This document shows, one piece after another, positions 1-64,000 of a stretch of DNA of 64,000 nucleotides. Made by a program: the position numbers and the translations under genes. The number at the start of each line of letters is the position of its first letter. The first letter of the stretch is position 1. The DNA lies in the NCBI GenBank assembly GCA_026125285.1, contig JAHCLO010000002.1:399115-463114 (forward strand), in the 5' to 3' direction. The notes under the pieces were generated by a model. It was not told the origin of the DNA. It did no database searches and was given only the letters and a program-made list of their open reading frames with translations. The stretch comes from Verrucomicrobiia bacterium (GTDB lineage Bacteria; Verrucomicrobiota; Verrucomicrobiia; Limisphaerales; JADLHS01).

Positions 1-824
1 CAGAAATTTTGCCAGTTCGGAATCACGGTGTAAAGCACCGTTGCCCACCACGAGCCTTGGTCGGCGGGCCGCCCGAACAAATAATCCGACATCAAACCCA
101 CGAGGAAGAACGCTGAACAAATGGCCAGGGTGGGAATCATGTCCAGTCGGGTGGAACACGCCAAAGCCAGCGCCGCCAGAATCCACACAGCGAACAAAAT
201 CAAGATCGCCGCCGGGATCAGCCGCCAGTCCACCTTGGCAGGTTCGTTCACGCTCGCCATTTGCTGCGTAAATTGAAAAATGACAAAGGCCGCGACCGTC
301 ACCGTCACCAGCAGGCAAAACACGGTGTCGCTCACGAAAGGCCGGCGGAGGAAGAAATTGCTGAAACCGCCCAGCAGATACGCCAGCACCACGCCGCCGG
401 CAAACAAGCCGAGCGCCGCCATGTCGGTGCCCCCATACGCGTCAAAAGCCATCCGGCTGGCCACCAGCGCCGCCGCCAGATTGACGTAGGTGAGCAACGT
501 CAACGCCACGACCAGTCCAACGTATTTCGCCAGGAGGAATTGCGCGCGCCCGACTGGTTTGGAAAGAACCGCGAGCGCCGTGCCCGAGCGGATTTCCCGT
601 GCCAGCGAGGCCGACGCGCTCAACACCGCTCCCAGCAATCCTGCCAGCAACATCACCGCCAGCGTGCTGTTCTTCACCAGCTTGGGCTCGTCGCCGAAGG
701 CAAAGTAGTAAGGCGTGGCCAGAAACACGGAGAAGAGCGACGAGGCGGTCATCAACAACAGGAACACCGGCTGCCGCACCAGCTCCATGAAGGCGTTGGT
801 GGAAATTGTTACGAATTGTCGCAT
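1..824 (-). CDS. ABC-2 type transporter permease, C-terminal end outside window
   Basis: Reading the minus strand from an ATG at 824 gives 274 codons without a stop up to the window edge, so the gene is cut at its C-terminal end. The product starts MRQFVTISTNAFMELVRQP, as in ABC-2 permeases. It carries hydrophobic segments around residues 20-45, 60-80, 105-130, 145-165, 185-205 and 220-245, and the family phrase REIRSGTALAVLSKPV near residue 90. Such proteins form the membrane channel of an ABC exporter whose ATPase is usually the adjacent gene; none is visible here, so it may lie beyond the edge. Several long plus-strand frames across this stretch are antisense shadows. The substrate cannot be told. 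Confidence 0.85.
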   Translation of the reverse strand, partial: MRQFVTISTNAFMELVRQPVFLLLMTASSLFSVFLATPYYFAFGDEPKLVKNSTLAVMLLAGLLGAVLSASASLAREIRSGTALAVLSKPVGRAQFLLAKYVGLVVALTLLTYVNLAAALVASRMAFDAYGGTDMAALGLFAGGVVLAYLLGGFSNFFLRRPFVSDTVFCLLVTVTVAAFVIFQFTQQMASVNEPAKVDWRLIPAAILILFAVWILAALALACSTRLDMIPTLAICSAFFLVGLMSDYLFGRPADQGSWWATVLYTVIPNWQNF

Positions 825-1199
825 CTACCGATTTGGTGTCGCACTTTCAAACCAGCCTAAGAATCATGGCTCTGCTTGTAAACCGCTATTCCGGCCCTGT
901 AGGCTTCAACACCCTTCCCCGCCTGCCGGCCACCATCGCTGCCACTTGCGACCATAGTGCGGCGGCCCGTCACCGTTGGGAACTGTGCGTTTGTACGCAC
1001 ACCCCGCACCGCGAGTGCGATCCGTTTCGTCAGAAAGACTTGCTTTGCCAGCGGCTGATCCGCGGTTTATGGCACGCGTATCATCAGCAGGAAGCCCTGT
1101 CTGAGAGCAACGCGGAATGACCGCTTCACGGCGCGACAGATTGAAACGCGCCGCCAACGGTCAAGAAAACCAGGTCGAATTCGGGAACGCGCGACCGTC
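825..1199. other. Intergenic region without a recognisable gene
   Basis: This 375-bp gap lies between the divergent-looking permease start and the end of metF. The open frames here have no family features. The only structure seen is a short perfect hairpin at 984-1001 (TGTGCGT, loop TTGT, ACGCACA), followed by a small GCAC/GTGC inverted repeat. No tRNA or terminator with a T-run was found. Confidence 0.5.
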
Positions 1200-2087
1200 T
1201 CAGGCCAACCCAAGGTTATGGAGTACCCGCACGGTCGAGCGGGCTTTGTTCAAAGTGTAGAAGTGCAAACCTGGCACACCCGCTTCAAGCAGGGCTTGGC
1301 ATTGCCGCGTGGCGTACTCGATGCCGAATTCCGCAGCGGCAGCGTCGTCGTGCGAAAGCTCCTCCAGCTTCACCCCCAGAGCGGCGGGAATCCGGGCGCC
1401 GCACATTTGGGTGAATTTCTTGATCTGGGTCGCGCTCAGGATCGCGATGACCCCTGGAACCAGCGGCACGTTCACGCCCAGCGTGTCTCTGAGGTGGCTG
1501 CGGAATTCAAAAAAATCGGCGTTGTCAAAGAACAACTGGGTCAGCACAAAATCCGCGCCGGCCTCGATTTTTTCCTTCAGATGCTGCCAGTCGGCATGCT
1601 TGCCCTCCGTGCAAGCGACGTGGCCTTCGGGGAATCCCGCCACGCCGATGGAAAAATCGCCCGTCTCCCGAATGGCTTGCACAAGCTGCTTGGAGAACTC
1701 AAAGCCCCCCGGCGTGGCGGTGAATTCCCCGCCGCCCGGCGGATCGCCGCGGAGCGCCAGAATGTTCTTGCAGCCAAGCGCGTTGATCTGATCAAGCAAC
1801 CGGCGGACTTCCTCTCGCGTGTGGTTGACACAGGTCAAATGCGCAAGCGCGGTCAGGCCGTGATCGCGCTGAATGCGGTCCACAATCATCAAAGTCTTCT
1901 CCCGCGTACTCCCGCCCGCGCCATAGGTTACGGAACAGTAATCGGGCCGGGTTTGCAGCAGGGCGGGGATCTGCTTCTCCAACAAGGCGCGGTCACCTTC
2001 CGCAGTCTTGGGCGGGAAGAACTCGAAGGAAATGACTGGCCGCCCATTGGCCGGTCGGACTGCATAAATGTCGCGGATCAATTGCAT
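1200..2087 (-). CDS. metF: Methylenetetrahydrofolate reductase MetF
   Basis: The 295-aa product matches bacterial MetF in length and motifs. The SFEFFPPK segment at residues 20-27 holds the catalytic glutamate (E22), VTYGAGGS lies near 53-60, and the folate-site ALRGDPP is near 111-117. The enzyme reduces 5,10-methylene-THF to 5-methyl-THF with FAD, supplying methyl groups for methionine synthesis in the cytoplasm. It lies 69 bp downstream of the 2-hydroxyacid dehydrogenase on the same strand and may be cotranscribed with it, linking one-carbon and glycerate/serine metabolism. The long plus-strand frame across it is antisense. The family call is firm. Confidence 0.95.
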   Translation of the reverse strand: MQLIRDIYAVRPANGRPVISFEFFPPKTAEGDRALLEKQIPALLQTRPDYCSVTYGAGGSTREKTLMIVDRIQRDHGLTALAHLTCVNHTREEVRRLLDQINALGCKNILALRGDPPGGGEFTATPGGFEFSKQLVQAIRETGDFSIGVAGFPEGHVACTEGKHADWQHLKEKIEAGADFVLTQLFFDNADFFEFRSHLRDTLGVNVPLVPGVIAILSATQIKKFTQMCGARIPAALGVKLEELSHDDAAAAEFGIEYATRQCQALLEAGVPGLHFYTLNKARSTVRVLHNLGLA

Positions 2088-2156
2088 GAGCTGCGGAATA
2101 TGGCGGAAGGATTCGCAGAATCCAAGCGCAGCGTGCGGGATCGCGCGAGTTGGCCC

Positions 2157-3107
2157 TCAGTTCACGACATTCTGCGGTTGGCCGGCCAGAAATGCGCGGA
2201 TATTGTCCACGGCAATTCGCATCAGCCGCACCCGCGCGGCGAGGCTGGCCCAGGCATGATGTGGGGTGATGAGGCAATCCTTCGCCTGCAGCAACGGATT
2301 GTCTCTCGGCGGCGGCTCGACTGACAGGACGTCCATGGCGGCCCCCGCAATCTGGCTGCGGTTCAGCGCACCCGCCAGGGCGGCTTCATCCACCAAGGGG
2401 CCGCGACTGGTGTTGAGGAGAAACGCGGTCGGCTTCATCCAGGCCAGCCGTTCGGCGTTAACGAAATGCTTGGTTTGTGGTGTGAGCGGGCAATGCAGAC
2501 TCACCACGTCGCTCTGGCGGAACAACCTCTCCACCGTCGCAAACTCGACGAAGGGCAAAGCAGGTTTCACCGAACGGGTATGCACCAGCACGTTCATCCC
2601 GAACGCATGGGCGATTTGAGCCACCGCTTGCCCGATCTGGCCAAAACCGACAATCCCCATGGTCAAACCGGCAAGTTCAATCAAGGGGAAATCCCAGAAG
2701 CAGAAATCCGAACAAGCCGTCCATTTGCCATCGCGCACCGCCTGTGCATGATGGCCGGGGTGGTGGGTTAGTTCGAGCAGCAGCGCAAAGGTGGCTTGCG
2801 CCACCGAAGCGGTGCTATATGCCGGAACGTTGGTCACGGGGATGCCCCGTTCACGCGCCGCCGACAGATCCACAACATTGGTCCCCGTGGCGAGTACACC
2901 GATGTATTTCAACTCAGAGAGAGCCTGGAGCGTCTCACGGTTGATGATCGTTTTGTTGGTCAAAACAATGTCCGCCCCCGACGCCCGGGGATTGACTTGT
3001 GATGGCGGAGTGCGGTCGTAAATCGCACAAGTTCCGAGTTGCTTGAGTTCGTCCCAGCTCAGGTCGCCGGGATTAAGGGTGAAACCGTCCAAAACCACGA
3101 TGTTCAT
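2157..3107 (-). CDS. D-isomer-specific 2-hydroxyacid dehydrogenase (glycerate/hydroxypyruvate type)
   Basis: The 316-aa protein has the layout of NAD-dependent D-2-hydroxyacid dehydrogenases. An N-terminal substrate domain is followed by the Rossmann motif GIVGFGQIG (about 151-159), the catalytic arginine region LLNTSRGPLVDE (about 231-242) and the catalytic histidine in PHHAWAS near 283. The start MNIVVLDGFTLNPGDLSW is typical of glycerate dehydrogenase (hydroxypyruvate reductase), which interconverts hydroxypyruvate and D-glycerate. Phosphoglycerate or other hydroxyacid dehydrogenase activity cannot be excluded from sequence alone. It is followed on the same strand by metF. Confidence 0.9.
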   Translation of the reverse strand: MNIVVLDGFTLNPGDLSWDELKQLGTCAIYDRTPPSQVNPRASGADIVLTNKTIINRETLQALSELKYIGVLATGTNVVDLSAARERGIPVTNVPAYSTASVAQATFALLLELTHHPGHHAQAVRDGKWTACSDFCFWDFPLIELAGLTMGIVGFGQIGQAVAQIAHAFGMNVLVHTRSVKPALPFVEFATVERLFRQSDVVSLHCPLTPQTKHFVNAERLAWMKPTAFLLNTSRGPLVDEAALAGALNRSQIAGAAMDVLSVEPPPRDNPLLQAKDCLITPHHAWASLAARVRLMRIAVDNIRAFLAGQPQNVVN

Positions 3108-3251
3108 GCGCTGCGAATCGTTTCTGACGGGAGTCTAACCGCGTCCGATAGGGGCGCAAGCCCCTGGCGGACAGCGAAGGGCAGGCGCGCACGGTCTGGA
3201 CCGAATGAAGCCGACGCTTGGCTTCCGGCATCGGCGAATTATGATGGCGGC

Positions 3252-3545
3252 ATGACGCGACATTGCTGGAAGTGCGGCAGGGAATACCAATTGGCCGGCT
3301 CGCCTGGACGTTCTGAAACCTGCGAGTGCGGCGCGGATTTGAAGGTGTGTTTGAATTGCGTGAGCCATGATCGCACCGTGGCGTATCAATGTCGCGACCG
3401 GCGCGCGGACCCGGTGGAGGAGAAACACCTGGCCAATTATTGCGAGTACTTTGAAATGGCGCGCCGGGTATTCGTGCCCAAGATTGGCGAAACCGCAAGG
3501 GAGGCGAAGGCGCGCGATCAGTTGAAGAAGCTATTGGGTGATTAA
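3252..3545 (+). CDS. Small zinc-ribbon protein
   Basis: The open frame runs further upstream, but the ATG at 3252 begins the recognisable protein: 97 aa starting MTRHCWKCGREY, with CxxC, CxC and CxxC cysteine pairs in the first 45 residues (CWKC, CECG, CLNC). These can bind one or two zinc ions. The rest is charged and ends in a helix rich in Lys and Glu (AREAKARDQLKKLLGD). Small proteins of this pattern are common in Verrucomicrobiota and Planctomycetota; no function is known to me. It is convergent with the cyclic-nucleotide-binding gene downstream. No strong ribosome binding site precedes the chosen start. Confidence 0.7.
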   Translation: MTRHCWKCGREYQLAGSPGRSETCECGADLKVCLNCVSHDRTVAYQCRDRRADPVEEKHLANYCEYFEMARRVFVPKIGETAREAKARDQLKKLLGD

Positions 3546-3590
3546 TCCTTCCACCGGTCACTGCGGCGCAGTCCAAGGAGTCGCGCTGGC

Positions 3591-4289
3591 CTAAATCCCG
3601 GCGGCATTCGCAAACTTCACCGAGTTCCCCAGACGTTTGTTGTCCGCACGAATCCGGGCAGCAAGGGTTCGGACGGTGGCTAACAGGAACGGCGCGGCGA
3701 GCGCCGGTTCTTCCTTGGCGAGGGTTTCAAAAGCGGTAGCAGTGAACCTCAACACAGTGCTGTCCGTATTGGCGACCACGTCAGCCGAGCGCGGTCCCTG
3801 ATCGAAAAGCGATAAGTCGCCAAAGAATTCGCCAGGGCCGAGCGTGGAGAGAATTGTTTCCTTGTCGCCCGTCAGCAGGCGCACGCGCAGTTCACCCTCC
3901 AGGATGAGGTACATGGCGTCTCCGCGCTCGCCTTGTTTGACAATCACCCTCCACTGAGGGACGCGATGCAGTTCCATCGCTTGGGCGAGGCGTTCCAACT
4001 GGGCATCGGTCAGTCCGGCCAGAATCTTGACCCGGCGCAATGCCCCAGCTTGGATGCCGGCTGGCGAAACCACCGCTGCTGAAGTCCTCCGGTTGCGGAA
4101 GAACATCTGGAGTTCAGGCAGTTCCGCCGCGCGCCGCCAAGCGACGTCGCGCCCCACAAAGACCCAGGTGTCGGCAAGGACTCGCTCGTCTTTGATCCAA
4201 TCCACCAAGGTCGGCAATTCAACCGGGCCGTAGGCCGATTGGTCAATCCCCCAAATAAAGAATTCGGCGCTGTCAGTTTGTGTGGCCAT
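3591..4289 (-). CDS. GYF-like and cyclic-nucleotide-binding domain protein
   Basis: The 232-aa product begins at the ATG at 4289 (MATQTDSAEFF); an in-frame ATG 90 nt upstream adds an unconvincing extension. Residues 10-60 (FIWGIDQSAYGPVEL, then a conserved Trp) resemble the GYF_2 module seen in many verrucomicrobial and planctomycete proteins. Residues 85-200 form a cNMP-binding beta-barrel with the GEFFGDLSLF and RSADVVA phosphate-cassette-like segments. No DNA-binding helix-turn-helix follows, so this is probably a sensor or scaffold rather than a Crp-type activator. A receiver-adenylate cyclase is encoded at 31057-32133, so cAMP could be its ligand, but that link is inference. Confidence 0.8.
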   Translation of the reverse strand: MATQTDSAEFFIWGIDQSAYGPVELPTLVDWIKDERVLADTWVFVGRDVAWRRAAELPELQMFFRNRRTSAAVVSPAGIQAGALRRVKILAGLTDAQLERLAQAMELHRVPQWRVIVKQGERGDAMYLILEGELRVRLLTGDKETILSTLGPGEFFGDLSLFDQGPRSADVVANTDSTVLRFTATAFETLAKEEPALAAPFLLATVRTLAARIRADNKRLGNSVKFANAAGI

Positions 4290-4377
4290 GGGGCGAGGGT
4301 ATAGCCCGGGCGTTGACCCAAAGGAAGCTAAAACTGGGAAGCAACGAAGTTTGTCACCCCCAACCGAGAATCGAGAC

Positions 4378-4406
4378 AAAAAACCCCTCCCGAAAATCGG
4401 GAGGGG
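4378..4406 (-). terminator. Rho-independent terminator of the porin gene
   Basis: A perfect 10-bp stem, CCCCTCCCGA (4384-4393) and TCGGGAGGGG (4397-4406), has a 3-nt loop. Read on the minus strand it is followed by six T (4383-4378). It lies 21 bp past the stop codon of the porin gene, as expected for an intrinsic terminator. Confidence 0.92.
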
Positions 4407-4426
4407 CTGTGAATTTCCAAGCCTAA

Positions 4427-5662
4427 TTAGAACTTATAGATCAACTGCAATGCGACGAGGAAGGCGTCACGTTTCTTGGGGTCGGTAGAGCCCCAACCGA
4501 CCCAGTCATCACCATCCTGAGGGCTGACGCTCTCACCGTCCTCATCAACAGGAACGTTCTTACCACCGAATATCTTCTTGGAACCAGGGGCGTCCATACA
4601 GCGATCCCAGCGGACTTCCAAGCGGCTGATAACATTGGCCCACAGATCGTACTGAACTGTGCCTGTCAAGGCGAAGAGTTCAATGTCACCCCCGGCTTCC
4701 AAGTTCAAGTACTCTCCACGACCATGGAAGCTCAACTTCTCAGTGGCCTGAAACGAGGCATAGGCCGCTGCAGACCAAGCACTGTCCGCGTTACCGGGCT
4801 GGTTGTGCAAGTCAACAAAGTCAAACGATCCCCCCAGTTTCAAGCCAGTGACGGGCGTAGCAATCGTGGCGCCAACATAGTAACTGGTCTGGTTGTCGGC
4901 AGCACTATTGTTGAACCCATTAACGACGCCGGCATAAAGCGTCGAGCCAGCCGCCCAGCCCCAATCGTCTGGCGCGGTCAGCGCAATCGAGCCCATATAA
5001 GTCTTGTAGGACTCAGACTTCGTCGCCCCACTACTGTTCGGGCCTTGCGCGCGTTCATTGATGGACGCGCCGAACGTGTTGGCCACGCCGCCCGCAAAAG
5101 CGACGTAATCGTTCAACCGGTAGGTGGCGAGTACACCCGTGTGTGTAGTCGGCTCAAGGGTGAAGCCATAGGAGCGGGTATAGTTCGGGTTATTCCCGGA
5201 TTCTACTGACTCATAGCCAATAACGGTATCGAACACACCGACTTTCCAATCAATGCCGTTACCCACCGGAGTACGGAGGGCGACATATGCCTGACGGATG
5301 GCCAAGTCACCAGCGGAAGCGCCGATAGACTGCGACCCCAGAGCGTTGGCATCTGGACCAAACCACAGGTCCACCTTGTAACCGGAGGCCCACTCGGCCT
5401 CGTCCAAAGGTTGCGCGATGCTCAACTGAACGACGTTCAGGTTGAATCCGTCGGATTTGTCTGGTCCTTGGAAGCTCACGGGGGCGCCACTGGCATTGCC
5501 CGTGCGCGGGTTCCACTGGATTGACGTATCCACATATCCGCTGATGGTCGTGGAAGAGAGCGCAGTTTCCAACCGGCTCATCTTCTCTTCGGCCTTGGCA
5601 GCAGACGCCAAGCTGACGACTCCGACAGCCGCCAAACCCACTGTCCATTTATTAAACTTCAT
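4427..5662 (-). CDS. Outer-membrane beta-barrel porin-like protein
   Basis: The 411-aa protein has a signal peptide (MKFNKWTVGLAAVGVVSLASAAKAEE, cleavage near residue 24). It then shows alternating beta-strand patterns (SGYVDTSIQW, NVVQLSIAQPLD, KVGVFDTVIGYES) and a C-terminal strand ending in phenylalanine (LVALQLIYKF), the usual barrel-assembly signal. The pattern fits the putative beta-barrel porin-2 group. It should sit in the outer membrane, either as a general diffusion channel or for an unknown solute. A good ribosome binding site (CGGAGGAAC, 6 nt from ATG) and its own terminator indicate a single, probably well-expressed gene. Confidence 0.85.
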   Translation of the reverse strand: MKFNKWTVGLAAVGVVSLASAAKAEEKMSRLETALSSTTISGYVDTSIQWNPRTGNASGAPVSFQGPDKSDGFNLNVVQLSIAQPLDEAEWASGYKVDLWFGPDANALGSQSIGASAGDLAIRQAYVALRTPVGNGIDWKVGVFDTVIGYESVESGNNPNYTRSYGFTLEPTTHTGVLATYRLNDYVAFAGGVANTFGASINERAQGPNSSGATKSESYKTYMGSIALTAPDDWGWAAGSTLYAGVVNGFNNSAADNQTSYYVGATIATPVTGLKLGGSFDFVDLHNQPGNADSAWSAAAYASFQATEKLSFHGRGEYLNLEAGGDIELFALTGTVQYDLWANVISRLEVRWDRCMDAPGSKKIFGGKNVPVDEDGESVSPQDGDDWVGWGSTDPKKRDAFLVALQLIYKF

Positions 5663-5715
5663 CTAGTTCCTCCGATGTTCGTTGTTGTTTGTTGTACGTT
5701 TTTTGTACATGCGTT

Positions 5716-5740
5716 CTGGGGTAAATACAGTTTACCCCAG
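5716..5740. promoter_or_regulatory. Perfect inverted repeat in the porin leader region
   Basis: CTGGGGTAAA (5716-5725) and TTTACCCCAG (5731-5740) are perfect 10-bp arms around TACAG, starting 54 bp upstream of the porin start codon. Two smaller inverted repeats flank it (GTAC/GTAC near 5697-5709 and GCACC/GGTGC near 5740-5755). It could be an operator or a leader RNA hairpin. There is no T-run, so a terminator is unlikely. Confidence 0.55.
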
Positions 5741-5844
5741 CACCGACATGGTGCATTTGCTGGAATAAATAGGGGAAACCGGAAGGTTTGACAACAAGTT
5801 TTTTTCTAGGCACCGGCTTGGATGAGCATCTGGACACTGCCACC

Positions 5845-5911
5845 GGAACGCAGCCTTCAGGCTGTAGCACCGTTGAAATCGCCTCGTCCTGCAGCGTGAA
5901 CGCTGCGTTCC
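5845..5911. repeat. Short element with 10-bp perfect terminal inverted repeats
   Basis: GGAACGCAGC (5845-5854) and GCTGCGTTCC (5902-5911) bound a 67-bp stretch that also contains the small palindrome GCCTTCAGGC and a GCAGCGT/ACGCTGC hairpin. It lies in the intergenic region between the porin and the lipoprotein gene. The structure is like REP or MITE-type interspersed repeats; no second copy was found in this window. Confidence 0.6.
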
Positions 5912-5953
5912 TGCCCTCCCCGGTTTCGTATGCTTGGCGGCAGTGTCATAGTT

Positions 5954-6340
5954 CTATGGATGAGAGAGTGTGAAGGGGGGCCACTGCTTGAGCCGGAAAG
6001 AGTAATCCCGGAATCGAAGCTCACCGTGTTCGTTGCTGCTGAGTTCAAGCACCGTATTGGTACCGCTCATCAAAACAAAACCGTGTGCAAATGCAGCTTC
6101 GGTGCGACGAGCCGCGCGCACGCGATTGGTCGGGTTCAGGGCGGCAAGAAACAATTGCAGATTGTCACCGCGCAGGTGATTGGTCCGCTGCCGTGACGTC
6201 ATTGCCACAAGATCAACGGGTTCGGCGGCCAGAATGGCATCCATCTGGGCGCTGTCCTGCTTGGCTTTCTGATGGCAGCCCATGACCAGTAACGCGAGCA
6301 AAAGCAGCAAGACGAGGTTGGTTCGCATCGTGATCCTCAT
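5954..6340 (-). CDS. Small predicted lipoprotein, unknown function
   Basis: The 128-aa product has a lipoprotein signal peptide (MRITMRTNLVLLLLLALLVMGC) with lipobox LVMGC and Cys22 as the lipidation site. The mature part is about 107 residues, with no family I recognise. Its start codon overlaps the stop of glutamate dehydrogenase by 4 bp on the same strand (6337-6340), so the two are translationally coupled. A second ATG five codons in is an alternative start. A role in glutamate metabolism cannot be inferred from position alone. Confidence 0.75.
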   Translation of the reverse strand: MRITMRTNLVLLLLLALLVMGCHQKAKQDSAQMDAILAAEPVDLVAMTSRQRTNHLRGDNLQLFLAALNPTNRVRAARRTEAAFAHGFVLMSGTNTVLELSSNEHGELRFRDYSFRLKQWPPFTLSHP

Positions 6341-7593
6341 GGGAATAGCCCTCTTATCCGCTTGGCCTCCTGCACGCGCTTGATGCCGAGGCTCAAGGCT
6401 GCCAGGCGCATGGGGATTTTCTGTTTGCGGCTTGCGGCCAGAACTTGTGTGTAAGCGGTTTCCAGAGTCCGAAACAACTTATCCACCACCTCGGTTTCGC
6501 CCCAGAAAAAGCTCTGTACGTCCTGCACCCACTCGAAGTAACTGACAATCACGCCGCCCGCGTTGCACAGCACGTCCGGGATGATGAACACCTCCGGGCG
6601 TTGATTCAAGATCACGTCGGCTTCGGGTGTAGTCGGGCCATTGGCGGCCTCGGCCAGAATGTGGCACTGGATTTTAGCGGCGTTGGCTTCGGTGATCTGG
6701 CGCTCCAGCGCCGCCGGCACCAGGATGTCGCACGGCAGCAGCAGCAACTCCTCATTTGAAATCGGGGCAGCATCCACAAAGCCGGTCACGGTCTGCTGTT
6801 CGGCGACGTGCTGCTCGAGCTTCCACAAGTCCAACCCGTTCTCGTTGTATATACCGCCCCGCACGTCACTCACCGCGATGATCTTGGCCCCATAGCGAGC
6901 CAGCGACAGCGCGGCAATGGAACCGACATTGCCATAACCCTGTACCGCCACGGTGGCTTTGCCGATGTCCAGTCCGATGGTGTCAGTGGCTCGATTAACC
7001 AGGTAGGCCACCCCGCGGCCCGTGGCTTCGCGCCGTCCGAGCGAACCGCCCAACCCTACGGGTTTGCCGGTGACAATGCTCGGCACCGTGTGGCCCGCGT
7101 GAACCGAATACGTATCCATCATCCACGCCATGACTTGTTCGTTGGTACCAAGGTCGGGGGCCATGATATCCGTTTGCGGGCCGATGAAGGGGATCATCTC
7201 TTGAGTGTAGCGGCGCGTCAGCCGTTCGAGTTCCACCTTGGACAAGGTGTGCGGATCGCAAGCCACACCGCCTTTCGCACCGCCGTACGGCAGGCCGGTG
7301 AGAGCGCATTTCCAGCTCATCCACATCGCCAGCGCCGCGACCTCCCCGAGTTTTACGTCTGGATGATAACGCAAACCACCCTTCGTCGGGCCAAGCGTGA
7401 GGTAATGTTGCACGCGATAGCCGGTGAACACCTGCGTGGAGCCGTCATCGCGGTGAATTGGCAGGGCCACCGTCAACGACCGCTTCGGGAGTTTGAGCCG
7501 GTCGCGTTCGTCATGCGGAATCTCCAGATGGTCGGCCACCAGGTCGAACTGCTGGCACGCCATGCGGAAAGTCGGATGGTCGTAGATGTCCAT
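6337..7593 (-). CDS. Glu/Leu/Phe/Val family dehydrogenase, probably glutamate dehydrogenase
   Basis: The 418-aa product is the usual length of hexameric NAD-type glutamate dehydrogenases. Motifs include GPTKGGLRYHP (about residues 68-78), the catalytic-lysine segment LPYGGAKGG (about 101-109), the nucleotide-binding VQGYGNVGS (about 213-221) and LAEAANGPTT (about 316-325). The enzyme converts glutamate to 2-oxoglutarate and ammonia (or the reverse). With the peptide transporters nearby, a catabolic role is plausible but inferred. The start MDIYDHPTFRMA fits relatives. A lipoprotein gene is translationally coupled downstream. Confidence 0.92.
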   Translation of the reverse strand: MDIYDHPTFRMACQQFDLVADHLEIPHDERDRLKLPKRSLTVALPIHRDDGSTQVFTGYRVQHYLTLGPTKGGLRYHPDVKLGEVAALAMWMSWKCALTGLPYGGAKGGVACDPHTLSKVELERLTRRYTQEMIPFIGPQTDIMAPDLGTNEQVMAWMMDTYSVHAGHTVPSIVTGKPVGLGGSLGRREATGRGVAYLVNRATDTIGLDIGKATVAVQGYGNVGSIAALSLARYGAKIIAVSDVRGGIYNENGLDLWKLEQHVAEQQTVTGFVDAAPISNEELLLLPCDILVPAALERQITEANAAKIQCHILAEAANGPTTPEADVILNQRPEVFIIPDVLCNAGGVIVSYFEWVQDVQSFFWGETEVVDKLFRTLETAYTQVLAASRKQKIPMRLAALSLGIKRVQEAKRIRGLFP

Positions 7594-7791
7594 GGACCGA
7601 GCTTAAGCACGAAGCGTGGGCGGATGAAAGATGGAAGATGCCCGGCGATGCCCGGCGAGTCGGGCCGGAGCAAAACGTGGAAGCACACGAGAGTGGATCG
7701 TACGCACTGGATCGGGTGATCGTGGGTCATGGTTGGACGATCCCAGGCTCTCTGAGTGATCCTGTCTCCAAATGGGCTCAGGGCTGACCGC
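7594..7791. other. Intergenic region upstream of glutamate dehydrogenase
   Basis: About 200 bp lie between the yjbQ stop and the dehydrogenase start. There is a 10-bp direct repeat (ATGCCCGGCG twice, about 7638-7657) and scattered GATC-containing short repeats. No terminator with a T-run or clear promoter consensus is visible. Confidence 0.35.
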
Positions 7792-8211
7792 TCACTCCCC
7801 GATGATTTTCACCAGCACGCGCTTGCGTCGCCGCCCGTCAAACTCGCCGTAGAATATTTGCTCCCATGGACCGAAATCCAATTTGCCTTTCGTGATGGCC
7901 ACGACGACTTCGCGCCCCATGATCTGCCGTTTCAGGTGCGCGTCTGCGTTGTCTTCTCCCGTGCGGTTGTGCTGGTATTGCGACGTCGGCGCGTGGGGCG
8001 CGAGTTTCTCCAGCCAAACCTCGTAATCGTGCAACAATCCGTCCTCCGCATCGTTGATGTACACGGAGGCACTGATGTGCATGGCGTTGACGAGACAAAG
8101 CCCTTCCTGCACGCCGCTCTGCTGCACCAAGGCTTCCACGGTGGGAGTGATGTTGATGAATCCCCGGCGACTCGGGACTTCAAACCAAAGATGTTCGGTC
8201 AGTGATTTCAT
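7792..8211 (-). CDS. YjbQ family protein (UPF0047)
   Basis: The 139-aa product starts at the ATG at 8211 ([18 protein letters not shown]), the usual start of this family; an upstream in-frame extension overlaps galE and is rejected. Characteristic segments are [13 protein letters not shown], the [14 protein letters not shown] metal/histidine region and the C-terminal [24 protein letters not shown]. coli YjbQ has a weak thiamine-phosphate synthase activity, but the true role of the family is unclear. It sits 20 bp downstream of galE on the same strand and may be cotranscribed. Confidence 0.9.
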
Positions 8212-8231
8212 GGCCGGTGAATGTTGCCCGC

Positions 8232-9221
8232 TTACGAATGGGGGAAAGCTGAGTCGGCATACCCCGTCGGATGTTTCCGATGCCATTCCCACGCGGTCGC
8301 GACGATCTCCTCCAACTTGGGAAACTTCGGTCGCCAACCCAGTTCGCGCACCGCCTTTTCCGCCGAAGCAACGAGTTTGGGCGGATCACCGGGCCGGCGT
8401 GGTTTTTCGAAAGCGGCAATCTGCCGGCCGGTGATCTTCTCGCACGTCGAAATGACCTGCCGCACGGAATAGCCGTCGCCGTTGCCCAGATTGAAGAAGC
8501 CCTGCTTGCCGGGCGCCAGGCCGAGAATGTGCGCCTGCGCCAGGTCAACGATGTGAATGTAATCGCGGATGCACGTGCCGTCGGGAGTCGGATAATCCGT
8601 GCCGTAAATTTCGCATTGCGCGGCCTGCCCCAGGGCCACCTTGAGCACGTTCGGAATCAAATGCGTCTCAATGCGGTGATGTTCGCCGTACTTCCCGCTG
8701 GCGCCCGCGGCGTTGAAATAACGGAACGCAACGAACTCCAGTCCGTGAAGCTGGTGATACCAGTTCAGCATTTTCTCGAACATCAGCTTGGATTCGCCGT
8801 AGGGATTGATCGGGCGTTGCGGCAAATCCTCCGTCATCGGCACTCGGTCCGGCGGCCCATACGTGGCGCAGGTGGAACTGAACACAAACTTCTTCACGCC
8901 ACAGACCACGGCGGCGTCGAGCAGGTTCAAGCCGGAAGCTACATTGTTGCGAAAGTATTTGCCCGGATTCGTCATGGACTCGCCCACGAGTGCGTTGGCG
9001 GCAAAATGCAGGATCGCTTCCGCTTGACTGTCCCGCACGGATTGCGCCACCAGCGCCGCGTCGCTCAGACAGCCGTGAATGAACTTCGCCCGCGGGTCCA
9101 CGGCAGCGCGATGGCCCTCGGTGAGGTTGTCCAAGACAGTGACGTGATGGCCGGCATTGAGCAGTTCCTCCACGCAAATCGAGCCAATGTAGCCGGCGCC
9201 GCCGGTGACAAAAACATTCAT
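8232..9221 (-). CDS. galE: UDP-glucose 4-epimerase GalE
   Basis: The 329-aa product starts at the ATG at 9221 ([14 protein letters not shown]). It has the NAD-binding GGAGYIG at residues 6-12, the catalytic Ser/Thr region FSSTCATYG, the YGESK catalytic Tyr-Lys motif and the family phrase RYFNAAGA. It interconverts UDP-glucose and UDP-galactose for the Leloir pathway and cell-surface polysaccharides. It is followed by yjbQ and is divergent from the NamZ-like gene at 9317. Other UDP-hexose epimerase specificities are possible, but the motifs fit GalE best. Confidence 0.93.
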
Positions 9222-9316
9222 GCGCGGGGGAAAGTAGGCGCAACCGGCCGCCGCCTCAACGCCAAAGCACGGCAAAAGGTTTGCGTCGGCGAACTACCAG
9301 CCACTAATCTCGCCGC

Positions 9317-10564
9317 ATGAAGTGCTTCAGGTTTTTCGTGCTCGCGGGGACAGTGGCGCTGACGGCTTGCGCGCCGGTTCAATCCGAGATCTCCCAGGTA
9401 AAACTCGGCAACGAAGTGCTGGCCGAACAGAAGTTTCAGGTCCTTGCGGGAAAGCGCATCGGGCTGATCACGAATCCATCCGGCGTGAACCGTAATCTGG
9501 AATCTACGATTGACGTGCTGGGCGCCGCGCCGGGCGTGCAACTGGTGGCGTTGTTCGGTCCCGAGCATGGCATTTACGGCGATGTGCCGGCGGGCGACAA
9601 AATCGAGAGCCGCACGGATCCGCGCACCGGGTTGCCGGTCCACTCGCTCTACGGCACGACGCGCAAGCCCACGCCCGAGATGCTCAAGGGCCTGGACGCG
9701 CTGGTCTATGATTTGCAGGACACCGGCTGCCGTTCCTACACCTACATCAGCACGATGGGCGTGGCGATGGAAGCGTGCGGCGAGGCGGGCATTGAATTCA
9801 TCGTGCTGGACCGGCCCAATCCGCTCGGCGGCGAACGCATCGAAGGCACGTTGATCGAGGATGAGAAATATCGCTCCTTCGTCAGCCAGTGGGACGTGCC
9901 CTACGTCTATGGCATGACCTGCGGTGAACTCGCCCAAATGATCAACGACCAGGGTTGGCTCAAGAAATCCTGCAAGCTCACGGTCGTGCCGCTGAAAGGC
10001 TGGAAGCGCAACCTGGTTTGGCGCGACACCGGTTTGCCGTGGGTGCCGACCTCGCCGCACGTGCCGCACGGCGAATCGCCGTTGTTCCAGGTGGCCACGG
10101 GCATGATTGGCGAAATCGGCGGCGCGAGCACAGGCATCGGTTACACCCTGCCGTTCCAGTGCGTGGCCGCGCCGGACGTGGACAAACACAAGCTGGCGGA
10201 AGCACTGAACGCCTACCAACTCCCGGGCGTGCGGTTCGTGCCGGTCACCTACAAACCGTATTACTTCACTTTCAAGGACCAGATCATCAGCGGAGTGCAA
10301 ATCTACTTCACCGATCCCGCGAACGCACCGCTCACGGCCATCAACTATTACGCGATGGAGGCGCTGAAAAAAGTCGCCGGTCGCGACTTGTTCGATGAGG
10401 CGGTGAAGGCGAACAAGAAGTTCGACATGTTTGACAAGGTCAACGGCACCGATGCGATGCGGCAGGCGTTGCAGGCGGGCAAATCCGCCGCCGAAATCGT
10501 GGCGTCGTGGAAGTCCGGCGAGGAGAAGTTCCGCCAGGACAGGCTGAAATATCTGCTTTATTGA
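9317..10564 (+). CDS. DUF1343 / NamZ-like exo-beta-N-acetylmuramidase lipoprotein
   Basis: The 415-aa product has a lipoprotein-type signal (MKCFRFFVLAGTVALTAC, Cys18). It then shows the DUF1343 hallmarks: GLITNPSGVNR, LFGPEHGIYGDVPAG, VYDLQDTGCRSYTYISTMG and LDRPNPLGG. Bacillus NamZ, the characterised member (family GH171), releases MurNAc from the non-reducing end of peptidoglycan fragments. Here it is probably anchored in the envelope, facing the periplasm. The neighbouring OPT transporter suggests uptake of wall-derived peptides, which is inference. Family length (about 400) is complete. Confidence 0.92.
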   Translation: MKCFRFFVLAGTVALTACAPVQSEISQVKLGNEVLAEQKFQVLAGKRIGLITNPSGVNRNLESTIDVLGAAPGVQLVALFGPEHGIYGDVPAGDKIESRTDPRTGLPVHSLYGTTRKPTPEMLKGLDALVYDLQDTGCRSYTYISTMGVAMEACGEAGIEFIVLDRPNPLGGERIEGTLIEDEKYRSFVSQWDVPYVYGMTCGELAQMINDQGWLKKSCKLTVVPLKGWKRNLVWRDTGLPWVPTSPHVPHGESPLFQVATGMIGEIGGASTGIGYTLPFQCVAAPDVDKHKLAEALNAYQLPGVRFVPVTYKPYYFTFKDQIISGVQIYFTDPANAPLTAINYYAMEALKKVAGRDLFDEAVKANKKFDMFDKVNGTDAMRQALQAGKSAAEIVASWKSGEEKFRQDRLKYLLY

Positions 10565-10607
10565 ACGGCTCTGATTGGAGTGGCTGCTCGAACGCGCCAG
10601 CGAGAGC

Positions 10608-12584
10608 CTATTCGATCCCCAACAACTTCTTCACGATCATCGCGCCGTTTTCCCAGAAGATCAGTGCCACACCCATGAGTGAACCGCCGGCAATGATGCC
10701 GGAGGCGACCGGAAAGGTGAATTCTTCAGCGCGCTGGGGCGCTTTCCGCGTTAGCCACCATCCCAGCAACCCGCCGATGAAGAACAGCAGGCCGTAATAC
10801 CAGTGAAACACCCAGGCCAGCCCAAACGCCGACGCGGAAGGCAGGAAGTTTTGCTTCTTGGGAAACATCAACGGCAGCAACGAGAGGATCACGCCGAGGA
10901 TTCCGCCGAGGAGGATGGACCACAGCTTGATCGGCTCCAGCGCGCTGAGGCCGTGGCTGAGGGCTTTGGCGACCGCCGCCCAAGTTTGCGCGGCGGGCGC
11001 TGGAAATTGATCCGTGCCCAGCACCGACGCATTGGGCACGAGGGCCGCGAAGGCAAAGACGGTGGCCAAGGTGCCGACAAAGATGCCCGCAAACTGGGCG
11101 AGGAATTGTTTGCGCGGATTCGCGCCGAGCAGGTAGCCGCTCTTGAGGTCCGTCAGCAGGTCCGCCGAGGATGCGGCGGCGGCCGCCGTGATGTTGGCGC
11201 TCATCAAATTGACGTTCACGTTGCCCGGATTGAGCGCGCCGAAGGTCAGTTGCGTCACCTTGCCCATCGCGCCGATGGGTGTCGTGTCCGTTTCCCCGGT
11301 GACGCGGCACGCCACCAACGCCAGCGCGAAGGACAGCACTACCGCCAGCACACTCTGCCACCAGGGCATGTCGAACGTCGCATGCGCCAGCCACGCCAGT
11401 GCCACCAGCGAAACCACCTGCCCGAGGGCAAACCAGGAAGTCGGGGTTTCGATCGCATCCATTTCATCCACGGTTTTGTTCTTGGAAAACATCTTGCCCA
11501 GGCCGCGAAAGGCGCGTTGCGCGCTGCGCCATTGCAGCAACATGCTGAGCAACCCGGAACTTACCATGCACGCCGTGCCGCCCCAGAGCGTCCATTGCAC
11601 GATGTCACGGAAGCCCGTGCCCGCAATGACGCCTTGCTGCTGCAGGATCGGCACGAATACACCCCAGCACAACGTACCGCTCACGAACATGGTGGCGCAC
11701 ACCCGTATCCCCGTGATCGCGCCGGCGGCGACAAAAATGGCGTCCCAGGAAAAATGCACCGTGCGCCCGCTCCAGAGGGTGAAGGCGTCCTTGCCCAGCA
11801 ACCAGACCTGCGCCTTCTCAATCAATTCGACGCTGGAGAATTCCGCGAGCTTGGTGCTCCACTGAAACCATTTCGCGAAGAGCTTGTCCACCAACGGCAA
11901 ACCCTCAGCCCAGAATTTGTCCAAGGCCGCCAGCACCCCGGCAATGCCCAAAGCCTTGGCTGCGCGCATCCCTTTGCCGCTGTGCGAATGTAACGCGCGC
12001 AACGTTTCGGCAGCGGCGACGCCGCTGGGGAAGCGGAGTTGCTCGACATTGATCATCTGACGTTTCATCGGCACTGCCATCGTGACACCCAGCACCGCGA
12101 GGAAGAAAATCCACGCCAGTGTCAACGGGATGGGCAGGGACTGGTTGTTGAGGATGATGTAGGCGGCAAAAGCGGAGATCAGCGTGCCGCCCGTCGAGTA
12201 GCCCGCCGAACTGGCGGTGGACTGCATGCAGTTGTTTTCCAGGATCGTCATCGGCGTGCGGGCGATGCGGATTTTGCAGAGTGCGGTCCAGATGGCGTAG
12301 GAAAGGATGCAGGCCGTGATCGCCACGCCGAAACCCCACCCGGCTTTCAGGCCGATGTAAAGATTGGTCAACGACAGCACTGCGCCCAACACACCTCCCA
12401 TCAGCACGGCGCGCCAGGTCAACTGCGCCATGCGATCCCCACGGCCTTTGTAAACCTGCTCGAACCATTGCCGCTCGATTTCCTCGGGCGTCCCCTGAAA
12501 ACCGGCAATGGGAAGTTCGAAATCGTTGCTGGTAGCGGGAACAGCCGGCGTCTGAGGTGCGCCGGGGTCGGATTCAGTCTTCAT
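10608..12584 (-). CDS. OPT family oligopeptide transporter
   Basis: The 658-aa product is a polytopic membrane protein with about 14-16 hydrophobic segments. It contains OPT hallmarks such as SLTNLYIGLKAGWGFG near residues 55-70, the EQLRFPSGVAAAE segment near 180 and the LKSGYLLGANPRKQF segment near 480. OPT proteins import small peptides or peptide-like metal chelates using the proton gradient. The gene follows the Tat-exported isomerase by 9 bp and is surely cotranscribed with it. The substrate is unknown. Convergent with the NamZ-like gene. Confidence 0.92.
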   Translation of the reverse strand: MKTESDPGAPQTPAVPATSNDFELPIAGFQGTPEEIERQWFEQVYKGRGDRMAQLTWRAVLMGGVLGAVLSLTNLYIGLKAGWGFGVAITACILSYAIWTALCKIRIARTPMTILENNCMQSTASSAGYSTGGTLISAFAAYIILNNQSLPIPLTLAWIFFLAVLGVTMAVPMKRQMINVEQLRFPSGVAAAETLRALHSHSGKGMRAAKALGIAGVLAALDKFWAEGLPLVDKLFAKWFQWSTKLAEFSSVELIEKAQVWLLGKDAFTLWSGRTVHFSWDAIFVAAGAITGIRVCATMFVSGTLCWGVFVPILQQQGVIAGTGFRDIVQWTLWGGTACMVSSGLLSMLLQWRSAQRAFRGLGKMFSKNKTVDEMDAIETPTSWFALGQVVSLVALAWLAHATFDMPWWQSVLAVVLSFALALVACRVTGETDTTPIGAMGKVTQLTFGALNPGNVNVNLMSANITAAAAASSADLLTDLKSGYLLGANPRKQFLAQFAGIFVGTLATVFAFAALVPNASVLGTDQFPAPAAQTWAAVAKALSHGLSALEPIKLWSILLGGILGVILSLLPLMFPKKQNFLPSASAFGLAWVFHWYYGLLFFIGGLLGWWLTRKAPQRAEEFTFPVASGIIAGGSLMGVALIFWENGAMIVKKLLGIE

Positions 12585-12593
12585 CTGGGCGGT

Positions 12594-13565
12594 TCAAATC
12601 CCGTCAAATGCCTGCCGCAACATGGCAATGCTCTTGGGCACAGCAATGTCCGGCGCTTCCTTGCCCTCCATCTCCAGTCCCACGTAACCCGTGTAGCCCG
12701 CGTCGGCGAGGATGCGCGCGATGCGCTTGTAGTCGAGGTCCAGCGTGTACCATTCGCCGCCGCCGTAATACGTCTTGGCCTGCACGTAAACCGTCTTGGG
12801 CGCGATGGCTTTCAATTTGTCATACGGGTCCTCCATGAAATTGCCCGTGTCCATCAGTCCGCCCAGCCACGGCGATTTCACCGTGTTGAGAATGTGCAAC
12901 AATCCTTCGGGTGTGCGCGTGAGTCCCCAATGGTTCTCCAAGGCCAGCAAGACCCCGCACTCAGCCGCCTTGGGCAGGCATTGCTCAATGCAGTCAATGC
13001 ACCATTTGAAGCCCTCGTCCTCCGTGTGGCCGGGCAGCACCGGTTCGATGCCGCGCGCCTTCATCAAATCGTCGAAACTCTTGATCGTGTTCCAGCGACC
13101 GGAATTGAGGCGGATGCACGGCACCCCGAGCTCGTAGGCAATTTCGATGCACTTGTGCGTGTGTTCGATTTGCTGCCGCAGATACGCGGGATCAGGGTCC
13201 ACAAAGTCCTGATGAATGGACAGGCACACCAGATCAATGCCATTGCGGAAAGCGTGGCGTTTGAGCCGCTGGAGATGAGCGCGATGCTCGCTGGTGAGCG
13301 GCTCCTTCTCGCCGATGTCCATCTGCCGGTGCAGAATGTCCACGCCTTCGACGCCGATGGCGGCGGCCTTGTCTATGACGGTTTCGATCGGCACACGCTC
13401 CGTGCGAAAATGCCAGTAGGAATAGGACGCGATGGCGAGTTTGATGCGCGGACGCGCGGGTGTCGTGGCAGCGGCGGTTGGCGTGGCGAGGGGAATGGCG
13501 CCGGCGGCGAGCGATGCACCCGTCAAACCGGTGGCGGTAAGGAAACGGCGGCGATCAATTTTCAT
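12594..13565 (-). CDS. Tat-exported sugar phosphate isomerase/epimerase-like TIM-barrel protein
   Basis: The 323-aa product begins with a twin-arginine signal (MKIDRRRFLTATGLTG) followed by an Ala/Pro-rich hydrophobic stretch. The rest is an AP-endonuclease-2-type (xylose-isomerase-like) TIM barrel with segments VEGVDILHRQ, CIRLNSGRWN, LALENHWGLT, GGLMDTGNFM and YVGLEMEG, which carry the usual Glu/His/Asp metal ligands. Members isomerise or epimerise sugars or cyclitols; the substrate is unknown. It is the first gene of a pair with the OPT transporter 9 bp downstream. Exported proteins of this fold are common in Planctomycetota and Verrucomicrobiota. Confidence 0.88.
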   Translation of the reverse strand: MKIDRRRFLTATGLTGASLAAGAIPLATPTAAATTPARPRIKLAIASYSYWHFRTERVPIETVIDKAAAIGVEGVDILHRQMDIGEKEPLTSEHRAHLQRLKRHAFRNGIDLVCLSIHQDFVDPDPAYLRQQIEHTHKCIEIAYELGVPCIRLNSGRWNTIKSFDDLMKARGIEPVLPGHTEDEGFKWCIDCIEQCLPKAAECGVLLALENHWGLTRTPEGLLHILNTVKSPWLGGLMDTGNFMEDPYDKLKAIAPKTVYVQAKTYYGGGEWYTLDLDYKRIARILADAGYTGYVGLEMEGKEAPDIAVPKSIAMLRQAFDGI

Positions 13566-13657
13566 GGGCGGAGCGTAGCAGGGCCAATCGCCGTGTGAAC
13601 CTCAAAAACGGGCAAACTGCATGCCGGCGCGCGGGACCGCGTCCGCAGGGGCGCGCG

Positions 13658-15115
13658 TTATTTCCCCTGGGCGGCAGAGGCGTCGCGATATTTGTACATT
13701 GCGGCGACACCGCTGAACAGAATCCCGACGACAAAAGTCAGTCCGGCGTAAAACAGAAACATCTGCGGCGTCACGGACACGTCCTGGCCGCTGGCGGTGC
13801 CCAACACCTTGCTGGCGATCACCGTGATGAAGGACACCAGCAAATTGCCGATGGCCACGGTGAGATTCCAGAAACCCATGATCGTGCTCTTCATCGAGGG
13901 AGCGGCTTCACGGAAGGCGAACTCCAGACCCGTGGTGGAAACCAGCACCTCGGCGGCCGTCAGCACGATGTAGGGAACAATCTGCCACAACACACTCAGT
14001 TCCTGCCCGGCATCAAGGCGCGTCTGGAACGCGGCCACGATCAGAAAGGAGAATCCCGAAATAAACATGCCGGCGGACATGCGTCGCAACGGCGTAGCCA
14101 GTCTGCCAAGCAGCGGATACACGACGAGTGTCATGATCGGCACCATGATCATCACGAGAATGGGATTGACCGCGAGCATCTGCTCCGGCCCGATCTTGTA
14201 GTTGCCAACGTAGTACGGCTTCATCTGCGCACCTTGCAGAACCCACGTGGAAAAAGTCTGGTCGAACAACGCCCAGAACACCGGCACCAGCGCAAAGATG
14301 GACAGAATTGGCGCGACGGACTTGGCGGCATCCACTTCCGGATCACTGAAGCGGGTTCGGGCCACGTCCCAAAAATACTGACCGGGCTGTTTTTCCGCCT
14401 GATGCATCAACGCAAACCACGTCACTTGGAGGAATCCGGCCGTGCGGGTCTTGGACGCGGGCGGGACGCGCGTGTACTTGGGCGTGCCCAGCCAAAATAT
14501 GAAGGTGGCCAGCCCCATCGCCAACCCCGGCACTCCAAACGCCCAACTCCAACCATGATGATCCCGCACCCATGGGATGATCAGAAACGCTGCCGTGGAC
14601 CCGAAGTTGATGGACCAGTAAAACGCTGCGTAAGCTTTCTGCAACAAATGCCGTTGCTCCGGTTTGAACTGGTCGCCCATGAACGCGGAGACACACGGCT
14701 TGATGCCGCCCGAGCCAAAGGCAATTAATGCCAGCCCGATGTAAAGACACGCCACCTTCCCGTCCACGGTACCCGTCATATCGCCCATCGCCAGCACCGC
14801 GTGGCCCAGACAGTAGGAGAGTGAAATCCACAGGATCGTGTGATAGCGCCCCCAGAACCGGTCAGACACCCACGCCCCAAGCAACGGCATGAAATAATTG
14901 GCGAAGCCGAACAAATGGATGATGTGTGTCGCGTCATCCTGGGTCTTCATCAACACCGTGGTGATGTAGATCGCAAGGATGCCCTTCATCCCGTAATAGC
15001 TGAACCGCTCGGCAGCCTCGTTGCCAAGAATGTACCGAATCTGTGGGGGCCAGCGGTTGGCCGGGTCGCGGGGTGTGGTGAGTTGGTCGGCCGCAGCCTG
15101 GTCTTGAGCACGCAT
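13658..15115 (-). CDS. POT family proton-dependent peptide transporter (MFS)
   Basis: The 485-aa product starts at the ATG at 15115 (MRAQDQAAADQLTT); the upstream in-frame stretch is antisense to a hairpin repeat and is rejected. The POT signature ERFSYYGMKGILAIYITTVL follows near residue 30, with FANYFMPLLGAWVSDRFWGRY near 70 and FGSGGIKPCVSAFMGDQF near 125. About 12 transmembrane helices are apparent. POT proteins import di- and tripeptides with protons. A second POT gene lies at 56130-57590. Confidence 0.93.
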   Translation of the reverse strand: MRAQDQAAADQLTTPRDPANRWPPQIRYILGNEAAERFSYYGMKGILAIYITTVLMKTQDDATHIIHLFGFANYFMPLLGAWVSDRFWGRYHTILWISLSYCLGHAVLAMGDMTGTVDGKVACLYIGLALIAFGSGGIKPCVSAFMGDQFKPEQRHLLQKAYAAFYWSINFGSTAAFLIIPWVRDHHGWSWAFGVPGLAMGLATFIFWLGTPKYTRVPPASKTRTAGFLQVTWFALMHQAEKQPGQYFWDVARTRFSDPEVDAAKSVAPILSIFALVPVFWALFDQTFSTWVLQGAQMKPYYVGNYKIGPEQMLAVNPILVMIMVPIMTLVVYPLLGRLATPLRRMSAGMFISGFSFLIVAAFQTRLDAGQELSVLWQIVPYIVLTAAEVLVSTTGLEFAFREAAPSMKSTIMGFWNLTVAIGNLLVSFITVIASKVLGTASGQDVSVTPQMFLFYAGLTFVVGILFSGVAAMYKYRDASAAQGK

Positions 15116-15216
15116 AACAGTGAAATCTCGCGCGCGTTCAGTATCGCAACCGCCGCCGCCACGCGAGCTTTTCTTTGGGCGCTGTGGCGCCCCGGCGCCT
15201 CTCACTTTTTTGTCGT

Positions 15217-15364
15217 GGGGAGCGCACGCGCCTCGCGTGCGGCGGCGGACACCTCGTCCGCCGCACCCGTGCGCGCCACCGCGCCAGTCGCTCACGCGCG
15301 CTGGCGCGCGTGGGTCCCGGTTGCGAGGCGCAACCGGGCGCACGCGGGAGCGCGTGCGCTCCCC
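15217..15364. repeat. 148-bp hairpin-rich repeat element with 14-bp perfect terminal inverted repeats
   Basis: GGGGAGCGCACGCG (15217-15230) and CGCGTGCGCTCCCC (15351-15364) bound the element. Inside are perfect hairpins GCACGCG/CGCGTGC (from 15223), GGCGGAC/GTCCGCC (about 15244-15262), CACGCGCGC/GCGCGCGTG (15293-15312) and CCCGGTTGCG/CGCAACCGGG (15316-15338). It lies between a POT gene and the DUF6600 gene, with no protein-coding signal. The structure fits a non-autonomous repeat. Confidence 0.8.
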
Positions 15365-15599
15365 AGCCGAAGTCGTTCACAACCCTGGTAAGAAACTGTG
15401 ATGCGCTTGTGACTCACCGGCCGCAGTCACCTTCCCCGCGTTTCATTGCGCGCCAGTCCATTCGCACCTGAACTCCTGCCCCCGCCCCGAGCCGTTTATT
15501 CAATTATTTTGCAGGAATAATTTCGCTGGCTTGCGAATGAATGGCGCGGGGCATCGTCCCATCGGCATGACAACAAAGTCATCAGGAAGGGAACAGAAT

Positions 15600-17159
15600 A
15601 TGAAAGCGACCAACCGTTCTGCCACCCGGGTCGGCTTGATCCTCGGGAGCGTATTAGCTCTCGCACTCACGGGATGCCGGACGCATGTTGTTCACGAACG
15701 CACCCGCACCGTGTATTTGCCGGCGCCGCCGCCAACCTTCGTCCACGTGGCGCCGGCGCCCGCGCCGTCACCGCCGCCGGTGATTGTGACGGCGCCGGCG
15801 GCGCCCACACCGGTGGTGGTAATCCGGTCGGTGAACGATTTCCATGAACCGCTCGCCCGGCACGGGCGCTGGGTCGTGGTCGGGAGCTACGGACATTCCT
15901 GGATCCCGGCGGGCGTGCCCGCGGGCTGGCGTCCTTACGCCCACGGTTATTGGCAACACACCGACGCGGGCTGGTATTGGATGAGCGACGAACCGTGGGG
16001 TTGGGCCACCTACCACTATGGGCGCTGGGACTGGCACCCGCAGCACGGCTGGATCTGGGTGCCGCACACCCAATGGGCGCCGGCCTGGGTTTCCTGGCGC
16101 GAAGGCGCCGGCTACGTCGGCTGGGCGCCGTTGCGTCCCTCCACCACTGTGAGCGTGAACATCAGCACCGCGCAGTACGAACCGGCCTTCGCCACGCGCG
16201 CTTATGTGTTCGTGGAACACCGGCGTATGCTCGAACCGGTGCGGCCCGCCACGGTGGTCGTCAATAACACCACGATCATCAATCAGACCGTGAACATCAC
16301 CAACGTGAAGGTGGTGAACCAAACCGTGATCAACGAAGGCCCGCGTCTCGAAGCGATCGAACGCGCGAGCGGACGCAAAGTGCAAGCCGTACCAGCCCAT
16401 GAATTCCGCAGGAAGGAAGAAACTGCCGCCACCACCCGGCAACGGAACATTCCTGCGGCAACCGACACAACGGCAAAACCTCCGCCCCGCGCGGAGCCGC
16501 CGGCTGCGCCAACGCCAACTGTTGTTCCACGTAATCCTCGAGGTGTCGAGAGCCCTGCGGTAGTCGCCACACCACCACCAACGCCCGCCACGCCGGCACG
16601 GCCAACGCCTCCTCCCACCAGACCAGAGAATCCAACCCGGCCGGTGTCTCAACCCACGCCGGGGCAAGTGAGGACGCCAGCCGTGCCGCCGCCGCCCGTG
16701 GTGACGCCCAAGACGTTACCCGAGACCAGACCAGCACCTGCGGCTCCGCCGCAACGGGCGGTTCAACCGGTGGAACAACCCGCAGTAACCGCCAGGCCAA
16801 CTCAGCCCTCCGCCACGCCAACACCATCGCGCACTGAAACACCCGCCGCGGCGGCAGGCGGGAAAACCAAGGCCGCCGCCACCCCGGAGGTGGCGCCCAG
16901 GCCGAGAACCGAAGTCAGGCCGTTGGCGAAACCTGAAGTGAAAGCGGCGGCGGTTGAGCCACCGCCACCTGCACCGAAGAAGAACCTGCCCACACCGCCA
17001 AAGGCGAATCCCGCCAACAGCCGACTGATCTCACCGAGGGAACAATCGCGAAGGACGGAACCAGCCGCAGTCAACCGGAGCACTCAGGAAACCAATGCGC
17101 CCGCAAAGCCAGCAGAAGAGTCAGCACCGCGCCCCGCCCCCGTCCGTCCTTCCCGGTGA
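15600..17159 (+). CDS. DUF6600-type lipoprotein with Pro/Ala-rich tail
   Basis: The 519-aa product starts at the ATG at 15600, preceded by a good AGGAAGG site. Residues 1-26 are a lipoprotein signal ending LALTGC. Residues 60-190 are rich in Trp, Tyr, His and Gly (GWRPYAHGYWQHTDAGWYWMSDEPWGWATYHYGRW), the DUF6600/YXWGXW-like repeat pattern. A VNNTTIINQTVNITN segment follows. Residues 285-519 are low-complexity, rich in Pro, Ala, Thr and Val, as in envelope-spanning stalks. It is probably an envelope lipoprotein; function unknown. The tail makes antisense frames look artificially long. Confidence 0.82.
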   Translation: MKATNRSATRVGLILGSVLALALTGCRTHVVHERTRTVYLPAPPPTFVHVAPAPAPSPPPVIVTAPAAPTPVVVIRSVNDFHEPLARHGRWVVVGSYGHSWIPAGVPAGWRPYAHGYWQHTDAGWYWMSDEPWGWATYHYGRWDWHPQHGWIWVPHTQWAPAWVSWREGAGYVGWAPLRPSTTVSVNISTAQYEPAFATRAYVFVEHRRMLEPVRPATVVVNNTTIINQTVNITNVKVVNQTVINEGPRLEAIERASGRKVQAVPAHEFRRKEETAATTRQRNIPAATDTTAKPPPRAEPPAAPTPTVVPRNPRGVESPAVVATPPPTPATPARPTPPPTRPENPTRPVSQPTPGQVRTPAVPPPPVVTPKTLPETRPAPAAPPQRAVQPVEQPAVTARPTQPSATPTPSRTETPAAAAGGKTKAAATPEVAPRPRTEVRPLAKPEVKAAAVEPPPPAPKKNLPTPPKANPANSRLISPREQSRRTEPAAVNRSTQETNAPAKPAEESAPRPAPVRPSR

Positions 17160-17218
17160 CGAAGGAGTTGCTTGAGCAACTCCCCCGGCACGTGCTTCGC
17201 CGGCAAGACTGGAACGAG

Positions 17219-19858
17219 TCATGGTTTCGGCACCAAGTATCCACGCGTCCACTCCGGTTGCGGTGGGAGGGTGCCCGACCGGAATAACGCCTGCCACTCG
17301 GAATCCGTCATACGTGTATCCGGTCCAAGCTCAAACTCGTAATGACTCAGGACAGGACCGGCGTAAACCGCAACATCTCCCGGTCCGCAGTCCACCGCGA
17401 TCATGAGCAGATGCACATTGCCGACAGCCTGGTGAAGCACGGCGCCGGGATCGCCCCGAACGAGATCGAACGTGTCGGTATGCACATCGGTCACCAAGGC
17501 ATCCCACTTGTCCGGGCCTCCTCCGTTCTGGTAAGGCAAACGCTGATGCACGTTGGCGTAGAACAGGGTTGGATACCAGCCACTGAAATCCCGAATTCCC
17601 GAATAAAAATCATCTTGCGAAATCAGATTTCGGAGAAAGTTGACCTCGGCCGTAGTCAAGGGCTGACGAGCCAGTTCTTTTTGGGCGATTCCCTGCAGCG
17701 TACCCATGGTAATCGCGAAGTTGTCGAGAAACGCGAGTCGCCTGGCATGGATCGTGGAAAGCGCGACCCATCCAGACTCTCCCCAATAGTCGCCCACCTT
17801 GTCCAAATAGACCGACCCACTGTTCGGCAATCCTGCCACCAATTCGCGGGTGTGCTGCGCCATCATGCGCATCCGCTGCCAGAACGCCGGGCGGGGTTCG
17901 ACATATCCAGCCGGATAGGAACAAAGGACAGGGTCAGTATAGGATTGCTTGGCGTAAAGGACGGTGTCGTGGCGAAGCTGCGTCCAAGAGGCGAGTTGGG
18001 TGTTCAAGTCCTTCATGGCCCAGGCCCGCGTGCGCATGGCCTGAGGGTTTTGCGCGCCGGTGGTTGGGGACGAGAGTTCCCGCAGACAGGCGAGCCAGTG
18101 GCTGTAAATGCTGTTGGTCCAGGCCGAGGCGCTCTGCTTGTCCACCACGTTCCGCACGGCTGCCAGGTTGTGTTGGTACGGATACCCATCCCGCCAATAG
18201 TCGCGCCCGTCGGCAATTGTCAGATTGGTGCGGGCAATGCGCGCGGCAATCTCAGGGACGATGTGATCATTGCCCAACACGCCAAACGCCACGTCCAGCG
18301 CGCTGGGCATCCGGCGGCCGACCAGTTCACCGTCCCATTTGATCCGACTGAACACGCTCTTGCTGAAGCACCAGCTGTCCAGAATGAATCGTTGCCCCAT
18401 AACGCCAAAAGACCGCGGCAGCTTGACCTCCTCTTTCGCGAACGGACTGGCGAAGTTGTAGCCACTGGCAATGGATTGGAACCCCAGTTGGCCGGACATC
18501 AATTGCGCCTGCAAGTCTAGCAATGCCGCGTCCGTGGCCAGCTTGGTCGGTGAGTCAATTTCCGCCACCTCCAACAAAGCCCGAAGCTGTGCGAAGTTCA
18601 GCGAGTCCTGTAAACCCACGAATAGTTCCACCGTCCGGTCGAACTGCGCCCAGTTGGAATACTGGCCGGAACGACTCAGCAGCCAACTCATGGCAACCGT
18701 GCCGGACAATTCACGCAGCGAATTGTCATTGGTGCTGCCGGTAAACTGGAAGTCCACGAAGCCGCACCACATCATGGCGCGGAAGTAGTTGGATAGAACT
18801 CGGGAGTTTTCGTAATGCCCGCGCACCTCGAACTGGGAGAAGTCAACCCAACGCTCTGCGCCAAACAGGCTCACTGGCTTGCTGGTGAGCCCGTTGATGT
18901 CGTGCAAAGTCTGCGCAATCCGGTTGCTTTGTCCCAGGTAACCGCTGTGGTTGGCGGCGTTAAGCAGCGAGTTGGCCACGGCCAGGAAGTAGTCTGCGTC
19001 CAGGACGCCATCGGTGACCGCTGTGTTCGAGGCTTCCGCCCACAAGGCCGGGATGCGATCCTGCATTCCCGTGATGATGCTCTGAAGCAAAGAAACCAGG
19101 CATGTTTCCTCCACTTCCTCCAACATGGCGCGATACGAATAATGCCATGCCTGCAATGCCGCATCCGTCGAGAAGAAGACCGGCAAGTCATCGGTATAAA
19201 TGTCGTAAAAAGCATCGGCGAAGCTGTACGTGCCCAACCGCTGGCTTACGACAAACCCATTCGTTCGGAACAGCGCAAACTCCGCCGGGTTCAGCCGGAA
19301 ATCCGTCAGCCGCGGCTCGATGGCATTCGTGGCATTGTGAATGGCCGGGTCCAGGTTGAACTGATCCCAGTACTCCGCTGTTGTGGGATCAAACGTGATC
19401 TGCGGCAGGTACAGCGCCCTTGATCCATACATCGCCACGAAGTTCTCCAACGAAAGCTGGCCGAGACGTTGAAGCTCCCGGCTAAATTCCGTGGCGTAAC
19501 CGTAAACCGCTTCCCCACCGCCACCTTCCGCGGAGAGGTTCACGCGGGCCACGACGCGATAGAAGGCGTGGTCGCCCGCCGTTGGCACGGCGACGCGCAG
19601 GAATTCATCGGACACGCCCACGGTCCCGGCAATCGGCCCGGCCACGGTTGCCCAATTCGTCAGGTCCGTGCTGCGCTGGATGGTGTATTCCGGATACATC
19701 GCGCTGACGGGCAGCGCCATTTGGGAACGCAATCCCACCTCGGCCTGCGGCCCGGATTTCATGAACCCAAGGGTGATTTGATCTGCGCCAAGGCAGGAAA
19801 ACGAAGTCAGCCAACATCCCGACGCGGCGAGAACCACTGAGAGTCTCACTCGATTCAT
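17219..19858 (-). CDS. Secreted DUF3160 domain protein
   Basis: The 879-aa product has a signal peptide (MNRVRLSVVLAASGCWLTSFSCLGA). A short beta-rich region with the phrase YTIQRSTDLTNWATVAGP (about 58-75), seen in many verrucomicrobial secreted proteins, comes next. The large DUF3160 domain follows from about residue 200 (DDLPVFFSTDAALQAWHYSY) to the C-terminus (KVGDYWGESGW, GAVLHQAVGNVHLLMIAVD). DUF3160 proteins are secreted or surface-exposed; no activity is established to my knowledge. It is convergent with the DUF6600 gene; the 59-bp gap holds a 9-bp palindrome (17164-17183) without a T-run. Confidence 0.88.
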   Translation of the reverse strand: MNRVRLSVVLAASGCWLTSFSCLGADQITLGFMKSGPQAEVGLRSQMALPVSAMYPEYTIQRSTDLTNWATVAGPIAGTVGVSDEFLRVAVPTAGDHAFYRVVARVNLSAEGGGGEAVYGYATEFSRELQRLGQLSLENFVAMYGSRALYLPQITFDPTTAEYWDQFNLDPAIHNATNAIEPRLTDFRLNPAEFALFRTNGFVVSQRLGTYSFADAFYDIYTDDLPVFFSTDAALQAWHYSYRAMLEEVEETCLVSLLQSIITGMQDRIPALWAEASNTAVTDGVLDADYFLAVANSLLNAANHSGYLGQSNRIAQTLHDINGLTSKPVSLFGAERWVDFSQFEVRGHYENSRVLSNYFRAMMWCGFVDFQFTGSTNDNSLRELSGTVAMSWLLSRSGQYSNWAQFDRTVELFVGLQDSLNFAQLRALLEVAEIDSPTKLATDAALLDLQAQLMSGQLGFQSIASGYNFASPFAKEEVKLPRSFGVMGQRFILDSWCFSKSVFSRIKWDGELVGRRMPSALDVAFGVLGNDHIVPEIAARIARTNLTIADGRDYWRDGYPYQHNLAAVRNVVDKQSASAWTNSIYSHWLACLRELSSPTTGAQNPQAMRTRAWAMKDLNTQLASWTQLRHDTVLYAKQSYTDPVLCSYPAGYVEPRPAFWQRMRMMAQHTRELVAGLPNSGSVYLDKVGDYWGESGWVALSTIHARRLAFLDNFAITMGTLQGIAQKELARQPLTTAEVNFLRNLISQDDFYSGIRDFSGWYPTLFYANVHQRLPYQNGGGPDKWDALVTDVHTDTFDLVRGDPGAVLHQAVGNVHLLMIAVDCGPGDVAVYAGPVLSHYEFELGPDTRMTDSEWQALFRSGTLPPQPEWTRGYLVPKP

Positions 19859-19972
19859 AGCATCCTCTCTCCGGAGGCTACCCTACGCCTCGACCGCACA
19901 AAGTAAACAGAATTTCACCGGTACGGCGGCCAGGGGGCGACTCTCCGAATGTGGACGACTGGCACCTGCAGC

Positions 19973-20106
19973 CGTAGCGCAGACTTGCAGTCTGCTGTAT
20001 CGCCGAGTTGCACTCGGCTAGGCGTCCAACGGCTTGGAACGCGCCGGAGCGGCGGAGGGGTCGCAGAATGCAGTTCAGCAATACGGCAGAATGAAACTCT
20101 GCGCCA
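19973..20106 (+). repeat. Palindromic repeat, copy 1, left of the transposase
   Basis: The stretch contains hairpins GCAGACTTGCAGTCTGC and GCCGAGTTGCACTCGGC and ends with CTCTGCGCC. Its ends are roughly inverted (GCGCAGA and TCTGCGC). It aligns over its whole length with the reverse complement of 21960-22098, sharing for example CTTGCAGTCTGCTGTATC and GGCGTCC. The surrounding 19859-20342 gap carries no gene. Confidence 0.8.
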
Positions 20107-21959
20107 CGCCTGCTGATGCCTCGCCTCATTCGGAGATGCGTCGGCGGCCAGGCGAGCGCTCCCTGGTTATTTAGTGTTTGGCCGGAAAGGCGTGTTTTTG
20201 AAAACGACGCGCGAGCGTGATGGCGCAGGACGGACCACCCGCGACGGATTTGTGCTCGCGGTGCGCGGATTTCCCGGTTTTTCTCCAGCGCGGGTGACAC
20301 GTCACCTGTCGGACTTGAGGGGCGCGGTCAGGACGGGCGGCTTCAGCCGGATGAGCGCGCCAGCGGTTCCCGCCCGATCACGTGCAGGTTGTAGCTCATC
20401 ACGCCGTAGCCCACATAGCGCAGATAGCCCGCCAGTCCCACGTCCAGACACCGGTTCAAGCCGTGGTGTTCCAAGCTGTTGATGTCGCTCTCCACGGCGC
20501 TGTGGCGTCGTCGCAGCGCGCTAAAGCGCTTTTCATTTTCGCGTTCCGTTTCCGCCGCATTCTTCTTGCCCCGCTTGGGCATCACCACTGTGGGCACATA
20601 CAAACTCAACAATTCCCGGTCGGCTTCCCGCGTGAAGCCTTTGTCGAAACTCAGGCTGGCCACACCGCCCGCACCGTATCTGCCCAGCAGCCGGTCGGCC
20701 CCCGGCACGCTCCGATCCACGTCGGCCACCCCCACCGCCACGTCGTAGTCCTGGATCAACGGGTGTTGATCGGTCGCGATCAGCAGCCGATGGCCCAGTT
20801 CCACGTTCGGGCGCTGCTTGCCTTTCTGGACCCATTCGGTGTGCGGCTCGAACAGCGAAAAGACTTTCTCGTGCGCAGGAATGGTTTCTTCCTGGAGCAG
20901 CCGCCTTTCGACCAGGTCCAGGTGTTTGTCCAGCATCCGCTGGAAGTATTCCAACGCTTCCCAGTGCGCCAGTTCCACGGGTTGGTCGCACAAGCGGGCG
21001 AGGCTTTCCCGCACTTTGACGGAGAGTTCGCGGCCCACGGCCAGATAGTCGCGCACGGCCCGTTTGAGCCGCGCTTCCTTGTTGGGGCCGCCGCGATAAA
21101 CGATCTGGCTGGCGGTGCGTTCGCACGCCTTGAGTTGCCGCCGCCAGTTCTTGGCTTTGCGCCAGCCGGGCAAGGCGTAGCCGAACCGGTCGCGATACTT
21201 CACGATCAAAGCCTCGCACTTGCGGCCCGCGTCCCACAACAGGTTCAAGTCGGTGGGGAAATGCACGTCGGTTTCCAGCACGTCGGTGTCCACCTTGACT
21301 TCAAGCGCCGCCAGCGGCGCGCCGCCTTTTTTTGCGAACACCGCTCTGCCCGCCGCCGCGAGGCGCGCGTTGATCGCTTGGAGCAGTTCGTCGTCGAGGA
21401 GGGCGACGTTGTCCCGCAGGGTTTGATGGCCGAACCTCTGGGATTCATCATCCCACGGCGTGGCGGGCAGACCCAGCCTCTGGCGCACCAGCGTGTCGTA
21501 GTTGGCGATGTGTTCCAGGCGATCCCAGTCCGCGTCCAAGCCCAAACGCACCACGCCCAGCACGAGGATTTGCCACAAGTCCATGCCGGGGCGGCCAGTG
21601 GCCTTGTTGCCCGCGAGGATTTTGGCTTCCAGCAGCGCAAAGATCTCGGCCTTGAGCGTGGGATGCATCCAAACCCATTGCAGACCCGCGAGCAAAGGCG
21701 GCAGTTCGTCGCGGCGCTTGAGCGGCAGGCGAATCTTTTCAATGGGCGTGATTTGGAGGTCGGGTTGGGTTTGAAAGTGCTGGCGCAGGGCGGCGAATGT
21801 TGCAGGTTCAGACCGCGAAACCCGCGCAAACATTCAATCACCCCGCCAACATTCGCACGCGCTCACCCGCACCAAACCCAATGCTGGCGCGCTCATTCAC
21901 GTTTAACGCCGGGCACGAAGTAGCGCCTGAGTTTCGCCTGGGAACAGTGCTGGCGGCCC
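20107..21959. mobile_element. Insertion-sequence-like segment between two inverted repeat copies (ends not resolved)
   Basis: The segment holds one transposase gene and about 240 bp of non-coding sequence to its left. It is bracketed by copies of the same palindromic repeat in inverted orientation. No convincing short terminal inverted repeats or target duplications were found close to the transposase, so the true ends are uncertain; the given limits are simply the inner edges of the repeats. Confidence 0.45.
20343..21833 (-). CDS. DDE transposase, ISNCY/IS5-like
   Basis: The 496-aa protein has an N-terminal helical region with GRPGMDLWQILVLGVVRLGLD (about 80-100), typical of IS5/ISNCY relatives. 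The catalytic stretch shows VDTDVLETDVHFPTD (about 181-195, first Asp), SFDKGFTREADREL with the second Asp, and RRHSAVESDINSLEHHGL with the Glu near residue 450. Length and the order of all three acidic residues suggest an intact enzyme that moves DNA by cut-and-paste. The start MFARVSRSEPATFAAL is the first ATG; downstream starts are less likely because the N-terminal domain would be cut. Confidence 0.88.
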   Translation of the reverse strand: MFARVSRSEPATFAALRQHFQTQPDLQITPIEKIRLPLKRRDELPPLLAGLQWVWMHPTLKAEIFALLEAKILAGNKATGRPGMDLWQILVLGVVRLGLDADWDRLEHIANYDTLVRQRLGLPATPWDDESQRFGHQTLRDNVALLDDELLQAINARLAAAGRAVFAKKGGAPLAALEVKVDTDVLETDVHFPTDLNLLWDAGRKCEALIVKYRDRFGYALPGWRKAKNWRRQLKACERTASQIVYRGGPNKEARLKRAVRDYLAVGRELSVKVRESLARLCDQPVELAHWEALEYFQRMLDKHLDLVERRLLQEETIPAHEKVFSLFEPHTEWVQKGKQRPNVELGHRLLIATDQHPLIQDYDVAVGVADVDRSVPGADRLLGRYGAGGVASLSFDKGFTREADRELLSLYVPTVVMPKRGKKNAAETERENEKRFSALRRRHSAVESDINSLEHHGLNRCLDVGLAGYLRYVGYGVMSYNLHVIGREPLARSSG

Positions 21960-22098
21960 TAGCGCGCAGAGTTGCACTCTGCCCGTATCCCGGAATTGCA
22001 TACCGCAGCCCCTCCAACCAACCCAGCGCGCTTCAAGCCGCCGGACGCCCAGCCGAGCGCAGCTCGGTGATACAGCAGACTGCAAGTTGCGCGACAGG
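21960..22098 (-). repeat. Palindromic repeat, copy 2, right of the transposase, inverted relative to copy 1
   Basis: It contains GCAGAGTTGCACTCTGC near its left end and GCCGAGCGCAGCTCGG and GCAGACTGCAAGTTGCGC near its right end. The reverse complement aligns with 19973-20106 across the whole length. It lies between the transposase and a truncated secreted-protein gene, so about 380 bp here (21834-22217) carry no intact gene. Confidence 0.8.
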
Positions 22099-22217
22099 GT
22101 TTGGCGTTCGTGCTCATTCGGCGATGCATCTGGCGAAAAGCGAGTGGGATTCTCACTGTTGCTACCGCAAGGGCTGGCGGAACAGGCTGGGCCCACTCCG
22201 AAGTAAGGCTGACTACC

Positions 22218-22667
22218 ATGAACCCCGCCCGCGCGCTCAAAAAGGTGACTGCGGTGTTCTGCTGGGTGATTTCGTTATGCCTGAGCGTTCAGGTTGCCGC
22301 GACCGCAGCAGACAACAGTCCTCAACTCCCAACCGCGAGCCATCAACTCATCCCCGAGCAACTGGGTGAATCGCCACCGATGTTCGTTGAGCACAAAAGC
22401 CAACAGGCGGATCGGCGCAGTCAAGTTGCAAAGGCTGGAGCGGAGTGCCAGAGCGACGGCTTGGCGGTCACAGCAACCACGGAAGGCGCGCGGCTGCGCT
22501 GTGTCTTTCAAAAGCTCGACGGCGAGGCAACAAGCGAAGGTTTGTGGATGGTTTCTACTGTGCCCAGTCAACCCAAAGAACGTTTTCGTGTAACGGCAGT
22601 CGAGGTAGGGCGGTCAGCGGATTTTGGAGTGCCATGCGCCCGAGGGCAGAATGGGCTGGCGTTCTGA
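22218..22667 (+). pseudogene. Truncated N-terminus of a secreted protein
   Basis: An ATG at 22218 gives 149 aa. A signal peptide (MNPARALKKVTAVFCWVISLCL, cleavage near AATAAD) is followed by a mature start with SDGLAVTATTEGARLRCVFQKL and STVPSQPKERFRVTAVEVGR. This opening resembles the start of large exported repeat proteins (SBBP/propeller type) of Verrucomicrobiota, which normally continue for many hundreds of residues. Here the frame stops shortly afterwards, 31 bp before the cstA start, so I read it as a remnant cut by a rearrangement, perhaps tied to the adjacent transposase patch. It could still be expressed as a short secreted peptide. Confidence 0.5.
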
Positions 22668-22698
22668 GCGGTGTCTCGGTTATACGCCGTGGAAGTCT

Positions 22699-24630
22699 AT
22701 GAGTGTCTTGATGATTGCCATGCTGTCCGGGGTCGGATTTGTGGTGGCTTACCACACGTACGGCCGCTGGCTGGCGCGGAAACTTTTCCGTCTCGACCCG
22801 AACGCGGCGGTGCCCAGCGCCCAGCTCAATGACGACCGGGATTATGTCCCGACCGCCAAGAGCATCGTCTTCGGTCATCACTTCACGTCCATCGCCGGCA
22901 CGGGGCCGATTGTGGGGCCGGCGCTGGCGATCATGTGGGGCTGGGTGCCGGCGTTGTTGTGGGTGGTGTTCGGTTCGATCTTTGTCGGCGCGGTGCATGA
23001 TTTGGGCACGCTGGTGGTCAGCCTGCGCAATCGCGGCATGACCGTGGGCGAAATTGCCGGGCGGGTGCTCAATCCGCGGGCGCGGTTGCTGTTCTTGTTC
23101 ATCCTGTTCTTTGCGCTGTGGGTGGTGCTGGCAATTTTCGGCTGGGTCATCGCCAGTGTGTTCACGATGTTTCCGCAATCCATTTTGCCGGTGTTTCTGC
23201 AAATCCCGATCGCCATCTGGATCGGCGTGAAGGTGCATCGGCGGGGGAAGAATCTGTTGTTCCCTTCCATCATCGCGCTGGGGTTGATGTATTTGACCGT
23301 GTGGTTTGGCGCGGCGTGTCCGGGTGTCGCGTGGACCGGGGGACAATTGGGCAATGCCATTCAGGGTTTGAACCAATCGCTCGCCGCCTGGCCGGTGTGG
23401 GTGTGGGTGGCGATTCTGCTCACCTACTGCTACGCGGCCAGCGTGATGCCCGTGTGGCTGCTGCTCCAGCCGCGCGATTACATCAACAGCCTGCAACTGG
23501 TCAGTTCCCTGGGATTGATCGTGCTGGGCCTGGGCGTGGCGGCGCTGCTGGGCGGGATCGCCCCAATGACCGAGGCCGCGCGGCTACCGTTGGAACTGGT
23601 GGCTCCGGCCATCAACCTTGCGCCGCACAACGCACCGCCCCTCCTGCCCTTTCTGTTTGTGACGATCGCTTGCGGCGCGATCAGTGGATTTCACTGTCTG
23701 GTTTCCAGCGGCACCAGCAGCAAACAGTTGAAGAACGAAACCGACGCGCATTTCGTGGGCTACGGCTCGATGCTACTGGAGGGGTTTCTGGCCATGCTGG
23801 TCATCCTGGCGGTGGCGGCGGGCATTGGGTTCGGTTGGTCGGCCAAGTTTGGCGCGCTGGCGGGGCCGGAGTTGTGGCAGCAGCTTTACGCGGACTGGTC
23901 CGCCGTCACGGGCGGCACCGCCATCGGCGCGTTCGTGGTGGGGTCGGCGAACTTTTTGGAAGCAATGGGCATCAACCACGCAATGGCGACCGCGTTGATG
24001 GGGGTGTTGGTGGCAAGTTTCGCCGGCACGACACTCGACACGGCCACGCGGTTGCAGCGTTACGTGATTCAGGAACTGGCCACGACCTTCGCGCCGAAAG
24101 CCACCTCAGCGGACGGAAGCGCGGTACGACCGGGATTCTCGATGAATCCGCTGATCTGGCTGACGAATACTCACGGGGCCACGTTCCTGGCGGTCAGCAC
24201 GGCCTTCGCGCTGGCGTTGTTTCCCAAACCGGGCGATCCGTGGACGTGGGCGACGATTGGCAAGGGTGGTTTGATTCTCTGGCCGTTGTTTGGCGCGACC
24301 AACCAATTGCTGGCGGGACTGGCCTTTCTGGTGGTGACCTTCTGGCTCTGGCGGCGCGGGCTGCCGGTGAAATTCACCGCGGTGCCGATGGTCTTCATGC
24401 TGTGCCTGCCGGCGTGGGCGATGCTCACGGATTTGGGGAATTGGTGGAACCAGGGCCAGTATCTGCTGGCGGGCGTGGCGTTGCTGGTGCTGACACTTGA
24501 AGCGTGGATGATCATCGAGGCCGTCCGGCTCTGGTCCAAGGTCAAGGGTGTTCTGGAACCAATGCTGCCGCCGCTGCCACCACGGCCACCGCGGCGCGGG
24601 AACGTGACCACCGCTCGTTCGAACGCATGA
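22699..24630 (+). CDS. cstA: Carbon starvation protein CstA family transporter
   Basis: The 643-aa product starts at the ATG at 22699 (MSVLMIAMLSGVGFVVAYHTYGRW) behind a GGAAG site. It shows CstA hallmarks: DRDYVPTAKSIVFGHHFTSIAGTGPIVGPALA near residues 48-80, VHDLGTLVVSLRNRG near 105 and a HCLVSSGTSSKQL segment near 340. About 16-18 transmembrane helices are apparent. The family imports peptides or pyruvate in E. coli and relatives. Given the POT and OPT genes nearby, peptide uptake is plausible but not shown. The C-terminus ends in a Pro-rich cytoplasmic tail. Confidence 0.93.
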   Translation: MSVLMIAMLSGVGFVVAYHTYGRWLARKLFRLDPNAAVPSAQLNDDRDYVPTAKSIVFGHHFTSIAGTGPIVGPALAIMWGWVPALLWVVFGSIFVGAVHDLGTLVVSLRNRGMTVGEIAGRVLNPRARLLFLFILFFALWVVLAIFGWVIASVFTMFPQSILPVFLQIPIAIWIGVKVHRRGKNLLFPSIIALGLMYLTVWFGAACPGVAWTGGQLGNAIQGLNQSLAAWPVWVWVAILLTYCYAASVMPVWLLLQPRDYINSLQLVSSLGLIVLGLGVAALLGGIAPMTEAARLPLELVAPAINLAPHNAPPLLPFLFVTIACGAISGFHCLVSSGTSSKQLKNETDAHFVGYGSMLLEGFLAMLVILAVAAGIGFGWSAKFGALAGPELWQQLYADWSAVTGGTAIGAFVVGSANFLEAMGINHAMATALMGVLVASFAGTTLDTATRLQRYVIQELATTFAPKATSADGSAVRPGFSMNPLIWLTNTHGATFLAVSTAFALALFPKPGDPWTWATIGKGGLILWPLFGATNQLLAGLAFLVVTFWLWRRGLPVKFTAVPMVFMLCLPAWAMLTDLGNWWNQGQYLLAGVALLVLTLEAWMIIEAVRLWSKVKGVLEPMLPPLPPRPPRRGNVTTARSNA

Positions 24631-24651
24631 AACCAGCTGTGAATCATCGGC

Positions 24652-24805
24652 CTGGTACTGCGATACGGAAGTTTCGTTACGTCTGGCGATTGGCCGGTGG
24701 GGCGCGCCACTCCGTGCGCGCCGCAGCCCGCCGGCAATTCACTAAACGGCGCGCGCGGAGTGACGCGCCCGACCTGGTTGCGAAATGTGTTTGTCAGCGT
24801 ACTAG
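24652..24805 (-). repeat. MITE-like repeat, family A, copy 1
   Basis: The stretch between CTGGTAC (24652) and GTACTAG (24805) is 154 bp, with degenerate terminal inverted repeats. Its reverse complement aligns along its full length with 38547-38701. Shared blocks include CTAGT, TGACAAACA, ATTTCG, GGCTGCGGCGCGCA and AACGAAACTTC. It lies in the 229-bp gap between cstA and nadD, with no coding potential of its own. Confidence 0.82.
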
Positions 24806-24859
24806 TGGGTATGAAAGCCGGCGAGGACAGTTCCACGGCGCAGGCATTCGACAGGATCC

Positions 24860-25441
24860 ATGAACCCGCAACGCATTGGCATCTTTGGCGGTTCGTTTGA
24901 CCCGGTTCATCTCGGCCATCTACTCGTGGCGCAGGCGGCGCTGGAGGAACTGGAGCTTGAGCGACTATATTTTATTCCGGCGGCGCAATCGCCGTTCAAA
25001 CCCGCCACTCAACCGGCGCCCGCCGCCGAGCGATTGCAGCTGCTGCGGCTGGCGCTTGCGGGCAAAACCAGCGTTGAGGTGGATGACCAAGAAATCCGAC
25101 GCGGTGGAATCTCTTACACCGTTGACACATTGCGTGACTACGCCGCGCGATTTGCCGGCGCGTCGCTCTTCTGTCTGATCGGCGCGGACAACGTGGCGCA
25201 GTTGCCCAAGTGGCGAGCGGCGGACGAACTGGCGCGGCTGGCTGAGTTCGTGGCCATTCCCCGGCCCGGCGAACCGCCGGTGTCTTTCCCGCCGCCATTC
25301 AGTGGCCGAATGTTGAAGGGATTTCCCTTCGGCGTGTCGTCCTCGCAAATCCGCGCCCGGGTGAAAGCGGGATTGCCGATAGATCACTTGGTGGCCCCGG
25401 CGGTGGCGGAGGCCATTCGCAACAATGGGCTTTATCTTTGA
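24860..25441 (+). CDS. nadD: Nicotinate-nucleotide adenylyltransferase NadD
   Basis: The 193-aa product has the nucleotidyltransferase signature GGSFDPVHLGHL (about 10-21, with the HxGH-type His pair) and the C-terminal SSSQIR motif (ISSTxIR-like, about 155-160). It transfers AMP to nicotinate mononucleotide to form deamido-NAD in NAD synthesis. The start MNPQRIGIFGG is well placed. The stop overlaps a possible TTG start of rsfS, and the nadD-rsfS order is widely conserved in bacteria. Confidence 0.95.
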   Translation: MNPQRIGIFGGSFDPVHLGHLLVAQAALEELELERLYFIPAAQSPFKPATQPAPAAERLQLLRLALAGKTSVEVDDQEIRRGGISYTVDTLRDYAARFAGASLFCLIGADNVAQLPKWRAADELARLAEFVAIPRPGEPPVSFPPPFSGRMLKGFPFGVSSSQIRARVKAGLPIDHLVAPAVAEAIRNNGLYL

Positions 25442-25467
25442 GCGGCCCTGTCGCAGATTTTTCGCCA

Positions 25468-25836
25468 ATGGATTCAAAAAAGCTGGCGTTGTTATGCCGT
25501 GAGTTGGCCGACAACCGGAAGGCGGAAGACCTCCTTGTTCTTGATGTACGCAAACTTTCAAGCGTGACGGATTTCTTTGTGATCGCCTCCGGCTCAAGCG
25601 AACCCCATTTGCGCGCGATCCTGGAGGAGATCACGGACAATTTGCGTGACGAACACGGGATTCGTGCCCAAGCGGTGGACGGCACGGTGCATGGCGCATG
25701 GGTCGTGCTTGATTTCTTCGATGTGATCGTTCACATCATGCGGACCGACATCCGGGAGCGCTACGATTTGGAGGGCTTGTGGGGCGACGCGCCGGTGGTG
25801 CGACCGCGCAAGCCGCGGAAATCTTTGAAGAATTAG
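25468..25836 (+). CDS. rsfS: Ribosomal silencing factor RsfS
   Basis: The 122-aa product from the ATG at 25468 (MDSKKLALLCRELADNRKAED) has the family segments VLDVRKLSSVTDFFVIASGSS, AQAVDGTVHGAWVVLDFFDVIVHIM and YDLEGLWGDAP. RsfS binds ribosomal protein uL14 and blocks 50S-30S joining under nutrient limitation. A TTG at 25438 overlapping the nadD stop would add ten residues; I prefer the ATG, as relatives start with M-x-S-K/E. It is cotranscribed with nadD. Confidence 0.94.
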   Translation: MDSKKLALLCRELADNRKAEDLLVLDVRKLSSVTDFFVIASGSSEPHLRAILEEITDNLRDEHGIRAQAVDGTVHGAWVVLDFFDVIVHIMRTDIRERYDLEGLWGDAPVVRPRKPRKSLKN

Positions 25837-25918
25837 GAACCTGCCCGGTGATCCCCGGCTGTTGGGAGGAAACCGCCGACCACCAATCCGCGCTACTTCA
25901 CGTCTGGGCGCGCATGCA

Positions 25919-26203
25919 TCAAGTCTCTTTGGGAGGGATTTCGGCGGAAGCCTTCACCATGGCATCCAGGAGATTGCGAAAATCCTCCAGCCCCGGCGCT
26001 GGGATGATGATCGTATCGCGCCGCCCGCCCACGTCCTCGGTAATCCGCAGAAAACGACCGCGCGGATTCTCCTTGAGCGTGAACACAAATGTCTTGCGCT
26101 CGATCTGCACCTTGTCCGTCTTGAGAGTGTCCTCGTTGACCGGAGGTTTGGGGCTGCCAAACGGGCGATGCCCGTACGGCGATGGACGTTCGTTTGAGAT
26201 CAT
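25919..26203 (-). CDS. PUR-alpha-like DNA/RNA-binding protein (DUF3276)
   Basis: The 94-aa product from the ATG at 26203 contains, after a Pro-rich start, the bacterial PUR repeat VQIERKTFVFTLKENPRGRFLRITEDVGGRRDTIIIPAPGLEDFRNLL (split here only for description). A single repeat of this type dimerises to make the nucleic-acid-binding fold, as in Borrelia BpuR. It may act as an RNA- or DNA-binding regulator. An ATG at 26305 would add 34 residues but overlap the upstream membrane-protein gene. It is convergent with rsfS. Confidence 0.82.
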   Translation of the reverse strand: MISNERPSPYGHRPFGSPKPPVNEDTLKTDKVQIERKTFVFTLKENPRGRFLRITEDVGGRRDTIIIPAPGLEDFRNLLDAMVKASAEIPPKET

Positions 26204-26276
26204 ATCGGTTCCCACTGGAGACGCCCGTGGCGCCAGTTCCAATTCGCCACAAAAGTTTGACGATCCGCACTTTTTG

Positions 26277-26813
26277 TCAACTGCGGAATTTGGTGGGACT
26301 GACAAAGCGCAGCGCGTCGGGCGGATGTGTCACGCGCCAGAAATAAACCGCCACCCCGCCAATCATCAAAACGTTGATGGCTTGAAAGACGCCTTGCCAG
26401 GTCCGAAATGATCGGGCGGCGGCGTCCCGCTCTGCCGGCTGGAGATTGACGGCATGCTGGAGGCGGTGCAGATGGGTGAGCCGGGGTGCGAGCCAGAATC
26501 CGCCCATTAGGCTCAACGCGAGCAGTCCCGCCAATAATGCCGGCCAGAAGCGAGGCACGATCCGGCCGAGATAAAGCCACTCTGTCAACACATGGGCCAG
26601 CGCAACGAGGGCGAAGAAGGTGTGCCAGTAGAAGTAGCGGGTCAGCATCACTTGGGAGATTCCCTCGGCAATGTAGTTGAAATACCGCTCACCCAGGAGG
26701 ACTTGCACGTCGCGCGCCACCAGCGCGGGCATGGCGCCAACCGTAAAAAACACCGCCGCCCCCAACCAGATGGCCGCGTTCAGCATGCCTACGAATCGCA
26801 GGAATCCGATCAC
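26277..26813 (-). CDS. Small integral membrane protein (DUF4149-like)
   Basis: The recognisable protein starts at a GTG at 26813 (VIGFLRFVGMLNAAIWLGAAVFF), giving 178 aa with four hydrophobic segments at about residues 5-28, 55-78, 80-100 and 145-165. The phrase NAAIWLGAAVFFTVGAMPAL and the HRLQHAVNLQPAER loop resemble small heme- or copper-associated DUF4149 proteins. A longer frame reaching an ATG at 27092 has no family features and is rejected. It is followed, with a small overlap or short gap, by the PUR-domain gene. Function unknown. Confidence 0.68.
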   Translation of the reverse strand: MIGFLRFVGMLNAAIWLGAAVFFTVGAMPALVARDVQVLLGERYFNYIAEGISQVMLTRYFYWHTFFALVALAHVLTEWLYLGRIVPRFWPALLAGLLALSLMGGFWLAPRLTHLHRLQHAVNLQPAERDAAARSFRTWQGVFQAINVLMIGGVAVYFWRVTHPPDALRFVSPTKFRS

Positions 26814-27398
26814 CGGCTCACCGTAAAAACAAATGCACTTCCTGCCAAGCCCCGAATCCGCAGGGAAGCTCATTCGCGTGCCCAAGCAAGGTCCTGTGAG
26901 CGTTGAATGCCGGCTCGCTGCCAGCAATTGCCACGTTCTGTTTCGGGGAGCAGACAGATTGACAGCATCGTGTAGGACGAACCCTGACGCTCCTTTCAGC
27001 TTGAGGTCCAGTTTTGCTCTCTCGGTCAGCGCAATACCTTGTGGTTGTGGATCGGAGCCAGCTTTGCCAAGAAAAACTGGTTGCCCGGTCAAATCACGTT
27101 GAATGACTCAATAATCGTCACTGTTGGCTTGAGGGTGTACCCCAGCGATTTCGCACGGACTGCGTGCAGTGAGGAACGGAGATTAGTGACAGAACGGTAT
27201 GTCATGTGCTTGGTTCGTTTTGATCGGATTAACATGGCCATTTGCTTCTGGGGCCATTCATCAGGAGAACCGCCGGGAACTGGCGGAATCAGTTTTAGCC
27301 GGGATCGCGAGAAAGGCATCGCCGCGCCGGATGTCGTTCGAGCAGACAAGAAGCCGCCTAAGCCGAAGAGGATTCGGAGGACGTGTGGATATCGTAGA
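26814..27398. other. Divergent intergenic region before the sensor kinase
   Basis: Nearly 600 bp lie between the GTG start of the membrane protein and the likely start of the histidine kinase. The kinase frame stays open upstream to 27039, but that part looks non-coding. No clear promoter boxes, tRNA or repeat were seen. It presumably holds promoters for both directions. Confidence 0.35.
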
Positions 27399-30300
27399 GT
27401 GAAATTGGCTCGCAATGTGAATCTGACGACGGTTACCCGTGTGGTAATCCTCACGGCGTTTTATTTCGTCGGTGGGCTGCTCGGCAAGGAAGCTTCGTTC
27501 CTGTCGGGCAGTGTTGCCCTGGTGTGGCCACCGGCGGGCATTGCCCTGGCGGCCATCCTCCTGTTTGGCTATCGCTTCTGGCCCGGAGTCGCCCTGGGCG
27601 CGGTCCTGTTTTCCTTCACCAATGGGGTGCCGCTCGGGTTCTTCACGCTGGCCACGGCGATTGGCAACACGATCGGCGCCGTCGTCTGCGCGTTCCTCCT
27701 GAAGAAAATGGTCGCGTTTGAGAGCGCCATGGAACGCACCAGCGACGTGACCGGGTACGTTGCCTTTGCCTGTTTCCTTGGCACCACGGTGAACGCCGCC
27801 TTCAACGTGGTGGGCTTGGCCTATGGTGGCACGACTCCGTGGGATGCCTTGTTCCCCACGCTGCTGGAATGGTGGGTGCCGAATGCCTTGGCCGGCTTGG
27901 TCGTGGCTCCGGTCATCCTCGCTTGGGCCACCCCCTCGAACCTGAACTGGAATTCCCGGTTGATCGCCGAAGCCGCCCTCTGCGCCGTGGGCTTGGTGGT
28001 CGGCACGTTGATTTCCTTCAATTCCTGGTTCGTTTACGGAATCCAAAACTACCCGCTGGCATACTTGCCGTTTCCGTTCCTGGTTTGGGGCGCGTTGCGG
28101 TTTGGCCAACGCGGCGCCACGACCGGCACCGCACTGGTCTCTGCGCTGGCCATCCATTCGCTGCTGGAAGGGCGCGGTCCATTCGTGACCACCACCGAGC
28201 GGGACAGCTTGATGCTGATCGGCAGTTACATCGGGATCATTGCGGTGACGAACCTGCTGCTGGCGGCCGCCGCAGCGGAACGGCGGCGGGCGGAACGGGA
28301 AATGTCCGAAAGTGAGAAGCGCTTTCGCGCCGTCGTTGAAGACCAAACGGACTTGATCTGCCGCTTCCGGCCGGACGGCAAACTGACCTTTGTCAATGGC
28401 GCCTACTGTCGCTTTCACGGCCAGTCGCGGGAGGCCCTGCTGGGCGCAAGCTTTCTGGACACGCTGGGCACGGAGGACATCAACATTCCCTTGAGCTTCT
28501 TCAGCGCGTTGCCGCAGGAGCAGCCCGTGGTTTCCTTTGATCACCGGCTGGTATCGCCGGAAGGGTCGCCGGTCTGGCAGCAATACACCGTCCGGCGCTT
28601 GTTCCTGGAGCAGGGGGAAACCCTTGAATTTCAGGCGGTGATTCAAGACATCACCCACCGCAAAGAATCCGAGCAGGCGGTGCTGGCCAGTGAGCGGAAG
28701 TATCGCTCGCTCGTAGCCAATATTCCAGATGTAGTCTGGACCGCTAATGCCAACAAGGAACTCGTTTATGTAAGTGACAACGCTTTCAACCTCCTGGGAT
28801 ACACTCCAACGGAACTCCTCGGCGCAACGGGCCGGTTATGGCTGGATCGCATTCATCCCAACGACCTTGCCAGCGTCGAGCAGGCCTTCGAGCAGTTCTT
28901 CACCCGGGAGAAGAAGTTTGATGTCGAATACCGGGTGCGCCGCAAAGACGGGCACTGGATCTGGCTGCACAATCGCGCCACTGCCATCCGGATGCGGGAT
29001 GGAATCTTGTGCGCCGACGGTTTGTTCTCGGATATCTCGAAGCGCAAGCGCGCGGAGGAAGCCCTGTGCCATGCCCGGGACGCGGCGGAAGCGGCCAACC
29101 GGGCAAAGAGCCAGTTCCTCGCCAACATGAGCCACGAGTTGCGCACCCCGCTCAATGCCATTATCGGATTCTCCGAAATCCTCTCCGACGAAACCTTTGG
29201 TGCCTTGAACCAGCGGCAACTCAAATACACCAACAACATTCTCACCAGTGGCCGCCACCTGCTGCAATTGATCAACGACATCCTCGATTTGTCCAAGGTG
29301 GAAGCCGGCCGCCTGGAACTGGCGCGTTCCACCTTCGATGTCCCCCAGTCCCTGGCCAACGTAGCCGCTGTCGTCAAGGCGCTGGCCAACAAGAAAGGCA
29401 TTGCCCTGGAGTTCGAGGTGGCAGCGAACGTCCCGGCGCTCTTTGCCGACGAAGCGAAGTTTCGGCAGATCATGTACAATTTGTTGAGCAATGCGATAAA
29501 GTTCACGCCCGAGGGTGGCCGGGTGAATGTGAAGGCAACCCGCCAACGCCGGCGGGATGACCGGTCCGCCCTGTTGAACAAGGTGGCAGAGGAGTGCCTG
29601 CAAGTGGCCGTGACCGACACCGGGATCGGCATTCAGCCCCAGGACCACGAACGCATCTTCTTCGAGTTCGAGCAGGTGGATTCTTCCTACGGACGCCAGC
29701 AACAAGGTACCGGATTGGGACTGGCCTTGACCAAACGACTCGTGGAAATCCACGGGGGACGAATCTGGGTTGAGAGTGAAGGCGTTGAAAACGGCGGCAG
29801 TACTTTCACGTTTCAGCTTCCGATGCAGCAGCCCAATGCTACAAACGCGCAACCGACGGATGGTTCCCCCTCAAACGGGGTAATGCTCCGGCCTCTGGTC
29901 CTCGTGGTGACGAGCGATGCCCGGACCCAGCGCGCCGTCAATGACCATCTGAGGGGAATTGGCTATGGCGTGGCAATGGCCTGGACCCCGGAAGAAATGA
30001 CCGACGCCATCCAGTCGAAACAACCGTTCGCAATCGCCATTGACGCGAGGCTGACCCGGCAGTCCCCCCCAGGAGCGCTTCAGGAATTGCAGGCGCACAT
30101 CCCGGCGCACATCCCGGCGGTGGTTTTCTTTGCCGACCAGAATGGACGGCTGGAGTTCTGTGGGTTCAGCGGCACGTCGCCAATCGCTGACATCGCCAAA
30201 CCACGATTGATTGATGCCATTCAGCCCGCCGGCAAACCGACGGGCAAAGAAATCAAAACCATTCTGATCATCGAAGACGAACCAGCCGTCTTGGAACTGC

Positions 30301-30647
30301 TGGCAAGGACCTTTGTCACGCGGGGGTTTCAAGTCTTGCAAGCCGGCACCTGTGACTTGGGTCTCGAATTCGCCGCACACCATCGTCCCGACGTGATCAT
30401 TCTCGATGTGATCATGCCTGACGGCAACGGGACGCAACTGGTCGAGCGGTTGCGCGCTGATCCGCAGACCAGAAGGATTCCCATTCTCATCCACACTGGC
30501 GTGGTCCTGACCGAGGAGGAGCGCCAGCATCTGGCGGCTTACGTTCACTCCATTACCGCCAAGCCGGAAACTGCCCGGCTGCTGGCCAGTGTGGAAGGTC
30601 TGGAGTCTCCAAGCGATGAACCAGTCGAAATCCCAGCCCTATCATGA
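27399..30647 (+). CDS. MASE1-PAS-PAS hybrid sensor histidine kinase with receiver domains
   Basis: From a GTG at 27399 the product is 1082 aa. Residues 5-290 are a MASE1-type membrane sensor with 8-10 helices (VALVWPPAGIALAAILLFG). PAS domains lie at about 305-425 and 430-560. The HisKA box NMSHELRTP places the phospho-acceptor His near residue 579. The ATPase domain follows (N-box near 686, DTGIGIQ near 739, GTGLGLAL near 769). A degenerate receiver-like domain (830-930) lacks the usual acidic pair. An intact C-terminal receiver has Asp near 1003 (VIILDVIMPDG). The start is uncertain. It heads an operon with the two response regulators downstream and may feed both. Confidence 0.88.
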   Translation: MKLARNVNLTTVTRVVILTAFYFVGGLLGKEASFLSGSVALVWPPAGIALAAILLFGYRFWPGVALGAVLFSFTNGVPLGFFTLATAIGNTIGAVVCAFLLKKMVAFESAMERTSDVTGYVAFACFLGTTVNAAFNVVGLAYGGTTPWDALFPTLLEWWVPNALAGLVVAPVILAWATPSNLNWNSRLIAEAALCAVGLVVGTLISFNSWFVYGIQNYPLAYLPFPFLVWGALRFGQRGATTGTALVSALAIHSLLEGRGPFVTTTERDSLMLIGSYIGIIAVTNLLLAAAAAERRRAEREMSESEKRFRAVVEDQTDLICRFRPDGKLTFVNGAYCRFHGQSREALLGASFLDTLGTEDINIPLSFFSALPQEQPVVSFDHRLVSPEGSPVWQQYTVRRLFLEQGETLEFQAVIQDITHRKESEQAVLASERKYRSLVANIPDVVWTANANKELVYVSDNAFNLLGYTPTELLGATGRLWLDRIHPNDLASVEQAFEQFFTREKKFDVEYRVRRKDGHWIWLHNRATAIRMRDGILCADGLFSDISKRKRAEEALCHARDAAEAANRAKSQFLANMSHELRTPLNAIIGFSEILSDETFGALNQRQLKYTNNILTSGRHLLQLINDILDLSKVEAGRLELARSTFDVPQSLANVAAVVKALANKKGIALEFEVAANVPALFADEAKFRQIMYNLLSNAIKFTPEGGRVNVKATRQRRRDDRSALLNKVAEECLQVAVTDTGIGIQPQDHERIFFEFEQVDSSYGRQQQGTGLGLALTKRLVEIHGGRIWVESEGVENGGSTFTFQLPMQQPNATNAQPTDGSPSNGVMLRPLVLVVTSDARTQRAVNDHLRGIGYGVAMAWTPEEMTDAIQSKQPFAIAIDARLTRQSPPGALQELQAHIPAHIPAVVFFADQNGRLEFCGFSGTSPIADIAKPRLIDAIQPAGKPTGKEIKTILIIEDEPAVLELLARTFVTRGFQVLQAGTCDLGLEFAAHHRPDVIILDVIMPDGNGTQLVERLRADPQTRRIPILIHTGVVLTEEERQHLAAYVHSITAKPETARLLASVEGLESPSDEPVEIPALS

Positions 30648-31036
30648 ATGGAATCCACGTGCTGATCATTGAGGACAACCAGTTGAATTTCGAACTGGCG
30701 GCCGACCTCCTGGAAGCGAACGGATGCACCGTCCAGCAGGCGCAATCAGCCGAGGAAGGCCTGGACCTGGCCCGCGCCTCGTCCCCGGACCTGGTGCTGA
30801 TGGACTTCAGCCTGCCGGGCATGGACGGCTTGTGCGCAACCCGGGCCCTGAAATCCGACCCACGTACCCGCCATTTGCCCGTCATCGCCGTTACCGCGCA
30901 CGCCATGAAGGGCGATGAAGAAATTGCGCGGAGCGCCGGCTGCGACGGCTATTTGACCAAACCGATAGATACCCGGACTTTCATTCCCACTTTGGCGCGC
31001 TTTCTCGAAGCCACCGGCACGTGTCACTCAACCTGA
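30644..31036 (+). CDS. Single-domain response regulator, DivK-like
   Basis: The 130-aa product is one receiver domain with the acidic pair IEDNQ near residue 10, phospho-acceptor Asp in LVLMDFSLPGMDG near 53, Thr in VIAVTAHAM near 82 and Lys in GYLTKPID near 105. It has no output domain. Its ATG overlaps the kinase stop by 4 bp (30644-30647), showing translational coupling. Such proteins shuttle phosphate between kinases or act by protein binding. It very likely partners the hybrid kinase. Confidence 0.92.
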   Translation: MNGIHVLIIEDNQLNFELAADLLEANGCTVQQAQSAEEGLDLARASSPDLVLMDFSLPGMDGLCATRALKSDPRTRHLPVIAVTAHAMKGDEEIARSAGCDGYLTKPIDTRTFIPTLARFLEATGTCHST

Positions 31037-31056
31037 GCAACCGCGGATTAACCACC

Positions 31057-32133
31057 ATGCAAACTGCAACGCTCCCTCACCAACTCCCGGAAACAGAAAC
31101 ATGGCACACCCGTGGCCATGTGCTCGTCGTGGACGACGAGGCCCCCAACCGCATGTTGTTGCGCGACCCTTTGGAGGCATACGGCTACGAAGTCGCCGAA
31201 GCGGAAAATGGTCGGCAGGCCCTTGACTGTATTGCCGCGCGGTCACCGGACGTCATCCTGCTGGACGTGATGATGCCGATCATGGATGGGTTTGAGTTGT
31301 GCCGGCGGCTCAAGCGGAACGAAGCCACGGCCCCCATTCCCATCCTTATGGTCACGGCCTTGTCCGACCGCAAGGAACGACTCCTGGGGATCAAGGCCGG
31401 GGCGAACGACTTCCTGAACAAGCCGGTAGATATCCAGGACGTAACTCTTCGGGTAGGCAACGCCGTGTACGCCAAATCGCTCTTCGACCAACTCCGCGCC
31501 GAACGCGAGAAGTCCGAGCGACTGCTTTTGAATATCCTGCCCAAACCGATCGCCGAGCAAATGAAGCAAGGCGACCTCAACATCGCTGATCGTCACCCGG
31601 ACGTCACCGTGTTGCTGGCTGACCTGGTCGGTTTCACCACGCTGGCGGCCCACGTCAGCGCCGAACAGTTGGTCTGTCTGCTGAACGAGATCTTCACCGC
31701 CTTCGACGGGCTGGCTGAGAAGCGCGGGTTGGAGAAGATCAAAACCGTCGGCGATGCCTACATGGTGGCTGGCGGTCTATTGAATTCACAACCCGATCAT
31801 GCCGAAGCCGCGGTGGAACTCGCGTTGGACTTCCGCGAGGAACTCGCCCGCTTCAATCAACAGTACGACACCTCCATCCGTATTCGCACCGGTATCAGCA
31901 CCGGTCCGGTCGTCGCTGGCGTCATCGGCCGCAACAAATTCGCCTACGACCTCTGGGGGGACACGGTCAATCGCGCCTGTCGGCTGGAGGCGCTTGGCGA
32001 GCCGGACGGCATTCTCGTGGCCGCATCCACCCACGAGCGAGTGCAATCCAAATACCTGTTCGATGAAGTCCGGCGCATCCAATTGAAGGGTGGAACGGAA
32101 ATCGCAGCCTACGCACTTCGGGGCCGCGCCTGA
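31057..32133 (+). CDS. Response regulator with class III adenylate cyclase domain
   Basis: The 358-aa product (ATG at 31057; a GTG at 31021 overlaps the previous gene) has a receiver domain at residues 24-140 (VLVVDDEAPNR, phospho-Asp in VILLDVMMPIMDG, Lys in FLNKPVD). A short helical linker ending NILPKPIAEQMKQG follows, then a class III cyclase domain at 180-355. Metal-binding Asp189 (LLADLVGF) and Asp233 (VGDAYM) are present, as are the adenine-selecting Lys229 and Asp298 (KFAYDLWGD) and the NRACR transition-state residues. All fit an active adenylate cyclase whose output (cAMP) is set by phosphorylation. It is the last gene of the kinase operon. Confidence 0.92.
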   Translation: MQTATLPHQLPETETWHTRGHVLVVDDEAPNRMLLRDPLEAYGYEVAEAENGRQALDCIAARSPDVILLDVMMPIMDGFELCRRLKRNEATAPIPILMVTALSDRKERLLGIKAGANDFLNKPVDIQDVTLRVGNAVYAKSLFDQLRAEREKSERLLLNILPKPIAEQMKQGDLNIADRHPDVTVLLADLVGFTTLAAHVSAEQLVCLLNEIFTAFDGLAEKRGLEKIKTVGDAYMVAGGLLNSQPDHAEAAVELALDFREELARFNQQYDTSIRIRTGISTGPVVAGVIGRNKFAYDLWGDTVNRACRLEALGEPDGILVAASTHERVQSKYLFDEVRRIQLKGGTEIAAYALRGRA

Positions 32134-32240
32134 AAGAGTCACCTCCACCACTCGCTAAACATCAGTTGATGGCGAGGAGGCTATTTAGCCTTGGAGTGTA
32201 TTCTGGCGATTCATACCCTCCCCGAGAATTGAAGGACGCC

Positions 32241-32276
32241 GCAAGAAACGAAAACGCGGTCCCGAAGGACCGCGTT
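32241..32276 (-). terminator. Rho-independent terminator with UUCG tetraloop
   Basis: Read on the minus strand, AACGCGGTCC pairs with GGACCGCGTT around the loop TTCG (32253-32276), closed by C-G, followed by a T-rich tract (TTTTCGTTTCTT). It lies 27 bp past the stop of the thioredoxin-like gene. It may also stop transcripts from the cyclase operon, though no T-run follows on the plus strand. Confidence 0.85.
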
Positions 32277-32302
32277 GGTTGAGAAATGAATGATGCAAAA
32301 AC

Positions 32303-32743
32303 TTAACTCCGCTTCAGCGCTTCGATGCGGGCAATGAACGCATCCGGCTTTTCTCCGCCATAACCAGACTTCTTGCTCAGTTCCTTGCCACTACTGTCGA
32401 GGATGACAATGGTCGGGTAGGCTTTGATGCCAAACTGCGTCGCCAGCGCCTTGTTAGCTTTCTTCAACTCTGCACTCTGGGGTTTACTGCGCGGAAAATC
32501 CACTTCCACCAGCACCAGGTTCTTCTTGGCATAATCGGTAAATTCCTTGGAGGAGAGCACGTTCTTGTGCAGCGCCTTGCAGGGCGGACACCAGTCCGAA
32601 CCCGTGAAGTCAAGGAGGACCAACTTGTTCTCCGCCTTGGCCTGTTGTTTGGCTTTCGCCAAATCCGTCAGCCATACCCCGTCCGCGGCGCTGACTTGCA
32701 GCAGCGCCAGCGTTGATAACAATGCGATTGCGATTCTTTTCAT
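32303..32743 (-). CDS. Secreted thioredoxin-like protein
   Basis: The 146-aa product from the ATG at 32743 has a signal peptide (MKRIAIALLSTLALLQVSAADG). A thioredoxin fold follows with the redox motif WCPPC near residues 52-56 (FTGSDWCPPCKALH) and the cis-proline segment KAYPTIVILDSSG near 108-120. It resembles DUF899/thioredoxin_7-type periplasmic disulfide reductases, probably acting on proteins in the periplasm. It is the last gene before a strong terminator and lies 34 bp downstream of pyrC. Confidence 0.9.
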   Translation of the reverse strand: MKRIAIALLSTLALLQVSAADGVWLTDLAKAKQQAKAENKLVLLDFTGSDWCPPCKALHKNVLSSKEFTDYAKKNLVLVEVDFPRSKPQSAELKKANKALATQFGIKAYPTIVILDSSGKELSKKSGYGGEKPDAFIARIEALKRS

Positions 32744-32777
32744 AGTCTTGTCGTTTGCTCTGTTTGTGTGACCCAGT

Positions 32778-34163
32778 TTAGACGGCCGCCAGTTCACTCT
32801 GTTCAATCCAAATCTTCTTCCCGCCAACAATGGTCGCCACCGCCCGGCCCTTGAGGGGCCAGCCATAGAATGGGTTGTTGAAAGACTTGCTCGCCGTCAG
32901 CCCCTTGTCAAACACCCATTCCTGGTCCGGATCAAACACCGTCAGATCGGCGTCTGCGCCGATGCTCAATGTGCCTTTGGCGAGGCGCAAAAGTCGCGCG
33001 GGGGCAAGCGTGAACTTGGCAATCAACTCGGAAAGCCCCAGTCGTCCAGTGTGATGGAGTTGCATCAGTGACAGTGCCAGTTCGGTTTCCAGCCCGGTAA
33101 TACCGAACGGTGCGTAATCAAATTCCACCTCCTTCTCGAAAACGCAGTGCGGAGCGTGATCGCTGCACAGTACTTCAATGGTGCCATCCGTCAGCCCTTC
33201 CAGAATGGCCTCGCGATCATGCACCGACCGCAAGGGGGGGTTCATCTTAAAACTCGTGTCGTAGGCCGGCCACGCCGGCAATTCCGCCCGCTCCCCAAAT
33301 CCAAAAATCCCCTTGCCGTCAGTGTTCCAGAATTTATCGCTGCCCGCGACGGCAGAGTCGGTAAGCGTGAAATGATGCGGGCAGGCTTCGCCCGAAACTG
33401 GCAGACCGCGCTTCTTGGCTTCGCGCAACAAGGCCACACTGCCCGCCGCGCTTAGGTGCTGGCAATGGACCTGCGCGCCGGTCAATTCTGCCAGGAGGAG
33501 GTTGCGGGCCACGATCATTTCCTCGCCGGCCGCCGGCCAGCCCTGCAATCCCAAGGCCGTGCTCCAATAGCCTTCGTGCATCACGCCGCTCGTCACCAGT
33601 GAGTAGTCCTGGCAATGATCCATCACCGGCAGATCGAACATCTTCGCGTATTCCAGCGCGCGGCGCATAAGTTCGTTGTTCTGCACGCAATGACCGTCAT
33701 CCGTAATGGCCACCACTCCCGCACGCTTGAGCGAGCCGATGGAAGCCAGTTCCTCCCCGGCGATATTCCGGCTGATTGCGCCCGCCACAAACACATTGAC
33801 GATGCCGTGCTGTGCGGCCCGCTCGTGGATCAAGGCCACCGTGCCCGCGTTGTCAATTGTGGGGGTAGTGTTGGGCATGCAAACGATGGAGGTGAAGCCG
33901 CCCCGCGCAGCCGCGGCGGTGCCGGTGGCAATAGTCTCCTTCTGGGTCTGGCCGGGTTCGCGAAGATGGACATGAAGATCAATCAAGCCCGGACACACCA
34001 CGAGGCCGCCTACGTCCATCCGCTCAACCTCCGGCGGCGCTTGCGTGGCAGCCTCCGCCCCAATGGCGGCAACTTTGCCATCGAGCAGCAGCACGTCGGT
34101 GGAGGAATCCAGGCGATTGGCGGGGTCTATCACCCGCCCGCCGGTCAGGAGCAGCGAGTTCAT
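32778..34163 (-). CDS. pyrC: Dihydroorotase (type I, multifunctional-like)
   Basis: The 461-aa product has the zinc-binding DLHVHLREPGQ segment (about 62-72), the metal-ligand lysine/histidine regions and the catalytic-Asp segment CSDHAPHC near residue 330. Length and the HxHxREPG pattern mark type I dihydroorotases. It cyclises carbamoyl-aspartate in pyrimidine synthesis. pyrB, often adjacent in relatives, is not next to it: upstream lies the oppositely directed tRNA-Gly. Activity as another cyclic amidohydrolase is possible but less likely. Confidence 0.92.
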   Translation of the reverse strand: MNSLLLTGGRVIDPANRLDSSTDVLLLDGKVAAIGAEAATQAPPEVERMDVGGLVVCPGLIDLHVHLREPGQTQKETIATGTAAAARGGFTSIVCMPNTTPTIDNAGTVALIHERAAQHGIVNVFVAGAISRNIAGEELASIGSLKRAGVVAITDDGHCVQNNELMRRALEYAKMFDLPVMDHCQDYSLVTSGVMHEGYWSTALGLQGWPAAGEEMIVARNLLLAELTGAQVHCQHLSAAGSVALLREAKKRGLPVSGEACPHHFTLTDSAVAGSDKFWNTDGKGIFGFGERAELPAWPAYDTSFKMNPPLRSVHDREAILEGLTDGTIEVLCSDHAPHCVFEKEVEFDYAPFGITGLETELALSLMQLHHTGRLGLSELIAKFTLAPARLLRLAKGTLSIGADADLTVFDPDQEWVFDKGLTASKSFNNPFYGWPLKGRAVATIVGGKKIWIEQSELAAV

Positions 34164-34230
34164 CGGCGCGAAGATACCGGGTGCCGATTTGACAATGCAA
34201 GCGCAGGCAGTATGATTGCCGCACTCGGAC

Positions 34231-34304
34231 GCGGGCGTAGTTCAATGGTAGAACGGAAGCCTTCCAAGCTTCACACGAGGGTTCGATTCCCTTCGCCCGC
34301 TCCA
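34231..34304 (+). tRNA. tRNA-Gly (anticodon TCC)
   Basis: The 74-nt sequence folds as a cloverleaf. Acceptor stem GCGGGCG pairs with CGCCCGC, the D-arm has AGTTCAATGGTAGAAC, and the anticodon stem GAAGC/GCTTC holds loop CTTCCAA with anticodon TCC. The T-arm is AGGGTTCGATTCCCT. CCA is encoded (34302-34304). It reads GGA/GGG glycine codons. Confidence 0.97.
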
Positions 34305-34638
34305 CTTCAATGATTCCCAACGCCATCAACCGCTCGTGCGTGGCTACGATTCTGAAGTCGTCTCACTGGTAACACCTCCTGTTAACACGGACAAAGCTTT
34401 TCCACGTCGTTCAAGCTTGCCAGAGGGCTTGATTTTCACGGCTGGACGGAATTCCGCCTCGGATGTTGCGAGCCAAGGGATGCGCCGAATCGTCAGGTGC
34501 TGGCTCCATTGGTGGAACGATGTCCCGCTGCTGGACGCGAACGAAGATCATGGGTGGGAACTACAACAGGCGAAATCTGGCGGGCTAAATCCACCTTTAC
34601 AAATCGGCGGCGCCTGTGTCAGGCTTCACCCGCGTTCT
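34305..34638. other. Intergenic region between tRNA-Gly and a lipoprotein gene
   Basis: About 330 bp with an open frame in phase with the downstream lipoprotein, but its translation has no signal or family features before the Met at 34639. No hairpin with a T-run was found after the tRNA. It presumably holds the lipoprotein promoter. Confidence 0.35.
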
Positions 34639-35016
34639 ATGTGGAAGAAAGTTTTGCCCCTGCTGCTCGTGCCGTGTTTGCTGGCCGGTTGCAGTTCAAC
34701 GTTTACGAACCTGACCGCCCAACGGCAGCCGCGTAATCCAAACCACCTCTACCCGGTAGGGGTGGCGTTCAACACCCGCCAGCAGTCACTCCGCTGGGAG
34801 ACCATCCAACCGGTGGTGGTGGTGGGAACGGAATCTTATCCCCTGCGCCAGACCGTGCTGATGAAAAACCGCTGGGAAGGCCTGGTGCCGGTGCCCGCTG
34901 GCACCAACTTGATTCACTATTACTACAAATTCGATTTCCTGTATAACGACTTCGGCGGCCCCAGGAGCGACAGCGCCTTTTCACCTTTGTACCGGCTACA
35001 TATTCTGGAGCGATAG
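34639..35016 (+). CDS. Small predicted lipoprotein
   Basis: The 125-aa product from the ATG at 34639 starts with a lipoprotein signal (MWKKVLPLLLVPCLLAGCSS, Cys18). The mature part looks beta-rich (ESYPLRQTVLMKNRWEGLVPVPAG, IHYYYKFDFLYNDFGG). Proteins of this size and shape recur in Verrucomicrobiota; I do not know the function. A strong terminator lies 25 bp after the stop, so it is probably a single-gene unit. Confidence 0.75.
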   Translation: MWKKVLPLLLVPCLLAGCSSTFTNLTAQRQPRNPNHLYPVGVAFNTRQQSLRWETIQPVVVVGTESYPLRQTVLMKNRWEGLVPVPAGTNLIHYYYKFDFLYNDFGGPRSDSAFSPLYRLHILER

Positions 35017-35041
35017 GATTTTGCTGTGCCAACCCTGAAGT

Positions 35042-35067
35042 GGGCGCTGCCAGGCAGCGCCCTTTTT
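35042..35067 (+). terminator. Rho-independent terminator of the lipoprotein gene
   Basis: GGGCGCTGC (35042-35050) pairs perfectly with GCAGCGCCC (35054-35062) around loop CAG and is followed by five T. Located 25 bp after the lipoprotein stop and 2 bp before the convergent alcohol dehydrogenase stop. Confidence 0.93.
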
Positions 35068-35068
35068 G

Positions 35069-36295
35069 TTAATGGGCCAGCGCATCCCCGCAATCATTGA
35101 GCGTGGCGGGGACAGCTTCGAGAACCGACGGTTGGAGCGCGGCCCGGTAGAGAGCTGCCAGCTCTTTCGCTTGAACTGGCCGGGGATTGAAGCTGGCCGT
35201 CCACTGTTGTGCTGCGGCGGCGGCCAGTGCCGGAATCGCCGTGCTGGCCACGCCGCAATCACTTAACGCGCGCGGAAGATTCGCGAGGTGCAGGAGGCTG
35301 TCCAATCGTGCGAGCAATGTTTGGAGGGCGTGCTCGGGTGTGTCGCCTGCACTGGCGATGCCCGCTGCTATCGCCAACTCCGCATAGGCGGCGCAAGTAG
35401 CGGGGTCGCTCCCGTTAAAGCGCACCACATGGGGTAGCATCAGGCCGACGGCCTCGCCATGAACCACGCCATTCTGCGCCGTCAGTGGATTCGCCAGGGC
35501 ATGCGCCGCACCCAACATGCTGTTTTCGATGGCCAGTCCGGCAAACGCCGCGCCCAGCAACATTCGCCCGCGCGCTTCGAGATCGTCGGGATTGAGCATC
35601 ACTTCGGGAAACGCGCGCACGCAGAGCCGGAACGCTTCGCGGGAATACATCAGGGAAAGCAGCGTGCGTTTGGTGGTCACCGCCGTTTCGACCGCGTGGG
35701 CCACGGCATCCATGCCGGTGCAGGCCGTGACGCGCGGCGGTTGCGAGAGGGTCAAAGCGGGATCCAGAATGGCGACCCGCGCCGCTGCTTTAGTGTCAAG
35801 GCACGCCATCTTCTGGTGCGTCTGCTCGTCGGCAATGAGCGCGGCGCACTGCATTTCGCTGCCGGTGCCCGCAGTGGTGGGAATGGCGATGAACGGCAAC
35901 ATGGGTTTCGTCGCTTTGCCCACGCCCCAGTAATCCTTCATCTGGCCGCCGTTGGTGAGAATGAAATTGCATCCCTTCGCGGTGTCCATCGAGCTGCCAC
36001 CGCCCAGACCGATGATCAGGTCAATGTCCGCGGCTTTCGCCACCGCCACACAATCCTCCACACACCGAGTGGTTGGATTCGCTTTGACCTTGTCGAAGAG
36101 CGTTACCGGGAGGCCGACCGTTTCGAGACCGTTTTGCACGTGCCCAGCATGCCCGGCGGCCATGATGCCGGCGTCGGTCACCAACAGGACGTGTTGCGCG
36201 CCGAGTTCGCGCACCAGTTCGCCGGCACGTTTCACACTGCCCGGACCGAACACCACACGCGTGCGCGATTGAAAGTCAAATGGGTCAACCTGCAT
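35069..36295 (-). CDS. Iron-containing alcohol dehydrogenase
   Basis: The 408-aa product has the group III alcohol dehydrogenase layout: a Rossmann-like N-terminal half with GLGGGSSMDTAK (about 95-106) and AIPTTAGTGSEM (about 137-148). Metal-binding residues lie in the Asp/His segments TGMDAVAHAVE (about 193-203), GAAHALANPL (about 260-270) and VVHGEAVGLMLPH (about 277-289). It oxidises or reduces a short alcohol/aldehyde with NAD(P). An aldehyde dehydrogenase gene upstream on the same strand suggests a two-step alcohol-to-acid route, but a nucleotidyltransferase pair lies between them. Confidence 0.92.
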   Translation of the reverse strand: MQVDPFDFQSRTRVVFGPGSVKRAGELVRELGAQHVLLVTDAGIMAAGHAGHVQNGLETVGLPVTLFDKVKANPTTRCVEDCVAVAKAADIDLIIGLGGGSSMDTAKGCNFILTNGGQMKDYWGVGKATKPMLPFIAIPTTAGTGSEMQCAALIADEQTHQKMACLDTKAAARVAILDPALTLSQPPRVTACTGMDAVAHAVETAVTTKRTLLSLMYSREAFRLCVRAFPEVMLNPDDLEARGRMLLGAAFAGLAIENSMLGAAHALANPLTAQNGVVHGEAVGLMLPHVVRFNGSDPATCAAYAELAIAAGIASAGDTPEHALQTLLARLDSLLHLANLPRALSDCGVASTAIPALAAAAAQQWTASFNPRPVQAKELAALYRAALQPSVLEAVPATLNDCGDALAH

Positions 36296-36346
36296 GTTGC
36301 TCAGACGGCGCGGGAACGAGGGCTGTTCAATCTGAATTGCTGCGCC

Positions 36347-36841
36347 TCACTGTTTCTCGCGAGCAATCTTGGTCTCCAGGAACGCCCGATCCTCAGCGTC
36401 CTTGTCGCGATAGGTCTGCTTGGTGCGCAACAGGAGTCTGGCCGACGCGAATGGAATCGGCACCCCCTCAATCGTGTGGATTTCGACCTCCGATTCGCCG
36501 TCCCGGTAGCTGATACCACAGGCCATCGTCATCAGGTCCACCACCACCTCGTCGCACACCCGCACGACCACCCAGTTGCGGAGATCGTCGTCGCCAAGCT
36601 CGCGGACGGCTTTGTCGGGCAGAATTTCCAGCGCCTTCTTGGCTTTGGCCTGATTCTCAGGTGAATCCTCGATCAATATGTCAATGTCACCTGTTGTGCG
36701 CAGGTGTCCGTGCTGGATAACGGCGAATCCGCCGACAATAAGGTAGTTTGCTCCTTGAGCGTTGAGTTCCCGGCAGATTTGCACGAGGTCAGCCAGCAGC
36801 GGTGTGCGGGGTTCTATCGGGTGAGCATTTCCATCCGCCAT
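36347..36841 (-). CDS. Nucleotidyltransferase-fold protein, module 1
   Basis: The 164-aa product has the fold's core, LIVGGFAVIQHGHLRTTGDIDILIE (GG, then DxD about 51-53), as in AbiEii-like or DUF6036-type nucleotidyltransferases; a third acidic position may lie in VVVDLMTM. Such proteins are often the toxin or the modifying antitoxin of two-gene modules. It overlaps the preceding 82-aa gene by 28 bp, which supports a pair. It sits between an alcohol and an aldehyde dehydrogenase gene. The activity is unknown. Confidence 0.8.
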   Translation of the reverse strand: MADGNAHPIEPRTPLLADLVQICRELNAQGANYLIVGGFAVIQHGHLRTTGDIDILIEDSPENQAKAKKALEILPDKAVRELGDDDLRNWVVVRVCDEVVVDLMTMACGISYRDGESEVEIHTIEGVPIPFASARLLLRTKQTYRDKDAEDRAFLETKIAREKQ

Positions 36842-37062
36842 GCGTCAGCCTCTTGGTGGGTTTTGAAACGGTAAACGCCCCGCGGCAGGTAAGGGCGCTG
36901 GCCACGCATCGCGAGCAGCAGTCTTTGCATGGCTTCGATGTTCTCCGGAGTTGCCCGGGGTTCGCCGCAACGACCGACAATCCTCATGTAGCCTTTCTTT
37001 TCCATTTCTGAACCAGAATAGCCGCGAACGACGGGAATCTCAAAGCACATTTCGTCCTTCAC
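36814..37062 (-). CDS. 82-aa partner of the nucleotidyltransferase, module 1
   Basis: The product starts MKDEMCFEIPVVRGYSG and ends RGVYRFKTHQEADAWRMEMLTR, an amphipathic C-terminal helix. Small proteins with this ending are commonly encoded just upstream of a nucleotidyltransferase. It overlaps that gene by 28 bp (36814-36841), so translation is coupled. It could be an antitoxin-like or DNA-binding partner, but no helix-turn-helix is clear to me. It lies 10 bp from the stop-proximal end of the aldehyde dehydrogenase gene upstream. Confidence 0.72.
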   Translation of the reverse strand: MKDEMCFEIPVVRGYSGSEMEKKGYMRIVGRCGEPRATPENIEAMQRLLLAMRGQRPYLPRGVYRFKTHQEADAWRMEMLTR

Positions 37063-37072
37063 TTTCGGCAGT

Positions 37073-38509
37073 TCACCACGCCCGCTCGATGCTGCGGCGC
37101 TGCCAGAGAAACTCGAACATGTTGCCCTCGTGCGGCTGGTCCCAGGAAACCTTCATCGTCGAGACCGGGCCGATGTTCAATCGCTCAATGTGCGGATACG
37201 CCATCAACTGTTCGATGAACTTCGCATCCTTGGTGATGGCCGTGCAGGCCAGCGTGTAGCCAATGTGTTTGAGCATTTCAACTTGCGGTACCTGGACGAC
37301 GCTGGCGTAGGGACACAGGAATTCGCGATTCGCGAGCGGGTGCGCAAACGAATCGCACCGCACTACGGTCGGGCGAACAAACATGCCGCCGTCGAAAGTC
37401 ACCTTGCGCGGCCCATTGCGGTACTTCGCCGTCACGTCAGTTGCGCCGGGGGTTCTCAACCCGTCCTCAATCGCCGCGTCAATAAACTCTGCCATTCTCG
37501 GATTGGCGAAACCAGAAAGGCGCGCGTTCGGATCATGCGCGTTCGTCGGCTGAACGGGGCCAAGTTTCTGCGCAAGAGCATCCGCGATTTCCGCCGCGAA
37601 TTTCGGCACGACGATGGCGCTGGCGTTGATACAGGAGCGACCGCCGTTGTCCGAAATGCTCGCCACCATCACGTCCACATAATCGCGCCAATGCTCGATG
37701 CGGTCTTCACCGATGAGAATCTTGCTCCAGCCCGGCCCGTGAATCTGGATGGCCGGATTGTTCGCGTACTGTTGGGTTGTAGACTTGTCGCCGAAAATCA
37801 AAGCCCGTCCGCAACCGTTGAGAATCACCCCCGCGCCTTCGTGATCGGTGGGATAAAAACCAAACGCCTCCGCTGGAGCGCCCGCGGCGATAAACGCCTG
37901 AATCAGACGATAGGGCGTCCAAGGTTCTTCCTTGCCGGGTTTGATGACGACCGGCGTCTTGAGCGCGATGGCGGGCAGCCAGAGCGAGTTCACCGCGGGC
38001 GAATTGCTCGGCATCACCAACCCGAGCGCCTGCGTCGTCGGAAAATAACTCAGCCGCGTGCCAAATTGCTCGCCGCTGCCGGAATCGAGGATCGAGAAAT
38101 CGAGTCCGCGCGACAAACCGTTCAGCACGGTCCTCATGTTCGTCAGCGCGAAATGAATCTTCTCCATATTCCGCCGGACCATGACGTGCGGCAGCCCGCT
38201 GGTGCTGCTCAAGGTTTCAATATATTGCTGCGGCGATTGCGTATGCCCTTGGTCGCCCAGCGGGAGAGTGCCGTTGAGGAACTGGTCGCCAGTCCGCGCA
38301 CAGATTTCGATCAATTGTGCGACCGTCAGTTGCTTTAACGTCGTCTGTGCCTCGCCAACACGGCCAAGGTCCTTGCGCACAATGCCGGCGTTGACCTGGC
38401 TGACGGTGGCCTTGACCTCGCCCGTGCGAAAATCCTTCACCTCCACCGTATCGAGACTTTCATAAGCTTTGCCGCGCCGCAACGCGGGGATGTGGGGAAT
38501 CGGACTCAT
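37073..38509 (-). CDS. Aldehyde dehydrogenase family protein
   Basis: The 478-aa product starts at the ATG at 38509 (MSPIPHIPALRRGKAYES); upstream in-frame sequence belongs to a MITE-like repeat. It contains the NAD-binding segments LVMPSNSPAVNSLWLPAIALKTPVVIKPGKE (about 150-180) and the active-site Cys in DNGGRSCINASAIV near residue 305. ALDH enzymes oxidise an aldehyde to an acid or acyl-CoA. The specific substrate is unknown. With the iron alcohol dehydrogenase it may form a short catabolic pathway, now separated by the nucleotidyltransferase pair. Confidence 0.88.
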   Translation of the reverse strand: MSPIPHIPALRRGKAYESLDTVEVKDFRTGEVKATVSQVNAGIVRKDLGRVGEAQTTLKQLTVAQLIEICARTGDQFLNGTLPLGDQGHTQSPQQYIETLSSTSGLPHVMVRRNMEKIHFALTNMRTVLNGLSRGLDFSILDSGSGEQFGTRLSYFPTTQALGLVMPSNSPAVNSLWLPAIALKTPVVIKPGKEEPWTPYRLIQAFIAAGAPAEAFGFYPTDHEGAGVILNGCGRALIFGDKSTTQQYANNPAIQIHGPGWSKILIGEDRIEHWRDYVDVMVASISDNGGRSCINASAIVVPKFAAEIADALAQKLGPVQPTNAHDPNARLSGFANPRMAEFIDAAIEDGLRTPGATDVTAKYRNGPRKVTFDGGMFVRPTVVRCDSFAHPLANREFLCPYASVVQVPQVEMLKHIGYTLACTAITKDAKFIEQLMAYPHIERLNIGPVSTMKVSWDQPHEGNMFEFLWQRRSIERAW

Positions 38510-38546
38510 TTTGTTCGCCGAAGTATAGCCGACCTTGGCCGGGAGG

Positions 38547-38701
38547 CTAGTGCCGTGACAAACATATTTCGAGACATGGCAGGGCGGGTCGTTCCGTGTG
38601 CGCCGTGGGGAATGCCCTGCGCCGGCTGCGGCGCGCATGGAATGACGCGCGCTACCCGCGCTCTGCAAGGTGGCAACGAAACTTCTTTGTCACGGCACCA
38701 G
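38547..38701 (+). repeat. MITE-like repeat, family A, copy 2
   Basis: A 155-bp stretch between CTAG (38547) and CCAG (38701). The ends are inverted repeats GTGCCGTGACAAA (38550-38562) and TTTGTCACGGCAC (38686-38698), perfect over 13 bp, continuing imperfectly with TTTCG/CGAAA. It aligns with the reverse complement of 24652-24805. It occupies about half of the gap between the aldehyde dehydrogenase start and the coiled-coil gene of the SNF2 cassette. Confidence 0.88.
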
Positions 38702-38866
38702 GGACAATGCCCGCTTACCCGGAGGTCCACGTGCAGCCCGGAGTTGAACCCCTCGTGGTACCACTTCTGCCCGGCACGTCATTGCGGTGGCGGCTCCTGG
38801 ACGAATGGGACATCGCTGTTCCCGATGCAGCAGTCGTCCTGGAGCAGTCGGGGGAGCACCGCCACC

Positions 38867-39892
38867 TCACAGGTTTGCCGTATCGTCGGCCAGCACCCAG
38901 CAGCGAGCGCGGGAAATGAGCCGCGCCGTGAGTGACTGCGGGCGATGAGCCACGGCCACCGCCAGTTCCGCGCGCCAGGCGGGTTCAGCCACCAACAACA
39001 GGGAATCCAAATGCGCCAGCGCGTGAATTTCGTGCCGGGTCACCTGATCCGCGCGCCGGCGGGCATGTTCCGCCTGCGCGGCAGCCAGGCGCTCGGCGGT
39101 TTTCATTTTGGTGGTGGCATTGCCCGTGCGCTTGGCGCGAGCGGCCAGTTCCTGTTCGTAGTGCTCGAAGTAATCTTCCACCCGCTCCAGTTCGCGCCGC
39201 AGATGATTCGCCTGTCGTTCCCGAATCGCTGCGAGGTCGGTGGCCAAATCAGTTTCCAAAGCCGTGCGCAAGAGTTCCCGCCACCGCCCCGGTTCGGGTT
39301 GCGGCCACCCGATGGCGGCGCTGCCATTCGTCGCCAGCGCGGCGAACTCCAACGATTGCGCCAATGCGTCGTCCGGCGCGCCATCGGGCAGCGACACCGC
39401 CAAGCGCCGCAGCGACCAGTGTTGGTCAATTGCCTGAATTTCGCAGCGCACCAGCGCCAGCAGCGAGAAGTGCCAGTCCGCTTGGAACGGCATCACCAAC
39501 TGCCAGCGGTTCGTCTCCGGAAACTGCGCCCGCCAAAGCTTCTCCGCCACGGCGGCGTCGGGCGGGCGGCCCCCGCTTTCCTCCGCGAGCACCACCCGTT
39601 CGAGCGCAAGCGGCGTGGGCCGCAATCCTTCCGTCAACCGAAACGTCAATGGACAACCGGGGAACACTTCCTTCGCCGCCTCACGGGGTGCGGTGTCTTC
39701 GGGCGGCGGAAACCACAATTCGACTTCATGCAGTGCGCCGGTTTCATTCCAAAGCTGCGCGCTTGCTCCTGCGGCCACCACCTCGAGCCGGTCGTGCCAG
39801 GTGCGCTCGCACAGCGCGCCCAGGGTGCCGAGGGCTTCCTCGTAGAAGTCCGCGACCGCGCCGGGTGAATGGGCAAGGCGTTCGAGTTTCAT
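38867..39892 (-). CDS. Coiled-coil protein of the SNF2 cassette
   Basis: The 341-aa product has an acidic, Pro-containing N-terminal half (1-200) with no family I recognise. A long charged helix follows at 208-290 (RRELERVEDYFEHYEQELAARAKR), then a short C-terminal beta-like part (LLVAEPAWRAELAVAVAHRPQSLTARLIS). This ending recalls the C-terminal region of some large SNF2/RapA-like ATPases, so it may be that region split off as a separate subunit; this is from memory and not tested. Its start overlaps the stop of the 134-aa gene by 4 bp (39889-39892), so the two are translationally coupled. No catalytic motif is visible. Confidence 0.75.
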   Translation of the reverse strand: MKLERLAHSPGAVADFYEEALGTLGALCERTWHDRLEVVAAGASAQLWNETGALHEVELWFPPPEDTAPREAAKEVFPGCPLTFRLTEGLRPTPLALERVVLAEESGGRPPDAAVAEKLWRAQFPETNRWQLVMPFQADWHFSLLALVRCEIQAIDQHWSLRRLAVSLPDGAPDDALAQSLEFAALATNGSAAIGWPQPEPGRWRELLRTALETDLATDLAAIRERQANHLRRELERVEDYFEHYEQELAARAKRTGNATTKMKTAERLAAAQAEHARRRADQVTRHEIHALAHLDSLLLVAEPAWRAELAVAVAHRPQSLTARLISRARCWVLADDTANL

Positions 39893-40293
39893 TTGAGGAA
39901 TCCGTCAATGAACTGCAAATAACCCTGGCGCCCGCCGCTGCGCGTGTGCCGTTCGACCGACTTGGCCAGTTCCTGCAAACAGGCCAGCAACTCATCCAAC
40001 GGGATGGGGGAAAAGCCGGCGTCTGCCTCGTTCTCCGCAGCAGGCGGACCGGGATCGCGCCCCAGCCGGAACTCGCACATCTTCTTCAATTCCTCAAACG
40101 CGAGGGAGTCCAGTCCGGAGAGCCCGGACGGTGGCGCCGGTTTGCCGCGCATTTCCGCGCGGTAGTGTTGGCGGGCCGCCTCGTAGGCGCGCAACGCCGA
40201 GTAATCGGTCATCTCCGAATGCGCCCGCCACACTTCCACGATGGCGAACTCCAGGTTTTGCAACACGTCGAGATTTTCTTCCTGCCATTTCAT
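39889..40293 (-). CDS. Small helical protein of the SNF2 cassette
   Basis: The 134-aa product starts MKWQEENLDVLQNLEFAIVEVW. It is mostly predicted helix, ending in SGGRQGYLQFIDGFLK with a conserved-looking aromatic tail. I recognise no family. It lies between the SNF2 ATPase (110 bp upstream) and the coiled-coil gene (overlap 4 bp) on the same strand. Its position in a compact cassette points to a subunit or adaptor role, which is inference. Confidence 0.72.
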   Translation of the reverse strand: MKWQEENLDVLQNLEFAIVEVWRAHSEMTDYSALRAYEAARQHYRAEMRGKPAPPSGLSGLDSLAFEELKKMCEFRLGRDPGPPAAENEADAGFSPIPLDELLACLQELAKSVERHTRSGGRQGYLQFIDGFLK

Positions 40294-40403
40294 AGATTTC
40301 CTGACTCAAGTCGCCACCACAAACTTTTGTTGCACCTGCAATAAAAGTTGGTCATGCAATTGGAAAGCAACAACATGCGAGTGGTGTGATTTTGCGTATT
40401 GGT

Positions 40404-43400
40404 TCATAACGATTCGTAGTCCTTCGCGAACAGGGTTTCGTCCAGTTGCTTGACCTCCGCATAGTCGGCGCGGGCGGCGGCCAGTTCGTCGCCCAGACTC
40501 GCGAACGCCTCGGCCACGCGGCCCTCGCTCTCCCGCCAGCGCCGCAGCACTTCGTCGGCAAATTCGTCGCTGGCAAATTTCTCGCCCAACACCAGGCCGG
40601 TTTCGCCCACGACCAACTCGAACAAGTTCAGCTTCTCCTGCAACACGTCGAGCAGATGCGCCTGGAGCGTGCCGGCTTGCACAAAGTTGTAAATCCGCAC
40701 CGGATGCTGCTGCCCCAGCCGGTGCAACCGCCCGATGCGCTGTTCGATCTCCATCGGATTCCAGGGCAGATCGAAGTTGGCGAGCCGATGGCAGAACTGG
40801 AGGTTGCGTCCCTCCGTGCCGCTGTGCGTGAGCAGCAGGGCGCCGCCCCGTTTGTGAAATTGCTCGGTGATGGGCTGCCGCTCGGGTGGGGGAGTCGCGC
40901 CATTGATGACGAACGTCTCGACGCCAACCCTGCGCAGAAACTCCGCCAGCGCCGCTTGCGTTTCCAAAAATTGCGTAAAGATGACCGCGCCACCTTCGCC
41001 GCGGGTGAACGGGACGAGCAGTTCGCATTTGCGCTGCCAACTGGCCTCCAGCGGGGCCTGTTCGCGCCAGGTTTTCGCGGCCGCGCGATCGGGGAATTTT
41101 TCCAGCGCACTGCGCCACGCGCCGGGACTGCTACCGGCGGCCTGCAACAACAGCCGGCCCCAGAGACTGGCCTGGCTGGCGCTCAGTTCCGCCAGTCGCG
41201 CGCGGAACTCGGCTTCCCATCGCTGCCAGAAGGCGCGCTCGGCTTCGTCCGGCTCGAACAAGATGGTTTCCGCGCGGCGCGGCGGCAACTTGAGTCCGGC
41301 ATTGGCGCGCGTGTTGCGAATCATCACCTGCCCGAGCAGGCGGCGCAGTTCCTCCGGCTCGCGCGGCTGACGCGGACGTTTCGGGTCCACGAACCGGGCG
41401 CGAAATTCCTTGGGCGAAGGCAACTGCCCCGGCTGGAGCAGCGTGACGAGGTTGTAGAGTTCATCCAGCGAGTTCTGGACGGGCGTGGCCGTGAGCAGCA
41501 GGAGAAACTGGCGCGGCAGCGCGTTGACCGCCTGCCAGGCCAGCGAGTCGCGATTCCGCAGATAGTGCGCCTCATCCACGATCAGCAAATCCCAGTGCGT
41601 CTGCCGCGCCACGGCCAAATGCGCCGGCTGCTTGACCGTGTGCAAACTGGCGACCAGCCCCGGGTGATCGCGCCAAAATGATTGGGGATCATTGCGGGCA
41701 GCTTCGTCGTTCGTCGTGACGGTGGCGAGGCCGAATTTGTCGTTCAATTCCTCCTGCCATTGATCCACGAGCGAGGGCACGGTGAGCACGAGGAATTTCT
41801 TCACCAGACCGCGCATGAGCAATTCCTTGAGCACGAGTCCGGCCTCAATGGTTTTGCCGAGGCCGACTTCATCCGAAAGCAACGCGCGACCCCGCAACGG
41901 TCCCAACACGCGCAGCGCGGTGCGCAATTGGTAATCCAACTGCTCGATCCGACAATGCGGCAGACAGAGCAGATCGTCGGACTGGTTGGAAACCCACCAC
42001 AGAGCGGCGCGCTCGCGCAGGAAGTAACCGCGCAAGTCCGGCAGCGGAAAGGTTGTATCCTGGAAGGCCAGTTCGGGAAACTCCACGCGCACCGGCACGG
42101 GCGGAATCGGTGGTCGTTCGGGTGCGGCGGATTTCAGATGTGAAGTTTGGGATTTGAGATTTTCCGCAGACGCCTTCTTGGCTTCGGCGGCCTTCTTTGC
42201 CTCGGCGGCCTTGCGCGCCGCCGCTTCGCGCTGTTCCTTCAAGCGGCGCTCCTCCGCCAGGCGCGCCATCGTCTCGCGGCGGCGCTGTTCCTCCTCCTGG
42301 CGCTTTTGCTCTTTGCGGATTTCGCGGCGCGCGTGCCGTTCGTAATCGGACAACGCGGTCGGGTCCAGGTCCTGGGTGGCCCGCCCCAACGGCGAGAAGT
42401 TGAAGCGCAGCGCCTCCGCCATCGCGGCGAGGTTGTCCTCGACCCAGGCAATGGGTGATTCATCCAGACCGAAAGGCGGTTCTGGCTCAATTTCGGGTTT
42501 GTCGGCGATGGGGCTGGGCTTCACCCAAAAGCCGGCGAAAGTGTTGCGGTTCGTGGGGAATAACTTGAGCCAGGCGTCCAGCTTGCCGCGAATGGCGTTG
42601 CGATGATGGGACGTGACCGACAGCTCGCGGCCACCGTCTCTTTCCAGTTCCCAGGTCAGTTGATCGCCGCCCGTGACCCGCACGCGGCCAGCGGCGACCG
42701 TGCTCCGATCCGTGGGTGCGTTCCAAACGAACTCCGCGAAGCCCTTCACCTGGTTAAAGGTCACGCTGAGGTGCAGCATTTCGGCAACGGGCGCGAGTGG
42801 CGCAGCGTTCTCCGTCCAGTCTTGAAGATTTGGCGGCACGCCCAACAGCGCGCAGGCCAGCAGGCGCAGGGCGGCCCGGCCGCGCGCCGCCGGATCACCT
42901 CCGGGCGCGAATCCGGAATCCAACATCGCCGCGAATTGCCCCACCTGTCGCGTCAGCCATTTCCAGGGATCTTCGCCGGGCGGGCTTTGCAGTTGGATGC
43001 GTTCCCCCTGCTTGGCCGGCCCCAGGTCGGCATCCAGCAGCAGAAGAAAAGTCGGGGCGATGGCCGCCAGCGGAAACAGCTTGCGAATCCGGTTGAGCAG
43101 CGCGCGAACGGACGAGGCATGGGCACTGCAAAAATCGTGGCGGCCCCGCCGGCTGCCCTCCAACCACCAGTCGAGGGTGAATAGTCGGAATTCGCTCAAC
43201 TCGGCGGGGATCAATCGGCCTTGCGCTTGCACCGCCCCAGTGACCGGGTTGAGCCACTCGAACTGAATTGCCCCGGCGGTCAGGTCAAACGTCACGCGCA
43301 CGCGAAGTGGAGCGGGCGCGACGGGAGGGCCTTCCTCGGGAGAGGAAGCGGTGAACTCAAGCTGGTCGTCCGCGGGCGGCACGGCGGCGAGGATGCGCAA
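40404..43400 (-). CDS. SNF2-family helicase-like ATPase with novel N-terminal region
   Basis: The 998-aa protein has a RapA-like SNF2 core at about 455-930: Walker A DEVGLGKTIEAG (510-521), DEAH (609-612), LLTATP (635-640), motif V-like GTEGRNLQF (861-869) and motif VI QRIGRLHRLGQ (887-897). A basic-acidic, Ala-rich helix (350-415) links it to an N-terminal region. There, residues about 36-111 and 211-282 look like two copies of one domain (VTF...W...RKLFP and VTF...W...LKLFP). Such ATPases remodel protein-nucleic-acid complexes; RapA recycles RNA polymerase, and others such as DrmD act in phage defence. No nuclease or methylase is fused or adjacent. Confidence 0.9.
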   Translation of the reverse strand: MRILAAVPPADDQLEFTASSPEEGPPVAPAPLRVRVTFDLTAGAIQFEWLNPVTGAVQAQGRLIPAELSEFRLFTLDWWLEGSRRGRHDFCSAHASSVRALLNRIRKLFPLAAIAPTFLLLLDADLGPAKQGERIQLQSPPGEDPWKWLTRQVGQFAAMLDSGFAPGGDPAARGRAALRLLACALLGVPPNLQDWTENAAPLAPVAEMLHLSVTFNQVKGFAEFVWNAPTDRSTVAAGRVRVTGGDQLTWELERDGGRELSVTSHHRNAIRGKLDAWLKLFPTNRNTFAGFWVKPSPIADKPEIEPEPPFGLDESPIAWVEDNLAAMAEALRFNFSPLGRATQDLDPTALSDYERHARREIRKEQKRQEEEQRRRETMARLAEERRLKEQREAAARKAAEAKKAAEAKKASAENLKSQTSHLKSAAPERPPIPPVPVRVEFPELAFQDTTFPLPDLRGYFLRERAALWWVSNQSDDLLCLPHCRIEQLDYQLRTALRVLGPLRGRALLSDEVGLGKTIEAGLVLKELLMRGLVKKFLVLTVPSLVDQWQEELNDKFGLATVTTNDEAARNDPQSFWRDHPGLVASLHTVKQPAHLAVARQTHWDLLIVDEAHYLRNRDSLAWQAVNALPRQFLLLLTATPVQNSLDELYNLVTLLQPGQLPSPKEFRARFVDPKRPRQPREPEELRRLLGQVMIRNTRANAGLKLPPRRAETILFEPDEAERAFWQRWEAEFRARLAELSASQASLWGRLLLQAAGSSPGAWRSALEKFPDRAAAKTWREQAPLEASWQRKCELLVPFTRGEGGAVIFTQFLETQAALAEFLRRVGVETFVINGATPPPERQPITEQFHKRGGALLLTHSGTEGRNLQFCHRLANFDLPWNPMEIEQRIGRLHRLGQQHPVRIYNFVQAGTLQAHLLDVLQEKLNLFELVVGETGLVLGEKFASDEFADEVLRRWRESEGRVAEAFASLGDELAAARADYAEVKQLDETLFAKDYESL

Positions 43401-43522
43401 CCGGCGCGGCGGCCGGCAAACGAAAAGCGATCATAAAGAGCACAAGCCGGCAGCGGTCCAATTATACGTTGGCCCTTTCCTTCGACTTGCCAGGTGGCTG
43501 CAAACGGCCGCGCACTTCCGGA

Positions 43523-44182
43523 TTAGCCGGCGGCCTGCTTGATCTCCGCAAAGAACCGTCGCACCTTCTCCTCATCAAGGTTTCCATCTGCGCGCAAGCC
43601 GCTGCAAATATCCAGGCCGAATGGGCGCACTTCGTGGATGGCGGTGGTCACATTTTCCGGCGTCAGGCCGCCGGCCAGATACACCGGCACGCGCACGGTC
43701 TCGACGATCCGCCGGCTGATGTGCCAGTCATGCGTCCGCCCCGTGCCGCCGAGTTCCTTCACGGCGAGTTTCTGATTGCCCGAGTCCAGCAACAGCGCGT
43801 CCACACTCCCCGCGACGGAGATGGCTTCAGCCACGGACTCCGGCCCGGTGACGTGAATCACCTGCACCAGCGCAATGCCCGCCAGGGCGGCGCGCAACTG
43901 CGCATGGCAACCCGGCGCGACGGCATCGCAAAGTTGAAGCGTGTTCACGCGGCAGCGGCGTTGCTGCGCGATGATGGCGTCCGCGTCGCGTTGGCTGGTC
44001 AGCAGAAAGGTGGCGACGCCGGGCGGCACGACGGCGGCGATTTCCGCGATGGTTTCCTCCGCAATCACGCCCGGGCCGCTGGGCATGGCCGAGACGAGGC
44101 CCAAGGCCGCCGCGCCATACCGAATGGCAATCTGCGCTTCAGCCAAGTTGCGGATACAGCAGATCTTGACGCGGGGAGGCAT
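43523..44182 (-). CDS. Phosphoribosylanthranilate isomerase-like protein (divergent TrpF)
   Basis: The 219-aa product from the ATG at 44182 has TrpF features: catalytic Cys in VKICCIRN (about 5-12), Asp133 in LLLDSGN and the phosphate-binding YLAGGLTPENV and DICSGLRADG. The usual VKICG is VKICC here, and the loop after strand 2 reads SAMPSGPG, unlike typical TrpF (P-S-P-R). It converts phosphoribosylanthranilate in tryptophan synthesis or acts as a paralog on another Amadori-type substrate. No other trp gene is nearby, so the role is open. Confidence 0.82.
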   Translation of the reverse strand: MPPRVKICCIRNLAEAQIAIRYGAAALGLVSAMPSGPGVIAEETIAEIAAVVPPGVATFLLTSQRDADAIIAQQRRCRVNTLQLCDAVAPGCHAQLRAALAGIALVQVIHVTGPESVAEAISVAGSVDALLLDSGNQKLAVKELGGTGRTHDWHISRRIVETVRVPVYLAGGLTPENVTTAIHEVRPFGLDICSGLRADGNLDEEKVRRFFAEIKQAAG

Positions 44183-44186
44183 GGTT

Positions 44187-44756
44187 TCAATGGGGCGGAT
44201 TCTGTCGCGCCAACTGAAGAACGACGGGTTTGGCCTTCGCAAACGCATCCTGTAGTTCAACCAGCTTGATGGGCTGCATCTGCGTGAATGCTTCGCATAA
44301 TTGCACCTCGGTAATGCGGTCGTGATGGATCATGAATGCGGCGTCGGCCATGTCCTGCGGATCGTTGCCGCGCATCATTTTTGAAAGCACGAGGTCAATC
44401 GTCGCCGGGCGGAAGAGTCGCAGGTGGCGCAGTTCCAATTTGGAAACTGACACCACGTGGGTCAGCCAGTCTTGACGAAGAAAAATTTCCCGTTCGCTGA
44501 ACAAGTGGGTGATGTAGAGGCCGCGCGCCGCGAGTTCTGCGTTCGCTGCTTCAATCGCGTCCCAAAACGTGTTGTCAGTTTCCAACTCCGTTTCCTGAAT
44601 GGTGCTGATGACGGCATCCACGTCTTGCGTGCGCGCAGCTTCCGGAGGCGAGCCGTTGAATCCGAGCCAAACGGCCGCGCGACCATAAATCACCAGTCGC
44701 ACGTCGTGATCCAGGAACCGGTCCACGGTTTGAAGAATCAATGAGGGGTTATCCAT
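44187..44756 (-). CDS. Nucleotidyltransferase-like protein (DUF6036 type), module 2
   Basis: The 189-aa product from the ATG at 44756 (MDNPSLILQTVDRFL) has LVIYGRAAVWLGF (about 21-33), in the place of the GG/GS loop, and a QDVDAVIS acidic motif near 45-52. Length and order fit DUF6036-like nucleotidyltransferases. It overlaps the preceding gene by 8 bp. It lies 4 bp upstream of trpF-like on the same strand, so it may also be cotranscribed with it. Activity unknown; probably part of a toxin-antitoxin-like pair. Confidence 0.75.
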   Translation of the reverse strand: MDNPSLILQTVDRFLDHDVRLVIYGRAAVWLGFNGSPPEAARTQDVDAVISTIQETELETDNTFWDAIEAANAELAARGLYITHLFSEREIFLRQDWLTHVVSVSKLELRHLRLFRPATIDLVLSKMMRGNDPQDMADAAFMIHHDRITEVQLCEAFTQMQPIKLVELQDAFAKAKPVVLQLARQNPPH

Positions 44757-45300
44757 GTGCTGAGGCGAGGTCGGAGCGAGGCCGAATCCAGATCGCGACG
44801 ATTTTGGCACCGGCGCGCGTAATCCCAGACATGGAAACGAATCGCGTGGGATGGGGCATCACCCCATCCGGGATTGGGGGAGTGGACGGCAACTGGTCCA
44901 ACAACCGTCGCCAAAAGAGGTTGTCAGGCTCGAAGCGAAGGCCGGCATTGGCGATGTAACGCACGGGGGCGATACACCCCTCCGCTTTGGCAAGCTGGCA
45001 GATGGTGTCAACCTCATTGCCGGTCGCACCCAGCATGGCCGCGCCAATCCGAATCGTGTGGGGGGCGTAGGGAAGGGCTGGGGACAGCAGGGCAACGGCC
45101 AGTTCTTCGTTGCTGAATTCTGATTCGGAGACCTTTGGAACTGGAGTGAGGGCGGGACTCCGGTAGTGCCAGCAGCCGCGCGCAACGCCGAGGCCTTCCA
45201 ACAACTCAGGCGAATGCAAGCCGGCCTGCTTTGCTTTCGCGAGCAGCGATGATTCGCGGATGGGAGCGCCCAGTTTTTCGGCCAAGGTTTGGGTGTTCAC
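44749..45300 (-). CDS. Partner of the nucleotidyltransferase, module 2, unknown function
   Basis: The most likely start is a GTG at 45300 (VNTQTLAEKLGAPIRE), giving 183 aa; no ATG is available in this frame near relatives' length. The frame continues upstream into the adenylate-forming enzyme gene, but that part is antisense-like. The product is mostly helical with segments KAKQAGLHSPELLEGLGV and NEVDTICQLAKAEGC. Its end overlaps the nucleotidyltransferase start by 8 bp. Resemblance to AbiEi-like antitoxins is possible but not demonstrable by eye. Confidence 0.6.
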   Translation of the reverse strand: MNTQTLAEKLGAPIRESSLLAKAKQAGLHSPELLEGLGVARGCWHYRSPALTPVPKVSESEFSNEELAVALLSPALPYAPHTIRIGAAMLGATGNEVDTICQLAKAEGCIAPVRYIANAGLRFEPDNLFWRRLLDQLPSTPPIPDGVMPHPTRFVSMSGITRAGAKIVAIWIRPRSDLASAHG

Positions 45301-45374
45301 AGCGCGGAAAGTCTGCCTCAGCAGCGGTTGCGAGTAAATCCTTTGCCGGACTTTCTTCGCAACGCATCCGTGGC

Positions 45375-46451
45375 TTAATACACGCCTTCCACGATGTTCT
45401 TCTCCATCGCGCCAAACGGACGTACTTCCGCCACGCCGTCCCAGGCGTAGGGTGCGCGGGGTTTGCGGCGCAGGGCTTCGTCGCGTTCGAGGAAGCGGGG
45501 CATGAAGAATTCCTTGGTGAGCGTGGTCAATTCCACACGTCCCCATGTGTCGTATGAGACCTGATGCGACGTGTTTTGCGGATCCACAACGCGCAAGACG
45601 GCACGGGGTTGCGGAGCGTAGTAGGTGATGGAGTATTTGTCCTCGGGCGTCAGCGGCACGCTGGCGGCGAGGCCCATGAGCGTGTTGCCGTAGGTGGGAT
45701 AAAAGCCAATGCGGCCTTCGAGCACTTCCTCGACGATGAAGCGCACGTATTGCGGCGCCATGGTTGTGCCGCCGCAGAACACGCCGCGAATGCCAGCTTC
45801 CCAGAGATCAATCTTCTCGGCGAGGGCCTCGAGGAGTTTCGGCGTGGTGAACAGGCCGGAGACTTTGCGGTGCTTGAGAATCGTCACTGCCTGGTCCACG
45901 ACGTGGTCCATGTAGGCGCGCGCGACGTCGAATTTCTTTTCCGAAATGACCTTCTTCACGAAGCGCGGATCGAGGTCAATGAAGTAACACGAACTGCCGC
46001 GGACGTTGGCGAGGTGTTCGATGGCGAGGCGCAGGCGGCGCGGGCCGGTCGGGCCCATCATCAACCAGTAATGATTGCGCGGAAAATGTTCGTCCGAGAT
46101 TTTGTCGCTGAACTCGGAGTAATCCACCTTGTAATCGTTCCAGCCGATGCGCTGTTTCGGCATGCCGGTGGTGCCGCCGGTTTCAAAGATGTTGAACGGC
46201 TTGCCCTTGAATTGCGCCGGCACCCAGACTTCCGGTTGCAGGTCGCGCAAGGACTCGTCCTGGAAATGCGGGAACTTGGCGATGAGGTCGGCGAAGGAAC
46301 TTACCACTTTCCGCGGGTCGAAATTTTTCTTCGCCCAATCGAGCCAGTAGGGGCAGCCAGTTTCGGGCGCGAAATGCCAGGCGATGATTTCGCGGACGTG
46401 GGCGTCGAGTTGTTGTTGCGCGGCTTGGATGTCAGAGTCGGTGATGGGCAT
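45375..46451 (-). CDS. PaaK-like adenylate-forming enzyme
   Basis: The 358-aa product resembles phenylacetate-CoA ligase and CoF-synthetase relatives: the ATP-loop-like FETGGTTGMPKQRIGW near residues 88-103, GVFCGGTTMAPQYV near 240-255 and a YPTYGNTLMGL motif near 270-280. The family activates a carboxylate as acyl-adenylate, often on to a CoA thioester or aldehyde. It is shorter than PaaK (about 430) because the C-terminal AMP-binding lid is reduced. Substrate unknown. It sits between two nucleotidyltransferase modules, 8 bp from the HEPN gene's stop. Confidence 0.85.
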   Translation of the reverse strand: MPITDSDIQAAQQQLDAHVREIIAWHFAPETGCPYWLDWAKKNFDPRKVVSSFADLIAKFPHFQDESLRDLQPEVWVPAQFKGKPFNIFETGGTTGMPKQRIGWNDYKVDYSEFSDKISDEHFPRNHYWLMMGPTGPRRLRLAIEHLANVRGSSCYFIDLDPRFVKKVISEKKFDVARAYMDHVVDQAVTILKHRKVSGLFTTPKLLEALAEKIDLWEAGIRGVFCGGTTMAPQYVRFIVEEVLEGRIGFYPTYGNTLMGLAASVPLTPEDKYSITYYAPQPRAVLRVVDPQNTSHQVSYDTWGRVELTTLTKEFFMPRFLERDEALRRKPRAPYAWDGVAEVRPFGAMEKNIVEGVY

Positions 46452-46459
46452 AAACTGGA

Positions 46460-46852
46460 TTACTTTCTTGATAGACCGAGGCTGGCTCGAATTTCCGCCC
46501 GGACGGAGCGGCAGGCTTTGAGCGCGGCCCGAGCGTCGGCGCGCGTGGCGGTATGGCCCGGGTAGCGAAATTTGATCGCGTAGTTGGTCAGCATGAGCAG
46601 GGACGGGTTGAACGCAGCCCAGAGCGGATGCGCCGGGAGTACCAACGAGAGCAATGCCGACAGACTGTGAATTTTCGGGATGTGTGCGCCGGCTTCTTCA
46701 AGGCACGCCTTCAGATACTTTTCGACGCATTGCTGGCAGTGAAATCCAATCGCACTCGCGGTTGGCTTCCGGGTCCGGCTCTTGAAGGCCAGATTCGCGA
46801 TGGCGAAGTCTTCTTCGGCGCACCGGATCCACTCAAGCGTTCCTGGCTTCAT
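46460..46852 (-). CDS. HEPN-domain protein of an MNT-HEPN pair, module 3
   Basis: The 130-aa product is a four-helix HEPN domain with GFHCQQCVEKYLKACLEEAGAHIPKIHSLSALL (described in parts) and a RYPGH segment near residue 100. Active HEPN RNases carry an R-x4-6-H motif; here the spacing R-Y-P-G-H is one shorter, so the enzyme may be weak or inactive. In known pairs the MNT protein AMPylates the HEPN toxin. It overlaps the preceding MNT gene by 20 bp. Confidence 0.85.
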   Translation of the reverse strand: MKPGTLEWIRCAEEDFAIANLAFKSRTRKPTASAIGFHCQQCVEKYLKACLEEAGAHIPKIHSLSALLSLVLPAHPLWAAFNPSLLMLTNYAIKFRYPGHTATRADARAALKACRSVRAEIRASLGLSRK

Positions 46853-47246
46853 AAATGACCTGCCCGCGGTCGAGCACTTCCCGTGTAAAGTAGTCCGTTC
46901 GCTTTGCTCGCTCAGGTTTCCACAACAGCATATCCATGGGAAAAGGCGCTCCGACCCGGAGCTGCATTTCGACCACCTTCTTCGTATCCGATCCGCGAAA
47001 CGGCATGACTACCACCAGGTCCACGTCCGAATCGAGCGTGGGTTTTCCGTACGCGTAGGAGCCGAACAGAATGATCTTCTGCGGATGGAATTCCCGGGCC
47101 AGCACCCGGCAGTAAGACTCGATCTGTTTGCGGGGAACCCGCCGCGTCCCGTCCCAAAGCGGGCCGGGGACCTCGGGATGCCAGAGCTGCAGCGGCGCGG
47201 GTTGAGTGGCCGCCGGACTGCGCTTGCCGTTGCGTTTTCGCTTCAT
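46833..47246 (-). CDS. Minimal nucleotidyltransferase of an MNT-HEPN pair, module 3
   Basis: The 137-aa product has the MNT core IILFGSYAYGKPTLDSDVDLVVVMP: GS loop and DxD near residues 61-77. The third acid may be in MDMLLW. Proteins of this type, such as MntA, AMPylate and neutralise a HEPN toxin. The gene precedes and overlaps the HEPN gene by 20 bp, as in the standard order. The N-terminus (1-30) is basic and unusual; an internal start is possible. Confidence 0.88.
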   Translation of the reverse strand: MKRKRNGKRSPAATQPAPLQLWHPEVPGPLWDGTRRVPRKQIESYCRVLAREFHPQKIILFGSYAYGKPTLDSDVDLVVVMPFRGSDTKKVVEMQLRVGAPFPMDMLLWKPERAKRTDYFTREVLDRGQVIYEARNA

Positions 47247-47299
47247 CGCTTAACACCGGAATTGTTGTGCGTCGTGCCGTCGCGTCAAGTCCCGGAAGT

Positions 47300-48826
47300 T
47301 CAACTCGGCAGTCCTTTCAGTGCCTCGGGGAAAAACTTGTTGATCGTGGCCTTGGACGGCGGTTGGGTCAGCAGCGAAACCACGACGAGCGTCAGCACTG
47401 ACGCGCCGAATATGATCGCCACGGGCATCATGCCGAACACGAGCAGTTCGTCTTCGCCGCCGGACTTGCCCTTGGCGGCCATGTCGCGCGTGAACAACAC
47501 GAGCCAGACAACCACCGTAACGAGCAGGGACGAAATGGCCCCGGCCTTGGTGGCCCGCCGCCAGTAAACGGCCGCGAAGGCCAGCGGGAACAAACTCGCG
47601 AAGCCGCTGAAGCACCACACGCCGAGGTCAAAAACATGCGGTGGCGGGAACAAGGACAACACGTATGTCACGGCCACAATGAACACGATGAACGCGCGCG
47701 CGAGCCAGATGATCTGCGTGTCCGAGAACCGGTTTTCACCGTAGTGATGTTGCACCACGTCACGGGTGAACATGGTGCCCAGGCATACGAACTGTGAATC
47801 GAGCGAACTCATGATGGCCGCCAGCACGCCCGCAATGAGCAGACCAGTCAGATACGGACTGTGAACGAGATCGGCCACCATGCGGCCCAAGACGGCATTG
47901 GGCGGCGTCTTGATGCCGCTGCCGGCCGCCCAGATGCCGATGAGAATGCACGGAATCCACACGATCATAATGCAGAGGGGATGGGCCACCACGGTGAGCC
48001 GGAAGGATTTCGCCGACTTCGCCGTGAGCCAGTGCTGGAACAGATGCGGAAACATGCCGACTGATAGCGGAATGAAACAGTAGGTGAAGAATTGCAGTTG
48101 GCTGATCTTGCCTTCGCGCGCCAGCAGTTCGGGCACAACTTCCAGCGCCTTCTGGCTGGCGGCCGCGGGACCGCCCAGCGCCTTGGCAATCATCCAGAAG
48201 GCGACAATGCCCGTGCCCATGAAGACGAGCGTCTGGAACGTATTCGCCCACACCGCGCCGCGCACGCCGCCCCAGAAGACATAAGTCAACACCACGCAAC
48301 AAATTACCGCCCCGGTCAGCCAGGGGGGGATCGCGCCGTTCGTGGCGGGAAAAACCTCGGCGAACGTGCCCACGGTCAATCCGCGCATCACCGAGCCGGC
48401 GCCGATGATGCCGATCAACAGATACGGAATCACGAGCAACACCAGCACCGGAAACAGGATGCGCCCGAGCATTTCCGACTCGAACCGTTCACGGAAAAAC
48501 TGCACCTGGGTCACGTAGCCGTAACGTTTGCCGATGGCCCAGAGCTTGATGCCAATGAGAAAGAAGCACGCCGAGTGAATCAACCCCGACCACGACGCCA
48601 TCAAGCCATAAACCCCGATGCCCGTGGTGTAAGCCTTGCCCGTGCTGCCGACGAGCGCGAAAGCCGTCATGGTCGTGCCAAAGATGGACATCAACAGCAT
48701 GAACGGCCCGATGGAATGGCTGGCAACAAAATAATCCTTGGCCGTGCCGCGAAAGAAATGGTTGCTGGCCAACCCCAGGCCCAGCAACAACAGCAGATAG
48801 CCGCAGATGATATAGATCGGGATCAT
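47300..48826 (-). CDS. Sodium:solute symporter (SSS) family transporter
   Basis: The 508-aa product from the ATG at 48826 (MIPIYIICGYLLLLLGLGL) shows the SSS pattern of about 13 helices. Motifs include the family's KDYFVASHSIGPFMLLMSIFGTTMTAFALVGSTG near 30-60 and FWGGVRGAVWANTFQTLVF near 185-205. Such proteins carry sugars, amino acids, acetate or similar solutes with sodium. The substrate is unknown. Its ATG overlaps the stop of the DUF3311 gene upstream by 4 bp (48823-48826), a common pairing. Confidence 0.92.
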   Translation of the reverse strand: MIPIYIICGYLLLLLGLGLASNHFFRGTAKDYFVASHSIGPFMLLMSIFGTTMTAFALVGSTGKAYTTGIGVYGLMASWSGLIHSACFFLIGIKLWAIGKRYGYVTQVQFFRERFESEMLGRILFPVLVLLVIPYLLIGIIGAGSVMRGLTVGTFAEVFPATNGAIPPWLTGAVICCVVLTYVFWGGVRGAVWANTFQTLVFMGTGIVAFWMIAKALGGPAAASQKALEVVPELLAREGKISQLQFFTYCFIPLSVGMFPHLFQHWLTAKSAKSFRLTVVAHPLCIMIVWIPCILIGIWAAGSGIKTPPNAVLGRMVADLVHSPYLTGLLIAGVLAAIMSSLDSQFVCLGTMFTRDVVQHHYGENRFSDTQIIWLARAFIVFIVAVTYVLSLFPPPHVFDLGVWCFSGFASLFPLAFAAVYWRRATKAGAISSLLVTVVVWLVLFTRDMAAKGKSGGEDELLVFGMMPVAIIFGASVLTLVVVSLLTQPPSKATINKFFPEALKGLPS

Positions 48827-49116
48827 GGCTGCTGATCCTTGGTTTGCGCGGCGGGGGCTTTGCCCTCGGCGAACTCCTCCACGTGACTCGGCCACGCGAA
48901 CTTAATCATCGCGAACCAGGTACAACCGGCGGCGACGGAAAACACGAGGTGATAGGCCAGCCCGATGGGCAGGAAGCCAAACACGAGCGAGGGATTGTCC
49001 CACCACCAGAAATCCTGGTGGAGGATGAACAGCAGGCCGACGGCCAGCCAGACGAGTTTACGGTTGCGCGAGGAGGAGTCGTGCATGGGGTATGCGGGGA
49101 GTTGGGGTTGTGTCAT
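48823..49116 (-). CDS. DUF3311-type small membrane partner of the symporter
   Basis: The 97-aa product has two hydrophobic segments (LVWLAVGLLFILHQDFWWW, about 22-40, and FLPIGLAYHLVFSVAAGCTW, about 48-68) with the HQDFWWWDNPSLVFGF loop typical of DUF3311. These small proteins are encoded just before SSS transporters and probably act as a second subunit. The 4-bp overlap with the symporter gene supports coupling. Confidence 0.9.
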   Translation of the reverse strand: MTQPQLPAYPMHDSSSRNRKLVWLAVGLLFILHQDFWWWDNPSLVFGFLPIGLAYHLVFSVAAGCTWFAMIKFAWPSHVEEFAEGKAPAAQTKDQQP

Positions 49117-49246
49117 TCGGAATTCAGAGTGAACGGGCGGTGTGGGTGTATCGAATGATTGCCCTCATGCCAGCGCCGGCATTCGCGTTCGGCCCGGTCG
49201 TGAACGCAGAATGGCCAGAATTGTCGGAGCAGTTCGTGTGACGCTC

Positions 49247-49439
49247 GCCCTCACCCTGACCCTCTCCCCCGGGGAGAGGGAACAGCACTCGAGGGCTGCT
49301 GGCAAATTCGCTGCTCGCGGCTGCAATCGCCTTTTCTCTGTTGATCGCAGGAGCGCGCGCCGAGTAACGGCATGGGCCGCAATGTGTGAGACTGGCGAAG
49401 GATTCTCCCTCTTCTGGGGGAGAGGGCCGGGGTGAGGGC
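49247..49439. repeat. Repeat element with CCTCACCC/GGGTGAGG ends
   Basis: GCCCTCACCC (from 49247) and GGGTGAGGGC (to 49439) are perfect inverted ends of a 193-bp stretch. Next to each end are further pairs (CCCTCTCCCCC/GGGGGAGAGGG). The sequence resembles the widespread CCTCACCC...GGGTGAGG interspersed repeat of many bacteria. No coding signal; it lies in the gap upstream of the DUF3311 gene. Confidence 0.8.
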
Positions 49440-49453
49440 GGTCGGGCAACAAA

Positions 49454-49554
49454 CTTCCGGTGGAGCGCGGCTGTGGTCGCAGACCCAGCCGCAGCGGGTT
49501 GGAAAGGCTGGACATGCTGCGGCTGATGCTTCGCACACAGCCGCGCTCCGGAAG
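49454..49554. repeat. Long-hairpin repeat element
   Basis: The left arm CTTCCGG-GAGCGCGGCTGTG (49454-49475, with a 3-nt insertion) pairs with CACAGCCGCGCTCCGGAAG (49536-49554). Inner arms AGCCGCAGC and GCTGCGGCT also pair. The full 101 bp can form one long, nearly perfect hairpin. It lies 14 bp from the preceding repeat and 45 bp from the signal-peptidase-like gene stop. Confidence 0.85.
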
Positions 49555-49598
49555 CACACCTGTGCATGTAAGACTACGTGGTCTTGAGCGATGAATAC

Positions 49599-50414
49599 TC
49601 ATTCGAGAGCTTTTCCGAGTGCGCGCCTGCTTACCAAGAGCGGACGAATGCCGATGATTTTGTCGAGTTGAGCCCAGGAAAGAACGCGACTGTCGTAGCT
49701 TTGCTCTGGATTGTCCTGAACAACGAAATAGCTTCCCGGCGGAACTGTTGCCGAATCAGGCACCTTTGGAATCTGCACGACAGGATGGAGTTTTCCTGTC
49801 TGCCCCAATCGAGAGGCTTTTCTTTCATTGACCACGTAGTGGTCTTGCTCAATCGCGATCCTGTCGCCTGGAAGCGCAAGCAAGCGGGCAACCACAACAT
49901 CACCACCTTGCCCCCAGGCGGAAGTGGTCGAAGTTCTAAAGATCACGAGTTTGCCACGCTTAAGATCGTTCTGGTTCAGACGTTTGCTAAACACAAATTG
50001 CTCCCCCGGGAGGATAGTGGGCATCATGCCGCTTCCGCGCAGCCGCATGTAACCGACATTCAATACGAAGGAGACGAGGATCGCCAAACCAAGGCAGCCG
50101 AAAAACACCAATACAACTTTCCCAAAGCGACTCCACCACGGCGCGGGCTGCTGGCCGATTTCAACTCTTCCGATGCTAATATACTCAATGAGCCAGGAGA
50201 CAGCAGCTACCAACAAGCCAACCGCAAACAGCTTAAGAGTGAATTCGCTCGGCAACAGCGCAAAGCTCAAGGCACAAATGGCGGCAATAAACGAGATGGC
50301 AAGCGCGGCACCAGCCGGCTTCCCTTGTCCTATAATTGCATATCCAGCGCCGGGACAGTACCAAGTCCATCGCCGAGCCTTTTGACGCAGATGGTCGCTT
50401 GCCGGATCAGTCAT
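49599..50414 (-). CDS. Signal peptidase I homologue lacking catalytic residues
   Basis: The 271-aa product has three N-terminal hydrophobic segments (about 22-55, 60-80, 97-120) and the family boxes MRLRGSGMMPTILPGE (B), VVVARLLALPGD (D) and VVQDNPEQSYDSR (E). In active enzymes box B has the catalytic Ser before MxPT and box D has Lys before R-x-x-x-x-PGD. Here these are Gly129 and Ala176, while box E is intact. So it is probably not a working peptidase. It lies 33 bp downstream of a PQQ-like propeller gene on the same strand. Confidence 0.85.
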   Translation of the reverse strand: MTDPASDHLRQKARRWTWYCPGAGYAIIGQGKPAGAALAISFIAAICALSFALLPSEFTLKLFAVGLLVAAVSWLIEYISIGRVEIGQQPAPWWSRFGKVVLVFFGCLGLAILVSFVLNVGYMRLRGSGMMPTILPGEQFVFSKRLNQNDLKRGKLVIFRTSTTSAWGQGGDVVVARLLALPGDRIAIEQDHYVVNERKASRLGQTGKLHPVVQIPKVPDSATVPPGSYFVVQDNPEQSYDSRVLSWAQLDKIIGIRPLLVSRRALGKALE

Positions 50415-50447
50415 GTTCGCGTTGGCGTTACAAACCCAATATCCGTT

Positions 50448-52109
50448 TCAGTTTTCTTTGTCCGGTTTGTCCAACTTGATCTCAATCTTCTGCGGCTCGT
50501 CCTTGAGGCCGGATTGCTTGGTTGGATCATGGAACGAGAACAGGTGCGTGTTGGATTGGATATAAACCGAGCCATTGGCGACGATCGGCGTGCCGTAAAT
50601 GGGCGCTCCCAGGTTGGTTTCGCTGATCAGCCGCTTTTCCTTGCTGGCCGCCAAAACCACCAAGTCGCCGTCCTCATCGCCGACGTAGAGTTTGCCGTCG
50701 GCCACGAAGGTCGAACCCCACATGTGCGCTTTCATATCGTGCGTCCAATGGAGCTTGCCGGTTTCGGCGTCGAGGCAATGGATGAAGCCGGAGAAATCGC
50801 CCACGAAAAGCAGGCCGGTTTCGGGGTCGAGCGAAACGGTCGAGATGCTGCGGTGAATGCCCTTGTAGGACCAGATGGTGCCTGTCTCGGTGATGTCACC
50901 GGTCTTCGTCGCGTCAATGCAAACGAGATGGCCTACGCCTTCGCCGTGTTCGGGGTCCTGACCAGTGGCAATGTAGATGCGGTTCTTCCAAAACACCGGC
51001 GTGGCGTTGATTTCGCTGACGCCTTCGGCGGCGGGATATTTGATGGCCTTGCCGTCCTTGTCGTGTTTGTACTCGGGTGGATTGGCGTCGTACTTCCACA
51101 CGGTTTTGAGAAACGGGCCGTCGTCGGTTTCCACCGGAATCGCGTCGAACGCGTAACACCAGCCGTCGCCGCCGCCAAAGACAATCAGTTTCCGACCATT
51201 CACGACGGCGAGCGTGGGCGAACCCCATTGACCGTGCAGAATGTGCGGACCGATTTTGGCATCGTCCTCACCCATGAATTCGCCGGTGTGCTTGTTGACG
51301 GCGATAAAGCTCGGCGCGTTGGGCGCGGGGATGTTGGTGTGCGTCCAGTCCTGCCCGTTCGACGTGCAGGTGTAAACAATGTCATCCACGATGAGCACGG
51401 AACAGTTCGAGGCGTTGTGCGGGAACACGCCCAGGTCATCCATCATGTCATAGACCCAGATGATGTCGGCGTCGAATTCGCCCGGTTCGACGGGCGGGGC
51501 GGGGCGTTCGGTGGGCCGGCCCCGGTCGAGCACGACGTCCTTCACGACATACTTGGCTTCGTCCTTGAACGGGCCGTCGTTGCCATTGGCCATGCCGTTC
51601 ACGTCGAGACACATCACTTCGCAGCGGCTCGTGACGATATAGACACGGTCGCCTTCCACCGTCGGCGACGCCAGCAGGCCGAGGCTTTCCCAATCGTTAA
51701 CCTTGCCGGACGCGAGTTTTGGCACGACGAGTTGCCAGAGGAACTTGCCGGTCTTTTCGTCGAAACATTTGAGGATGCTGCGGTCGCCCTGATGGCGCGG
51801 GTCGCGCGGCGGTTCATTGTTCGTTCCCACGAACACCTTGCCGCCGGCGACGGTAACGTTGCCGTAACTCTGCGAACCGAGCTTGGCCACCCAGCGCAGG
51901 TTCTTCATGCCGTTGGTGTTTACTTCGTCGCTGCCGGGTTTGAATTTGATCTCGCCAAACGCCTCGGGCAGCCCCTTGGCGGGCGAATACATGTTGCGGA
52001 TGCTCTGCCCGCCCCACTGCGGCCAATCGGCCGATTGAGCGGACGAACTTAAGAGGAGAAGCAAGGCCAAACCGGTCAACATTTCGAAATTCAAGCGAAT
52101 GATTTTCAT
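50448..52109 (-). CDS. Secreted PQQ-like beta-propeller protein
   Basis: The 553-aa product has a signal peptide (MKIIRLNFEMLTGLALLLLLSSSAQSADW). Repeats of the PQQ-like propeller follow (CFDEKTGKFLWQLVVP, HIGPHILHGQW-type blades, CLDAETGKLHWTHDMKAHMWGS, GKLYVGDEDGDLVVL), seven to eight blades in all. It is probably exported and binds or displays something rather than acting as a quinoprotein; the conserved Asp-Trp disc is not clear. It lies 54 bp downstream of the larger propeller gene and 33 bp upstream of the signal-peptidase-like gene. Confidence 0.88.
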   Translation of the reverse strand: MKIIRLNFEMLTGLALLLLLSSSAQSADWPQWGGQSIRNMYSPAKGLPEAFGEIKFKPGSDEVNTNGMKNLRWVAKLGSQSYGNVTVAGGKVFVGTNNEPPRDPRHQGDRSILKCFDEKTGKFLWQLVVPKLASGKVNDWESLGLLASPTVEGDRVYIVTSRCEVMCLDVNGMANGNDGPFKDEAKYVVKDVVLDRGRPTERPAPPVEPGEFDADIIWVYDMMDDLGVFPHNASNCSVLIVDDIVYTCTSNGQDWTHTNIPAPNAPSFIAVNKHTGEFMGEDDAKIGPHILHGQWGSPTLAVVNGRKLIVFGGGDGWCYAFDAIPVETDDGPFLKTVWKYDANPPEYKHDKDGKAIKYPAAEGVSEINATPVFWKNRIYIATGQDPEHGEGVGHLVCIDATKTGDITETGTIWSYKGIHRSISTVSLDPETGLLFVGDFSGFIHCLDAETGKLHWTHDMKAHMWGSTFVADGKLYVGDEDGDLVVLAASKEKRLISETNLGAPIYGTPIVANGSVYIQSNTHLFSFHDPTKQSGLKDEPQKIEIKLDKPDKEN

Positions 52110-52163
52110 GAGAGGATTAAGCAGAAGATTGAGATTAGGATTGGGAAAAGGAGAGCCGGCGGT

Positions 52164-54488
52164 TCAGTTCGGCGTCACCGTGACGTTATCAATGTAAACC
52201 GGCATGTCTTGTGGCGAGAAGCCGAACAGACCGGGTGAGCCTTCGCGATGCACGGTGCGGTGTTTCACCTCGAGGGTCCACGCTTCGGGTTCAGAGTCGC
52301 CCTTCTTCCACGCCTTGGCGCGCACCACGCCCGTACCGTCGGCAGCAACATCCACCCGCGACTTGAGCCGGTACCATACGTTTGGCTGCCAGCGAAAATC
52401 CACGCTTTCGCGCAGGCGCTCGAAATTGGAACTGACTTCGAGCTTCTGCTCGTTGCCTTTCAGCACGATGGCGTAGCGCTGACAAATCAAACCGACCTCG
52501 GACATCTTGCGCCGGTTGCCGTCGCTCATCACATCCGCGGCAATGGTGTAATTCCTGGCATCCTGGGCACCGACAAAGACGGTGGCGCGTTGGAAGAATT
52601 TATTATCCACCGTCTTGGCCAGGACCTTGTTGCCGTCCCGCTCACGAACCTCGAACTTGAACCGCGCCCCAATCCAAGGCAGCGGCGGAAAGGCAAAGGC
52701 GACCTTGTCCACAGTGCTGGTTTCCGCAAGCTCGAAGCCCTCGAAATCTTCCTGGAGCGGCAGATAGGGCAGCACACGGCCGCGCATGTAGCCTTTCAAA
52801 TCACCGAGCGAAGCCTCGAACGCGCCGGCGGAAGGCACTTTGTCCGCGGCGGCGACCATTTCGCCTTTGTCGTTGAAACCCGCTTTCATGGTGGACTTCA
52901 CGCGCGCCGTCGCGGGAATGTAACTTGCCCATTTGAGAGACTTCACGTCTTTGAGTTCCTCGACGACAAAGCCGTTCGCATCAATCTTGCGGGCACGAAA
53001 CGAAGCCTTCTCGCCAGGTCGGAGCGTGACTTCGGCTGGAATGATTTGCAGCGACTTGGCCGAACCGGGCGCGGGGATTTTCTCCGCGATCGGTGGTTGA
53101 GGCAGGCCCGGGTTGTCACCAGACTTGCCCCAGCAATACAGCTTGCGCGTGGTCTGCATGTACACCTTTCCGTTGTAGGCCACCGGCGTCCCGAAACAGC
53201 GCCCGTCCAGTTCCACGTGGGAAAGAATTTCCGGCTGGTCCCCGGGTTTGATGATGTAGAAACCGCCTTTGGTGCCGGCTTCACTGGCCGAGCCTTCGCC
53301 TTTGCTGGCCGGATTGTCGAGAATGGGCACGTAAAGTTTGCCGTCGGCGTAGAGCGGACAGGAGTTGCGCTGCTCGATGCCAATCTTGAGCGTCCACTTG
53401 ATTTCGCCCGTGTTGGCGTCCACGGCGCACAGGTCGCCCTTCTCTGCCACGACGTAAATCATGTCCCCAGCCAGAATCGGCGAACTGGTGGAGGTGGTGA
53501 TGTTAGCCGACCAAAGCTCGACTTTCTCGCGCTCGATCACCACCGGGCCGGTTTGACCTTCTGCTGGCAGGGCGTCGGGGATTCGGATGGCGACCAGTTG
53601 GCCGGGTTCGTAAGGCACACCAAAAATGCAGATCAATTTGTCGTTGTTGTGGACCAACGTGGCGGCGTTGATGCCGGCGCGGAAAAGCGGCACGCGCCAG
53701 AGGGGTTCACCCGTGCGGACGTTCACGGCGGCGACACTGCCGTCGCCCAGCGCCGAATAGAGCACGCGCTTGCCCTTGTACCAGCCAATGTAGGGATGCG
53801 AGAAGGAATTATCCTTGGGCCGGTCGCTCGGGCTGGAGGCCCAGACCAGTTCGCCGGTCTTCTTGTCAAACGCATAGAAACGATCCGCCGCCGGGCCGTT
53901 GGCGCCCCAATTGGCGGTGATGCCACGCGTGATGACCAGGTCCGCCTCGATGACCGGTGAAGCGGTTCGGGCGTTCGGGAAGGTGAGTCGGCCAAACTTC
54001 TCCATGAGCGAATGTTGCCACAACAGTTCACCGTCCGGGGTGAACGCCGCGAGAATTCCTTGCGTGCCCTGCATGAACACATTTCCGCTCGCCGGGTCAA
54101 TGGCCGGAGAAGCCGTTGCATAGCGGAGGTAAATCGTGTCGCTGATGAAATCATTGTAAAGCCGCTGCCACAATTTCTCACCCGTCTCAGCGTCGAAACA
54201 CGCTACGCCCTCCTGCAAGTCGGGATCCACCGCATCGCCGAGGTAACCCATGATGTAAAGCTTTCCGTTCGCAATCACCGGCGTGGACTGACCCGGAAAA
54301 TCAGCAACCCAGAGCGGCCTGGCTGGGTCCACCTGGTCCGGCAAGCCGGTTTCGCGGGAAACACCGGATTGTTCCGGCCCGCGCCAGGCCAGCCAGCCCT
54401 GCACTGGGGCCGCGTCGCTGTGGTAAGGCGATACTGCCCCGCCGGCCAGCAGCGGAGCGATCGCCCCTAAAATAATGATCTGTTTCAT
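52164..54488 (-). CDS. Secreted PQQ-like propeller with C-terminal lectin-like domain
   Basis: The 774-aa product from the ATG at 54488 (MKQIIILGAIAPLLAGGA) has a signal peptide. A propeller domain (about 25-460) has blade phrases ACFDAETGEKLWQRLYND, YAFDKKTGELVWASSPSD and CAVDANTGEIKWTLKIG. A linker with an SLQIIPAEVTLRPGEK beta domain follows (about 470-560), then a C-terminal jelly-roll-like domain (about 590-774; PLQEDFEGFE, ending MPVYIDNVTVTPN). The end is a typical exported-protein sandwich domain. The gene is divergent from the MarR regulator and is first in the propeller operon. Confidence 0.88.
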   Translation of the reverse strand: MKQIIILGAIAPLLAGGAVSPYHSDAAPVQGWLAWRGPEQSGVSRETGLPDQVDPARPLWVADFPGQSTPVIANGKLYIMGYLGDAVDPDLQEGVACFDAETGEKLWQRLYNDFISDTIYLRYATASPAIDPASGNVFMQGTQGILAAFTPDGELLWQHSLMEKFGRLTFPNARTASPVIEADLVITRGITANWGANGPAADRFYAFDKKTGELVWASSPSDRPKDNSFSHPYIGWYKGKRVLYSALGDGSVAAVNVRTGEPLWRVPLFRAGINAATLVHNNDKLICIFGVPYEPGQLVAIRIPDALPAEGQTGPVVIEREKVELWSANITTSTSSPILAGDMIYVVAEKGDLCAVDANTGEIKWTLKIGIEQRNSCPLYADGKLYVPILDNPASKGEGSASEAGTKGGFYIIKPGDQPEILSHVELDGRCFGTPVAYNGKVYMQTTRKLYCWGKSGDNPGLPQPPIAEKIPAPGSAKSLQIIPAEVTLRPGEKASFRARKIDANGFVVEELKDVKSLKWASYIPATARVKSTMKAGFNDKGEMVAAADKVPSAGAFEASLGDLKGYMRGRVLPYLPLQEDFEGFELAETSTVDKVAFAFPPLPWIGARFKFEVRERDGNKVLAKTVDNKFFQRATVFVGAQDARNYTIAADVMSDGNRRKMSEVGLICQRYAIVLKGNEQKLEVSSNFERLRESVDFRWQPNVWYRLKSRVDVAADGTGVVRAKAWKKGDSEPEAWTLEVKHRTVHREGSPGLFGFSPQDMPVYIDNVTVTPN

Positions 54489-54572
54489 GGCAAATCCGCA
54501 ATGAACCGGCCCAGACAATACTGTGTGCCGGAGGTCTTCGTTTTCGGGACGCGCGGAATATGGTCCAGCTTC

Positions 54573-54591
54573 ATTCCGATTGCAACGGAAT
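54573..54591. promoter_or_regulatory. Candidate MarR operator
   Basis: ATTCCGATTGCAACGGAAT is a 19-bp near-perfect palindrome (arms ATTCCG/CGGAAT, centre ATTGCAA). It lies in the 142-bp gap between the divergent propeller operon and marR-like gene, 40 bp before the MarR start. MarR proteins often autoregulate from such sites. A second weaker dyad (ACAC...GTGT) is near 54599-54613. Confidence 0.55.
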
Positions 54592-54630
54592 AATACCTAC
54601 ACGTATGATGTGTCCCACAAACCGCCGTCT

Positions 54631-55140
54631 ATGGCCGCTATTTCGAAAACCAATGACTTTGATGCGCCGGAACGCCGCCGGCTGCCCCTGCTGTTGCGGC
54701 GCGCTTGGTACGGTCTCAACCAAGCCTTCCGCCGCCGCATTGCGCATCTCAAACTTACCCCCGACCAGTTCACCGTCATGCGCACCTTGCTGGAGCACGA
54801 AGGGATTTCCCAGCGTGAACTCACCACTCTGATGAGCAGCGATCCCAACACGGTAGCGTCCTTGGTGGAGCGAATGGAAAAGGCCGGTTATGTCGAACGC
54901 CACGTCCGGGCGAATGACCGCCGGACGCACTGCCTGAGCGTCAAAGCGAGAGGTCGGGAGCGTTTCGAGACTGCCCGCAACATCGCCACGGCGCTGCAAC
55001 AGGAAGTGCTTGACGCCATATCTGAGTCCGCCCGTGAACAATTCCTGACCGACCTGGATCGTCTTTCGGAGGCGTGCCGCACAGCGGCGATGAGCCTGCC
55101 CAAACCGCCGAAACGTCCATCCCGCCGGAAGACGGACTGA
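54631..55140 (+). CDS. MarR family transcriptional regulator
   Basis: The 169-aa product from the ATG at 54631 (MAAISKTNDFDAPERRR) has the winged helix-turn-helix at about 45-110: LTPDQFTVMRTLLEHEGISQRELTTLMSSDPNTVASLVERMEKAGYVERH (in parts), with the wing RRTHCLSVKARG. The C-terminal helix forms the dimer interface. MarR proteins usually repress a neighbouring divergent operon and respond to small molecules. The divergent propeller operon and the palindrome at 54573 make it the likely target. An upstream start would run over that palindrome. Confidence 0.92.
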   Translation: MAAISKTNDFDAPERRRLPLLLRRAWYGLNQAFRRRIAHLKLTPDQFTVMRTLLEHEGISQRELTTLMSSDPNTVASLVERMEKAGYVERHVRANDRRTHCLSVKARGRERFETARNIATALQQEVLDAISESAREQFLTDLDRLSEACRTAAMSLPKPPKRPSRRKTD

Positions 55141-55337
55141 GCGTTGGTTGGGGCTCGGCAGTCCCTTGTTTGGAGACGGCTCAAGCAAACGATTCCAGGA
55201 AGTTCCAACCGGCGATCCGAGTCTGTGCCGGCATGGCGAGGACTGGTTATGGGTTGTCACCAGTTCTGGGGACTGGGCGGAGCCGGAGAATGTGGTAGCT
55301 TCATGACGTTGGCGTTGCGTTCTCAGCGCCGTGTGTG

Positions 55338-55371
55338 AAAAAGCCGGACCTGTTGTCCGGCTTTTCGTTTG
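55338..55371 (+). terminator. Rho-independent terminator
   Basis: AAAAGCCGGAC (55339-55349) pairs with GTCCGGCTTTT (55355-55365) around CTGTT, followed by CGTTTGT. It has A-rich and T-rich flanks on both sides and could work in both directions. It lies 198 bp after the marR stop. Confidence 0.85.
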
Positions 55372-55442
55372 TACCCAAGTCCCCCCACCGCGCCAAAAGT
55401 CATGCTTGGGCGAGGCGGGTGTAATTGGGTATGGTCGCACTC

Positions 55443-55982
55443 ATGCGCATAGGGAATTTTGTTTTGAGGGCCATTCAGGCGGACATCACGACCCTGGCTG
55501 TGGATGCCATCGTGAATGCAGCCAATTCGTCCCTGCTGGGCGGCGGAGGGGTGGACGGAGCGATACACCGGGCCGCCGGACCGGCTTTGTTGGAGGAATG
55601 TCGTGGTCTCGGCGGTTGCGAGACGGGCGACGCCAAGCTGACCCGTGGCCATGCTCTGCCGGCGCGCTATGTCATCCACACCGTCGGCCCGGTTTGGCGC
55701 GGAGGTAAACAACGGGAGGCAGAACTCCTGGCTTCCTGTTATCGCCGGTCACTGGAAGTAGCGGAGACACACCGGTTTACTTCAATTGCCTTCCCGGCAA
55801 TCAGCACCGGCATTTACGGATTTCCCATCTCGCCAGCAACGCGCACTGCCATAGACACAGTGCGAGCCTTCATGGCATCTGCCCGGTCGGTACGGGAGGT
55901 CATTTTTTGCTGCTTCTCGCCAGCGGACCTTGCGGTCTATACCGAACTCCTGTCCGTAGCGGATGGGGAGGAAGCGGCCTGA
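55443..55982 (+). CDS. Macro-domain protein (ADP-ribose processing)
   Basis: The 179-aa product from the ATG at 55443 ([18 protein letters not shown]; ATGs six and four codons earlier are alternatives) is a single macro domain. It has [26 protein letters not shown] (about 25-50), [22 protein letters not shown] and [13 protein letters not shown], as in YmdB-type O-acetyl-ADP-ribose deacetylases. It may remove acetyl or ADP-ribose from proteins or tRNA-derived metabolites. It stands alone between a terminator and a convergent transporter gene. Confidence 0.92.
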
Positions 55983-56129
55983 ATCGCGCAACGGCGAAGG
56001 AAAGTTTGGAAAACAGACACGTTGGCATCCGGCGTAAGAAATCGGGCATTGCCGGCGCGACCCAGGCCGCCCCGCGCGACATTCGTCTCGTGACCGGCGC
56101 GGAATGGTGCAGCGAGCTTCTGCCCCGGA

Positions 56130-57590
56130 TCACTTGATCCCGCCCATCAAACGCTTCAACCAGGGAACACACGCGAGCAGAAGAACCGTGGCCACACCCA
56201 CCCATAGGGCTTGATGAAGAAAAAAATTCGCGAGCGCGGTGCCGTCGGTGGATGTGAAATCGCCCGCCATCACGCCGGCCAGCTTGTTTCCCAGCGCGGC
56301 CGCCAGAAACCAGATGCCCATCACCAAGCCCAGGAGTCTTTGCGGCGCGAGCTTGGTCATCGTGCTCAAACCCACCGGACTGAGGCACAGTTCGCCCACG
56401 GTTTGCAGAAAGAAAAGCCCGACGATCCAAAGCGGACTGACCTTGCCCTCCACTGTAAGTTTTGCCGCCGGCACCATCAGCAGAAAAGAAAGCCCCAAAC
56501 AAATCAGGCCGGCGACGAATTTCGTTGGTGACGAAGGCTGACGGTCGCCGAGTTTCACCCACAACAAGGCGAAGAGCGGCGCCAGCGCCATCACGAATAG
56601 CGAGTTGACGGATTGAAACCAGGCGGAGGGGAACTTGTAGCCGAAGAGTTCCGTGCGCGTCAGTTGATCGCCGAACAGCGCAATGGTGGAACCGGCCTGC
56701 TCGAACACCGCCCAGAACACCAGCGCGGCCAGCGAGAACACCAAGACGGCAGCGATGCGTTTTGATTCCAGGCTGGCCCGGAATCCAAACCACAGAATCG
56801 CCAACACCGGCAGCACCACATAGCCGTAGCGAATCCACGCGAATTTCTCGTTCGTGTCGGAAAGCCGCACCAGAGCGAACAATGCCGCCGCCCCGGCCAG
56901 GACCAGTGCGAGCTTTCCCCACGGTCGCGGACCGCTGTTCGCCGGCGGTTGTCCGACGTGCGCGAGACGTTTCCCAGTCGCGAGATAAACCAGCAGGCCG
57001 ATGGTCATACCCACGCCGGCGGCGGCGAAGCCCCAGTGCCAGGAGTGCATCGGGTCGTAGCCCCAGCCCTCCAGCCACGCCTTGAACTGGTCGCTTTGAG
57101 CCAGCCAACCGGTGACGAGCGGCGCGCTGAAGGCGCCGATGTTGATACCGGTGTAGAAGATCGAGAAGCCCGCGTCGCGCCGCGCATCCCCCGGTTCGTA
57201 AAGACTGCCCACCATCGTGCTGATGTTTGGCTTCAACAAACCGGTGCCCAGCGCAATGAGGACCAGCCCGAGGAAAAACGTCGTTTCGGATTTCAGCGCA
57301 AGCGTGAAGTGTCCGCAGGCGATAATGATGCCGCCCACCAAGACCGCCCGACGCGCCCCGAGGAAGTTGTCCGCCAGAAATCCGCCGGGAATCGAGAGCA
57401 TGTAAACGCTCATGGCGTAGGTGCCGTAAATCATACCCGCGCGCGCCGTATCATAACCCAGCCCCCCGGCCGCCACCGGCGCCACCATGAACAGCGTCAG
57501 GAGCGCCCGCATGCCATAATAGGAAAAACGTTCCCACAGTTCGGTGAAGAACAGGGGATACAGACCGCGCGGATGATTTGAATGAATCAC
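56130..57590 (-). CDS. POT family proton-dependent peptide transporter (second copy)
   Basis: The product starts at a GTG at 57590 (VIHSNHPRGLYPLFFTELWERFSYYGMRALLTLF) and is 486 aa. The POT signature and segments FLADNFLGARRAVLVGG near 75 and ALGTGLLKPNISTMVGSLY near 115 are clear. About 12 helices follow. It imports di- and tripeptides. Its sequence is clearly different from the POT at 13658-15115, so they may differ in specificity. No good ribosome binding site precedes the GTG. It is downstream of the prepilin-like gene by 34 bp. Confidence 0.9.
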   Translation of the reverse strand: MIHSNHPRGLYPLFFTELWERFSYYGMRALLTLFMVAPVAAGGLGYDTARAGMIYGTYAMSVYMLSIPGGFLADNFLGARRAVLVGGIIIACGHFTLALKSETTFFLGLVLIALGTGLLKPNISTMVGSLYEPGDARRDAGFSIFYTGINIGAFSAPLVTGWLAQSDQFKAWLEGWGYDPMHSWHWGFAAAGVGMTIGLLVYLATGKRLAHVGQPPANSGPRPWGKLALVLAGAAALFALVRLSDTNEKFAWIRYGYVVLPVLAILWFGFRASLESKRIAAVLVFSLAALVFWAVFEQAGSTIALFGDQLTRTELFGYKFPSAWFQSVNSLFVMALAPLFALLWVKLGDRQPSSPTKFVAGLICLGLSFLLMVPAAKLTVEGKVSPLWIVGLFFLQTVGELCLSPVGLSTMTKLAPQRLLGLVMGIWFLAAALGNKLAGVMAGDFTSTDGTALANFFLHQALWVGVATVLLLACVPWLKRLMGGIK

Positions 57591-57624
57591 AGTTGAGCGA
57601 TGTTGGGGTGCGGTCTTCCCATTG

Positions 57625-58563
57625 TCATGGTGCGTTGGGGTCAGTGCCCCGGTGGTGACGCGCCCACAGCGCCTCATCACGGGTGCGGGGCAGCGGAGTT
57701 GGCCAACCCCAGCCGGCCCGGCTGTTAAGCGTGGTTGCGGCATGCGCATCCATGAACAGAAAATTCACCCGCCGATTGTGGCGCGGTATCGCGCGCGCAT
57801 CACCGGAGGCATACCCGACGGAATCCGATGGGGAGCGGAAGTAAGTCGCCCCGCCGCCATAGTACTGCTGCAACAGGGCGTCAAACGCCGCGTCCGGCAA
57901 CCAGTTGTCCGGCGACAAGGTTCGGGTGGCCAGGGTCACGGCGCCGGCGTCGCCAAAGCCGATGCACCGGGACGGGTTGGCGACGCCATTCATCTTGAAG
58001 GGCCGCGCGGAAAGGTTGGCCTCCTGCCACAAAGTGCCGATCTCGGGATAGTTGATCCCGATGCCCAAGGCGTGATTGGCGGCAAAACCACCCCCAATAC
58101 TCTTGGTGGCCAGACTCTTTAATGAGGGACAATCAAACGCACTGAAGGTCTTCATGTAACCCCCCAGCCGCAAACGATCCTGCCAGAAAATGGCATCTCC
58201 ATTCTGGACGATCCAATCAGGCGTGATGGTGATCTTGCCACTCAGCCCGTTAATGTAGAGCGGGATGATGTGCCCTTGGTTGTCGTCGCTATACATGGCG
58301 GAGGCCACGCCAATCTGCTTGTGGTTGCTCAAGCAGTTGATGGTCTTGGCCTTTTCCTTCGCCTTGGTCAAGGCCGGCAACAACATCGCTGCCAGAATCG
58401 CAATGATCGCAATGACGACCAACAGTTCGATGAGGGTGAAACCACGCCGGATCGGGTGCGCACCGAGTGCCGCGTGCTGTGGCTTTAGACCCTCAATCCG
58501 CTCCTCGAGGGCGGCAGCTTGTTTCAGGAGAGCGCTGGTCCGTAAGCTCAACGACAGCTTCAT
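57625..58563 (-). CDS. Prepilin-type N-terminal domain protein (DUF1559-like)
   Basis: The 312-aa product from the ATG at 58563 has, after an unusually long leader (about 41 residues), the type IV prepilin/type II pseudopilin signature [19 protein letters not shown] at about 39-57. A globular domain follows, with a family H-x9-DG-like segment and a C-terminal [10 protein letters not shown]. Verrucomicrobiota and Planctomycetota encode many such proteins, thought to reach the cell surface or secretion apparatus. Function unknown. The leader is atypically long, which may mean a later start, although no nearer ATG is in frame. Confidence 0.88.
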
Positions 58564-58693
58564 GGGAGGGAGACTATAGGAAGCATCCTGGGGCGAGCGC
58601 AATGACTGAGGAACCCCAAGCGATGCAAAAACTGGCGGCCAACACATTCCCTTGGCTGACCACCGGGCCCGGCTTGTGGGCGGCGGGCCCATT

Positions 58694-60070
58694 CTACAAC
58701 TCCCAGCCGCGCCGGTACGCTGGATTAACATACGCATTGGCGGCAGGCAGGTTGGTGAAGCGCGCTGCCTGGTTGTCCCACTGGAGCGTCTGGCCGGGGA
58801 AACGAATGGCGATCAATCCCAGTAGCGCCACCTGCGTGAGCGGCCCGCCGTAATCGAAATTCGACCCGGCCGGGCGACCGGCGCGGATGGCTTCGGCCCA
58901 ATCCCACGCGTGGCCTTTGACGCGCGGGATTTTGGCCACCGGAGCGTTCTTTCCGGAATGTTGTTCCATGAGTTCCTCCGGAAGCAGATGGCAATTGCCG
59001 GCGCCATGCGAACCATGGACGAGCATTCCCTTGTCGCCAAAAATGATCGCACCGGTGCCCGGGACTTTTTCATCGGCGGGAAAATCCCGCGGTTGGGGTA
59101 TGGTGGTGTTGCCATCATGCCAGACCAGTTTCACCGGGCCGCGTCCTCGTTTGGCCGGAAACTCGAAGGTGATTCGGGTGCCGGCGGGATAGGTCAGCCC
59201 CTGCGTTGCCAGATCAAAGTCGCCCACGTCTGCCACCACACTCGTCGGAGCGTCCAAGTCCAGCGCCCAGAACGCCGGGTCCACCACGTGACAAATCCAG
59301 TCCCCGATGACCCCGCCCCCAAATGGCATCCAACCGCGCCAGTTCCATGGCACCCAAAGGGGCGAATAGGGACGGTACTCCGCCGGGCCGAGCCACAGAT
59401 CGTAGTCGAGTCCTTTGGGAACCGCGTGCTGCTCGCCCAGTTTCGCCAGGTTGGGAATCTGACAATAGACGTTCTTGAACGCATCACAGCCCGCGTGAAC
59501 GGTGTGAACCTGACCGATGGCCCCCGCCCAGATCCATTCGCACGCCCGGCGAATGGTGTCGCTGGCATGACCTTGATTCCCCAACTGGGTGACCACTTTG
59601 TGCTTTTGGGCCGCCGCCATGAGTCGGCGGACTTCCTCCACATTGTGCGCCAGCGGTTTTTCGCAATACACGTGCTTGCCGCGCCGCATGGCTTCCATGG
59701 CGATCACGGCGTGGGTGTGGTCCGGCGTCCCAATCACGACTCCGTCAATCTCCTTGCCCAACCTGTCCAGCATCACGCGATAGTCCGTGAACCGTTTCGC
59801 CCCCGGGTACTTGGCGAATTGCTGGGCGGCATAATCCTCGTCCACGTCGCACAAGGCAACGAGGTGGTGGCCGAGTCCGGCGACTTCGTCCACGACCGCG
59901 CCGCCCCGGCTGCCAATGCCAATGCCGGCCACGTTCAATTTCTCGTTGGCGGAAATACGCTCGGCGCCACGCAGCAAACTGCCAGGGAGAATGTTGAACA
60001 AGGCGACGCCCACGCCGGCGCCGTAGAGGAAGTGTCTGCGATTGATGCCGTTGGATTGGACTGGATTCAT
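58694..60070 (-). CDS. Tat-exported Gfo/Idh/MocA family oxidoreductase
   Basis: The 458-aa product from the ATG at 60070 ([21 protein letters not shown]) has a twin-arginine signal. The NAD(P)-binding Rossmann segment is [13 protein letters not shown] near residue 45, followed by [36 protein letters not shown] (described in parts) around 115-150 with the EKP motif. Exported Gfo/Idh enzymes are frequent in this phylum and act on sugars or glycosides; the substrate is unknown. It is divergent from lspA. Confidence 0.92.
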
Positions 60071-60232
60071 GATATGACAAGTTTGCTTGTGTGCCGGCCG
60101 GACGAGATGGGATTTACCGGAAAGCGCCGGGCAGGGCAAGGCCGCTTCCCACGACGTTCCCGGCGGAGCACGGTGAAGTTACAAATGCGTTGTCTTTTGC
60201 GCCGCGAAAGCGTAAATCAGCCCGCACTCGCT

Positions 60233-60772
60233 ATGGGTTTGACCAGCACCATTTGGAAAACGCCGAACCGCCGCATCGCGGTCATGGCGCTGGTCATCTT
60301 CGTTCTCGATCAACTGACCAAATACTTCGTGCTGCAATGGCTCGGCAAAGGCCAGGAGCGCGTCGTCATCGAGGGCTTCTTCAAGTTCGTTCACTGGGGC
60401 AACACCGGCGCGGCTTGGAGCATGTTGCGAGGCCATAACGAACTGCTCGCCATCATCGCGCTGGTCGCGTTGCTGGTGCTGTTCCTCAGCCGGCATCACT
60501 TCGATACTCGCACCCTGACGGGACAATTGGCCTTTGGGATGATCTTTGGAGGCATTGCGGGCAACCTCACGGACCGGCTGCTGCCGTCGCGCCGCGAAGT
60601 GATTGATTTCATTTATTTCTATCTCAACCAGCGCGGCGGCGGCGAAATTGGTTTCCCCGCCTTCAACGTGGCGGACAGCGCCATCTGCACCGGGGTGGCA
60701 CTGGTATTCTGGATAACGTGGAGAAGTGAACATACGGCGGCGAAGCCCGCAGAATCGGCCCCGGAACGGTAG
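60233..60772 (+). CDS. lspA: Lipoprotein signal peptidase LspA
   Basis: The 179-aa product from the ATG at 60233 (MGLTSTIWKTPNRRIAVMAL) has four transmembrane helices and the two catalytic-Asp motifs, GNLTDRLL (about 120-127) and FNVADSAI (about 147-154). It cuts the signal peptide of prolipoproteins such as those predicted here at 6340, 9317, 15600 and 34639. The C-terminus is Ala/Pro-rich. A 50-bp gap separates it from the RluD-family gene downstream; lspA-rluD order is common in many bacteria. Confidence 0.95.
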   Translation: MGLTSTIWKTPNRRIAVMALVIFVLDQLTKYFVLQWLGKGQERVVIEGFFKFVHWGNTGAAWSMLRGHNELLAIIALVALLVLFLSRHHFDTRTLTGQLAFGMIFGGIAGNLTDRLLPSRREVIDFIYFYLNQRGGGEIGFPAFNVADSAICTGVALVFWITWRSEHTAAKPAESAPER

Positions 60773-60822
60773 GCGCTTGCCGCTGCCCAGGGTGCCGCCG
60801 CGTTCACGAGAATTCAAAGTCC

Positions 60823-61770
60823 TTGCGCACTGAAACCCTCACCATCGAACACTCGCTGCCGGCGGAACGGCTCGACACGTTTTTGCGCCGCCAGTTTCCG
60901 GCCCTGTCGCGGGGAGCCATCCAGCGCCTGATCGAACAGGGCCACATTCGCGTCAATGGCCGGTTCGTCAAACCCACGCACCATCCACGAGCAGGCGAAG
61001 CCGTTTTGGTCGAATGGCCCGAGGCACGGCCCGCCGAAGCACAGCCGGAGGCGATCCCGCTCGACATTCTGTTCGAGGACGAAGCGCTGCTGGTGCTGAA
61101 CAAAGCCGCCGGCCTGGTGGTGCATCCCGCCGCGGGCAACGAAGAACATACCCTGGTCAACGCGCTGCTGCACCATTGCGCCGGGCAACTGAGCGGGATT
61201 GGCGGCGTGGCGCGGCCTGGCATTGTCCACCGACTCGACAAGGAAACCAGCGGCTGCCTGGTGGTGGCCAAGAATGATGAAACCCATCTGGCACTCTCCG
61301 CGCAATTTGCCGGGCGGCAGGTCGAGAAGATCTATCATGCGCTGGCTTGCGGCATCCTGCCGCGGGACGAAGGCCATATCCGCGCCGCCATCGCGCGCCA
61401 TCCCTCCCACCGTAAACGCATGGCCGTCCGCGAGGACGACACGGGCCGCGCGGCCCACACCGGCTACCGCGTGTTGGAGCGCCTGCGGGAAACCACGCTG
61501 GTGGAAGCCCGATTGCACACGGGACGCACTCATCAAATTCGGGTCCACTTCCAGCATCTGGGCCATCCGCTGGTGGGTGATGCAACCTACGGCCAGCGTC
61601 AGAACCGGCGCTTGACGGAACTTACGCACTACGAACCGCCGCGGGTGATGCTGCACGCGCATTGCCTCGCATTCCTTCATCCGCGCACGGGACGACGGGT
61701 CAGTTTCACCGCCGAGCGGCCCGCCGATTTTGCGGACGCCGTGAAGTTTCTGCGCCCCGAGACCGTTTGA
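60823..61770 (+). CDS. RluD-family 23S rRNA pseudouridine synthase
   Basis: The 315-aa product begins at a TTG at 60823 (MRTETLTIEHSLPAERLD), the only plausible start. It has an S4 RNA-binding domain (residues 15-75, LSRGAIQRLIEQGHIRVNG) and the catalytic-Asp motif GIVHRLDKETSGCLVVAK near 130-147. It also has RTHQIRVHFQHLGHPLVGDATYG near 240. It converts uridines to pseudouridine in 23S rRNA helix 69 or similar. Likely cotranscribed with lspA. Confidence 0.93.
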   Translation: MRTETLTIEHSLPAERLDTFLRRQFPALSRGAIQRLIEQGHIRVNGRFVKPTHHPRAGEAVLVEWPEARPAEAQPEAIPLDILFEDEALLVLNKAAGLVVHPAAGNEEHTLVNALLHHCAGQLSGIGGVARPGIVHRLDKETSGCLVVAKNDETHLALSAQFAGRQVEKIYHALACGILPRDEGHIRAAIARHPSHRKRMAVREDDTGRAAHTGYRVLERLRETTLVEARLHTGRTHQIRVHFQHLGHPLVGDATYGQRQNRRLTELTHYEPPRVMLHAHCLAFLHPRTGRRVSFTAERPADFADAVKFLRPETV

Positions 61771-61898
61771 TCCCGGTCCACGCGCTGTCACGCCTTTACC
61801 TCGGCGGGAGGTTGTCAATTCTGCGGGGGTGTGGTTTCAGTGGTTGAAGATCGCGCTTGTTCGTTCCGCGGCTTTGGCGTTGAATCCGCCGCAACTCA

Positions 61899-63338
61899 AT
61901 GGAAGCTCCGCTCGAAGCCCGGTGCAGTTGCCAGCAATGCGGGAATCACCTCGCTTTTCCCATTGAACTCGCCGACTGCGTGGTGGATTGCCCGCATTGC
62001 GGCCGGAAAACATCGTTAAGTCTGGAAGCTCCCCCGCCAACAAACGCGCCCGAGCAGCCTTCGGCCGCGGATTTGATCAACGCCTTTGGCGGGCCGGTGC
62101 GCCGCACCCGCGCCGGCCTTTTCTATCATCTGGGCCTCATGCTGGTGGCGGGCATGATGATCATCCTGCCTTTGCTTTATATTGCCATGATCGCGGCGGC
62201 GGCTTATGGCGTTTACCTGTACGCCACGCACTGCGCCTTCCTGCTCAAGTCCATGGTGGGCGGGGTCTATCTCTACATGCTGAAACTGCTGGCCTACTTC
62301 ACGCCGCTCTTTGTTGGGGTCGTGCTCGTCTTCTTCATGATTAAACCGCTGTTCGCCCGCCGGCCGCCGCGGGCGCAGCCATTGGCGCTCGATCCCGCGA
62401 TCAATTCCACCCTCTACGCTTTCGTAGCCCGCATTTGCGAGACCGTGGGTGCGCCCATGCCGCGGCGGATTGACCTCAACTGCGACCTCAACGCCGCCGC
62501 GGGGTTTCGACGCGGCCTCTGGAGCTTGTTCAGCAACGACCTGGTGCTGACCATTGGCGTGCCGTTGGTGGCCTGCTTGAATCTGCGTGAGTTCGCCGGG
62601 GTGATGGCTCATGAGTTCGGCCATTTCACGCAAGGTTTCGGAATGCGCCTCAGCTACGTTATCCGCAGCATCAACCTGTGGTTCGCTCGCGTGGTTTATG
62701 AACGCGACGCGTGGGACGTGATGTTGATCGAGTGGGCGGAGGAGGCGCAGGACTGGCGCATCATGCTCGTGGCCAGTTGCGCCCGCTTTGGCGTCTGGTG
62801 TTCGCGCCTGCTGTTGATGTTGCTGATGTTCATCGGCCACGGCGTGAGTTGTTTCCTGCTGCGGCAGATGGAATACGATGCGGACAGCTACGAAATCAAA
62901 CTCGCGGGCAGCGAGGCAACGGAATCCACCATCAAGCGCCTCAACGTGCTGGGCGAAGCCCTGGCTCGCTCGTACAAAGACATGCGCTCCACTTGGAACA
63001 CCAACAAAAAGTTGCCGGAAAGCTTCCCGGCGTTTCTCGTCCATCAGCACAGCAAGCTTTCCGAGCAGGCTCGCACGCATATCGAGGATCGAGTCGGCTT
63101 GGCCCGGACCGGTTTGTTCCACTCGCATCCATCGGACGGCGACCGCATTCGCCGCGCGCGTCAGGCCGACGAGCCGGGCATTTTCCACCTCGAACTGCCA
63201 GCTACGGTGTTGTTCGCCAACTTCGAGGTCGTCGCCCGGCAAATCACGATGCTGCACTACAACGACGATTTGGGCCTGGACTGCACTGCGGCCAACCTGC
63301 GCCCGATCGAATTCTACACCCGCGTCCCGGCAACTTGA
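61899..63338 (+). CDS. M48-family membrane metallopeptidase with zinc ribbon
   Basis: The 479-aa product has an N-terminal zinc ribbon (CSCQQC, CPHC, residues 9-34), two or three membrane segments (about 75-105, 130-150) and the gluzincin motif HEFGH at 238-242 with a third ligand Glu in MEYDADSYE near 327. Such proteins are HtpX-like membrane proteases involved in quality control, though the ribbon is unusual. It lies 128 bp downstream of the RluD-family gene. The C-terminus is shorter than that of planctomycete homologues of 700 residues. Confidence 0.88.
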   Translation: MEAPLEARCSCQQCGNHLAFPIELADCVVDCPHCGRKTSLSLEAPPPTNAPEQPSAADLINAFGGPVRRTRAGLFYHLGLMLVAGMMIILPLLYIAMIAAAAYGVYLYATHCAFLLKSMVGGVYLYMLKLLAYFTPLFVGVVLVFFMIKPLFARRPPRAQPLALDPAINSTLYAFVARICETVGAPMPRRIDLNCDLNAAAGFRRGLWSLFSNDLVLTIGVPLVACLNLREFAGVMAHEFGHFTQGFGMRLSYVIRSINLWFARVVYERDAWDVMLIEWAEEAQDWRIMLVASCARFGVWCSRLLLMLLMFIGHGVSCFLLRQMEYDADSYEIKLAGSEATESTIKRLNVLGEALARSYKDMRSTWNTNKKLPESFPAFLVHQHSKLSEQARTHIEDRVGLARTGLFHSHPSDGDRIRRARQADEPGIFHLELPATVLFANFEVVARQITMLHYNDDLGLDCTAANLRPIEFYTRVPAT

Positions 63339-63418
63339 CGATTTCCTGCCTGGCCAGCCGTTCGCACGCAAAAGCTGGCATCGCCCGCCGTTCCTTGCTT
63401 ATCGTCAAAGCAGTGATC

Positions 63419-64000
63419 ATGCAAAGCGAAAGCACTGTTGCCGGCCGATTCTTGAGTCCGGGTGTCTCCCTTCCTCTGGTTTCCCGCGCTTGCTTGTTGA
63501 TAACGTTGGCAGCGTTGACGTTGACGGAAACCGTATCCGCCGATGTCAGTCTCTTTACCCGCTCCAATCTCGTCGCCTGGTGCATCGTGCCGTTTGACGC
63601 GAAGAAGCGCGGACCGGAGGAACGCGCGGCGATGATGGAGAAACTCGGGTTCAAGCTGTTCGCCTACGACTACCGCGCGGAACACATCCCGACCTTCGAT
63701 CAAGAAATCGCGGCACTGAAGCGGCACAATGTCCGCCTGCTGGCCTGGTGGTTTCCGGGTGTTCTGAACGACGAAGCGAAACTGATCCTTGATGTGCTCC
63801 AGCGGAACCACGTGCGCGACGTTCAACTGTGGATCACCGGCGGTGGCGAGGCCGCCAGGAGCAATGAGGAGCAAAAGGCACGGGTAGAAGCGGAGGCGCA
63901 GCGGGTCCGGCCCATCGCCGAGGCCGCGGCCAGGATCGGCTGTTCGGTGGCGCTCTACAATCACGGCGGCTGGTTCGGGGAGCCGACAAACCAGATCGCC
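63419..64000 (+). CDS. Secreted TIM-barrel-like protein, C-terminus outside window
   Basis: An ATG at 63419 begins 194 codons without a stop up to the edge. A hydrophobic segment near residues 20-40 (LVSRACLLITLAALTLTETVSA) is a probable signal or anchor. The mature part starts with LVAWCIVPFDAKKRGPEERAAMMEKLGF, a phrase typical of exported sugar-isomerase-like TIM-barrel proteins of Planctomycetota and Verrucomicrobiota. Charged helices (SNEEQKARVEAEAQRVRPIAEAAA) follow. The start is approximate, since a downstream start would remove the signal. Confidence 0.8.
   Translation, partial: MQSESTVAGRFLSPGVSLPLVSRACLLITLAALTLTETVSADVSLFTRSNLVAWCIVPFDAKKRGPEERAAMMEKLGFKLFAYDYRAEHIPTFDQEIAALKRHNVRLLAWWFPGVLNDEAKLILDVLQRNHVRDVQLWITGGGEAARSNEEQKARVEAEAQRVRPIAEAAARIGCSVALYNHGGWFGEPTNQIA

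Follow-up and report, generated by a model that had tools for sequence, protein, structure and literature searches.

The products of two adjacent genes, SNF2 and ORF341, together correspond to a single Swi2/Snf2 translocase of RapA/BrxHII type, the chain of which is interrupted behind the motor. Both genes lie on the minus strand of the window, the whole analyzed stretch of 64,000 nucleotides from a Verrucomicrobiia bacterium (contig JAHCLO010000002.1). The split of the motor chain is well supported, and the split-RapA anatomy, taken by itself and without a role in defence, is very probable. The function, defence or the clearing of transcription complexes, is inferred. The reading that we prefer, with slightly less than even confidence, is that the pair is a two-subunit translocase of RapA/BrxHII type that has a defence ancestry and acts as a stand-alone device against invaders.

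Organization of the cassette and conservation of the gene pair

A preliminary description of this locus proposed a three-gene system in which an SNF2 ATPase is accompanied by two unrecognized partners. Three minus-strand ORFs are indeed present as claimed: SNF2 (40404–43400, 998 aa from a TTG start, the start codon being uncertain), ORF134 (39889–40293) and ORF341 (38867–39892), the last two of which overlap by 4 bp (39889–39892). SNF2, which consists of a pair of repeated domains at the N-terminus, a basic linker and a motor of RapA type, is the sole member of the cassette with domain matches (SNF2-rel_dom at 120 bits and Helicase_C at 55.7 bits in Pfam). For ORF134 and ORF341, Pfam gave no matches, and NCBIfam and PADLOC gave no meaningful ones. 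ORF341 is nevertheless not entirely beyond recognition, because its predicted fold is that of the RapA C-terminus, an outcome that had been named beforehand as speaking against the claim and that in part does so. ORF341 is conserved at 44–72% identity in 20 aligned homologues; therefore, the ORFs are genes rather than chance reading frames.

Among 320 genomes of the order, SNF2 was found in 25, ORF341 in 25 and both in 23. The genomes with a single gene are explained by contig ends (G097 and G130), by an ORF341 remnant with a frameshift (G048) and by stops inside the SNF2 gene (G215). Wherever a fetched locus has both gene ends on the same contig, SNF2 is followed by ORF341 as the next conserved gene, and in eight fetched loci the two genes overlap by 4 bp. 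Carriers are distributed over 23 of the 118 genera of the order, a distribution that is therefore patchy, and G725 was the only further clear carrier among the genomes sampled from the class and the phylum. ORF134, on the other hand, separates SNF2 and ORF341 in just three loci, those of the window, G005 and G131, and it occurs without the pair, in unrelated surroundings, in G001 and G016; it is thus an optional passenger. The three-gene system is accordingly rejected, because ORF134 is dispensable and the conserved unit consists of two genes. The proposal of a conserved unit that extends over many genera under no curated name is supported, and co-occurrence across the order holds for the pair but not for ORF134, which joins it in three loci. 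Weak ORF341-like matches in G410 and G610 (E about 1e-4) were discarded since their frames overlap unrelated genes. In the related genomes G090 and G092 (loci L053 and L057), the cassette locus has the same flanking genes; the ORF341 of G092 contains a frame break, and a stop was reported in that of G090 by the search. A short tandem repeat array with PHTFQAVSGSFGS... units is located near a stand-alone ORF134 homologue (L144, 7777–8296).

The flanks of the cassette agree with the preliminary description in two respects. No methyltransferase, DUF1998 or PLD genes were found among the flanking genes scanned, and a dispersed MITE/REP-like repeat of about 155 bp (38547–38702) lies downstream of ORF341. 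The own genome contains about 40 copies of this repeat, which have diverged to 70–84% identity, and several of them match the same core on both strands, which indicates that the repeat is palindromic. It is probably not part of the system.

ORF341 as a predicted structural counterpart of the RapA C-terminus

The AlphaFold model of ORF341, generated from 21 homologues, has a mean pLDDT of 85.6. When this model was compared by Foldseek with 350,542 solved chains, RapA entries alone gave significant matches (E 1.9e-4 to 4.2e-4); a fourth RapA entry followed at 1.5e-3 and the next unrelated match at 0.26. VIA-align placed ORF341 residues 2–306 on RapA residues 703–968 with a Z of about 6, a score that is accompanied by a large rmsd and is no higher than those of some plain coiled coils. 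Independently of this match, the SNF2 model aligns with RapA residues 143–697. Together, the two proteins thus tile RapA, and the break between them falls near residue 700. The structural models thereby bear out the suggestion that the third protein of the cassette represents a detached C-terminal portion of the ATPase.

According to DSSP of the model, residues 1–125 of ORF341 (39518–39892, minus strand) form an alpha-beta-beta-beta-alpha-beta arrangement that resembles a restriction endonuclease, a spacer fold known for RapA/BrxHII (PMC12839542); the PD-(D/E)XK lysine is absent from the strand-3 residues examined. The C-terminal part (38870–39517, minus strand) is a coiled-coil domain with helices at residues 201–255 and 259–286, which agrees with the described C-terminal domain of RapA/BrxHII (PMC12839542). 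By fold, the spacer and the C-terminal domain that follow the motor are thus present, but in a separate protein.

This correspondence is structural. RapA_C (PF12137) matched none of the 21 ORF341 homologues and nothing in the own genome, and hhalign comparisons of ORF341 with RapA_C or with HmaA C-termini scored hardly above block-shuffled controls. Homology to either C-terminus at the level of sequence was accordingly rejected as negative or marginal, so that the profile comparison gave little where the Foldseek comparison pointed to RapA, and the case for homology between ORF341 and RapA is built on fold and on the position of the gene. Conceivably, ORF341 is a coiled-coil cofactor without relationship to RapA that merely resembles its C-terminus, as the missing profile link and the many plain coiled coils among the VIA-align results would allow. 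However, we consider this very unlikely, because RapA entries are the sole significant Foldseek matches among the 350,542 solved chains and cover both halves of ORF341, and because the part of RapA matched by ORF341 begins precisely at the end of the part matched by SNF2.

The motor and N-terminal module of SNF2

The conserved motor of SNF2 (residues 431–998; 40407–42110, minus strand) is the part that aligns with RapA 143–697, and it ends at a conserved LDETLFAKDYESL tail at the point where RapA would continue. Among 20 SNF2 homologues, the motor is 596 residues long in 19, with a median identity of 74%; all 20 have intact motifs I, II and VI, and 19 have an intact motif III. RapA is the best solved relative of the SNF2 model, the search with the full model having covered residues 470–998 only.

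Two repeats precede the motor. Repeat 1 (about residues 28–190; 42831–43319, minus strand) is modeled as five strands, a helix, two strands and further helices, and repeat 2 (about residues 205–340; 42381–42788, minus strand) has the same topology; the two match each other in BLAST with an E of 3e-7. Repeat 2 is hypervariable between genera. No Tudor domain was found by Pfam in the repeats, the fold of which was barely covered by the structure search. In the 20 homologues, the N-terminal part varies in length from 191 to 587 residues and shows about 30–31% identity, and 50 of the 190 pairs have no detectable similarity. For comparison, the canonical RapA proteins of the same order show 50% identity in the N-terminal domain vs 62% in the motor. 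The contrast between the two parts of SNF2 fits a fast-changing recognition module mounted on a fixed engine.

Relationship to RapA and to the helicases of known defence systems

RapA, the Swi2/Snf2 ATPase that recycles RNA polymerase in E. coli, has a described domain layout and activation (PMC8501970) and contains, arranged as in the pair, the motor, the spacer fold and the coiled-coil C-terminal fold. In contrast to the single chain of RapA, the pair is encoded by two genes, has other N-terminal domains, belongs to a separate clade and lacks a RapA_C sequence match. BrxHII and the helicases of BREX-related systems centered on DUF499 (Hma) likewise have a RapA-like layout (PMC12839542), and split pairs in haloarchaea adjoin DUF499/DUF1156 genes; however, BrxHII and Hma helicases are single chains, whereas the window contains two genes and neither an ATPase nor a methylase partner. 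DrmD of DISARM is homologous in its SNF2 motor, but SNF2 scores 221.5 bits against a cut-off of 610, the chain is split, and DrmA/B/C and methylase genes were not among the neighbors scanned. Similarly, SNF2 reaches 176.4 bits with the NCBIfam RapA equivalog (cut-off 576), falls well below the curated cut-off for DpdE, and scores 131 bits with the HmaA model, compared with 1708 for the HmaA of the same genome. In PMC12839542, no wording that refers to a split helicase was found, and none of the papers retrieved by the literature search has a title or abstract describing a split form.

Since RapA is the best solved-structure match of both halves, and since the loci of the pair lie among housekeeping genes rather than in defence islands, the pair may be a split RNA-polymerase recycling factor with an accessory housekeeping role, which, like RapA, would remove RNA polymerase that has stalled or complexes left after termination. 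Several observations make this rather unlikely. Canonical RapA is present in 98 of the 320 genomes of the order and in 7–8 of the 25 pair carriers, as chance predicts (25 × 98/320 = 7.7); the pair therefore does not replace RapA, and replacement was rejected. In addition, the motor of the pair forms a separate clade. By Pfam, the N-terminal part of SNF2 does not resemble the tandem Tudor domains of RapA, and it varies far more than the N-terminal domain of RapA does.

Split pairs on plasmids

A motor search of 72,556 plasmids yielded 19 relatives with an E below 1e-70, followed by a sharp drop. These relatives belong to cyanobacteria, Rhodovastum and haloarchaea, and their motors are minimal, at about 520–600 aa and with no N-terminal repeats. 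A partner match is located directly downstream of the motor in 18 of the 19; in the remaining one, from Halocatena, the next gene scores 261 bits with the haloarchaeal partner profile. The ORF341 profile reaches the cyanobacterial and Rhodovastum partners with a best score of 41.7 bits (decoys, at most 8.7), and in the reciprocal direction the best score is 35.7 bits. The haloarchaeal partners are not reached by the ORF341 sequence profile; they have gene position, apparent domain order and a long coiled coil in common with ORF341. The split is thus common to the cyanobacterial and Rhodovastum pairs and, by position and layout, to the haloarchaeal ones. In the motor tree, which is disturbed by one very long branch, the split lineages group together and apart from RapA, HmaA and DrmD, and a single clade of split motors is not rejected (p-AU 0.41). 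An SNF2 protein of a Bacillus plasmid (H71) was set aside as a distant long-branch motor whose next gene is unlike the partner, and spread via known phages or viral contigs was dismissed, as no ORF341 relative occurs among them.

Genomic context and possible role in defence

In Verrucomicrobiota, no defence, nuclease or methylase genes adjoin the pair, which stands alone among housekeeping genes. The 109 flanking proteins gave strong PADLOC matches to generic families only (RecQ, ABC, RecF-like ATPases and subtilase). Proximity to defence genes, which the preliminary description would have counted as support, is thus not seen in this order, and a defence island was rejected. The situation differs in haloarchaea: a DUF499 ATPase and an N6-methyltransferase, absent around the pair in the window and its homologues in the order, are present beside haloarchaeal relatives. 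DUF1156 methylases occur in 8 of the 12 haloarchaeal loci, 5 of these 8 also contain DUF499 ATPases, and the DUF1156 and DUF499 proteins that were tested score as HmaB-like and HmaC-like; these are therefore taken to be defence loci. Three of the other four loci carry an annotated restriction endonuclease. The annotation of the stretches shown of the five DUF499 loci lists no SNF2 helicase in a single chain, so the split pair appears to fill their helicase slot. HNH, DUF262, Piwi or UvrD genes lie near the DUF499/DUF1156 loci with a split SNF2 pair on haloarchaeal plasmids (L208–L215).

The loci of these relatives suggest a defence ancestry for the pair, and a stand-alone anti-invader translocase is its most likely role because sister lineages reside on plasmids and the haloarchaeal ones in DUF499/DUF1156 defence loci. 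A feasible model may be as follows. The hypervariable N-terminal module of SNF2 would serve in sensing, and the motor would pull on double-stranded DNA at the expense of ATP. ORF341 would supply in trans the inactive-endonuclease-like spacer and the coiled-coil arm that RapA carries in cis, and is expected to associate with the motor, as a subunit that regulates it or grips the target. Moving along DNA, the assembly may then force apart, or signal, a protein–DNA complex that the N-terminal module recognizes.

A different fate is conceivable for a motor of this descent: it may have been domesticated or be decaying, with its partners lost and no present immune role, for example as a general remover of DNA-bound proteins. 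Its relatives in DUF499/DUF1156 loci, its orphan state in this order, the remnants in G048 and G215 and the frame breaks in G092 and L014 would all be compatible with such a fate. However, the motor is conserved at 74% with intact motifs over 23 genera, and this figure, together with the conservation of ORF341, implies strong current selection, which makes domestication or decay unlikely. With regard to the anti-invader translocase that we prefer, it is tempting to speculate further that a previously undescribed family of two-subunit RapA-type translocases extends over Verrucomicrobiota, cyanobacteria, an alphaproteobacterium and haloarchaea, and that it acts in archaea as the helicase of a DUF499/methylase system and in bacteria as a stand-alone immune device that recognizes invaders through hypervariable N-terminal repeats; this broader proposal is possible but rather doubtful.

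The helicases of BREX type 3 and of BREX-related systems have one layout in common with RapA, the C-terminal domains of which are without a settled function. As the pair is split by nature, the role of these domains for the motor could be addressed biochemically by adding or removing ORF341. Furthermore, the ORF341 family has no name in the Pfam, NCBIfam and PADLOC libraries searched, so that annotation and defence finders miss the system, and defence systems with a split helicase would score as incomplete, as the haloarchaeal loci suggest.

Elsewhere, the own genome encodes two helicases of known defence systems, a full HmaA (1170 aa, 1708 bits; L121, 3973–7485) and a DrmD (1084 aa, 1067 bits; L122, 5973–9227). 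Within the window, two weakly recognized nucleotidyltransferases (36347–36841 and 44187–44810), with DUF6036-type matches below the cut-off, flank the cassette, and adjacent HEPN and MntA-like nucleotidyltransferase genes (46460–47246) probably form a type VII toxin-antitoxin pair.
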